Below are positions 1 through 20,774 of a stretch of 20,774 nucleotides of DNA, piece by piece. Source of the stretch: a virus; IMG/VR virus record IMGVR_UViG_3300025889_001163, positions 1 to 20,774 of that record; one strand, 5' to 3'. The position numbers and the translations under genes are program-made. The notes below the pieces were generated by a model. The model was not told the origin of the DNA. It searched no databases and saw only the letters and a list, made by a program, of their open reading frames with translations. Position 1 is the stretch's first letter, and the number at the start of each line of letters is the position of its first letter.

Positions 1-119
1 TAAGAAAAGGTACAACAGTTAAAGAACATAAATATGCTAAAACAATCTGGGATCAAAGAAATAAAAGAAAAGAACTTATTAAAACTTTTGTTCCTGGAGG
101 AAAAATAAAATGGGAATAA
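1..119 (+). CDS. C-terminal end of an unrecognised phage protein (5' partial)
   Basis: Reading from base 3, the frame is open from the window edge to a TAA at 117-119. It gives 38 residues of a basic C-terminus ending in VPGGKIKWE. The next gene starts at base 120, directly after the stop, so the two are probably translationally coupled. The stretch is rich in Lys and Arg and has no recognisable domain. Because it precedes the large virion-type protein, it is probably a structural or tail-associated gene, but that is context only. The start lies outside the window. Confidence 0.6.
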   Translation, partial: RKGTTVKEHKYAKTIWDQRNKRKELIKTFVPGGKIKWE

Positions 120-3100
120 ATGGCTAATGACTTTAATGTTAATGAATTTAAACTAAAAGACCCAGTACGTAATATCGGAGATGGATTACAAGAACCCATT
201 AAAGATAGTACGCCTGGGTTTTTTCAGTCTTTAAAGAATCCAATAGACCTTTGGAGAGAAGAATCATTACCTGCATCATTGTATCAATGGATCTCAGGTA
301 ACACTAAAAAAAAACAAGCTCAAGAAGCATACGATTATTTAAGAAACAATCCAGATAAACGTGGTGGTAAATTCTACCAAGAAGCAGAACGAATAATGAG
401 TCGTTTTGGTTATTTGTTAGATGAAGGGCCAATGAACATAGACCTAAAAGAAGTTGGGAATATGATGAAAGCCAACCCTAAAATGTTTGGTGCTGAACTT
501 GTAAACATGATGATGGCAGATCCATATTTATTGTTTATGCCTATGGGTTGGAGTGCATTAGGTAGAGGTGTAGTAAATAGTTTAAGATTAAAATACTCTA
601 AAGCATTTACTATGACTAGGCAAAAACCTAAGTTATTAAAATTAGCTCAACAAGAAAATGTAGCTAACTTAAAAGTAGGTGCGTTTGCCACACTAGCAAC
701 ACCCTTTGTATTTTCTACAGTATGGCAAGGATCTGAAGATAGAACATTAGATCCTAAAAGAACAACTATAGAGACTACTGTAGGTGCAACAGCAGGAGCT
801 GTTATATCTGTAGGATTTGCAGGTATGAGTGCTGCAGCAAGTAGAGCTCTTAGTATACCTAAAATTAGAACAGATAGTGCTACAACTAAAGTATTAAAAG
901 ACAATGGTGTAGATCCAAAAAGATTAATAGAAAAAACAGAAAATGGTAGCTACAAAAGTGTAGATGATTTATTAAAAGAATTAAAAAAAGAAGTTAAAGA
1001 TTTAGAAGATCCAGTTAAATTTAATGCAGTAGCAGCAGAAATTACATCAGCAATGAGACCAGCTATTGAAACTGGTTGGGATATGGCAGTTAATACTGCA
1101 GTTAAAGCTAGTGCAATCGGTGGAGTTGTAGGAGCAGCACAATTTCTTACAGCAGATGATGAAAAACTTGTAGCAACAGCTAAAGGATTTGGAGCAGGTG
1201 CAGCCTTATATGGTGCAGCTAAAATACTAGGTAGAAATTTTGGTAAAGTAGATAATGAAATAGCATTAGCTGGTGAATCAGCATTAGATGCTATGAAGTT
1301 TGGTACAGTTAAAATAAATACTGCAGCTCAAAACTTATCTAATAAAATTAAAGAAGCATTACCAGATGCTATAGATTCTAGACGTAAAGTATTTTATTAC
1401 ATTACTAAAGCTAGTGTAGATCCTGATACATTTGAATTTAATCCAAAGTTAGGTGCTATACCAGCAAGTAAACTTACAGCTAAAGAACTAGAAGTTGCTA
1501 AAACTGTAGAAAAAATATTTAAAGATTATAATAAAATTCTTGGTGAAGAAGGTAGTCAGTTGTTTATGAATCAAAGAGCTAACTACTTACCTTTAATGTG
1601 GGATCATTATAATCATAAACAGCAACCATTTAGATTTTCATCTGAGTTTGATAAACAAGTAGCTGGGCCATCAGGTAGATTTCAATTTAATAGACGTGGT
1701 GTATTTGCAGATATAAACGCAGGTTTAGTTAAAAAATATAAAATACGTCCTGGTATGGATGATCCTGCAGAATTAGTTAGAGTATATGGTTTTGCTGCGT
1801 CTAAAGCATTAGCTACTAGATCTTTAATTACACATTTGGAAAAACATAAAGTTAATAACAAAGCTCTTATGTTTAGATCTGTAAAAAATAATGTAGACAT
1901 GAGAGACTACGATGAATTTATACATCCTTACTTTGAAGGTAAAGGAGCTGTATTTGTTCATAAAGGTATGCATAGATCATTACGTATGGTGTTTGATGCT
2001 ACTGAAGAACAAGCATTTATGGGTGCATTGTTTACAACTAACCTTATGATGAAAAGATTAGCTGTTGGATTTTCTTTTTTTCATGCAGGTGCTCTAGTAG
2101 AAAGTATGTTATTTGCAGGTAACAAACTTAATTTTATTAAAAAAACTTTAGATCCTAGAAAAAAACCTGAATTATTAGAGATGATTAATAATCCTAATAA
2201 AACTATTACAGAATTTCCAACTGCAATAGAACAATTAAAAGCAGCTGGTTATACTGATGTAGCAAGATTTGCACAAGGTTCTGGTTTACAAATTACTACT
2301 CCTGAAGATATAGGTTTTGATAGATTCTATTATAACTTAAGAGGTATAGATACTTTCTTAAAAAATCATTTTGGTATTTCTTCTGGTGGACAAGCAGAAA
2401 AAGTATTTAGATGGTTTGATAGAATTACATGGGATAGAGTATTTACTGCAGCTAAACTACATACATTTTTACAAGTATTAGATTCACCTAAATTAAAAGG
2501 TGTACCAAACACTTTAGTCATTCAACCTGGCGATACAATAGGTCAGATATATGCTAAAGCAAGTAAAGCAGCACAGTTTACTAATGATGCATTTGGTGGA
2601 CAAAACTGGGAACAAGTAGCGAACAGAATAAGAACACCTTGGGTTAAACAATTAGCACAAACTACATTACGTCCAGGATCTAGAGGATATATGCAATTGT
2701 TATTATTTGCTCCTGATTGGACAATATCTAACATAAGAATTATTGCTAAGTCTTTACCAGCTTTTGAAAGCGATGAAGGTCTTAGAAGAATGTATCAATA
2801 CTATTTTGCAAGAGCTGCACTTACATACGCAGCTGCAGGATCTGCACTTAACTATATATTTAGTGGTCACTCTATATTAGAAAACACAGATCCAACTAGA
2901 ATTGACTTAGGGAATGGTCAAGTATTAACTTTCTCTAAACAATTGATGGAACCTTTCCATTGGATAACAGATCCACAATCTACAGGTCTTAAAAAGATTG
3001 GGTCTTTACCAAGAACAACAATAGAAGTATTAACTAATAAAAAATACTTGACTACTAAATGGAGTCCAAACATCACTAAAAAAGATGATGATGCTATTGA

Positions 3101-3338
3101 GAAAGGTTTATCTATAGGAGGTCATGTTGGTAAAAGATTTTTACCTATTTGGCTGCAACAAGCAACAGCTTCAATAGAACAAGGTTTGCTAAAAGATGGT
3201 CTATCTTTAGACTTAGCAGCAGACACTTCTGTTGATTTTGTACTAGGGCAATTAGGTCACCCTAGATACCAAGGGCCTAGATATACACAATACAAAACGA
3301 AAGGGTTAGTAAGGTCTCCTTACGAAACATTATTCTAA
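120..3338 (+). CDS. Very large putative internal virion / DNA-ejection protein (1072 aa)
   Basis: This is by far the longest gene in the window, and no enzyme motif is visible. Several Gly/Ala-rich, membrane-compatible stretches are seen near residues 187-200, 220-240, about 325-350, about 358-373 and about 895-915. They are separated by long soluble, mostly helical, Lys-rich segments. The size and the pattern of scattered hydrophobic patches match internal virion proteins of short-tailed phages, which are ejected and form a conduit across the envelope; this is inference by architecture and position. It begins right after the preceding stop and ends in a TAATG overlap with the next gene. A plausible ribosome site is the GGAGG at 97-101, but it lies about 18 nt upstream, so coupling to the upstream gene is likely. 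A tail protein or a polymorphic virion structural protein remains possible. Confidence 0.6.
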   Translation: MANDFNVNEFKLKDPVRNIGDGLQEPIKDSTPGFFQSLKNPIDLWREESLPASLYQWISGNTKKKQAQEAYDYLRNNPDKRGGKFYQEAERIMSRFGYLLDEGPMNIDLKEVGNMMKANPKMFGAELVNMMMADPYLLFMPMGWSALGRGVVNSLRLKYSKAFTMTRQKPKLLKLAQQENVANLKVGAFATLATPFVFSTVWQGSEDRTLDPKRTTIETTVGATAGAVISVGFAGMSAAASRALSIPKIRTDSATTKVLKDNGVDPKRLIEKTENGSYKSVDDLLKELKKEVKDLEDPVKFNAVAAEITSAMRPAIETGWDMAVNTAVKASAIGGVVGAAQFLTADDEKLVATAKGFGAGAALYGAAKILGRNFGKVDNEIALAGESALDAMKFGTVKINTAAQNLSNKIKEALPDAIDSRRKVFYYITKASVDPDTFEFNPKLGAIPASKLTAKELEVAKTVEKIFKDYNKILGEEGSQLFMNQRANYLPLMWDHYNHKQQPFRFSSEFDKQVAGPSGRFQFNRRGVFADINAGLVKKYKIRPGMDDPAELVRVYGFAASKALATRSLITHLEKHKVNNKALMFRSVKNNVDMRDYDEFIHPYFEGKGAVFVHKGMHRSLRMVFDATEEQAFMGALFTTNLMMKRLAVGFSFFHAGALVESMLFAGNKLNFIKKTLDPRKKPELLEMINNPNKTITEFPTAIEQLKAAGYTDVARFAQGSGLQITTPEDIGFDRFYYNLRGIDTFLKNHFGISSGGQAEKVFRWFDRITWDRVFTAAKLHTFLQVLDSPKLKGVPNTLVIQPGDTIGQIYAKASKAAQFTNDAFGGQNWEQVANRIRTPWVKQLAQTTLRPGSRGYMQLLLFAPDWTISNIRIIAKSLPAFESDEGLRRMYQYYFARAALTYAAAGSALNYIFSGHSILENTDPTRIDLGNGQVLTFSKQLMEPFHWITDPQSTGLKKIGSLPRTTIEVLTNKKYLTTKWSPNITKKDDDAIEKGLSIGGHVGKRFLPIWLQQATASIEQGLLKDGLSLDLAADTSVDFVLGQLGHPRYQGPRYTQYKTKGLVRSPYETLF

Positions 3339-3538
3339 TGAGTAGACATACAGAAAACAAAGAAGAAATTTTAAAAGTACATAATAGAATAGATCTTATT
3401 GATCAAAAATTAGATACTTTAGAAAACAATCATTTAGCTCATATGCAAAAAGATATAGATAGAATTATATATATTATATCAGCTATTGGTTTAGGTTTAT
3501 TAGGACAATTTTTATATTTGTTAACTAAAAATTTATAA
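3338..3538 (+). CDS. Small coiled-coil protein with C-terminal membrane anchor (XhlA/holin-like)
   Basis: The product has 66 residues. Residues 1-42 are charged, with heptad-like hydrophobic spacing (a short coiled coil). They are followed by one membrane segment at about 43-62, rich in Ile, Leu and Gly, and a short TKNL tail. This is the layout of haemolysin XhlA-type and class II/III holin accessory proteins, in which a soluble helix is anchored in the inner membrane. No residue-level signature was seen, so family assignment is tentative. The start overlaps the upstream stop by one base (TAATG at 3337-3340), and the stop overlaps the next start in the same way. Position just ahead of the endolysin/holin cluster supports a role in lysis or in anchoring a virion component. 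Confidence 0.55.
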   Translation: MSRHTENKEEILKVHNRIDLIDQKLDTLENNHLAHMQKDIDRIIYIISAIGLGLLGQFLYLLTKNL

Positions 3539-3762
3539 TGAAATTTACTTTATTGATGCTTATGTGTTCATACGTTGCAGGTGAATGTATGGCACCATAT
3601 CCCATGCCAACACAATACGATAATATGTATAAATGTATGGAAGCAGGATATGAAGAATCATTAAAGAAATTACAAGAAATTGGTCCACAAGATGTAAATG
3701 AACACGAAATTTATTTAAGGTTTATTTGCAAACAATATGAAGTATCAAAAATACTAGCATAA
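3538..3762 (+). CDS. Small exported cysteine-containing protein
   Basis: The product has 74 residues. The first ~15 are hydrophobic with a Lys at position 2 (MKFTLLMLM), resembling an export signal. The rest is soluble with Cys at about 10, 17, 33 and 64, including the motif FICKQYE near the end. Cysteines in an exported protein suggest disulfides in the periplasm. No lipobox is clear. The architecture (short hydrophobic start, about 70 aa, paired Cys) recurs in the small proteins at 6087-6299 and 7298-7498, though sequence identity to them is low. Function is unknown; envelope interaction during lysis or exclusion of superinfecting phage are guesses. It overlaps the previous gene by TAATG and is followed by a 53-nt gap. 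Confidence 0.6.
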   Translation: MKFTLLMLMCSYVAGECMAPYPMPTQYDNMYKCMEAGYEESLKKLQEIGPQDVNEHEIYLRFICKQYEVSKILA

Positions 3763-3815
3763 AGTTGTACCTAGTTTGCTAGACATATTCGCCAAATACT
3801 TGTAAAAGGTATAAT

Positions 3816-4520
3816 ATGCTTCGCAAATCAATACTTGTTATAAGTGATCAACACGCACCATATCATCATATAGATACACTTGACTTTTTAAGTGCAATCA
3901 AGGAAAAATATAAGCCTGATTGTGTAGTAAACATAGGTGATGAAATGGATTGGCACAGTATATCTTTCCACGATTCACATCCTGGTTTATACTCGCCAAG
4001 TCATGAGCTTGTAGTTGCTAAGAGGTTCTTTAAAGAATTAGAACAATTATTTCCTAAGCAATACATAATGGATTCTAATCATGGTAGTTTAGTTTTTAGA
4101 AAAGCTACTAAACATGGTTTACCTCATGAAATCTTTAAGTCATATAATCATATGCTTGGAGTAGGCAAAGGTTGGACGTGGCATGAAGATTTGGTTATTA
4201 AAGCATCTAATGGTCAAAAAATTTACTTCTGTCATGGTAAATATAAAGACGTACTTAAAGTTGCACAGCAATATGGTATGTGTACTGTTCAAGGACACTA
4301 TCACACATCATTCAAAATAGATTATTGGAGCAATCCTAATGAACTACTTTGGGGTATGCAAGTTGGATGTTTAATTAACATGAAAAGTTTAGCTTTTGAA
4401 TATAATAAATTACAAAAGTCTAGACCAGTAATAGGAACAGGAGTTATCATTGATGGATTACCAATATTAATCCCAATGGTTTTAGATAAACATGGCAGAT
4501 GGAACAGAAAAATTACCTAG
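3816..4520 (+). CDS. Calcineurin-like metallophosphoesterase
   Basis: The product has 234 residues and carries the full metal-binding signature of the family: D11-x-H13 in SDQHAPYHH, GDEMD at 41-45, NH at 88-89 in SNHGS, H140 in FCHGK and GHYH at 160-163. Such enzymes use two metal ions to hydrolyse phosphomono- or phosphodiesters; the substrate here is unknown. There is no signal peptide, so it acts in the cytoplasm. A ribosome site AAAAGG lies about six bases before the ATG; the intervening TATAAT is probably coincidental. The 3' end overlaps the endolysin gene by 29 nt in another frame. Phage copies are often annotated as phosphatases or DNA/RNA-processing enzymes. The family call is firm and the role is open. 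Confidence 0.88.
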   Translation: MLRKSILVISDQHAPYHHIDTLDFLSAIKEKYKPDCVVNIGDEMDWHSISFHDSHPGLYSPSHELVVAKRFFKELEQLFPKQYIMDSNHGSLVFRKATKHGLPHEIFKSYNHMLGVGKGWTWHEDLVIKASNGQKIYFCHGKYKDVLKVAQQYGMCTVQGHYHTSFKIDYWSNPNELLWGMQVGCLINMKSLAFEYNKLQKSRPVIGTGVIIDGLPILIPMVLDKHGRWNRKIT

Positions 4521-4938
4521 AGGTATAAGAAATAAAAATCCAGGCAATATTAAATTAGGTACTGACTGGGATGGACTGGCAGATGAACAATCTGATCCAG
4601 TTTTTTGTGTATTTAAAGAAGCTGTATGGGGTATTAGAGCATTAGTTAAAATACTTTTAACATATAGATTTCATCATAAAAGATTTACAGTAGAAAGCAT
4701 CATTGAAAGATGGGCTCCACCAAGTGAAAACGATACAGATGCTTACATTGCATTTGTTTGCAGAAAACTTGGAGTAAACCCTACTGATGAACTAAACAAT
4801 ACTATCGAAGATTATTTACCATTAGTAAAAGCAATTATACAAATGGAAAATGGTATGCAACCATACGATGATGAGTTGTTAGTAGAGGGAATGTACAAAG
4901 CATGGGAAGGTTTACCGACAAATTCTACAGCTTCGTAG
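4492..4938 (+). CDS. Lysozyme-like endolysin / peptidoglycan-degrading protein
   Basis: The product has 148 residues. The N-terminus carries the pattern PRGIRNKNPGNIKLG at 9-23, followed by WDGL and an F/W-rich stretch (VFCVFKEAVWGIRAL). This is typical of a widespread phage family of small muramidase-type proteins related to structural protein P5 of PRD1-like phages. IIERWAPPSENDTDAYI at 70-86 is the other conserved block of that family. The expected role is cleavage of the glycan backbone of peptidoglycan at lysis or, if packaged, at entry. No signal peptide is present, so release would depend on a holin. It overlaps the phosphoesterase end by 29 nt, and a small ORF starts inside its 3' end. 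The catalytic residue cannot be fixed with certainty; a Glu in the N-terminal block is likely. Confidence 0.8.
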   Translation: MADGTEKLPRGIRNKNPGNIKLGTDWDGLADEQSDPVFCVFKEAVWGIRALVKILLTYRFHHKRFTVESIIERWAPPSENDTDAYIAFVCRKLGVNPTDELNNTIEDYLPLVKAIIQMENGMQPYDDELLVEGMYKAWEGLPTNSTAS

Positions 4939-5027
4939 AAAAATACGCATCTAAAATTAGTACTTGGTGTTGGCATAAACGTGTCAACATATTAAGAACA
5001 AAACAAAAAAAGAAAGGTATTAAATAA
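4902..5027 (+). CDS. Tiny Trp-containing basic protein between endolysin and holin
   Basis: A 41-residue reading frame begins at the ATG at 4902, inside the end of the endolysin gene (37-nt overlap). It ends in a TAA that shares its last A with the holin ATG (TAATG at 5025-5029). The peptide starts MGRFTDKFYSFVEKYASKI and continues with WCWHKR and a Lys/Arg-rich tail. AGAGGG about 11 nt upstream could serve as a ribosome site. The compact overlaps at both ends, and the fact that it fills what would otherwise be an unusual 88-nt gap, support it as real. The amphipathic, aromatic and basic composition suggests a membrane-surface peptide. No family is recognised. Confidence 0.5.
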   Translation: MGRFTDKFYSFVEKYASKISTWCWHKRVNILRTKQKKKGIK

Positions 5028-5407
5028 TGTGGTTTAATTTATTATCTATGGGTGTAAAGACTGCTAGTCATATATACCAGAACAAACAAAGAACAAAACA
5101 ATTAATGTCAGATGCTCAAATGAGACATGCTGAAAAAATGAGTACAGGTGAAATTGAATATAAAGCGAAAGTTATTGAGAGTAATGATAAAGGCTGGAAG
5201 GATGAGTTTGTCCTTGTGCTTATATCTATTCCTATCCTTATATTGGGGTATTCTGTGTTCACTGACGATCCTGAGATTCGTAATAGATTAGATATATTTT
5301 TTGAATATTTTAAACAACTGCCCTACTGGTATCAAGCTATATTCATAGGAGTCGTTAGTGCTATTTATGGTCTAAAAGGTGCAGACATTATGCGTAAACC
5401 AAAGTGA
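5027..5407 (+). CDS. Two-helix membrane protein, probable holin (GTA/3TM-holin type)
   Basis: The product has 126 residues. The first 58 are soluble and helical (MSDAQMRHAEKMSTGEIEYK). They are followed by a hydrophobic helix at about 60-78 (EFVLVLISIPILILGY) and a second at about 98-115 (LPYWYQAIFIGVVSAIYG), ending GADIMRKPK. A soluble N-terminal region with a KDEF turn, two close membrane helices and a loop ending LPYWYQ fits the holin family described from gene transfer agents (Holin_3TM, PF11351), as far as I can recall it. It would permeabilise the inner membrane and release the endolysin encoded 90 nt upstream. It starts in a TAATG overlap and ends in a GTGA overlap with the next gene. 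Confidence is high for a membrane protein and moderate for a holin. Confidence 0.72.
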   Translation: MWFNLLSMGVKTASHIYQNKQRTKQLMSDAQMRHAEKMSTGEIEYKAKVIESNDKGWKDEFVLVLISIPILILGYSVFTDDPEIRNRLDIFFEYFKQLPYWYQAIFIGVVSAIYGLKGADIMRKPK

Positions 5408-5610
5408 CCGAAGTAAGAGGTGAGTGTAAGTGGTGTAATAAAGATATTAGCATGACTGAAGCCTTTATATCATTAAAAGATAACGAATACTCTTGTATTA
5501 AATGTTATAAAAATTCAGGACATATGTTACCTTTTTGGGAAAAAAATAATAGGTTTAAAGATGAGAGACACAAAATTATTAGAAGAACACAAAAAAAAAG
5601 TAGAATATAA
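5404..5610 (+). CDS. Zinc-finger-like miniprotein (two CxxC pairs)
   Basis: The product has 68 residues and a GTG start overlapping the holin stop (GTGA at 5404-5407). The visible motifs are CKWC at about 8-11 and CIKC at about 35-38, a four-Cys arrangement typical of a small treble-clef or ribbon zinc-binding fold. They are followed by a basic C-terminus (HKIIRRTQKKSR). A GTG start is unusual in this window but is fixed by the overlap. The C-terminal third overlaps the next small ORF by 50 nt. A nucleic-acid-binding or protein-docking role is plausible. Nothing in the sequence ties it to lysis beyond position. Confidence 0.65.
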   Translation: MTEVRGECKWCNKDISMTEAFISLKDNEYSCIKCYKNSGHMLPFWEKNNRFKDERHKIIRRTQKKSRI

Positions 5611-5725
5611 AGATAAAGAAATGGAGCTGTTTAAGCAGCTTAAAAAAGAAGTAGAAACTAATGGTTATGGTACTAGAGAATACGTCATTAAAAAAGGTAT
5701 TAATAAAGGAAAGATTGCTAAATGA
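5561..5725 (+). CDS. Short charged helical protein
   Basis: A 54-residue frame runs from the ATG at 5561 to a TGA that overlaps the next start (ATGA at 5722-5725). It begins MRDTKLLEEHKKKVEYKDKE, a strongly charged helix with coiled-coil spacing. It ends with GYGTREYVIKKGINKGKIAK. It explains the 111 bases between the zinc-finger gene and the membrane/coiled-coil gene, and the ATGA junction is the usual linkage in this window. No domain is recognised. It overlaps the previous gene by 50 nt in a different frame. Confidence 0.6.
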   Translation: MRDTKLLEEHKKKVEYKDKEMELFKQLKKEVETNGYGTREYVIKKGINKGKIAK

Positions 5726-6087
5726 AAATTAGTGAAAATACATCTGTAAGTATGCCAATTCGTAATATGGTTATGATTATAGCAGCAGTTGCTATGGGTG
5801 TATTTGCATACACAGAAGTTACTGCTAGACTTACATCATTAGAAACTTCAAGAGAACTATTTGAAAATGATTTACTTAAAAAATCTGAACAAGTACCTAC
5901 TGACCAAGAACAACATTTTTTATTAGAAGATCTTTATAAAACTGTAGAAAAATTACAGTCTACTCAAGAAATGAATATGACTAACAAAGTTAATATTGAA
6001 TTTCTTAAAACACAATTAGATAAAGCATTAGAAGATATTGAACATCTTAAAGATAAAGTAAGAGCTAATGGTAATGGAGCTCATTAA
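5722..6087 (+). CDS. Membrane-anchored coiled-coil protein (spanin-like layout)
   Basis: The product has 121 residues. Residues 1-13 are polar, 14-30 form one hydrophobic segment (NMVMIIAAVAMGVFAY), and the rest is a long acidic/basic helix with heptads from about 35 to 115 (RLTSLETSRELFENDLLKK and onwards). It ends in a short glycine/asparagine tail. One N-terminal anchor plus a periplasm-spanning coiled coil is the layout of an i-spanin, which links inner and outer membranes at the last lysis step. No partner outer-membrane lipoprotein is evident, so this remains a hypothesis. It is joined by ATGA to the gene before it, and its TAA shares a base with the ATG of the next gene. Confidence 0.6.
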   Translation: MKISENTSVSMPIRNMVMIIAAVAMGVFAYTEVTARLTSLETSRELFENDLLKKSEQVPTDQEQHFLLEDLYKTVEKLQSTQEMNMTNKVNIEFLKTQLDKALEDIEHLKDKVRANGNGAH

Positions 6088-6299
6088 TGGAATTAATTGT
6101 AGCTTTACTTATGATAGTAAATGGAGAAATTAAAGAACATAGAATACAAGTGTCTATGTCTGATTGTCTTAAAGGTAAAAGAATTGCTATGCGTAGTAAT
6201 AAAAATAATAACATAGTTTATCAATGCATAAAGTCTATGGCTGAGCTTGAGTCTAATATTGATGGTAGTAAAAGTATTAAAAAACTTATACTAAATTAA
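6087..6299 (+). CDS. Small exported protein with VNGE motif
   Basis: The product has 70 residues. It has a short hydrophobic start (MELIVALLMI) followed at once by VNGEIKEHRIQVSMSDCLKG, then a basic/Asn-rich stretch and IVYQCIKS, giving two cysteines about 22 residues apart. The same order (hydrophobic start, VNG, one Cys, then V-Y/W and a second Cys-x-K-S) is found in the minus-strand gene at 7298-7498, so the two look like distant paralogues. I recall similar small proteins in marine phages, but no function is known to me. It is the last gene of the plus-strand lysis block. Its stop overlaps the stop of the convergent gene by a few bases, leaving no room for a terminator. Confidence 0.6.
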   Translation: MELIVALLMIVNGEIKEHRIQVSMSDCLKGKRIAMRSNKNNNIVYQCIKSMAELESNIDGSKSIKKLILN

Positions 6300-6505
6300 T
6301 TATAATCTCTCTCTATAATCATTTCAATAAAGTGTATTGCTTTAAGCAAATCATCTTTACCACCTTTGTCCTGGTGCCTAATTATATATTTAATTGCACA
6401 TCCTTCAGGAAATAAAAGTTTATTTTCTACTACAAATTTACTTGGTTGAATTTTATATTTTTGGTAATGACTACCTTTAATCTGTTTGTTCCAAACTTTG
6501 CTCAT
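6296..6505 (-). CDS. DUF3310 family protein
   Basis: The product has 69 residues and matches the short conserved core of DUF3310 (PF11753), which is common in phages. HY at 13-14 is followed by IQPSKFVVEN, then GCAIKYIIRHQDKGGKDDLLKAI and FIEMIIERD. The canonical pattern is HY, I-x-P-x-x-x-I, G-x-x-x-K-Y-x-x-R and a D-L-x-K-A helix. Members are sometimes annotated as nucleotide kinase-like, but the biochemical role is not established. It starts inside the previous gene (29-nt overlap) and is the last gene of the minus-strand nuclease/SSB block. Its stop overlaps that of the plus-strand gene. Confidence 0.85.
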   Translation of the reverse strand: MSKVWNKQIKGSHYQKYKIQPSKFVVENKLLFPEGCAIKYIIRHQDKGGKDDLLKAIHFIEMIIERDYN

Positions 6506-6809
6506 TAAATGTTAACCTAAATTTACCTTTATGTTTATATTTTTTTCTTGGTTTGCTCAACACTTTATGTTGATCTTCTCTTAATGTATATAGATCTAAC
6601 TTCATAGCAGCAGTAAACTTTTTACAAGCCATTTCAGGATCTATTTCTGCATAATGACATATAGTTCTAAAGTCTACTGAATTACCTATAAGCCAATCAA
6701 TAGCATTACGTTTATCTATAAGATAATATTTGTCTAAACCATCGTACATAGCGTCATGTATTGCTTGACTAATTATTGCTCTAAACAAATATCTCTCAGG
6801 ATTTTTCAT
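6477..6809 (-). CDS. Conserved hypothetical phage protein with A-W-L ... C-x-x-A motif
   Basis: The product has 110 residues. The central block AIDWLIGNSVDFRTICHYAE followed by IDPEMACKKF matches a pattern I associate with small phage proteins of proteobacterial phages (A-x-x-W-L, F-x-x-[VI]-C-x-x-A-x-[LI]-[DN]-P). Their function is unknown; a helix-turn-helix-like arrangement is possible. The C-terminal 35 residues are basic (SKPRKKYKHKGKFR), suggesting nucleic-acid contact. It overlaps the upstream gene by 14 nt and the DUF3310 gene by 29 nt, so it belongs to the same operon. Confidence 0.6.
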   Translation of the reverse strand: MKNPERYLFRAIISQAIHDAMYDGLDKYYLIDKRNAIDWLIGNSVDFRTICHYAEIDPEMACKKFTAAMKLDLYTLREDQHKVLSKPRKKYKHKGKFRLTFNEQSLEQTD

Positions 6810-6978
6810 CTAAAACTTCATATGTCATTCGCTGCTCTATTGAGTCAGCTTCTTGCCAGTTTAAAGTTGTAGGATCTATAGCATTTAATATCTTTAATGC
6901 TTCTTCGTCTGACGTTGCATTAATAAATACTTCTGTATAAGCAGGGAGTATTACCCATTTTTTAAACTTATAAATCAT
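6796..6978 (-). CDS. Small hypothetical protein (60 aa)
   Basis: The product has 60 residues. It has a beta-rich start (MIYKFKKWVILPAYTEVFI) followed by ATSDEEALKILNAI, then a Trp/Gln acidic region and the end TYEVLDEKS. The layout of two strands followed by a helix with D-E-E-A recurs in many small phage proteins and resembles the start of the 94-aa protein at 12520-12804. It is joined to the upstream gene by ATGA (6975-6978) and overlaps the downstream gene by 14 nt. No function is recognised. Confidence 0.55.
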   Translation of the reverse strand: MIYKFKKWVILPAYTEVFINATSDEEALKILNAIDPTTLNWQEADSIEQRMTYEVLDEKS

Positions 6979-7301
6979 ATATTATTTTTACGTCTACTTG
7001 CTTCTAGTGTTCTAAATAGATCTATAATAAGACCTTCTTTATCACGTTTGTTTTCTAATGTTGATGATTTAACTTCTGCTTGAAACAATTCATCTATTGC
7101 AGATTTATATGTATCACTTGCATAGTAAGATTGTTCTTTGGCAGAAATACTTTTATCTTCTGTGTTACCAGTTATATGTAATGCTTTTTTACGTTTAAGT
7201 AATCTATCAAGATACTTAACATTAGCATTAGCTTCTGCATTACTTTCATCTGTTTCAGATAAAAATGCTAACGCTTTTTCTAATCTTTGTTCTGTAATCA
7301 T
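6975..7301 (-). CDS. Conserved phage hypothetical protein, helical (108 aa)
   Basis: The start is placed at 7301 (MITEQRLEKALAFLSETDE) because it gives an ATGA overlap with the upstream stop and a 9-nt gap to AAGGAG. A longer form from 7331 is possible but would put the ribosome site inside the gene. The pattern T-E-x-R-L-E-x-A-L-x-[FY]-L-x-E-T-D-E, then a Lys-rich helix, SAKEQSYYASDTY, and a final basic S/A-R-R-x-N-N-I is one I associate with a conserved phage family of unknown function found near recombination genes. It is all helical. It sits downstream of the nuclease and SSB genes, so a role in DNA metabolism is a fair guess. Confidence 0.62.
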   Translation of the reverse strand: MITEQRLEKALAFLSETDESNAEANANVKYLDRLLKRKKALHITGNTEDKSISAKEQSYYASDTYKSAIDELFQAEVKSSTLENKRDKEGLIIDLFRTLEASRRKNNI

Positions 7302-7498
7302 TGGATCCATTCTCCTTTTTTTGATTTGCAATAGTGTGCCCAGACTATAGTATTTTTATATAACACTCTAGTTTTTTCTTTATTAACTTTTACTATTTCC
7401 ATAAATTTGTCATCACAATTTTGATCTTCATATAAAGTTACTGGTATACGTTCTACTTGTCCATTAACTAAATACAAAAACATAAATATTATTTTCAT
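7298..7498 (-). CDS. Small exported protein with VNGQ motif, paralogue of 6087-6299
   Basis: The start is set at 7498 (MKIIFMFLYLVNGQVERIPV) because AAGGA lies six bases upstream; the frame extends to a GTG at 7522 that has no such site. The 66-residue product has a hydrophobic start, then VNGQVERIPV, Cys at about 29, a Lys-rich middle, VLYKNTIVWAHYCKSKKG and a second Cys. The order and spacing match the plus-strand protein at 6087-6299 (VNGE ... C ... IVYQCIKS). A small exported disulfide protein is likely; function is unknown. It lies just after the terminator that closes the SSB gene, so it may have a separate promoter or depend on read-through. Confidence 0.62.
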   Translation of the reverse strand: MKIIFMFLYLVNGQVERIPVTLYEDQNCDDKFMEIVKVNKEKTRVLYKNTIVWAHYCKSKKGEWIQ

Positions 7499-7512
7499 AA
7501 AGTCCTTAAAGT

Positions 7513-7558
7513 AAAAAGGCACTACTACAGAGAAGAACCTTAATCTGTAGCAATGCCT
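7513..7558 (-). terminator. Intrinsic terminator after the SSB-like gene
   Basis: Arms AGGCA (7517-7521) and CTACAG (7525-7530) pair with CTGTAG (7545-7550) and TGCCT (7554-7558), separated by a 3x3 internal loop. Read on the minus strand, the hairpin is followed directly by five T residues (7517-7513). It lies 32-77 bases downstream of the SSB-like stop and 15 bases before the next gene, so it should reduce transcription from the nuclease/SSB pair into the small genes downstream. Confidence 0.72.
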
Positions 7559-7589
7559 AGCTTTCTAACTCGAGGGAGATAAGAAACTG

Positions 7590-8072
7590 TTAAAATGGTG
7601 GATCGTCTGATAGTATTTCTTCTACACTATTAGCTTTTGCATCTAATACTTTTCTTACCAGATTATCAATTTGTTGAAATTCTGATTCAGTTGGTATTTT
7701 GCCACCTGACATATAAGAACCTATAAGATTACTCATAGTCAATCTGTATTTTTCTGAAAATTGATCAACAACATTTCTAACTGATTGAACTCCAGTAGCA
7801 CTAACCATACTTGGTGCAGCACCAGAATTATCTGATACTTCACTTAAGCATTCTATTCTACTTGCAGTTTGATATTGTTTACCAGTTTTACTTGTTCTTA
7901 CTGGCTGTGCATCAATTTTAAGTCTTGCTCCCTTCGGCCATCTTGATGAGCCTAAAGCCTCACCATATATAGTCATATCACTACCATCGTCTTTGGTAAC
8001 GTAGACAGTAACTTGACCATCATCTTTCTCGAATGCTTTTTTAAATGAGCATTCAAACGTTTCATGTTCCAT
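7590..8072 (-). CDS. ssb: Probable single-stranded DNA-binding protein (acidic DDPPF tail)
   Basis: The start is placed at 8072 (MEHETFECSF) because AGGAG lies seven bases before it; a 16-residue longer form from 8120 lacks such a site. The product has 160 residues. The first ~75 are beta-rich with alternating charged and hydrophobic residues (QVTVYVTKDDGSDMTIYGEA, then ARLKIDAQPV and KTGKQYQTASRIE), compatible with an OB fold. A variable linker and a helical region follow. The last residues, EEILSDDPPF, match the acidic C-terminal tip of bacterial and phage SSBs (DDDIPF type), which recruits repair and replication proteins. It lies 61 nt downstream of the exonuclease gene, the classic pairing of recombination modules. 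The OB fold is inferred; the tail is directly visible. Confidence 0.62.
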   Translation of the reverse strand: MEHETFECSFKKAFEKDDGQVTVYVTKDDGSDMTIYGEALGSSRWPKGARLKIDAQPVRTSKTGKQYQTASRIECLSEVSDNSGAAPSMVSATGVQSVRNVVDQFSEKYRLTMSNLIGSYMSGGKIPTESEFQQIDNLVRKVLDAKANSVEEILSDDPPF

Positions 8073-8133
8073 GTTTGTTCTCCTATTTATTTGTTTTATT
8101 ATATTTCCAAATTTTTGCATTAGTTGTTATAGC

Positions 8134-8901
8134 CTATTTAAAAGCATTTTGCCAAACGTTTTTTGCATATATTCTAGATGGTTCATTATCTGATTTACCC
8201 CATCTAAAGTTATCCATAGTTAATGGAAACATTTTAACTATGTCCTCTTTTGTTTTAGCAATATCCAAGATATGTTCTATATGTTTCATAGCTTGTATAA
8301 TGGTCTCTAAATGACCCTCTCTGCCTTCCATATCTACGCTGTAAACGTCTTTGTACGAACAATAAAGCAATGCAGTCGGTTTATTGAAAAGGTCTTTGTA
8401 GAGGGCTTGTTGACGCAAATCAGCGTCTTTTGGGTACCATCTGCTATCAATAGCACCAGATTTAAGTCTTTTTATGTAAGCAGTAGCTTTAGTATCTATG
8501 ATTACATCTTTAAACTCAAAGTCAGTTTTACCTATAACATCATATTTTAAGCCATATTTCTCACCAGGTATTTGCTTTTCATTCTGATAAGAAACAATTT
8601 TACCAAATTGTGGTAGTTCTTTAACAAACTGATTAGCAATAATACCAGACCAAAGGCATTCGTCATCTGACTCATCACCTTCTAGTTTTAGGTATTCATT
8701 TTTTGCGTAATCTATGATAGCTTCTTCATCAGTGATTTGGTTTTGCAAAGCATGTTCTGCTGCAGCTTCAGCAGTACTGCCCATTATCATTCTGGCATTT
8801 GCTTTGGATTCAAAATCATACAAGTTATTGATAATCCAATAGGGTGGACTGTCAATAAAACTATTAGTTTTTGAAGCACTATGTCTATATTCAATGTTCA
8901 T
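8134..8901 (-). CDS. PD-(D/E)XK nuclease of the RecB/Cas4-like exonuclease group
   Basis: The start at 8901 (MNIEYRHSASKTNSFIDSPP) is preceded by AAGGAG at six bases; a 10-residue longer frame from 8931 lacks this. The product has 255 residues. The visible core motifs are G41-x-x-A-E-x-x-x-E-H50, GKTD at 124-127, IIDTKAT at 134-140 (D136, K138) and the Q-x-x-x-Y motif at 164-168 (QQALY). This full set is diagnostic of RecB/Cas4-family metal-dependent nucleases, which resect DNA ends. It is the first gene of the minus-strand block and is followed by the SSB-like gene, so the pair resembles a phage recombination or DNA-end processing unit. No annealase was recognised beside it. Cas4-type Cys clusters are absent. 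Confidence 0.86.
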   Translation of the reverse strand: MNIEYRHSASKTNSFIDSPPYWIINNLYDFESKANARMIMGSTAEAAAEHALQNQITDEEAIIDYAKNEYLKLEGDESDDECLWSGIIANQFVKELPQFGKIVSYQNEKQIPGEKYGLKYDVIGKTDFEFKDVIIDTKATAYIKRLKSGAIDSRWYPKDADLRQQALYKDLFNKPTALLYCSYKDVYSVDMEGREGHLETIIQAMKHIEHILDIAKTKEDIVKMFPLTMDNFRWGKSDNEPSRIYAKNVWQNAFK

Positions 8902-8913
8902 GTTTTTCTCCTT

Positions 8914-9222
8914 ATGGTTAATAATATTCAAAAGTATTGTAGTTTATCTTATAATGTATCATTAGATATATTAAAAGGTAAAAGAACTGTTGGTAATAGT
9001 AACGAATATAAAATATATAATTTATGTATTTTACTTTCTTGGCTATTGCACCCTACACAAGTGTATGGGTGTAAGAGCACTATTGCTCGTTTGCATAATT
9101 GTAATAAAAACAGAGTTTATAGATTAAATAATTTATATAATAAAAACAAAAAATTTAGATCTTTTGTTGATAATGCAATAGAAAATTATAAAGTATCTTA
9201 TGCGTCAGATAGAAAAACCTGA
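8914..9222 (+). CDS. Stand-alone DnaA domain IV-like DNA-binding protein
   Basis: Read from the ATG at 8914, the product has 102 residues. Its first part lines up without gaps with the C-terminal domain of bacterial DnaA. NNIQKYCSLSYNVSLDILKGKR corresponds to the stretch of E. coli DnaA that begins [20 protein letters not shown]. After a helix rich in Leu, STIARLHNCNKNRVYRL takes the place of the E-I-G ... R-D-H-T-T-V signature helix-turn-helix, but the R-D-H-T core has diverged to N-K-N-R. No AAA+ domain is present. The start is only 12 bases from the divergent nuclease start and lacks an obvious ribosome site; no later in-frame ATG fits. The end overlaps the next gene by 23 nt. The protein could bind DNA as a regulator or recruit host replication. 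This is an alignment by eye. Confidence 0.5.
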   Translation: MVNNIQKYCSLSYNVSLDILKGKRTVGNSNEYKIYNLCILLSWLLHPTQVYGCKSTIARLHNCNKNRVYRLNNLYNKNKKFRSFVDNAIENYKVSYASDRKT

Positions 9223-9700
9223 GTTAATATCTACAATTTTAGACAAACGTAAAGTATGGTTAAATATACGTGAGTCTCGTTTAATGTATATGTTTCATAG
9301 AAAGCTCATATCTATTGAAGAATATGAAGCTGGATCTAGGTATCGTCTTATGTGTGAACTTCAAGGTGGTGGAACTGGCAATGTTCTTAAAGAACGTATT
9401 GATGGTTCTAGCACAGACTTTATTACATCATCTCTTGGAGCTGCACTAGCAGTCAAAGATGTTGATGATGAAATAGGCAAAAGACTTTCTAATATTATGA
9501 AGTTGTTTTGTCATTATAATTTTGGTATCATTGAGATAGCACATATGTTAAGTATGTCAGAACGCAGAGCATCTAACAACGTACATGAAGGACTATCAAG
9601 TTTAGCAATTTATTATGGCTACAAAAAAGTGCACAATACTATCAGAGGACAAGGCACAAAGAATCAAAGACAAAGAGTACCTAAAGTGGGTAGCATCTAA
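9200..9700 (+). CDS. DUF6456-like helix-turn-helix DNA-binding protein (candidate late regulator)
   Basis: The product has 166 residues. The region from about 28 to 140 follows the DUF6456 type of proteobacterial HTH proteins. RLMYMFHRKLISIEEYEAGS is followed by RYR, then a glycine-rich loop, ALAVKDVDDEIGKRLSNIMK, and a sigma-region-4-like helix-turn-helix, GIIEIAHMLSMSERRASNNV, ending LAIYYGY. Such domains are found in alphaproteobacterial and phage proteins, where an antiterminator or activator role is often suspected. Its position in a short plus-strand regulatory operon fits a switch protein. It overlaps the DnaA-like gene by 23 nt and the HNH gene by 86 nt. The last 25 residues are basic and disordered and lie over the HNH start. 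HTH is likely; the exact family is moderately supported. Confidence 0.6.
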   Translation: MRQIEKPELISTILDKRKVWLNIRESRLMYMFHRKLISIEEYEAGSRYRLMCELQGGGTGNVLKERIDGSSTDFITSSLGAALAVKDVDDEIGKRLSNIMKLFCHYNFGIIEIAHMLSMSERRASNNVHEGLSSLAIYYGYKKVHNTIRGQGTKNQRQRVPKVGSI

Positions 9701-10037
9701 TCCTTGCATACTTTGCCAAGACACGAGATGTCAAGCTCATCATATTACTTTTGCTATGCCTAGAGGTTTCTCACAAAAAGTTGGAGATCAATATACTGTA
9801 CCTTTATGTTTTCCTCATCATCATCAATTACATACAAATGGTATGAGTGAAAAAGATTTTTGGATTAAATTAGACATAGATGCTATCGAAATATGTCGTA
9901 GATTTTATGACCATTACCACAATATGTGGAAAAATAAGAACTTTTTTTATGATGATTCTATGTTATGGCGTACTGTGTACGATGAACTTGTACCTAAGAT
10001 GCAAAATAACATTGATTTTTTAATGCAACCCAAATAA
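9615..10037 (+). CDS. HNH-type nuclease of the DUF968/Ref-like group
   Basis: The product has 140 residues. The motif row is clear: W25-V-A-S-N-P-C31-x-x-C34, AHH at 41-43, then G-x-x-Q-K-V-G-D, P-L-C65-x-x-HHH at 68-70, H73 and DFW at 81-83. The Cys pairs hold zinc and the His cluster forms the nicking site. The same order occurs in DUF968 and in the RecA-dependent nuclease Ref of phage P1, where it follows a W-x-x-x-x-P-C-x-x-C start. The ATG at 9615 gives an 86-nt overlap with the HTH gene and no better start is seen. A role in recombination, packaging-linked nicking or host DNA damage is possible; the neighbouring exonuclease/SSB unit favours recombination. The His-rich helix is unusually dense. 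Confidence 0.82.
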   Translation: MATKKCTILSEDKAQRIKDKEYLKWVASNPCILCQDTRCQAHHITFAMPRGFSQKVGDQYTVPLCFPHHHQLHTNGMSEKDFWIKLDIDAIEICRRFYDHYHNMWKNKNFFYDDSMLWRTVYDELVPKMQNNIDFLMQPK

Positions 10038-10071
10038 CTATCAGAGATATCCTCGCCAGAGGTACGTAAAT

Positions 10072-10356
10072 ATGACTAAGATTTTAAAGTTTCCAAAAAG
10101 CAAACAACCTTATTCAGAGACATTTCTTACTAATGTAAAGCCAGAAGCTATTGGTGATTTTATTAAAGGTCAAAATCCTAAAATGTCAGTTAGAGCTGCA
10201 GACGCAATGGCTCTTGCAATTATTTACAGTACATACTTACAGTTAGTATTTGATGAAGAAGGTCATGATGTACCTTCTAACATTATGGATGCATTAGAAG
10301 AAAATGATCATTCAACTTTTATATGGGCTGTAGATGACAAAAAAACGTTACATTAA
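10072..10356 (+). CDS. Small hypothetical protein (94 aa)
   Basis: The product has 94 residues. It has a basic start (MTKILKFPKSKQPYSETF), a helical middle with MSVRAADAMALAIIYSTYLQ, and an acidic end. It is separated from the HNH gene by 34 nt, where GAGG forms a candidate ribosome site about nine bases before the ATG. The 3' end overlaps the next gene by 23 nt. No domain is recognised. The Ala-rich helix could dimerise. Confidence 0.55.
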   Translation: MTKILKFPKSKQPYSETFLTNVKPEAIGDFIKGQNPKMSVRAADAMALAIIYSTYLQLVFDEEGHDVPSNIMDALEENDHSTFIWAVDDKKTLH

Positions 10357-10630
10357 AAAGAAAATATCTTTTTCTAAAGATTCTCATACTTTACCTTATG
10401 ACAAATACAGAGTTGAGTGGGTTGACTGTGTAAGTGATTCAGGTTGGGCTGAGAAAAAAGAATTTACTAATATGAAATTAGCTAATCCTGTTAACGAAGG
10501 TTGGCTGTTCTCTAAAGACAAACATTCTATTAAATTGTTTGCAGCATACATTGAAGAAGATGGATCTTATACTTATGGAGATCGTACTAATATTCCTACA
10601 TCTTGGATTGTAAAGATGACTAAAATTTAA
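10334..10630 (+). CDS. Small conserved phage protein with DS-GW ... GWL pattern
   Basis: The product has 98 residues. The pattern YRVEWVDCVSDSGWAEKKEF, then LANPVNEGWLFSKDKHSIKLF, and finally IPTSWIVKM is a known layout of small phage proteins (W-x-D ... S-G-W ... GWL ... I-P-x-x-x-I) that I have seen in many tailed phages but that has no assigned function. It is predicted beta-rich. It starts inside the preceding gene (23-nt overlap) and is the last gene before a convergent gap of 32 nt to the next minus-strand reading frame. Confidence 0.62.
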   Translation: MTKKRYIKKKISFSKDSHTLPYDKYRVEWVDCVSDSGWAEKKEFTNMKLANPVNEGWLFSKDKHSIKLFAAYIEEDGSYTYGDRTNIPTSWIVKMTKI

Positions 10631-10662
10631 TTGGCTTTGTTATTATTTAATAAAACTTTATA

Positions 10663-10776
10663 TTAAGCTGGTATAAATTTAATACGTTTACCACTTTTGT
10701 CGTAACCAATTAACAAGCCAGACAGTCTCCCATCTGGCTCTATCTTGGATAGGGGGATCCCATTAGTATGCTCCAC
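10663..10776 (-). CDS. Candidate small ORF in frame with, and just after, the 10786-11085 gene
   Basis: Directly after the TAA of the upstream minus-strand gene, the same frame continues with GAA TTC TTG GTG and then 36 codons to a TAA at 10663-10665. If started at the GTG it gives a 37-residue peptide with sections DGRLSGLLIGYDKSGKR and IKFIPA. This reads like a genuine compact domain, whereas random sequence here would be richer in Lys/Asn. The 5' half uses C- and G-ending codons unlike its neighbours. No good ribosome site precedes the GTG. It is either a small gene, a read-through extension of the upstream protein, or the remnant of a longer gene after a stop mutation. Confidence 0.4.
   Translation of the reverse strand: MEHTNGIPLSKIEPDGRLSGLLIGYDKSGKRIKFIPA
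10716..10739. terminator. Hairpin in the convergent gap (weak bidirectional terminator candidate)
   Basis: AGCCAGA (10716-10722) and TCTGGCT (10733-10739) form a perfect seven-base stem around a 10-nt loop. It lies between the convergent gene ends at 10630 and 10786, so a transcription stop is expected nearby. Neither side has a clear T-run, and it also lies inside the candidate reading frame at 10663-10776. It is therefore only a weak terminator candidate. Confidence 0.4.
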
Positions 10777-10785
10777 CAAGAATTC

Positions 10786-11085
10786 TTAAATACCTTTTGT
10801 AGAATACATATCATTAATATTATCAGAATCTTTTTGAGCTTCAGTTTTTAATGGATCTGTATATACTTCTTCTACTTTATCTATGCTGTGTTCTACAATA
10901 CGTTTACGTGTTGCAGTTATCTCAGCTTTAACATGATCTTTAGCATGTTCTAATACTTGGATTAACTTAGGAAAGTTTGTATGGTAAATACCATAAATAC
11001 TTAAATCGTTAATTGCTGTTGCTACTCTTTGTAGACCTCTTTGACGTTTTTCTAGTCTCAGAATCTCGCTGTCTGGCATTATCAT
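10786..11085 (-). CDS. Small hypothetical helical protein (99 aa)
   Basis: The product has 99 residues. It begins MIMPDSEILRLEKRQRGLQR and is mostly helical, with HAKDHVKAEITATRKRI in the middle and an acidic end MYSTKGI. AGGAG lies about ten bases before the first ATG, or 16 before the second (two residues later). Its first 77 bases overlap, in another frame, the small ORF at 11009-11173. The stop is followed in frame by a further open stretch (see 10663-10776). No domain is recognised. Confidence 0.55.
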   Translation of the reverse strand: MIMPDSEILRLEKRQRGLQRVATAINDLSIYGIYHTNFPKLIQVLEHAKDHVKAEITATRKRIVEHSIDKVEEVYTDPLKTEAQKDSDNINDMYSTKGI

Positions 11086-11173
11086 TATCTTCCATCTCCT
11101 TTATTTTACGTTTAAGTTTATCTATTTCTAATTGCTTTGCAGCAAGTACCATTTTAAGTGCTCGTTCATCCAT
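11009..11173 (-). CDS. Small coiled-coil protein with basic Ser/Lys tail
   Basis: A 54-residue frame starts at the ATG at 11173, overlapping the upstream stop by 8 nt (ATGGATGA). It reads MDERALKMVLAAKQLEIDK, continues with an LKRKIKEMED helix, and ends in a Ser/Lys/Arg-rich tail (RKTSKRSTKSSNSN). It fills an otherwise empty 80-nt space and is a single coiled-coil helix like the two genes upstream. The 77-nt overlap with the following gene is large but not unusual in this window. A weak GAGA lies upstream of the ATG. Confidence 0.45.
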   Translation of the reverse strand: MDERALKMVLAAKQLEIDKLKRKIKEMEDNDNARQRDSETRKTSKRSTKSSNSN

Positions 11174-11411
11174 GTGTTCTCATTTCTGTTAGATGTGTAT
11201 CTAACTGTTCGATTAATTGTTCATATTCTACAATCCATTCTTGCAAAATCAAGGAATGTTTATCATGTAGAAAACCACATTCAATAGCATTTCCAAGCAC
11301 AGCTACTGACTCTCTAGCATCAGATAACTGTTCTACCATTTTATCTATTTCATATTTTTTACCTCTATTATTAGAAATAGTTTCTAAATGTTCATCTTTT
11401 AGTTCTGTCAT
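11166..11411 (-). CDS. Small hypothetical helical protein (81 aa)
   Basis: The product has 81 residues. It starts MTELKDEHLETISNNRGKKY and consists of two charged helices (MVEQLSDARESVAVLGNAI and LQEWIVEYEQLIEQLDTHL). AAGGAG lies about five bases upstream, and the start is joined to the previous gene by ATGA (11408-11411). Probably a small coiled-coil or hairpin protein; no family is recognised. Confidence 0.6.
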   Translation of the reverse strand: MTELKDEHLETISNNRGKKYEIDKMVEQLSDARESVAVLGNAIECGFLHDKHSLILQEWIVEYEQLIEQLDTHLTEMRTHG

Positions 11412-11647
11412 TTTACTCCTTTTTCATCAGCAGGTATTTCTACATCTGGTCTGCGTTGGTTTAATCTATCAACTTCTTTGTTAATAGCATTCTTAACATT
11501 TTCGTATCTTAATTGTGTAAGTTGATGTTCTTCACGTTCTAAATCTAAATCTTTACGAAGTTGTAATATTTCTTGTAAAGACTTTTTTAGTTTTGCTCTA
11601 AGCTCATCTATTAGCTCATGCAGCTTCATTGCTTCTTTTTCTGTCAT
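11408..11647 (-). CDS. Coiled-coil protein (79 aa)
   Basis: The product has 79 residues and is almost entirely one long heptad helix: LHELIDELRAKLKKSLQEIL, then LRKDLDLEREEHQLTQLRY and a basic region. It ends RRPDVEIPADEKGVK. The start overlaps the previous gene by 32 nt; an internal Met (MKLHELID) is a possible alternative start. The ATGA at its end couples it to the next gene. Function unknown; probably a dimeric adaptor. Confidence 0.6.
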   Translation of the reverse strand: MTEKEAMKLHELIDELRAKLKKSLQEILQLRKDLDLEREEHQLTQLRYENVKNAINKEVDRLNQRRPDVEIPADEKGVK

Positions 11648-11978
11648 TATTTACCTTTTTAATTATAGCTACATGACCTGCAATAAAATCGCCAGGCAAA
11701 CATTGTCTTTTTGTACGTTCTTGCCAATCATACCATGCTTTTGTAGCTTTTGTGTTTTTAACTATCACTGGTTTTAGTTTACTTTCTTCATCTATATACA
11801 TATCAAAAGATTTGTCTGATATATCTTTATCATATCCTTTGGTTATTTCAATCATATCAGTATTTAGATGTTTATACATATCTTGAAACGTTGGTTTATA
11901 GTTTAATATGTAAGAATCTGTGCCTGTTTCTGGCCCTGAATCTGTCCATATAGCTTTCCATATTATAAGTTTATACAT
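11616..11978 (-). CDS. Hypothetical protein, Trp-rich (120 aa)
   Basis: The product has 120 residues. It begins MYKLIIWKAIWTDSGPETGT, with a beta-rich N-terminus, a mixed middle and a Trp pair (KAWYDWQERTKRQCLPGDF), and a basic end. A GAGG ribosome site lies about six bases upstream, inside the end of the previous gene, whose TAA immediately precedes the ATG. It resembles no family I can name. The 3' end overlaps the coiled-coil gene by 32 nt. Confidence 0.6.
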   Translation of the reverse strand: MYKLIIWKAIWTDSGPETGTDSYILNYKPTFQDMYKHLNTDMIEITKGYDKDISDKSFDMYIDEESKLKPVIVKNTKATKAWYDWQERTKRQCLPGDFIAGHVAIIKKVNNDRKRSNEAA

Positions 11979-12152
11979 TTATACCTCGTCTATTGTTAAT
12001 ACATAATTAGTGTTATCTATTTTAAAAGATATATCTGCAGAAGAAGGTTCTGATATACTCATACCAGCACCTTGTACTTTTGCTTCTAATTTACTTTCTA
12101 AAAAATGTCTTATTGCATTTCTTAGTTCAAACATTTCTTTCATTTTATCCAT
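11979..12152 (-). CDS. Small hypothetical protein (57 aa)
   Basis: The start is set at 12152 (MDKMKEMFELRNAIRHFLES) because AAGGAG sits six bases before it; the frame extends upstream to a Met at 12176 that would place the ribosome site inside the gene. The 57-residue product has an N-terminal helix and two C-terminal strands ending YVLTIDEV. The upstream gene ends two bases before the ATG. It has no known relatives that I recognise. Confidence 0.6.
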   Translation of the reverse strand: MDKMKEMFELRNAIRHFLESKLEAKVQGAGMSISEPSSADISFKIDNTNYVLTIDEV

Positions 12153-12153
12153 A

Positions 12154-12384
12154 TTATTCTCCTTCATGTGGTTCAAAAGTAACTTCTACTTTTATATTTT
12201 TGCTATAATGATTATGCCAAGCAGTATCTAAATCTGATAATAAATTTATTAAACTTTTACTATCTATACATTCTTCTGATACTAAATGTTGTTTAATTGA
12301 AGTTGTTTTACTTTTTTTACCATTTTTATAATCATAATCGTATGACCATATTTTATAACTATCTATGTGCATTAGTTTATCCAT
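12154..12384 (-). CDS. Small hypothetical protein, Lys/Asp/Tyr-rich (76 aa)
   Basis: The product has 76 residues. It starts MDKLMHIDSYKIWSYDYDYK, continues NGKKSKTTSIKQHLVSEE and ends IKVEVTFEPHEGE. It is probably a small beta/alpha protein. The ATG overlaps the end of the 52-aa upstream ORF by 13 nt. Its 3' end carries the ribosome site of the next gene (GAA GGA GAA TAA). No function is recognised. Confidence 0.55.
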   Translation of the reverse strand: MDKLMHIDSYKIWSYDYDYKNGKKSKTTSIKQHLVSEECIDSKSLINLLSDLDTAWHNHYSKNIKVEVTFEPHEGE

Positions 12385-12530
12385 TTGGTTAATTGTTTGC
12401 TTACTAATTCTACGTATCTAAACCACTCTAGTATAAAGTTTCTACGTTTACCTTGACGTTCTTTAGTTACTTGTTTGATAGCTTTATTAGTTGCTTTGTC
12501 GAGTAAGTCTGTTTGTTCTTTAAGATTCAT
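12372..12530 (-). CDS. Small basic helical protein (52 aa)
   Basis: The frame starts at the ATG at 12530 and ends with TAA at 12372-12374. It reads MNLKEQTDLLDKATNKAIKQ, then VTKERQGKRRNFILEWF and RYVELVSKQLTKWIN. Overlaps of 11 nt with the gene upstream and 13 nt with the gene downstream, and the otherwise empty 135-nt space, support it. It is a basic helix with aromatic residues near the end, so peripheral membrane or nucleic-acid binding is possible. No clear ribosome site; coupling to the upstream gene is likely. Confidence 0.55.
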   Translation of the reverse strand: MNLKEQTDLLDKATNKAIKQVTKERQGKRRNFILEWFRYVELVSKQLTKWIN

Positions 12531-12804
12531 CTGCTATTACCTCATCGTTATCTATATCTAGTTTAATTTTAGCAATTTCTTTTGTGCTGCCAATTTGTGT
12601 ATAATCTTTAACATACGAACAAACTACATCTTTGCCATCTTGTGTTGCAATATCTACTTTATGATTTTCTAACCATATTTTAAATGCTTGATCTTTATCT
12701 TCAGCAAGTATTTGCCATTTAGTTGCATATGTTATTTCATATTCCATTTCGTAAACTTTTTTACCTACATCTTTTTCAAAGAAGTATAATGCTTCATCTA
12801 CCAT
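12520..12804 (-). CDS. Small hypothetical protein (94 aa)
   Basis: The product has 94 residues, beta-rich and acidic. It begins MVDEALYFFEKDVGKKVYEM and includes ATKWQILAEDKDQAFKIWLE, a strand-helix unit like that in the 60-aa protein at 6796-6978 (A-T-S-D-E-E-A-L-K). The end, DNDEVIADES, is strongly acidic. AAAGG lies about six bases before the ATG. This is the first gene after the hairpin at 12825-12852. Function unknown. Confidence 0.55.
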   Translation of the reverse strand: MVDEALYFFEKDVGKKVYEMEYEITYATKWQILAEDKDQAFKIWLENHKVDIATQDGKDVVCSYVKDYTQIGSTKEIAKIKLDIDNDEVIADES

Positions 12805-12824
12805 AATTACCTTTCTATTGGGTT

Positions 12825-12852
12825 AATGCCCAGTTACAAAGTACCGGGCATT
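12825..12852. terminator. Strong hairpin between two early genes (attenuator or terminator candidate)
   Basis: AATGCCC (12825-12831) pairs with GGGCATT (12846-12852), and the inner TAC/GTA can extend the stem around an AAA loop. It lies in the 62-nt gap between the minus-strand genes ending at 12867 and starting at 12804. There is no T-run after it on the minus strand. Attenuation, RNase processing or mRNA protection is as likely as termination. Confidence 0.5.
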
Positions 12853-12866
12853 TACCATGTTTATTA

Positions 12867-13466
12867 TTATTTAGTTATAGCTAAGAACTCTGGTTTAGGA
12901 ATTGTATTAGTATTAATCTTTTCCTTAGCCATTTCTTGATCAAGTACACCCCATACAGTAGACAGAGATTGACCTGCGTTAAGCAAGTTTTTACAATACT
13001 CTTTAGACATATCTAACATCTGTATTGCTTTACCTCTTGGGCCTGAATAATAGTCACGTTCTGTTTCTTCATGACATAACTTTTTAAGCAGCCTATCTAA
13101 CTCATCAGGTTCTCTTAACAAAGAACTACTTATTTCGTTCTTCCATTTTCTGACTTTCTTCCATTGCTCTAGTTTATCTTCTAACACATGGATAGCATTG
13201 TCTAATTTAGCTTTTTTCTGAAGTAAAATAGAATCCATTTCGTTAGCAAATTTTGCATGATCATCATACAAAACTCTGACATCATCGTGCATTTTATTAA
13301 TCTTTAACTTATCTTTAAATGCCTCGAAGTTTTCTTCTGCTTCTTTATCAATGGTATCTTGCATTTCTGTTTTCAAAATATTCTTTCTATCGTCATATTT
13401 TGTTTCAATAAAATGATCAAGATAGTCTTTCTCATCTTGTCTTATAGGTGTTTTACTACTACTCAT
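12867..13466 (-). CDS. Hypothetical alpha-helical / coiled-coil protein (199 aa)
   Basis: This is the longest gene of the early minus-strand block at 199 residues. It is highly charged and almost all helical: DYLDHFIETKYDDRKNILK, then QKKAKLDNAIHVLEDKLEQW, and KVRKWKNEISSS with LLREPDELDRLLKKL. One Gly turn (YYSGPRGKAIQML) precedes a more globular C-terminal ~50 residues. No catalytic motif is visible. It starts inside the end of the previous gene (8-nt overlap) and is followed by the hairpin at 12825-12852. A structural or host-interacting helical bundle is plausible; the family is unknown. Confidence 0.6.
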   Translation of the reverse strand: MSSSKTPIRQDEKDYLDHFIETKYDDRKNILKTEMQDTIDKEAEENFEAFKDKLKINKMHDDVRVLYDDHAKFANEMDSILLQKKAKLDNAIHVLEDKLEQWKKVRKWKNEISSSLLREPDELDRLLKKLCHEETERDYYSGPRGKAIQMLDMSKEYCKNLLNAGQSLSTVWGVLDQEMAKEKINTNTIPKPEFLAITK

Positions 13467-13734
13467 TTACAGCTTTCCTTTCTTCAGTTGCTTTACTAAT
13501 ATCTTGTAATGTTTCTGCAGATTTTCTAGCGTCTCTGCTTTTATCTAAAGCATTGTTAGTTGCTATAATTACAGTAGCTATACAAGATGTTTGGTTGTAT
13601 GGTGGTAACGCTTTAAACCTTGGATCTGATGACATCAGCTCATAAGTTTGAAAGTATTGCTCTACGAACCATTTAGTTAGTGGCATTACTTTAGTAGCCA
13701 CTCTCTCGTTAATTGGTGCTTTTACTGTTTCCAT
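13459..13734 (-). CDS. Hypothetical protein (91 aa)
   Basis: The start at 13734 (METVKAPINERVATKVMPLT) has AAGGAGG at six bases upstream; a longer frame to 13761 would place that site inside the gene. The product has 91 residues. KWFVEQYFQTYELMSSDPRF, then PPYNQTSCIATVIIATNNAL, form two helices with a Pro-Pro turn. The C-terminal 30 residues are charged. No domain is recognised. It overlaps the 57-aa ORF upstream by 26 nt and the 199-aa gene downstream by 8 nt. Confidence 0.6.
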   Translation of the reverse strand: METVKAPINERVATKVMPLTKWFVEQYFQTYELMSSDPRFKALPPYNQTSCIATVIIATNNALDKSRDARKSAETLQDISKATEERKAVNE

Positions 13735-13882
13735 TGTTTTCCTCCTTTCTTTTAATTTCAAATGGCATCTCCAATGTATCTGGAGTTGCTTTTTCTACAC
13801 ATTTGTAAATACCTACACATACCCTAATTGGTAATGTAAAGGCTTTAACTAATTGTTCGCCTACTTTTTCTATACGCTTCAT
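13709..13882 (-). CDS. Small amphipathic protein (57 aa)
   Basis: A 57-residue frame begins at the ATG at 13882, with GGAGG three bases upstream, and ends at 13709. It reads MKRIEKVGEQLVKAFTLPIR, then VCVGIYKCVEK and a Lys/Glu-rich tail (FEIKRKEENN). The middle (VKAFTLPIRVCVGIYKCV) is hydrophobic with two Cys and could contact a membrane. It overlaps the gene upstream by 38 nt and the gene downstream by 26 nt. The ribosome site is the main support. No family recognised. Confidence 0.6.
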   Translation of the reverse strand: MKRIEKVGEQLVKAFTLPIRVCVGIYKCVEKATPDTLEMPFEIKRKEENNGNSKSTN

Positions 13883-14063
13883 ATTCCTCCTTTTTTTTGG
13901 TTAATCGTATGTATTTAGCTTTAGTTTGAGCATATTCTTCATCAAACTCTTTTGTAAAAGGGATTGGATCCACGTCAGTGTTGAGCCAATTCCAACCTTT
14001 CCTGATGGCTAAACCACCAAGAGTATAAGTAACAAATCGAATAGCAGTAATAATTCCATTCAT
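13845..14063 (-). CDS. Small protein with hydrophobic N-terminus (72 aa)
   Basis: The product has 72 residues. It has a moderately hydrophobic N-terminus (MNGIITAIRFVTYTLGGLAI), then RKGWNWLN, and a charged helical C-terminus with AQTKAKYIRLTKKKEEYEAY. It could be a small membrane-anchored protein with a cytoplasmic helix. Its start shares one base with the stop of the repressor gene (TAATG at 14062-14065), a sign of co-expression. Function unknown. Confidence 0.6.
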   Translation of the reverse strand: MNGIITAIRFVTYTLGGLAIRKGWNWLNTDVDPIPFTKEFDEEYAQTKAKYIRLTKKKEEYEAYRKSRRTIS

Positions 14064-14488
14064 TAATTTCCTTTCATTTGTTCAAGCATTGTTTTGTATC
14101 TTGGATTAGTTTGTCTTGTTAAGTAGTTATGCTTACCTACATTATCTATTTTCTCCCAAGCTCTAGTTATTTGAGATATACGTAATGGATATGGACTTTC
14201 ATCCTCAAAAGGATCTATAGTTTTCATCCACTCATCAAATATTGCTTGTGGTTGAGTTACTGCAAATAAATTTAGATCCCAACGTTTTTGATTACATATA
14301 TCTATAAGATGATCACCAGGTAACCTGTTAATACATCTTTCGTATTTTTGAATTTGTTGGAATGTTACTTCTATACACTGTGCTATTTGCTTTTGTGTAT
14401 AACCATTCCACACTCTATGTAATGTCAATATCTTAGCAATATTAGCATTTATATCACTCTTGTGTGGTGTACGTTTACATTTACCCAT
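14063..14488 (-). CDS. Cro/cI-type (XRE, HTH_3) DNA-binding repressor
   Basis: The start at 14488 (MGKCKRTPHKSDINANIAKI) has GGAGG about five bases upstream; the longer frame from 14500 would place that site within the gene. The product has 141 residues. Residues 13-66 form a standard HTH_3 domain: NIAKILTLHRVWNGYTQKQI, AQCIEVTFQQIQKYERCIN, with Q-K-Q-I-A, T-F-Q-Q-I-Q-K-Y-E and R-L-P as signature positions. The second half (DEWMKTIDPFEDESPYPLRI onward) may mediate dimerisation. It would bind operators such as the dyads in 16127-16568. Position within the early minus-strand operon fits a Cro-like early regulator; no cI-type protease site is seen. Confidence 0.85.
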   Translation of the reverse strand: MGKCKRTPHKSDINANIAKILTLHRVWNGYTQKQIAQCIEVTFQQIQKYERCINRLPGDHLIDICNQKRWDLNLFAVTQPQAIFDEWMKTIDPFEDESPYPLRISQITRAWEKIDNVGKHNYLTRQTNPRYKTMLEQMKGN

Positions 14489-14783
14489 TATTTCCTCCAT
14501 ATATTTTATTTAATACCAACAGCTCACGCTTGTCTGGGCTGCTTGGTATAGTTACTACTCTAATTGATGGTTTCTTATCTCTGTATATTTTAACTATCTG
14601 TATATAACCAGTCTTAGGATATAACACACGTAGGTGGATTACTTTAAGAAAGTACTTTTTCCACCACAATAAGTTCTCTAATCTTATAGAGCCTGTAAAG
14701 TCTTGGTTATACAGTAGCTTTACTGCTCTGCTTAGATTTATTGGATTTTCTCGGAACTTTCCCTCTAGTATTACTCTGAACAT
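14481..14783 (-). CDS. Hypothetical basic protein (100 aa)
   Basis: The start is set at 14783 (MFRVILEGKFRENPINLSRA) with AGAGG six bases upstream; a GTG ten codons earlier lacks a site. The product has 100 residues, beta-rich and basic (WWKKYFLKVIHLRVLYPKTG, YIQIVKIYRDKKPSIRVVTI). It could bind nucleic acid. It overlaps the repressor start by 8 nt. Its first 77 nt overlap, in another frame, the small ORF at 14707-14880. No family is recognised. Confidence 0.6.
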   Translation of the reverse strand: MFRVILEGKFRENPINLSRAVKLLYNQDFTGSIRLENLLWWKKYFLKVIHLRVLYPKTGYIQIVKIYRDKKPSIRVVTIPSSPDKRELLVLNKIYGGNNG

Positions 14784-14880
14784 AATTAACCTCTTTATTG
14801 TTAGTAAATCCACTTATCCATAGCATATGTTCTGCCCATGCTTTAGCTGTCCAATGTTTAGGTGTTTTAGTTTTTTTCAT
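14707..14880 (-). CDS. Small basic protein (57 aa)
   Basis: The frame starts at the ATG at 14880, which overlaps the previous gene's stop as ATGA (14877-14880); AAGGA lies about seven bases upstream. It reads MKKTKTPKHWTAKAWAEHML, then WISGFTNNKEV, and ends with a Ser/Lys-rich basic tail. The aromatic KHWTAKAWAEHMLW helix is distinctive. The coupled start and ribosome site support it. The 77-nt overlap with the next gene is the main doubt. Confidence 0.55.
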   Translation of the reverse strand: MKKTKTPKHWTAKAWAEHMLWISGFTNNKEVNYVQSNTRGKVPRKSNKSKQSSKATV

Positions 14881-15122
14881 TTTGCTTTCCTTGTTCTGAC
14901 TACTCTATATTTGCTATTCCAATAGCCTTCTTGATTATCATTCATCATTTTATTAAATTTCTTTTCTACATTACTATGATTACGCCAGTAGCCATCTGTC
15001 TGATTAACCTCATCAGGTGTCATAACTATTCTTTTAGTTCTAACGAATCTACCTGTTTGGGTGTTATAATCTTCGTGTTTATTAACATAATCAACTTTAT
15101 ATACTATTAAGTTTCTAGTCAT
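14877..15122 (-). CDS. Hypothetical basic protein (81 aa)
   Basis: The product has 81 residues. It has a beta-rich start MTRNLIVYKVDYVNKHEDYN, a TGRFVRTKRIVMTPDEV section, then YWRNHSNVEKKFNKMM, and a basic end. It starts 8 nt inside the previous gene with a very good AAGGAGG site, and ends in ATGA. The Arg/Lys/Trp/Tyr content suggests RNA or DNA contact. No family is recognised. Confidence 0.6.
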   Translation of the reverse strand: MTRNLIVYKVDYVNKHEDYNTQTGRFVRTKRIVMTPDEVNQTDGYWRNHSNVEKKFNKMMNDNQEGYWNSKYRVVRTRKAK

Positions 15123-15336
15123 TGTCCTCCTTTGGTATTGATATATTGCCTAATTTCTGAGCCATAAGCATGATTGATGCTTTACATTCACTAGCTGTTA
15201 ATAAATCAAAAGCAGCCATTCTATATAGTAATGAACACTCTCGTTCATCGAAATCGTATTCTATACTATCCATTAGCTTTACTCTAAGATTATCAACTTC
15301 TGATGGTGTAGCATTTACTATTTGTGATATATTCAT
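15115..15336 (-). CDS. Hypothetical acidic protein (73 aa)
   Basis: The product has 73 residues. It begins MNISQIVNATPSEVDNLRVK, continues YDFDERECSLLYRMAAFDLL, then ASECKASIMLMAQKLGNISI, and ends PKEDND. It is helical, with two Cys. AAGGAG lies six bases upstream. It comes immediately after the strong hairpin at 15362-15380, so its level may be set by that element. Function unknown. Confidence 0.6.
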   Translation of the reverse strand: MNISQIVNATPSEVDNLRVKLMDSIEYDFDERECSLLYRMAAFDLLTASECKASIMLMAQKLGNISIPKEDND

Positions 15337-15361
15337 ATAATCTCCTTTATTAAAGGGTAAT

Positions 15362-15380
15362 CCCCCTTACTAGAAGGGGG
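15362..15380. terminator. GC-rich hairpin between early genes (attenuator/processing candidate)
   Basis: CCCCCTT (15362-15368) and AAGGGGG (15374-15380) form a perfect seven-base stem with an ACTAG loop. Such a GC-rich stem is exceptional in this AT-rich sequence. It lies in the 58-nt gap between minus-strand genes ending at 15395 and starting at 15336. On the minus strand it is followed by ATTACCCTTT, with no U tract, so a partial terminator, RNase site or protective 3' structure is likely. Confidence 0.55.
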
Positions 15381-15394
15381 GTGTACCTGACTAT

Positions 15395-15592
15395 TTATTT
15401 AGGTAATTTAGCTAATATCTCATTTACCTGAGCTTCTAGCTTACTGATTCTGATTTTATCAGCATTTTCTTTTAACCAAGTATTTCTATCTTTATACTTA
15501 GGATTGCCAAGAGCTATCTGCTCATCGACATATTGTTTTCTTTCTTCTGGACTTTTAGTGTCCATGTACGATTCAAATGTACCTTGTGTCAT
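15395..15592 (-). CDS. Hypothetical protein (65 aa)
   Basis: The product has 65 residues and begins MTQGTFESYMDTKSPEERKQ. KYKDRNTWLKENADKIRISK is followed by a short coiled coil ending NEILAKLPK. GGAG lies about six bases upstream, just after the previous stop. It is a charged helical protein without a recognised family. It is the last gene before the hairpin at 15362-15380. Confidence 0.6.
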   Translation of the reverse strand: MTQGTFESYMDTKSPEERKQYVDEQIALGNPKYKDRNTWLKENADKIRISKLEAQVNEILAKLPK

Positions 15593-15603
15593 ATATACTC
15601 CTA

Positions 15604-15792
15604 TTAGTTATTGTTATTAATCAACGATTGTTTGATACTCGTAACAAACGATTGTTGTATTCTTTTAGCCTCCTTATCCCTTTCTATTAGAATAGAATTT
15701 TCTGGGAATGGAAACTCGTAATTGATAAGCTGATAGTTACTATGCTTATCTGTATCTCCCTCTATTTGTTCTTCTATGTTGTAAGTTATCAT
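15604..15792 (-). CDS. Hypothetical acidic protein (62 aa)
   Basis: The product has 62 residues. It begins MITYNIEEQIEGDTDKHSNY, then QLINYEFPFPENSILIERDK, and ends with an Asn-rich tail. TAGGAG lies six bases before the ATG and includes the stop of the upstream micropeptide, so the two are likely coupled. It is acidic in the first half and helical in the second. No family is recognised. Confidence 0.6.
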   Translation of the reverse strand: MITYNIEEQIEGDTDKHSNYQLINYEFPFPENSILIERDKEAKRIQQSFVTSIKQSLINNNN

Positions 15793-15800
15793 GTTATCTC

Positions 15801-15860
15801 CTATATGATTGCGATTATACCTAGTACAACGACCAGGTATATCGCATTTTGGACTATCAT
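15801..15860 (-). CDS. Candidate 19-residue transmembrane micropeptide
   Basis: Between the first and next larger early genes a 20-codon frame starts at the ATG at 15860, sharing its A with the upstream TAA. It ends with TAG at 15801-15803, which is part of the ribosome site (TAGGAG) of the downstream gene. The peptide is MIVQNAIYLVVVLGIIAII, a single hydrophobic helix and nothing else. The stop and start overlaps on both sides, and the purely hydrophobic content, argue for a real gene. It could equally be a translation relay without a functional product. No similar known peptide is recognised. Confidence 0.45.
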   Translation of the reverse strand: MIVQNAIYLVVVLGIIAII

Positions 15861-16126
15861 TATTTATCCAGTTTATTGACTATTATCTTTTGAATAATGT
15901 CAGACTTCTTTTCTAGGATATCAACTACTCGTTGCATATCTTTATCTGACATACTATCAAACTTCTTTAATAGATCGCTATATGTACCTACTAAGTCAAA
16001 CTTAACAGTTACATTTACATTTTTCGGAAAAGGATTCATATTAGTACTATTGTACTTATCTATCACTTTATCCTTAACACTTGATATACTGTCTATAGTG
16101 TTATTCCATACTGTATTGATGTTCAT
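15860..16126 (-). CDS. First early gene: hypothetical helical protein (88 aa)
   Basis: The product has 88 residues. It reads MNINTVWNNTIDSISSVKDK, then NPFPKNVNVTVKFDLVGTYS, and a charged C-terminal helix pair (DMQRVVDILEKKSDIIQKII). It is the promoter-proximal gene of the minus-strand block. AAGGAG lies six bases before the ATG, and ten bases upstream of that is the leader hairpin at 16148-16179. First early genes in phages are often strongly expressed host-takeover factors; function here is unknown. Confidence 0.62.
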   Translation of the reverse strand: MNINTVWNNTIDSISSVKDKVIDKYNSTNMNPFPKNVNVTVKFDLVGTYSDLLKKFDSMSDKDMQRVVDILEKKSDIIQKIIVNKLDK

Positions 16127-16147
16127 ATTATCTCCTTTATTGGTTAT

Positions 16148-16179
16148 GTATCTACCTCACAATGTGTGGATATAGATAC
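16148..16179 (-). promoter_or_regulatory. 5' leader hairpin of the early minus-strand transcript
   Basis: GTATCTA (16148-16154) pairs with TAGATAC (16173-16179), and inside it CC-x-CAC pairs with GTG-x-GG around a small loop. This makes a long stem of about 32 nt with one side bulge. On the minus-strand RNA it would sit ten bases upstream of the first AAGGAG. Such a 5' stem can stabilise mRNA or act as a protein-binding or translation-control site. The near-DnaA box lies in its right half. Confidence 0.55.
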
Positions 16180-16247
16180 TATTTGTATTGCTTTAATATT
16201 ACTAACAATCAGGTTGTATAATAATATCAATTACTTAAATCATTATC

Positions 16248-16291
16248 GGTAATCAACTAATCAATAGACAAGCTAGAGTTAGCTAATTACC
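16248..16291. repeat. Imperfect inverted repeat, operator-like (GGTAATnAnCTAAn)
   Basis: The left arm GGTAATCAACTAAT (16248-16261) and the right arm GTTAGCTAATTACC (16278-16291) are inverted copies with 11 of 14 bases matching, centred 30 bases apart (about three helical turns). This is the pattern of two half-sites bound by a dimeric or cooperative repressor, such as the HTH protein at 14063-14488. The candidate early promoter overlaps this region. Confidence 0.5.
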
Positions 16292-16309
16292 AATATATAA
16301 TAACAACTT

Positions 16310-16338
16310 ATATTGCTGTCACTTGGGACAGCCAATAT
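16310..16338. repeat. Hairpin with ACTTGG loop
   Basis: ATATTGCTGTC (16310-16320) and GACAGC-C-AATAT (16327-16338) form an 11-base stem with one bulged C and a six-base loop. No T-run follows on either strand, so termination is unlikely. A single-strand origin-type hairpin, protein-binding site or RNA leader element are possible readings. Confidence 0.5.
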
Positions 16339-16371
16339 CAGTTGACTAACAAAGACTTAAGATAATCAACA

Positions 16372-16414
16372 ACAATTATAATTGTGTCTTACAAAGACAA
16401 ATACAATTATAATT
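16372..16414. repeat. Compound dyad with duplicated ACAATTATAATT
   Basis: ACAATTATAATT occurs at 16372-16383 and again at 16403-16414, 31 bases apart. Each copy is itself nearly palindromic. Between them TGTCTT (16385-16390) and AAGACA (16394-16399) form an inverted repeat with a 3-nt loop. The whole block can fold as one long interrupted stem. TATAAT is contained in both copies and, by symmetry, on both strands. It may be a double operator with bidirectional promoters or an origin unwinding element. Confidence 0.55.
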
Positions 16415-16469
16415 AAAACAAATAAAAGACAGCGAACAACAGTGAGCTGACAACTAAACAACATAAAGA

Positions 16470-16484
16470 AAAACCAGGGGTTTT
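16470..16484. terminator. Small symmetric hairpin AAAACC-AGG-GGTTTT
   Basis: AAAACC and GGTTTT form a six-base stem around AGG, with T-rich flanks on both strands, so it could be a weak bidirectional terminator insulating the early and late transcripts. The stem is AT-rich and short, so the effect would be modest. Confidence 0.35.
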
Positions 16485-16502
16485 ACAATCACCCTCAATG
16501 AC

Positions 16503-16519
16503 TTTGACGTAATGTCAAA
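16503..16519. promoter_or_regulatory. Inverted repeat TTTGAC-gtaat-GTCAAA before the packaging genes
   Basis: TTTGAC (16503-16508) and GTCAAA (16514-16519) form a perfect six-base dyad with a five-base centre, directly before the extended -10 candidate at 16520-16528. An operator in this place would block or recruit polymerase for the plus-strand packaging genes. Confidence 0.5.
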
Positions 16520-16528
16520 TGTCATAAT
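16520..16528 (+). promoter_or_regulatory. Extended -10 promoter candidate for the packaging genes
   Basis: TGTCATAAT matches the extended -10 form TGnTATAAT with one change. No -35 box lies at the standard distance; TTGACG is only 13 bases upstream. An activator-dependent promoter would fit this. It is about 40 bases upstream of the first packaging-side gene. Confidence 0.4.
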
Positions 16529-16568
16529 AGGGGGGTTTTGTACAGCACCATAACAAGAAAGGCACATA

Positions 16569-16835
16569 ATGAGCATACCATTTCACGCTGGTAGAATAGG
16601 CGTATCGTTCTTAGAGAAGCTATACAAAGGTAAAAGCTTTCTAGGTAAAAAGACTGGTGATGCAGTTAAGCATCTATCAGCTAAAGGACACACAAAAACT
16701 GCAAAATATACTAACCTAGCAGCACAAAACGTGAACAAAGGCATAAACTACGCAGATAAAACTATTAGAAAGTACCCTAAATCAGCATCAGCTGTAGGTG
16801 GTGCAATAGCTTTTGATATATTTGATGACGACTAA
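16569..16835 (+). CDS. Small basic protein with hydrophobic C-terminal patch (88 aa)
   Basis: The product has 88 residues. It begins MSIPFHAGRIGVSFLEKLYK, has a Lys/Gly/Thr-rich middle and an Ala/Gly-rich hydrophobic end (SASAVGGAIAFDIFDDD). AAAGG lies six to seven bases upstream. It is the first gene of the plus-strand packaging block. Similar composition (basic body, Gly/Ala segment) is seen in the proteins at 17759-18046 and 18256-18612, suggesting a minor virion or membrane-associated set. No family is recognised. Confidence 0.6.
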   Translation: MSIPFHAGRIGVSFLEKLYKGKSFLGKKTGDAVKHLSAKGHTKTAKYTNLAAQNVNKGINYADKTIRKYPKSASAVGGAIAFDIFDDD

Positions 16836-16969
16836 TGGCTAAGCAGAAGTTTGTCCATTTCGTACCTAGGGAAAAACCCAAAAAAAGACGTGGAATCCAC
16901 AAAAAATCGAAATCGAAGTCGGAAAAACTACAGCAAAAGCTAAAGAGATATAAAGGACAAGGCAGATAA
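16835..16969 (+). CDS. Tiny basic conserved phage protein ending GQGR (44 aa)
   Basis: The frame runs from the ATG at 16835, sharing one base with the previous stop (TAATG), to TAA at 16967-16969. It reads MAKQKFVHFVPREKPKKRRG, has a run of Lys/Ser, and ends KRYKGQGR. The pattern K-F-[VI]-H-[FY]-V-P, K-K-R-x-G-x-H-K-K and Y-K/R-G-Q-G matches small proteins I recall from marine phages, placed in the same gene string. Probably DNA- or RNA-binding or a virion component. Function unknown. Confidence 0.68.
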   Translation: MAKQKFVHFVPREKPKKRRGIHKKSKSKSEKLQQKLKRYKGQGR

Positions 16970-17109
16970 TGAAAAAAATACCATATAGCGTTTTTAAAAT
17001 TGACATGAAAAAACAATTAGCTAAAAAGGAACAGTTTACAAAAGACTTGAAATCTAAAAAATTTCGAAAAACAACTAAATTACTAGAATACGCTAAAAGG
17101 TTTATATAA
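16969..17109 (+). CDS. Tiny basic protein (46 aa)
   Basis: The frame from the ATG at 16969 (TAATG overlap) to TAA at 17107-17109 reads MKKIPYSVFKIDMKKQLAKK, then KDLKSKKFRKTTKLLEYAKR and FI. It is almost half Lys plus hydrophobic residues in a helix-like pattern. It is part of the same chain of overlapping minigenes. No family is recognised. Confidence 0.6.
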   Translation: MKKIPYSVFKIDMKKQLAKKEQFTKDLKSKKFRKTTKLLEYAKRFI

Positions 17110-17111
17110 TT

Positions 17112-17261
17112 ATGGCAAAACGTGGACTATACGCAAACATTCATGCTAAGCGAAAGCGAATCAAGGCAGGATCAAACGAAAAAATGCGAAAAAAAGGTGC
17201 GAAAGGTGCACCAACTGCTAAACAATTTAAACGAGCAGCCAAGACTGCTAAGAAAAGATAA
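17112..17261 (+). CDS. Conserved phage miniprotein MAKRGLYANIHAKRKRI type (49 aa)
   Basis: The frame from the ATG at 17112 to a TAA sharing its last A with the next ATG (17259-17263) gives 49 residues. MAKRGLYANIHAKRKRIKAG, then KMRKKGAKGAPTAKQFKRAA is a very recognisable conserved phage motif, found in tailed phages of many proteobacteria near head or packaging genes. It is rich in Lys, Arg and Gly, with G-A-P-T as a fixed turn. No function has been assigned that I know of; DNA condensation or capsid interior binding is plausible. Confidence 0.75.
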   Translation: MAKRGLYANIHAKRKRIKAGSNEKMRKKGAKGAPTAKQFKRAAKTAKKR

Positions 17262-17512
17262 TGGCAAAGACAGCAGCATGGCAGCGTAAAGAAGGTAAGA
17301 ACCCAAAGGGGGGTTTGAATGCCAAAGGTCGTGCTAGTTATAAAAGACAAACTGGGGGAACGTTAAAAGCTCCTAGCAAAAAAGTAGGAAACAAACGTAG
17401 AGCATCGTTTTGTGCTAGAATGAAAGGCATGAAACGTAAGCTAACCTCTGCTAAGACTGCAAGAGATCCTAATAGCAGAATAAATAAATCATTAAGAGCA
17501 TGGAATTGTTAA
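17261..17512 (+). CDS. DUF6321-like conserved phage protein (83 aa)
   Basis: The product has 83 residues. The signature positions are W7, KNPKGGLNAKGRASYKRQTG, then a Lys-rich loop, RRASFCARMKGMKRKLTSAK, and the terminal NKSLRAWNC. This S-F-C-x-R-M-x-G-M ... S-R-I-N-K-S-L-R-x-W-N-C block is the hallmark of the DUF6321-type protein that is widespread in phages, including cyanophages and pelagiphages. Two Cys are near-invariant. Its role is unproven. It overlaps the previous gene by one base. Confidence 0.8.
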   Translation: MAKTAAWQRKEGKNPKGGLNAKGRASYKRQTGGTLKAPSKKVGNKRRASFCARMKGMKRKLTSAKTARDPNSRINKSLRAWNC

Positions 17513-17513
17513 T

Positions 17514-17762
17514 ATGAGTAAAAAATTAGAAAAATTAGCTGATGAAATGATTAACTTAAGTCCAGAAGAAGGACAAAAGTTAGCTTTAATAATCAGAGCA
17601 AAAGTTATGCCTGAACAGGCTAAACAACAACAGCAACAGGGTTTACTACAGCAGCAAAACCCTCAAGCTCAACAACAAATGGCAATGATGGGTAAACGAC
17701 CAGGTGGTAATATGCCTATGCCTAATTCAAGAGAAGCTGCTATGAGAGGACTATTAAGATGA
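17514..17762 (+). CDS. Gln/Met-rich small protein (82 aa)
   Basis: The product has 82 residues. A helical first third (MSKKLEKLADEMINLSPEEG) is followed by a low-complexity Gln stretch (KQQQQQGLLQQQNPQAQQQM), a Met/Gly/Pro linker and the basic end REAAMRGLLR. The Q-rich part is probably disordered. It is close to the TAA of the previous gene and overlaps the next by ATGA. A linker or virion accessory role is possible; no family is recognised. Confidence 0.65.
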   Translation: MSKKLEKLADEMINLSPEEGQKLALIIRAKVMPEQAKQQQQQGLLQQQNPQAQQQMAMMGKRPGGNMPMPNSREAAMRGLLR

Positions 17763-18046
17763 TCAACAAAATAGCTAAACTCTTTGTTAAGAAAAAACCA
17801 ACTTTTTTTGAAAAAGCTAAAAGTACAGCTACATCATATGGTTCTAAAGCTAAAGCAAAGGGTATGGACGCATTTGGAAAAATGCAAAAAACTAAACTAT
17901 ACAAAGACGCATCAAACTCTATTGGTGAGCTAAGTGCTAAATATAAAAAATTGCCTAAGAACTACAAAACAGGAATTAAAGTAGCAGGTGCTACAGCTGT
18001 TGTTGGTGGTGCTTACGCAGCAGGAAAATCAAAAAGGAAATCATAA
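17759..18046 (+). CDS. Basic protein with Gly/Ala hydrophobic segment (95 aa)
   Basis: The product has 95 residues. It begins MINKIAKLFVKKKPTFFEKA, has a Lys-rich helical body (STATSYGSKAKAKGMDAFGK), and a Gly/Ala/Val segment near the end (IKVAGATAVVGGAYAAG), followed by KSKRKS. This pattern resembles the products of 16569-16835 and 18256-18612. A membrane-active, capsid-associated or DNA-binding role may be proposed. It begins in ATGA and ends in TAATG. Confidence 0.6.
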   Translation: MINKIAKLFVKKKPTFFEKAKSTATSYGSKAKAKGMDAFGKMQKTKLYKDASNSIGELSAKYKKLPKNYKTGIKVAGATAVVGGAYAAGKSKRKS

Positions 18047-18153
18047 TGCCACAAGTAGGAAAGAAAAAATTTAGTTACACTAAAGCTGGTAAAAAGAAAG
18101 CTAAAGCGTACGCTAAAAAAACTGGAAAAAAAATGAAAAAAGGTAAATATTAA
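18046..18153 (+). CDS. Conserved phage miniprotein, Lys-rich (35 aa)
   Basis: The frame from the ATG at 18046 (TAATG) to TAA at 18151-18153 gives 35 residues with 15 Lys. MPQVGKKKFSYTKAGKKKAK, then AYAKKTGKKMKKGKY matches the very short phage protein pattern K-K-x-F-x-Y-T-x-A-G-K-x-x-A-K-A-Y-A-K-K-T-G-K that I recall from many marine phages. Probably nucleic-acid binding. Function unknown. Confidence 0.72.
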   Translation: MPQVGKKKFSYTKAGKKKAKAYAKKTGKKMKKGKY

Positions 18154-18251
18154 TGTTAAAAGGTAAACAAAAAAATCTACCACCTGCTTTAAAAAAGAAA
18201 ATTATGGCAGCTAAAATGAAAAAGAAAAGTAAAAAAACAAAAAAAAGTTAA
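18153..18251 (+). CDS. Conserved phage miniprotein MLKGKQKNLPPALKKKI type (32 aa)
   Basis: The frame from the ATG at 18153 (TAATG) to TAA at 18249-18251 gives 32 residues, 14 of them Lys. MLKGKQKNLPPALKKKIMAA is followed by an uninterrupted basic tail. The pattern L-K-G-K-Q-K-x-L-P-x-x-L-K-K-K-I is familiar from small ORFs in the same place in marine and other phages. Function unknown. Confidence 0.7.
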   Translation: MLKGKQKNLPPALKKKIMAAKMKKKSKKTKKS

Positions 18252-18255
18252 TAAT

Positions 18256-18612
18256 ATGAATAGAATATTTCCAACATCATCAGGTACTAATGTAAGTGGT
18301 GATTTGTTAAAAAAAGCTAAACAGCATATTAAGACTGGTAAAAAGTTTATTAATAAAAAAGTATTACCATCAGCTACTAAAAACTATAAAAGTTATGTAG
18401 CACCAACTGTAGGTTTATTTAAAGGTGCAGCAAATATAGCAACTGGTGTAGGTAAACTTGCATTAAGAAATCCATTATTAGCTGCTGGTACTTATGTAGC
18501 TGCTAAAGCATTTAATCCAAAAGGTAAATTTGCTAAAGGTAAAAAATTTCATGAATTTGGTGATGCTGGTAAAGTATTATCTAAAGGTGGAAAGAAAATA
18601 TTTTATGGTTGA
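18256..18612 (+). CDS. Basic protein with Gly/Ala hydrophobic segment (118 aa)
   Basis: The product has 118 residues. It begins MNRIFPTSSGTNVSGDLLKK, then a Lys-rich region, a hydrophobic/Gly/Ala section (VGLFKGAANIATGVGKLALR, NPLLAAGTYVAAKAF), and a basic end with FAKGKKFHEFGDAGK. It lies just before the small terminase gene and overlaps it by 8 nt. The layout is similar to 17759-18046. Possible virion accessory or internal protein; no family recognised. Confidence 0.6.
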   Translation: MNRIFPTSSGTNVSGDLLKKAKQHIKTGKKFINKKVLPSATKNYKSYVAPTVGLFKGAANIATGVGKLALRNPLLAAGTYVAAKAFNPKGKFAKGKKFHEFGDAGKVLSKGGKKIFYG

Positions 18613-18916
18613 AGATAAAACAGAAGAAGCAAAAACAGATAACCATGGTGGTAAAAGACCTGGAGCTGGTAGACCTGCTGGTGCAAAGACTAAAAAGAAT
18701 TGGAAGTCTATGGAGGAAATGGCTGTAAAATACCAACATTCTCCTTTGGATTATTTATTATCTGTGTTAAACAATCCTATGAGCTCACCTGAACGTAAAA
18801 TGTATGCAGCCGAAAAAGCAGCACCATTTGTTCATGCGAGGTTAGCATCAACTAATACTAAAATAGGAACAGATGAACCAATCGCAATCAAAGTCTCTTG
18901 GCAAAAAGACGACTAA
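18605..18916 (+). CDS. terS: Terminase small subunit (DNA recognition) candidate
   Basis: The start at 18605 (MVEDKTEEAKTDNHGGKRPG) is chosen because the upstream part of the same frame reads poorly and an 8-nt overlap with the previous gene is the local habit. The product has 103 residues. It has GGKRPGAGRPAGAKTKKN (AT-hook-like, typical of terminase small subunits) and then HSPLDYLLSVLNNPMSSPER, AAEKAAPFVHARLAS. It would bind viral DNA and dock the large subunit. Direct adjacency to terL supports this. The 44-nt overlap with terL suggests coupled translation. Confidence 0.78.
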   Translation: MVEDKTEEAKTDNHGGKRPGAGRPAGAKTKKNWKSMEEMAVKYQHSPLDYLLSVLNNPMSSPERKMYAAEKAAPFVHARLASTNTKIGTDEPIAIKVSWQKDD

Positions 18917-20186
18917 GAAAAAAGTCGCTGAAGTAGAAATACCCTATAAGCCTAGACCTTACCAACAAGACGTACACAATGCACTTAAAAGATTTAGTGT
19001 TCTTGTATGTCATAGAAGATTTGGTAAATCAGTACTAGCTATTAACGAATTAATTAAAACAGCAGCAGATAAACAAAGATCTCTTTGTGCATTCATAGCT
19101 CCAACTTATCGCCAAGGTAAAGCTATCGCTTGGGAATATTTAAAATATTATACTAAACCACTAATGCATTTTGGTGGAACTAGAAATGAAACAGAATTAA
19201 GAATAGATCTATTTAATGGATCACGTATTCAAATCTTTGGAGCAGACAATCCAGATAGTATTCGTGGAATGGGCTTTGATAAAGTTGTAATGGACGAATA
19301 TGCTATCATGTCTCCAAGAGTATGGACAGAAATTGTAAGACCAGCAGTATCAGATAAACTAGGATCAGTTTTATTTATAGGTACGCCAATGGGACATAAC
19401 CAGTTTTGGGAAGTATTTGACTTTGCACAACGTGGTCATAAAGATTGGTATGGTAAGTTATATAGAGCATCTGAAACACAAGTAATACCAGATGACGAGT
19501 TAGAACAAGCTCGTGCTATAATGACTGAAGAACAATACCAACAAGAATTTGAGTGTTCATTTACAGCAGCAGTATCAGGAAGTTATTATGGCAGACTGAT
19601 AACTAAAGCAGATAAAGAAGAACGAATAGGGGAAGTACCTGTAGACGAAAATGCAGGAGTGGAAACCTGGTGGGATTTGGGGATAGGAGATTCAACTGCA
19701 ATATGGTTTGCACAAAGAATAGGAACCGAAATTCATTTGGTAGACTATTATGAAACTTCAGGTGAATCATTAGCACACTATGCAAATATATTAATGGAGA
19801 AAGATTATGCTTATAGCAGACATATAGCTCCACACGATATAATGGCACGTGAGCTTGGAACAGGTAAGTCAAGATTAGAAGTAGCAAACGAATTAGGCAT
19901 TGACTTTGAGGTAGCACCTAAGTTAGAAGTAGATCATGGTATTGAATCTGTAAGAAATACTTTACCTAATTGTTACTTCGATAGAGTTAAATGTAAAACA
20001 GGATTAGATGCTTTGAGACAGTATCGAAAACAATGGGATGATAAAAACCAAGTGTTTAAGAATAAACCTCTCCATGACTGGTGCTCACATGCAAGTGATG
20101 CATTTAGATATGGATGTGTTCATGATCCTATTGATACAACAGAATGGGATAAACCAATTAATATAGATACAAAATACGTAGTATGA
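18873..20186 (+). CDS. terL: Terminase large subunit (packaging ATPase and nuclease)
   Basis: The product has 437 residues. The ATPase half shows the Walker A variant CHRRFGKS at 46-53, Walker B VVMDE at 138-142 and the coupling motif LFIGTP at 167-172. The nuclease half has acidic residues in WWDLGIGDS at 266-274 (D268), LVDYYE at 289-294 (D291) and HDWCSHASDAFRY at 401-413 (D409), the usual RNase H-like triad. It drives DNA into the procapsid and cuts concatemers. The start overlaps the small-subunit gene by 44 nt, and the TGA overlaps the portal start (ATGA at 20183-20186). Length is in the normal range for this class. Confidence 0.95.
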   Translation: MNQSQSKSLGKKTTKKKVAEVEIPYKPRPYQQDVHNALKRFSVLVCHRRFGKSVLAINELIKTAADKQRSLCAFIAPTYRQGKAIAWEYLKYYTKPLMHFGGTRNETELRIDLFNGSRIQIFGADNPDSIRGMGFDKVVMDEYAIMSPRVWTEIVRPAVSDKLGSVLFIGTPMGHNQFWEVFDFAQRGHKDWYGKLYRASETQVIPDDELEQARAIMTEEQYQQEFECSFTAAVSGSYYGRLITKADKEERIGEVPVDENAGVETWWDLGIGDSTAIWFAQRIGTEIHLVDYYETSGESLAHYANILMEKDYAYSRHIAPHDIMARELGTGKSRLEVANELGIDFEVAPKLEVDHGIESVRNTLPNCYFDRVKCKTGLDALRQYRKQWDDKNQVFKNKPLHDWCSHASDAFRYGCVHDPIDTTEWDKPINIDTKYVV

Positions 20187-20774
20187 AAAAATCAAATCAA
20201 GAAATATTATCAGTAGTAAGTAGAGAGATACATAACGCATCAGGTTATATTGGTGGAGAACTTGTAGCTCGAAGAAAAAAATCATTAGAATATTATTTAG
20301 GACAACCTCTTGGTAACGAACAAGAAGGTAGATCTCAAGTAGTATCTAACGATGTTTTAGATACAGTAGAAAGTTTAATGCCATCATTGATGAGAATATT
20401 TACATCAGGTGACAATGTATTTAATTGTGAAGGCATGGGGCCTGAAGATGAAGAAATGGCTAGACAATGTTCTGACTATTTAAACTATATTTTTTATAAA
20501 GAGAATGATGGTTTCTTAGCTTTATATACTGCGTTCAAAGATGCACTAATCCAAAAAAATGGAATCCTAAAAGTATATTGGGATGATGCACAAAAAATTG
20601 AAAGAGAAGAATACTCAAGATTAACTGATGATGAGTTTAATGACTTAGTCTCTATGGATGAGATTAAAGTTTCTAATCATAGTGAATACGAAGAAAAAAT
20701 TACAGACGAAGCTGGTAAAGAAATAGATAAAATTAAATTACATGATATAGTTATTCATAGAACAAAAATTCATG
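20183..20774 (+). CDS. Portal protein, N-terminal part (3' partial)
   Basis: The frame from the ATG at 20183 remains open to the window edge (197 codons). The visible portion has EQEGRSQVVSNDVLDTVESL, MPSLMRIFTSGDNVFNCEG, GPEDEEMARQCSDYLNYIFY and LALYTAFKDALIQKNGILKV, followed by YW. This is the N-terminal domain pattern of the portal family in podovirus-type and related phages, in which D-V-x-D-x-V-E-x-x-M-P-x-L-x-R-I-F is the most conserved block. It forms the dodecameric DNA gate of the capsid. ATGA coupling to terL supports it. The rest is outside the window. Confidence 0.88.
   Translation, partial: MKKSNQEILSVVSREIHNASGYIGGELVARRKKSLEYYLGQPLGNEQEGRSQVVSNDVLDTVESLMPSLMRIFTSGDNVFNCEGMGPEDEEMARQCSDYLNYIFYKENDGFLALYTAFKDALIQKNGILKVYWDDAQKIEREEYSRLTDDEFNDLVSMDEIKVSNHSEYEEKITDEAGKEIDKIKLHDIVIHRTKIH

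Follow-up and report, generated by a model that had tools for sequence, protein, structure and literature searches.

Evidence for a three-hairpin leader RNA and a hairpin element of fixed spacing between the divergent gene blocks of uncultured, probably marine phages

The late leader of phage lambda consists of pR'-6S RNA-tR', a stretch of ~200 nt that precedes the late operon and ends at a terminator, and the hairpin promoter of coliphage N4 sets a hairpin and a conserved sequence a fixed distance apart. The N4 promoters are used by the virion RNA polymerase of that phage (PMC4496689). The put RNA of phage HK022 consists of stem-loops in the early leaders that bind RNA polymerase and suppress its pausing and termination, and this effect depends both on an unpaired base of stem II and on how distant the pause site is (PMC9378689). 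Candidate structured RNAs have also been found in marine metagenomes by comparative genomics (PMC2864571, PMC2704228). The locus described here resembles put in having a putatively cis-acting phage leader with stem-loops at the head of an operon and in a divergent control region, and in its late hairpin, in which one base is unpaired and whose distance to a conserved G6TT sequence (Box B, below) is fixed. Unlike put, which is ~70 nt long and has two stems, the leaders here are about 150 and 260 nt, and unlike the similar putL and putR they are dissimilar to each other; the likeness is drawn from the published description of put. RNAs of the put type are nascent transcripts with two stem-loops downstream of a phage promoter, and they suppress termination by way of the beta' zinc-binding domain of RNA polymerase. 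With the marine candidate RNAs our locus shares a discovery based on covariation, an origin in uncultured, probably marine sequences and a position upstream of genes, whereas no Rfam 15 family is credible for the leader described here.

The DNA that was analyzed, referred to below as the window, is a 20.8-kb piece of an uncultured and probably marine phage, taken from a record of 20,774 bases that is classed as linear, i.e., as a fragment; the host of this phage is presumably marine as well. Its large terminase gene (TerL, 18873-20186) has its best identity, 49%, to the TerL of Pelagibacter phage HTVC106P, and close TerL relatives (85-99%) are known solely as IMG/VR contigs. Dozens of IMG/VR relatives share the same divergent layout around a gap whose bounds are exactly those originally proposed, 16127-16568, with a leftward reading frame (15860-16126) and a rightward one (16569-16835) diverging from it. 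The leftward block encodes many small proteins and a Cro/CI-like helix-turn-helix (HTH) protein. The rightward block of relative G003 (38.9 kb) encodes TerS, TerL, portal and major capsid proteins, and runs from the right-hand element described below through terminase and portal to capsid and, provided that the contig is a circle, continues to an ejection protein. Such gene content suggests early expression of the leftward block and late expression of the rightward one. No RNA polymerase, DNA polymerase or DnaA was recognized among the proteins tested. The gap had been described as very AT-rich, but its composition is not unusual (GC 0.305 for 15501-16500 as compared to 0.27-0.37 elsewhere); its description as a control region was correct, in that the two blocks of this phage family diverge here and conserved elements belonging to each of them are found in it. 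A scan for consensus sigma-70 promoters gave fewer matches than were obtained in shuffled sequences and was uninformative. The features of the region are as follows.

15860-16126, minus strand: open reading frame, first gene of the leftward block in this phage
16127-16568, no strand: divergent intergenic control region, defined by the diverging reading frames and the same layout in relatives
16148-16179, minus strand: motif 3, the first dyad, a hairpin directly upstream of the leftward ribosome-binding site, with stem changes that keep the pairing
16193-16230, minus strand: motif 2, a hairpin with a conserved UUGAU in stem and loop, its outer pairs varying only by minus-strand wobble types
16243-16296, minus strand: motif 1, the second dyad, a 20-bp hairpin defined by pairing, covariation, wobble asymmetry and covariance model R1
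16304-16344, no strand: SL-A, the third dyad, adjoining motif 1, defined by conservation, pair counts and folding
16374-16414, no strand: SL-B, the fourth dyad, an AT-rich hairpin not conserved past the closest group
16478-16494, plus strand: Box A, GGGTTTTACAATCACCC, consensus GGGTTT-N7-ACCC, invariant in relatives found via Box B alone
16498-16525, plus strand: SL2, a hairpin with one unpaired base and with the fifth dyad inside it, defined by 22 clusters below 75% identity and by chimera folding
16529-16545, plus strand: Box B, AGGGGGGTTTTGTACAG, consensus G6-TT-WNN-TACA, defined by conservation and its fixed distance from Box A
16569-16835, plus strand: first gene of the rightward (packaging and structural) block, encoding a small basic protein; in relatives the first start codon lies 25-106 nt downstream of the Box B G run (where a start at +2 was predicted, the evident ATG stands further on)

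Several features of the flanking blocks may be recorded here. The first genes past the right-hand element (16569-17260) encode tiny basic proteins that differ between close relatives, the TerL downstream being >90% identical, and the 83-aa protein that follows (17261-17512) looks like a free-standing domain: its matches are to several much larger PHROG proteins (phrog_727, phrog_3477 and others) and are confined to their C-terminal ~80 residues. The leftward block contains a small rightward island (8881-10630) with an HNH-type gene and a weakly sigma/HTH-like protein, as well as a strong C5/G5 hairpin (CCCCCTTACTAGAAGGGGG, 15360-15385) between two small reading frames. For the 1072-aa protein at the left end (120-3338), neither Pfam nor PHROG gave a match, nor did tblastn against cultured phages, and its relatives are encoded by >100 IMG/VR contigs.

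All five dyads originally predicted for the gap exist, and they are slightly longer than had been claimed (16148-16179; 16243-16296; 16304-16344; 16374-16414; 16498-16525). They exceed chance, as judged from the folding z-scores of the gap halves: folded as RNA, the left half has z = -3.9 on the minus strand and -0.7 on the plus strand, and the right half has z = -6.5 on the plus strand and -3.5 on the minus strand. Four of the five are kept in relatives, either through compensatory change or in position, and that at 16374-16414 is confined to the close group of the window. The dyads are real, and most of them are deeply conserved.

The left-hand stretch, 16148-16296, is well supported as a three-hairpin leader RNA of the leftward transcript, the leader ending just before the ribosome-binding site. 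Motif 1, built of 17 bp, an internal loop (CUC/UUGA), 3 bp and a terminal loop of 5-8 nt, was found in 59 distinct versions. Among 27 non-redundant relatives, 97.0% of the cells of its pairing table are standard pairs on the minus strand and 14 of the 20 pairs have changed on both sides; its covariation score of 0.600 lies above all shuffles (0.277) and above all controls in which the partners were slid (0.141 or less). Read on the plus strand, the non-Watson-Crick pairs of motif 1 comprise 157 A.C against 7 G.T (wobble counts throughout take only pairs flanked by Watson-Crick neighbors), and since A.C on the plus strand is G.U on the minus strand, the structure is selected in the leftward transcript. 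From motif 1 to the start codon, the minus strand is the more stable one in 25 of 28 leaders (mean difference -6.2 kcal/mol, p = 1e-5). Covariance model R1, which scores 66.6 bits on the minus strand, finds one copy per genome, always antisense to TerL, and also detects the copy in G001 (46.5 bits), a genome outside the model-building set. For motif 2, RNAalifold recovered the outer stem alone. The stem of motif 3 occurs in relatives as GTATCTA/TAGATAC, TACCTA/TAGGTA, GTGC/GCAC or GCCTGA/TCAGGC, with pairing kept in each. The UUGA side of the internal loop of motif 1 is invariant; it and the UGAU that the loop of the following hairpin contains could be protein contacts.

The exact motif 1 pattern is absent from 84,980 bacterial and archaeal genomes, the same pattern being positive in 95 known loci, and motif 1 was not found in the whole records of HTVC106P and Venkman. 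Searches of Rfam 15 gave no credible match in this region of the window, where the best matches are far below gathering scores, and no match in nine relatives at the gathering cut-offs. The left leader is well supported as a new leader RNA outside Rfam. No intrinsic-terminator-like sites were predicted on the minus strand inside the leftward block, so that a need for antitermination is not visible there.

The strand asymmetry and RNA-like character of motif 1, the strongest of the dyads, also speak against the suggestion that the gap is a replication origin opened by DnaA or a phage initiator. This suggestion is in keeping with a large divergent gap that contains dyads and with a strand skew that flips sign near it, but the sign change coincides with the change of gene strand, and because the skew merely follows gene strand it cannot discriminate for or against an origin. 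The near-consensus DnaA box on which the original prediction drew sits inside the motif 3 hairpin and is neither special nor conserved: it is one of 29 sites in the window with at most one mismatch (a reversed control pattern gives 19), two perfect boxes lie elsewhere in the window, and the same place reads GTCTGGATAT, GAGTGGATAT or GTAGATAT in relatives. The gene at 8914, taken at the time for DnaA-like, did not match DnaA in any of Pfam, PHROGs, NCBIfam and the PDB sequences, no iterons were found in the gap, and no initiator was recognizable among the proteins tested. With neither a conserved DnaA box nor iterons nor a recognizable initiator to support it, an origin at this place seems very unlikely.

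The right part of the gap ends in a second element, 16478-16545, in which Box A and Box B flank SL2 and which is present in about 70 distinct versions. Box B has the conserved form GGGGGGTT..TACAG or, written with its core, AGGGGGGTT-WNN-TACA, and a search with Box B only returned Box A at the same distance, except for two chance matches and one version that is 1 nt longer. When the spacing was left free (31 values), 61 of 90 distinct matches were found at exactly 58 nt and 9 of 90 at 59 nt. Removal of GC-rich contigs as likely chance matches left 71 distinct interiors; the G+C cut-off also dropped one genuine version (L330), and a likely chance match (L343) was left out of later steps. The interiors fall into 22 SL2 types with <75% identity to each other, and because the register of the stem shifts between groups, chimeras, each consisting of the 5' half of one type and the 3' half of another, were chosen over mapping on an alignment. 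Native interiors have a mean folding energy of -10.0 kcal/mol as compared to -4.3 for the chimeras, a difference which indicates that the two arms of SL2 change together. As a rule, 4 nt separate the hairpin from the Box B G run, and the ACCC is able to pair with the G run of either Box A or Box B; SL1, a hairpin surrounding Box A, reaches significance in just 10 of 63 versions and is not general. In all contigs that extend to TerL, the element is found on the TerL strand, 1.3-3.3 kb upstream of that gene, and it is present in 27 of the 30 TerL contigs with enough upstream sequence. It has no blastn match in cultured phages, and a text search did not find it in the whole HTVC106P and Venkman records. 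In some subfamilies (L096, L211, L221, L227 and L317), the stretch from Box B to the first start codon contains 1-3 extra short C4-5/G4-5 hairpins with TTTA after them. One contig that carries the element once, L241 (IMGVR_UViG_3300030098_002339, 88,284 bases), is more than twice the usual ~39-41 kb and may be a chimera, a concatemer or a larger relative.

The strand on which this second element acts is less readily assigned. The internal pairs of SL2 are Watson-Crick in 358 of 369 cases, with 9 A.C and 2 G.T, and neither wobble pairs nor folding energy single out one strand; the pairs of SL-A are likewise nearly all Watson-Crick and without strand bias. Motif 1, only a few hundred bases off in the same genomes, serves as an internal control that makes the lack of wobble in SL2 noteworthy. 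Either both strands matter, as they would in a DNA-level hairpin or in transcripts running both ways, or G.U pairs are not tolerated. Two indirect facts favor a rightward leader: ahead of Box A the plus strand is A-rich in 59 of 59 relatives, a bias shared with the rightward genes, and in 21 of 24 the gain in folding stability over shuffled sequence is larger for the plus strand than for the minus strand. Transcription of the element as a rightward leader RNA is supported by these facts, if not proven. The almost pure Watson-Crick pairing and fixed length of SL2 are not typical of a flexible RNA leader and would be consistent with a site at the DNA level, and the late element is described here as a rigid hairpin element that may be DNA or RNA in nature.

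Among DNA-level readings, the original prediction offered an operator array or repressor switch; on this reading, the palindromes would be dimer sites of a phage repressor or activator, with half-sites that differ as the regulator differs. The Watson-Crick pairing of SL2 and SL-A without strand bias would suit such sites, and the Cro/CI-like gene of the leftward block could supply a regulator; in relative L082, however, the HTH protein is 99% identical to that of the window and the arms of SL2 are wholly different, from which it follows that SL2 is not the operator of that protein. This comparison of operator conservation covers SL2, whose arms are moreover offset by an unpaired base that a symmetric dimer does not need, and the G.U asymmetry of motif 1 speaks against an operator at that dyad. 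For the dyads tested, then, an RNA-like motif 1 and an SL2 that differs in L082 leave the repressor switch unsupported, and we regard it as unlikely, although a DNA-binding regulator may act elsewhere in the gap.

A packaging site (cos or pac) recognized by terminase would account for the constant place of the late element upstream of TerL and TerS on the same strand, and its rigid spacing and Watson-Crick-only arms also suggest a DNA-level unit. Covarying hairpin arms are not needed by a cos or pac site, however, and contigs read through the element, with nearby contig ends scattered over ~150 bp and no pile-up at a single base; packaging is an unlikely explanation. The element also recalls the lambda late leader in having a hairpin directly upstream of the first late gene, and an intrinsic terminator or attenuator might be read from a hairpin followed by G6T4, with an ACCC that can pair with either G run. 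In contrast to lambda, no Q-like gene was identified, and the T run varies (positions 8-10 after the G run) whereas TACA is kept. An intrinsic terminator was rejected on the ground that no conserved U tract directly follows the stem, and termination or attenuation at this hairpin appears improbable. Finally, the fixed distance between the late hairpin and the conserved Box B, together with Watson-Crick-only stems that usually end at the same short distance from the G run, is reminiscent of the N4 hairpin promoters. Unlike those, the hairpin here is longer and bulged, no phage RNA polymerase was recognized among the large proteins tested, and genomes of ~39-41 kb lack any protein near 3500 aa; a hairpin promoter for a phage RNA polymerase is therefore extremely unlikely.

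The conserved structures, the strand assignment of the left leader, the fixed spacing at the right and the genomic position of both are observed directly, and from them we consider it rather probable that the gap is a divergent control region from which two opposed transcripts, each with a structured 5' leader RNA that acts in cis, head the operons on either side. The leftward and probably early transcript would begin with the three-hairpin leader, and the rightward transcript, with its terminase and structural genes, would begin with a leader of spaced hairpins that ends in Box A, the covarying hairpin and Box B. Each leader, standing at the start of a long operon, would act in cis on the nascent transcript to which it belongs, most probably by altering the pausing or termination of RNA polymerase in the manner of HK022 put RNA, which is the closest likeness such a mechanism could claim; alternatively, an RNA-binding protein that governs early and late expression may bind to the leader. 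Binding of regulatory proteins to the leaders, or protection of the mRNA, is possible. Since no phage RNA polymerase was recognized among the large proteins tested, the host enzyme is the likely target. It is conceivable, though a rather long shot, that a widespread family of such phages controls both divergent operons by RNA, the two leaders acting on the host RNA polymerase itself with no antiterminator protein of the phage involved; this would constitute a second RNA-only system of elongation control, unrelated to HK022 put.

The observation of dyads was thus sound, and it has become more interesting than first stated, with a new leader RNA on one side of the gap and a rigid hairpin element on the other, for both of which a function in gene control may be suggested. 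These phages form an uncultured group that is common in metagenomic virus collections. In the late element, rigid spacing is combined with arms that are swapped wholesale while their pairing is kept, an unusual pattern that calls for an explanation in terms of DNA or RNA. The left leader, which covaries, occurs in a single copy and is always antisense to terminase, offers a handle for finding and classifying such phages, as well as a concrete target for work on the timing of early and late transcription in phages with no recognized polymerase or antiterminator.

Follow-up and report, generated by a model that had tools for sequence, protein, structure and literature searches.

What purpose is served by a row of very small, strongly basic genes placed just ahead of the packaging genes of a virus? 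The question is raised by the viral DNA analysed here, IMG/VR record IMGVR_UViG_3300025889_001163, positions 1-20,774 (all 20,774 nucleotides are called the window). Its cassette of ten small ORFs (16569-18612) lies directly 5' of a TerS-like gene, which is followed by TerL, and opens the late genes of a marine podovirus (Table 1; genes are named by their first position). The product of 18605 is presumably TerS-like, judging from its position and from its GGKRPGAGRP motif. We consider it probable, at roughly six chances in ten, that these genes encode a kit of small cationic proteins located inside the capsid and packed there with the genome.

The sequence-only reading described six genes in a row, encoding 44, 46, 49, 83, 35 and 32 residues. 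All are present (at 16835, 16969, 17112, 17261, 18046 and 18153), but they are not contiguous, since the 83- and 35-aa genes are separated by 17514 (82 aa) and 17759 (95 aa), and the row is longer, being flanked by 16569 (88 aa) and 18256 (118 aa). Several products were said to exceed 40% Lys; just two, 18046 (43%) and 18153 (44%), do so, and the remaining four have 18-30%. The one-base stop/start overlaps reported for most junctions occur at five of the nine in the full cassette, the other four being -4, +1, +2 and +4.

Table 1. The cassette and its downstream neighbours in the window; fractions are the relatives in which the gene family was found.
Positions	Strand	Product	Family, recurrence or basis
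16569..16835	+	88-aa basic protein, Gly/Ala-rich hydrophobic stretch, acidic C-terminus; cassette gene 1	33/38
16835..16969	+	44-aa basic protein	phrog_17967, E 1.4e-11; 36/38
16969..17109	+	46-aa basic protein	24/38
17112..17261	+	49-aa 'GLYANI' basic protein	phrog_16028, E 8.1e-28; 20/38
17261..17512	+	83-aa DUF6321 protein	Pfam PF19846, 82.3 bits (cut-off 28.5); 29/38
17514..17762	+	82-aa Gln-rich, mildly basic protein	38/38
17759..18046	+	95-aa Lys-rich protein, Gly/Ala hydrophobic stretch at C-terminus	13/38
18046..18153	+	35-aa, 43% Lys protein, 'VGKKKF-YT' family	38/38
18153..18251	+	32-aa, 44% Lys protein	4/38; HTVC168P gp29, 75% over 24 aa
18256..18612	+	118-aa basic protein with hydrophobic stretches	12/38
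18605..18916	+	103-aa TerS-like protein	38/38
18873..20186	+	Terminase large subunit (context)	49% to HTVC106P TerL
20183..20773	+	Portal protein, start of (context)	Assigned via relative L257

The row is genuine. AT-rich DNA favours Lys codons and the ORFs are very short, as would suit spurious or neutral reading frames, yet such an origin has next to no chance of being correct in view of the selection, the tight coupling and the recurrence of these genes. In ungapped orthologues (5-34 per gene; 70 for 18046), dN/dS was below 1 for all ten cassette genes, indicating purifying selection, with values of 0.066 for 17261 (lower than the 0.082 of TerL), 0.135 for 17112 and 0.61 for 16569. The cassette was found again in all 38 testable relatives, with 17514, 18046 and the TerS-like gene in every one of them. 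One-base overlaps make up 91 of the 253 junctions in the cassettes of the relatives and the window. A net charge of at least +5 was observed in 276 of 292 ORFs tiled over a 1,650-bp cassette stretch in the same genomes, as against 5 of 27 ORFs in the minus-strand early region of the window, and the ten proteins, each counted once, together carry +152. The combination of a Lys-rich segment and a Gly/Ala hydrophobic stretch is a recurrent build in the same slots of relatives. An Rfam search of the window gave no matches, and a promoter scan was uninformative (10 found, 12.2 expected). Weak matches of 17514 to the portal C-terminus were rejected as a chance similarity of a Gln-rich protein, shuffled portal tails having scored equally.

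Conservation across unrelated phages, which the sequence-only reading had proposed for 17112, 18046, 18153 and the DUF6321 gene, holds to very different degrees. DUF6321 occurs in 534 GenBank phage records and the 17112 family in 103, the phrog_16028 profile (50 positions) covering 17112 over its full length, residues 1-49. For 18046, tblastn found no match in GenBank phages, although a family ORF is present at 77 of 80 IMG/VR loci, and 18153 is the weakest case, with matches in four of the 38 close relatives and in HTVC168P gp29. The family of 16835 was found in nine GenBank phage records, eight of these named Pelagibacter phages.

The 17112 and DUF6321 families are spread over many unrelated marine phages, where they mostly adjoin head or packaging genes. 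Among the matches listed for the nearest large neighbours of 99 such genes (25 of 78 families, one member possibly matching several), head assembly accounts for 16 members, scaffold for 11, TerL families for at most 10 each, portal or adaptor families for 6, 3, 3 and 3, and major head families for 4 and 3. Similarly, the neighbours of 54 scanned members of the 18046 family include major head families (10-11) and TerL (6). In HTVC168P the gene order is portal, scaffold, gp29, 17112-like, DUF6321, capsid, and in Venkman the 17112-like and DUF6321 genes are immediately 5' of a gp67 endonuclease and TerL. P-SCSP1u, like HTVC168P, has a member of each of these two families. The location beside packaging genes is frequent, with exceptions: the DUF6321 gene is 3' of lysis or peptidase genes in HTVC010P and Greip and adjoins an amidase in HTVC033P. 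In the T7-like phages P-SSP7 and Syn5 none of the cassette proteins has a significant match, and thus the kit is dispensable for the T7-like body plan.

Independent evidence for a head-interior location comes from T4-like cyanophages, in which the 17112 and DUF6321 modules are fused in the same order as in the window; among the ORFs examined, no fusion of the other eight cassette families was found. Upstream of these modules, tag-like starts and sites similar to the targets of the T4 prohead protease are observed. The start of S-SZBM1_192, MKTFKQYITEA, resembles that of T4 IPIII, MKTYQEFIAEA, and a pattern of this T4 type, defined post hoc after the tag had been spotted by eye in S-SZBM1_192, is carried by 28 of the 60 DUF6321 ORFs that have distinct starts and 100-260 aa, versus 70 of the 2,366 ORFs without this domain (after shuffling of the N-termini the mean was 1.1 and the maximum 5). 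Of 79 contexts less than 60% alike, which nevertheless share ancestry, 31 have a strict [LI]xE whose last residue is 0-2 residues ahead of the DUF6321 module, as against 8 in total at distances 3-29; the broadened motif [LIVMF]xE, also post hoc, gives 57 of 79 at 0-2 residues and no more than 4 for each of the other distances. These prohead-protease-like sites are roughly where the stand-alone genes start. The same holds for the other module: in 14 of 14 distinct N-terminal parts of GLYANI-DUF6321 fusions [LIVMF]xE ends 3-4 residues before GLY, and stand-alone 17112 genes begin with M-AKR at the point where the fused forms carry this motif. As T4-like relatives make two of its proteins as one, with a head-targeting tag and cutting sites, the kit is probably head-packed.

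Data on virions are in partial agreement with this conclusion. S-CREM2 ORF137 (gp137), which carries DUF6321 (E 3.5e-10), is listed with four unique peptides in a published virion mass-spectrometry table (PMC10665884); as its coverage is just 4.1%, no peptide listed there is demonstrably from the DUF6321 module. The clearly tagged DUF6321 protein S-SZBM1_192 is absent from the 30-protein mass-spectrometry table of its phage. In S-SM1, a DUF6321 module is contained in SSM1_115, which belongs to T4-GC119. In S-SCSM1, the DUF6321 carrier gp029 is called 'virion protein' as its name in the sequence record, and the accessible parts of the P-SCSP1u cryo-EM and P-SSP7 scale-up papers contain nothing on cassette proteins. 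If the Lys-rich proteins are inside the head, their cutting by trypsin into pieces that are too small could explain poor visibility in virion proteomics. A predicted model of DUF6321 (pLDDT 78, pTM 0.53) had no PDB match below E 5; against a viral library it had 22 matches at E <0.001, the named ones being DUF6321 proteins or the domain-bearing S-SCSM1 virion protein. A search of solved structures with the DUF6321, 17112 and 18046 profiles gave no matches at E up to 1.

The proposal of a capsid-interior set made in the sequence-only reading is accordingly well supported for the 17112 and 17261 families, by tags, site-like borders, colinear fusions, one virion detection and head neighbours. For the remaining families we infer the same location from linkage, composition and, in the case of 18046, neighbours. 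The products would be expressed from the genes that open the late operon and loaded into the head with the genome, one-base overlaps possibly holding the members near a fixed ratio. Podoviruses like the window phage seemingly lack a prohead protease (none among 20 ORFs scanned from G001, a 38.9-kb relative), and in them each kit member has its own mini-gene. T4-like cyanophages carry the 17112 and 17261 modules within longer basic proteins, many starting with a putative T4-type capsid-targeting tag, and processing in the prohead at protease-type sites before each module would free peptides equivalent to the window products. In the head, the most likely role of these peptides would be to coat the DNA and to neutralise it in part; members with hydrophobic stretches may aid ejection, and some or all kit proteins may leave with the DNA.

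Known systems offer partial parallels. The T4 internal proteins IPI, IPII and IPIII resemble the T4-like homologues in their tag-like N-termini and L/I-x-E-type sites, and the window products too are predicted small head-interior proteins; however, by inspection the ten window proteins have no capsid-targeting sequence, and relative to their length they are much more basic than the T4 proteins. The family scans (Pfam, PHROG) gave no T4 IP match for them. T7 gp6.7 and gp7.3 are likewise encoded by small genes in the head region, upstream of the portal in T7, and gp7.3 shares Lys-rich and Gly/Ala segments, but no homology was detectable between the cassette proteins and the 18-24.5 kb region of T7 (best E 0.089). 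The ejection proteins of the giant phages SPN3US and phiKZ are reportedly cut by a prohead protease; the T4-like form of the kit is similar in that its members are predicted to be inside the head and to be cut at short motifs, whereas those proteins are said to be large and to have a different protease motif.

A live rival, although clearly less likely than DNA packing, is that the proteins are head-internal but injected to act in the new host, by counter-restriction or takeover as for T4 IPI, their charge serving loading and release. One IMG/VR protein (L369 2524-3279) combines a tag-like MKTFSQFMAE start with the Pfam domains S-AdoMet lyase (31.9 bits against a cut-off of 28) and DUF6321 (76.1 bits against 28.5), and the T7 record annotates gp6.7 as injected. 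According to a review of T4 (PMC9026906), IPI is a restriction-enzyme inhibitor and the internal proteins are ejected. Most cassette members, however, are short, repetitive and Lys-rich, family scans (Pfam, PHROG) of the ten found no enzyme domain, and DUF6321 is so invariant over many hosts that a generic partner such as DNA fits better than varied targets.

Action outside the virion late in infection, as a terminase or packaging accessory or by binding RNA or ribosomes, appears unlikely. In the window as in its relatives, TerS and TerL immediately follow the cassette, 16969 weakly matches a ribosome-associated PHROG (E 0.022), and the S-SZBM1_192 absence noted above would fit; against this stand the capsid-targeting-like starts and prohead-protease-type sites of homologues, the ORF137 detection, and the HTVC168P genes located between scaffold and capsid, away from the terminase. 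It is more improbable still that 16569, 17759 and 18256, with their hydrophobic stretches, are parts of a membrane-active ejection channel or lysis system with the polycations as partners: the recurrent Lys-rich and Gly/Ala build is similar in T7 gp7.3, annotated as needed for virion infectivity, but family scans (Pfam, PHROG) gave no match to a known ejection protein or holin.

On the preferred head-interior reading, a broader picture can be offered tentatively, at somewhat less than even odds: several unrelated groups of marine phages might draw on one exchangeable set of small cationic modules for the head interior, carried as translationally coupled mini-genes in T7-like and HTVC010P-related phages and as capsid-targeted polyproteins cut by the prohead protease in T4-like cyanophages, and the kit might coat the packaged DNA and accompany it into the host, along with further cargo, for example a SAM lyase that would blunt restriction at entry. 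The term DUF6321 returned no papers in the open literature, and no description of such a kit was found in titles and abstract openings on cyanophage internal head proteins, capsid targeting, prohead protease and polyproteins, or on lysine-rich or basic phage proteins; a head-interior role for DUF6321 (PF19846) and phrog_16028, of which 17261 and 17112 are members, is newly proposed here. DUF6321 and its 17112 companion are widespread unexplained marine phage genes. A head-interior role, if true, would provide a function for many small 'hypothetical' genes and a testable prediction on DNA packing and delivery in phages of major ocean bacteria, and would show that one set of modules can be encoded in two formats, an operon or a cut polyprotein, depending on the type of virus.

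The sequence-only reading had reported a row of small basic mini-genes ahead of the terminase genes, and this observation stands in the window (20,774 bases of an IMG/VR virus record). Its six ORFs were placed at the correct coordinates, but the row is longer and comprises ten ORFs, designated by their start positions (16569, 16835, 16969, 17112, 17261, 17514, 17759, 18046, 18153 and 18256) and here called the cassette or kit; a Lys content above 40%, ascribed to several of them, is true for only two of the ten. One-base stop/start overlaps occur at five of the nine cassette junctions, and a 38.9-kb related contig has the gene order cassette, TerS-like, TerL, portal, scaffold, major head protein.

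Cassette and following genes in the window
Feature	Position	Strand	Remark
Ten small ORFs	16569 to 18612	+	junctions -4 to +4 bases
TerS-like gene	start 18605		downstream of cassette
TerL	start 18873		after TerS-like gene
Portal gene	start 20183		beginning only; after TerL

With orthologues drawn from 80 TerL-bearing relatives, dN/dS is below 1 for all ten cassette ORFs; the value for 17261, the 83-aa DUF6321 protein (Pfam PF19846), is 0.066, tighter than that of TerL (0.082), and 16569 is loosely constrained (0.61). Recurrence was counted in those 38 of the 80 loci whose sequence extends 2 kb or more upstream of TerL. All 38 hold 17514, 18046 (the 35-aa 'VGKKKF-YT' family) and a TerS-like gene; 16835 is found in 36, 16569 in 33, 17261 in 29, 16969 in 24, 17112 (the 49-aa 'GLYANI' protein, phrog_16028) in 20 and 17759 in 13, the least recurrent being 18256 (12) and 18153 (4). 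A slot without a homologue usually contains a different small basic ORF, as seen in the window and 11 loci examined. Net charge reaches +5 or more in 276 of 292 tiled ORFs from the 38 loci and the window, compared with 5/27 in the early region of the window, used as a control. The cassette is modular in content and constant in character.

Of 50,697 phage records in GenBank, 534 contain DUF6321 and 103 the 17112 family; most of these are from cyanophages and pelagiphages. HTVC168P has the order portal, scaffold, 18153-like 35-aa protein, 17112-like, DUF6321, capsid; in Venkman, whose TerL is among GenBank's nearest to that of the window, the 17112-like and DUF6321 genes overlap by one base and are followed by a gp67 endonuclease gene and then TerL. 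Where both families stand alone on one contig (38 distinct contigs), they are adjacent and in the window order in 24, with a one-base overlap in 23 of these pairs. In a PHROG census of 99 proteins (one per locus, from the first 100 distinct), the nearest large neighbours of the 17112/DUF6321 genes belong mainly to head assembly, scaffold, TerL, portal and major head families, psbA being nearest in 10; those of the 18046 family (n=54) are major head proteins and TerL. Exceptions are HTVC010P, Greip and HTVC033P, where DUF6321 lies near lysis genes, and searches of P-SSP7 and Syn5 with the cassette proteins gave no significant match.

The DUF6321 proteins checked for virion presence gave one clear yes, one probable yes and one no. 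S-CREM2 gp137 scores 40.8 bits against the Pfam DUF6321 profile (cut-off 28.5) and is listed as ORF137 in the phage's published virion table, with four unique peptides and 4.1% coverage (PMC10665884). S-SCSM1 gp029, with a DUF6321 end, bears the record name 'virion protein', and the section of the paper reporting 45 virion proteins by MS for this phage does not mention it (PMC9602691). S-SZBM1_192 is absent from the 30-protein table of S-SZBM1 (PMC9146016).

In Kyanoviridae, DUF6321 is often the C-terminal part of a longer basic protein, encoded between TerS and TerL or adjoining TerL. Residues 1-10 of T4 internal protein IPIII are enough for capsid targeting; of these, positions 4 and 7 are important for the targeting itself, positions 8 and 10 for processing, and T4 gp21 cleaves after L/I-x-E (PMC9026906). 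The start of S-SZBM1_192, MKTFKQYITEA, may be compared with MKTYQEFIAEA of IPIII. A loose pattern of this targeting tag, devised post hoc from examples already seen, is present in 28/60 distinct-start DUF6321 ORFs of 100-260 aa (shuffle mean 1.1, maximum 5) and in 70/2,366 other ORFs. These other ORFs form a strict control, since some of their products carry the tag themselves, for example the ~106-aa product of a gene directly downstream of several DUF6321 polyproteins. Many T4-like contigs (L006, L010, L260, L300 and others) encode this protein, which begins with a sequence such as MKTFKQFMSES and is probably another head-interior protein; in S-SCSM1, Sf-FS3 and S-SZBM1 its gene directly follows that of the DUF6321 protein. 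A tag-like start (MKNFSSFLTEAD) is also seen in S-CREM2 gp154 (L258:32609-33469), a cytidylyltransferase detected in virions by MS; to judge from its sequence, this start could be the reason for its packaging.

Protease-type sites mark the module borders. Among 79 contexts (<60% alike), which include a few alternative upstream starts (e.g. ending MAKS) that are not polyprotein linkers, 31 have a strict [LI]xE site whose end lies 0-2 residues ahead of the DUF6321 module, with 8 such sites in total at distances 3-29; for the broad [LIVMF]xE motif the number at 0-2 is 57, other distances having at most 4 each. A first pass over 51 contexts had given 26 strict and 41 broad sites within 0-5 residues (shuffle means 4.0 and 8.5). 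The broad motif also precedes the modules CWxGY (43/45), WFxxSKS (18/27) and CYHK (11/21). For all internal occurrences of the 17112 module it was found in only 2/14, most of these apparently being alternative starts of stand-alone genes; in 17112-DUF6321 fusions it lies 3-4 residues before GLY in 14/14 distinct proteins, a position that agrees with the stand-alone 17112 start, M-AKR. Since LTE at 51-56 in cyanophage major capsid proteins is comparable to LTE at 65 in T4, a T4-like specificity of the cyanophage prohead protease is plausible.

For two families, 17112 and DUF6321, the capsid-interior role proposed by the sequence-only reading is thereby better supported than by composition alone; that the kit proteins condense DNA is our hypothesis. 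As the first genes of the late operon, the kit would be expressed alongside terminase and head proteins, translational coupling would hold its products at a near-fixed ratio, and these polycations of 32-83 aa may load with scaffold or DNA and rest against the packaged genome. One copy of each of the ten proteins sums to a charge of +152, and 100 copies of each would balance ~20% of the ~77,800 phosphates of a 38.9-kb genome; T4 internal proteins reach 360-370 copies (PMC9026906 Table 1), a number that refers to the much larger T4 head. Unlike T4 internal proteins, the window proteins have no tag, and they are not assigned to that class; our claim, by analogy, is that they may function like them. 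AlphaFold models DUF6321 with moderate confidence as a four-helix arrangement (pLDDT 78, pTM 0.53), for which a fold search found no solved relative. The same search gave DUF6321-like stretches in an AAA-domain protein (BFVD A0A6J5R4H4, E 1.1e-3) and, weakly, in a Ferritin/DPS-domain protein (BFVD A0A6J5N5R9, E 0.34).

The 1,072-aa protein at window 120-3338 is possibly a large internal or ejection protein; it has no Pfam match, and a 1,091-aa protein of a relative (L256) has no PHROG match. Near TerS, S-SZBM1 encodes a 707-aa basic multi-module protein, S-SZBM1_194 (L260:23253-25376), part of which matches the S-AdoMet lyase family of Pfam (E 6.8e-8). The alternative that kit proteins are injected as host-acting effectors is kept alive by a single case, a 251-aa ORF from IMG/VR (L369:2524-3279) in which a T4-type tag-like start is combined with a Pfam S-AdoMet lyase domain and DUF6321. 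This protein is a candidate head-packaged, injected counter-restriction enzyme, and the case suggests that the kit system can bring such an enzyme into the host.
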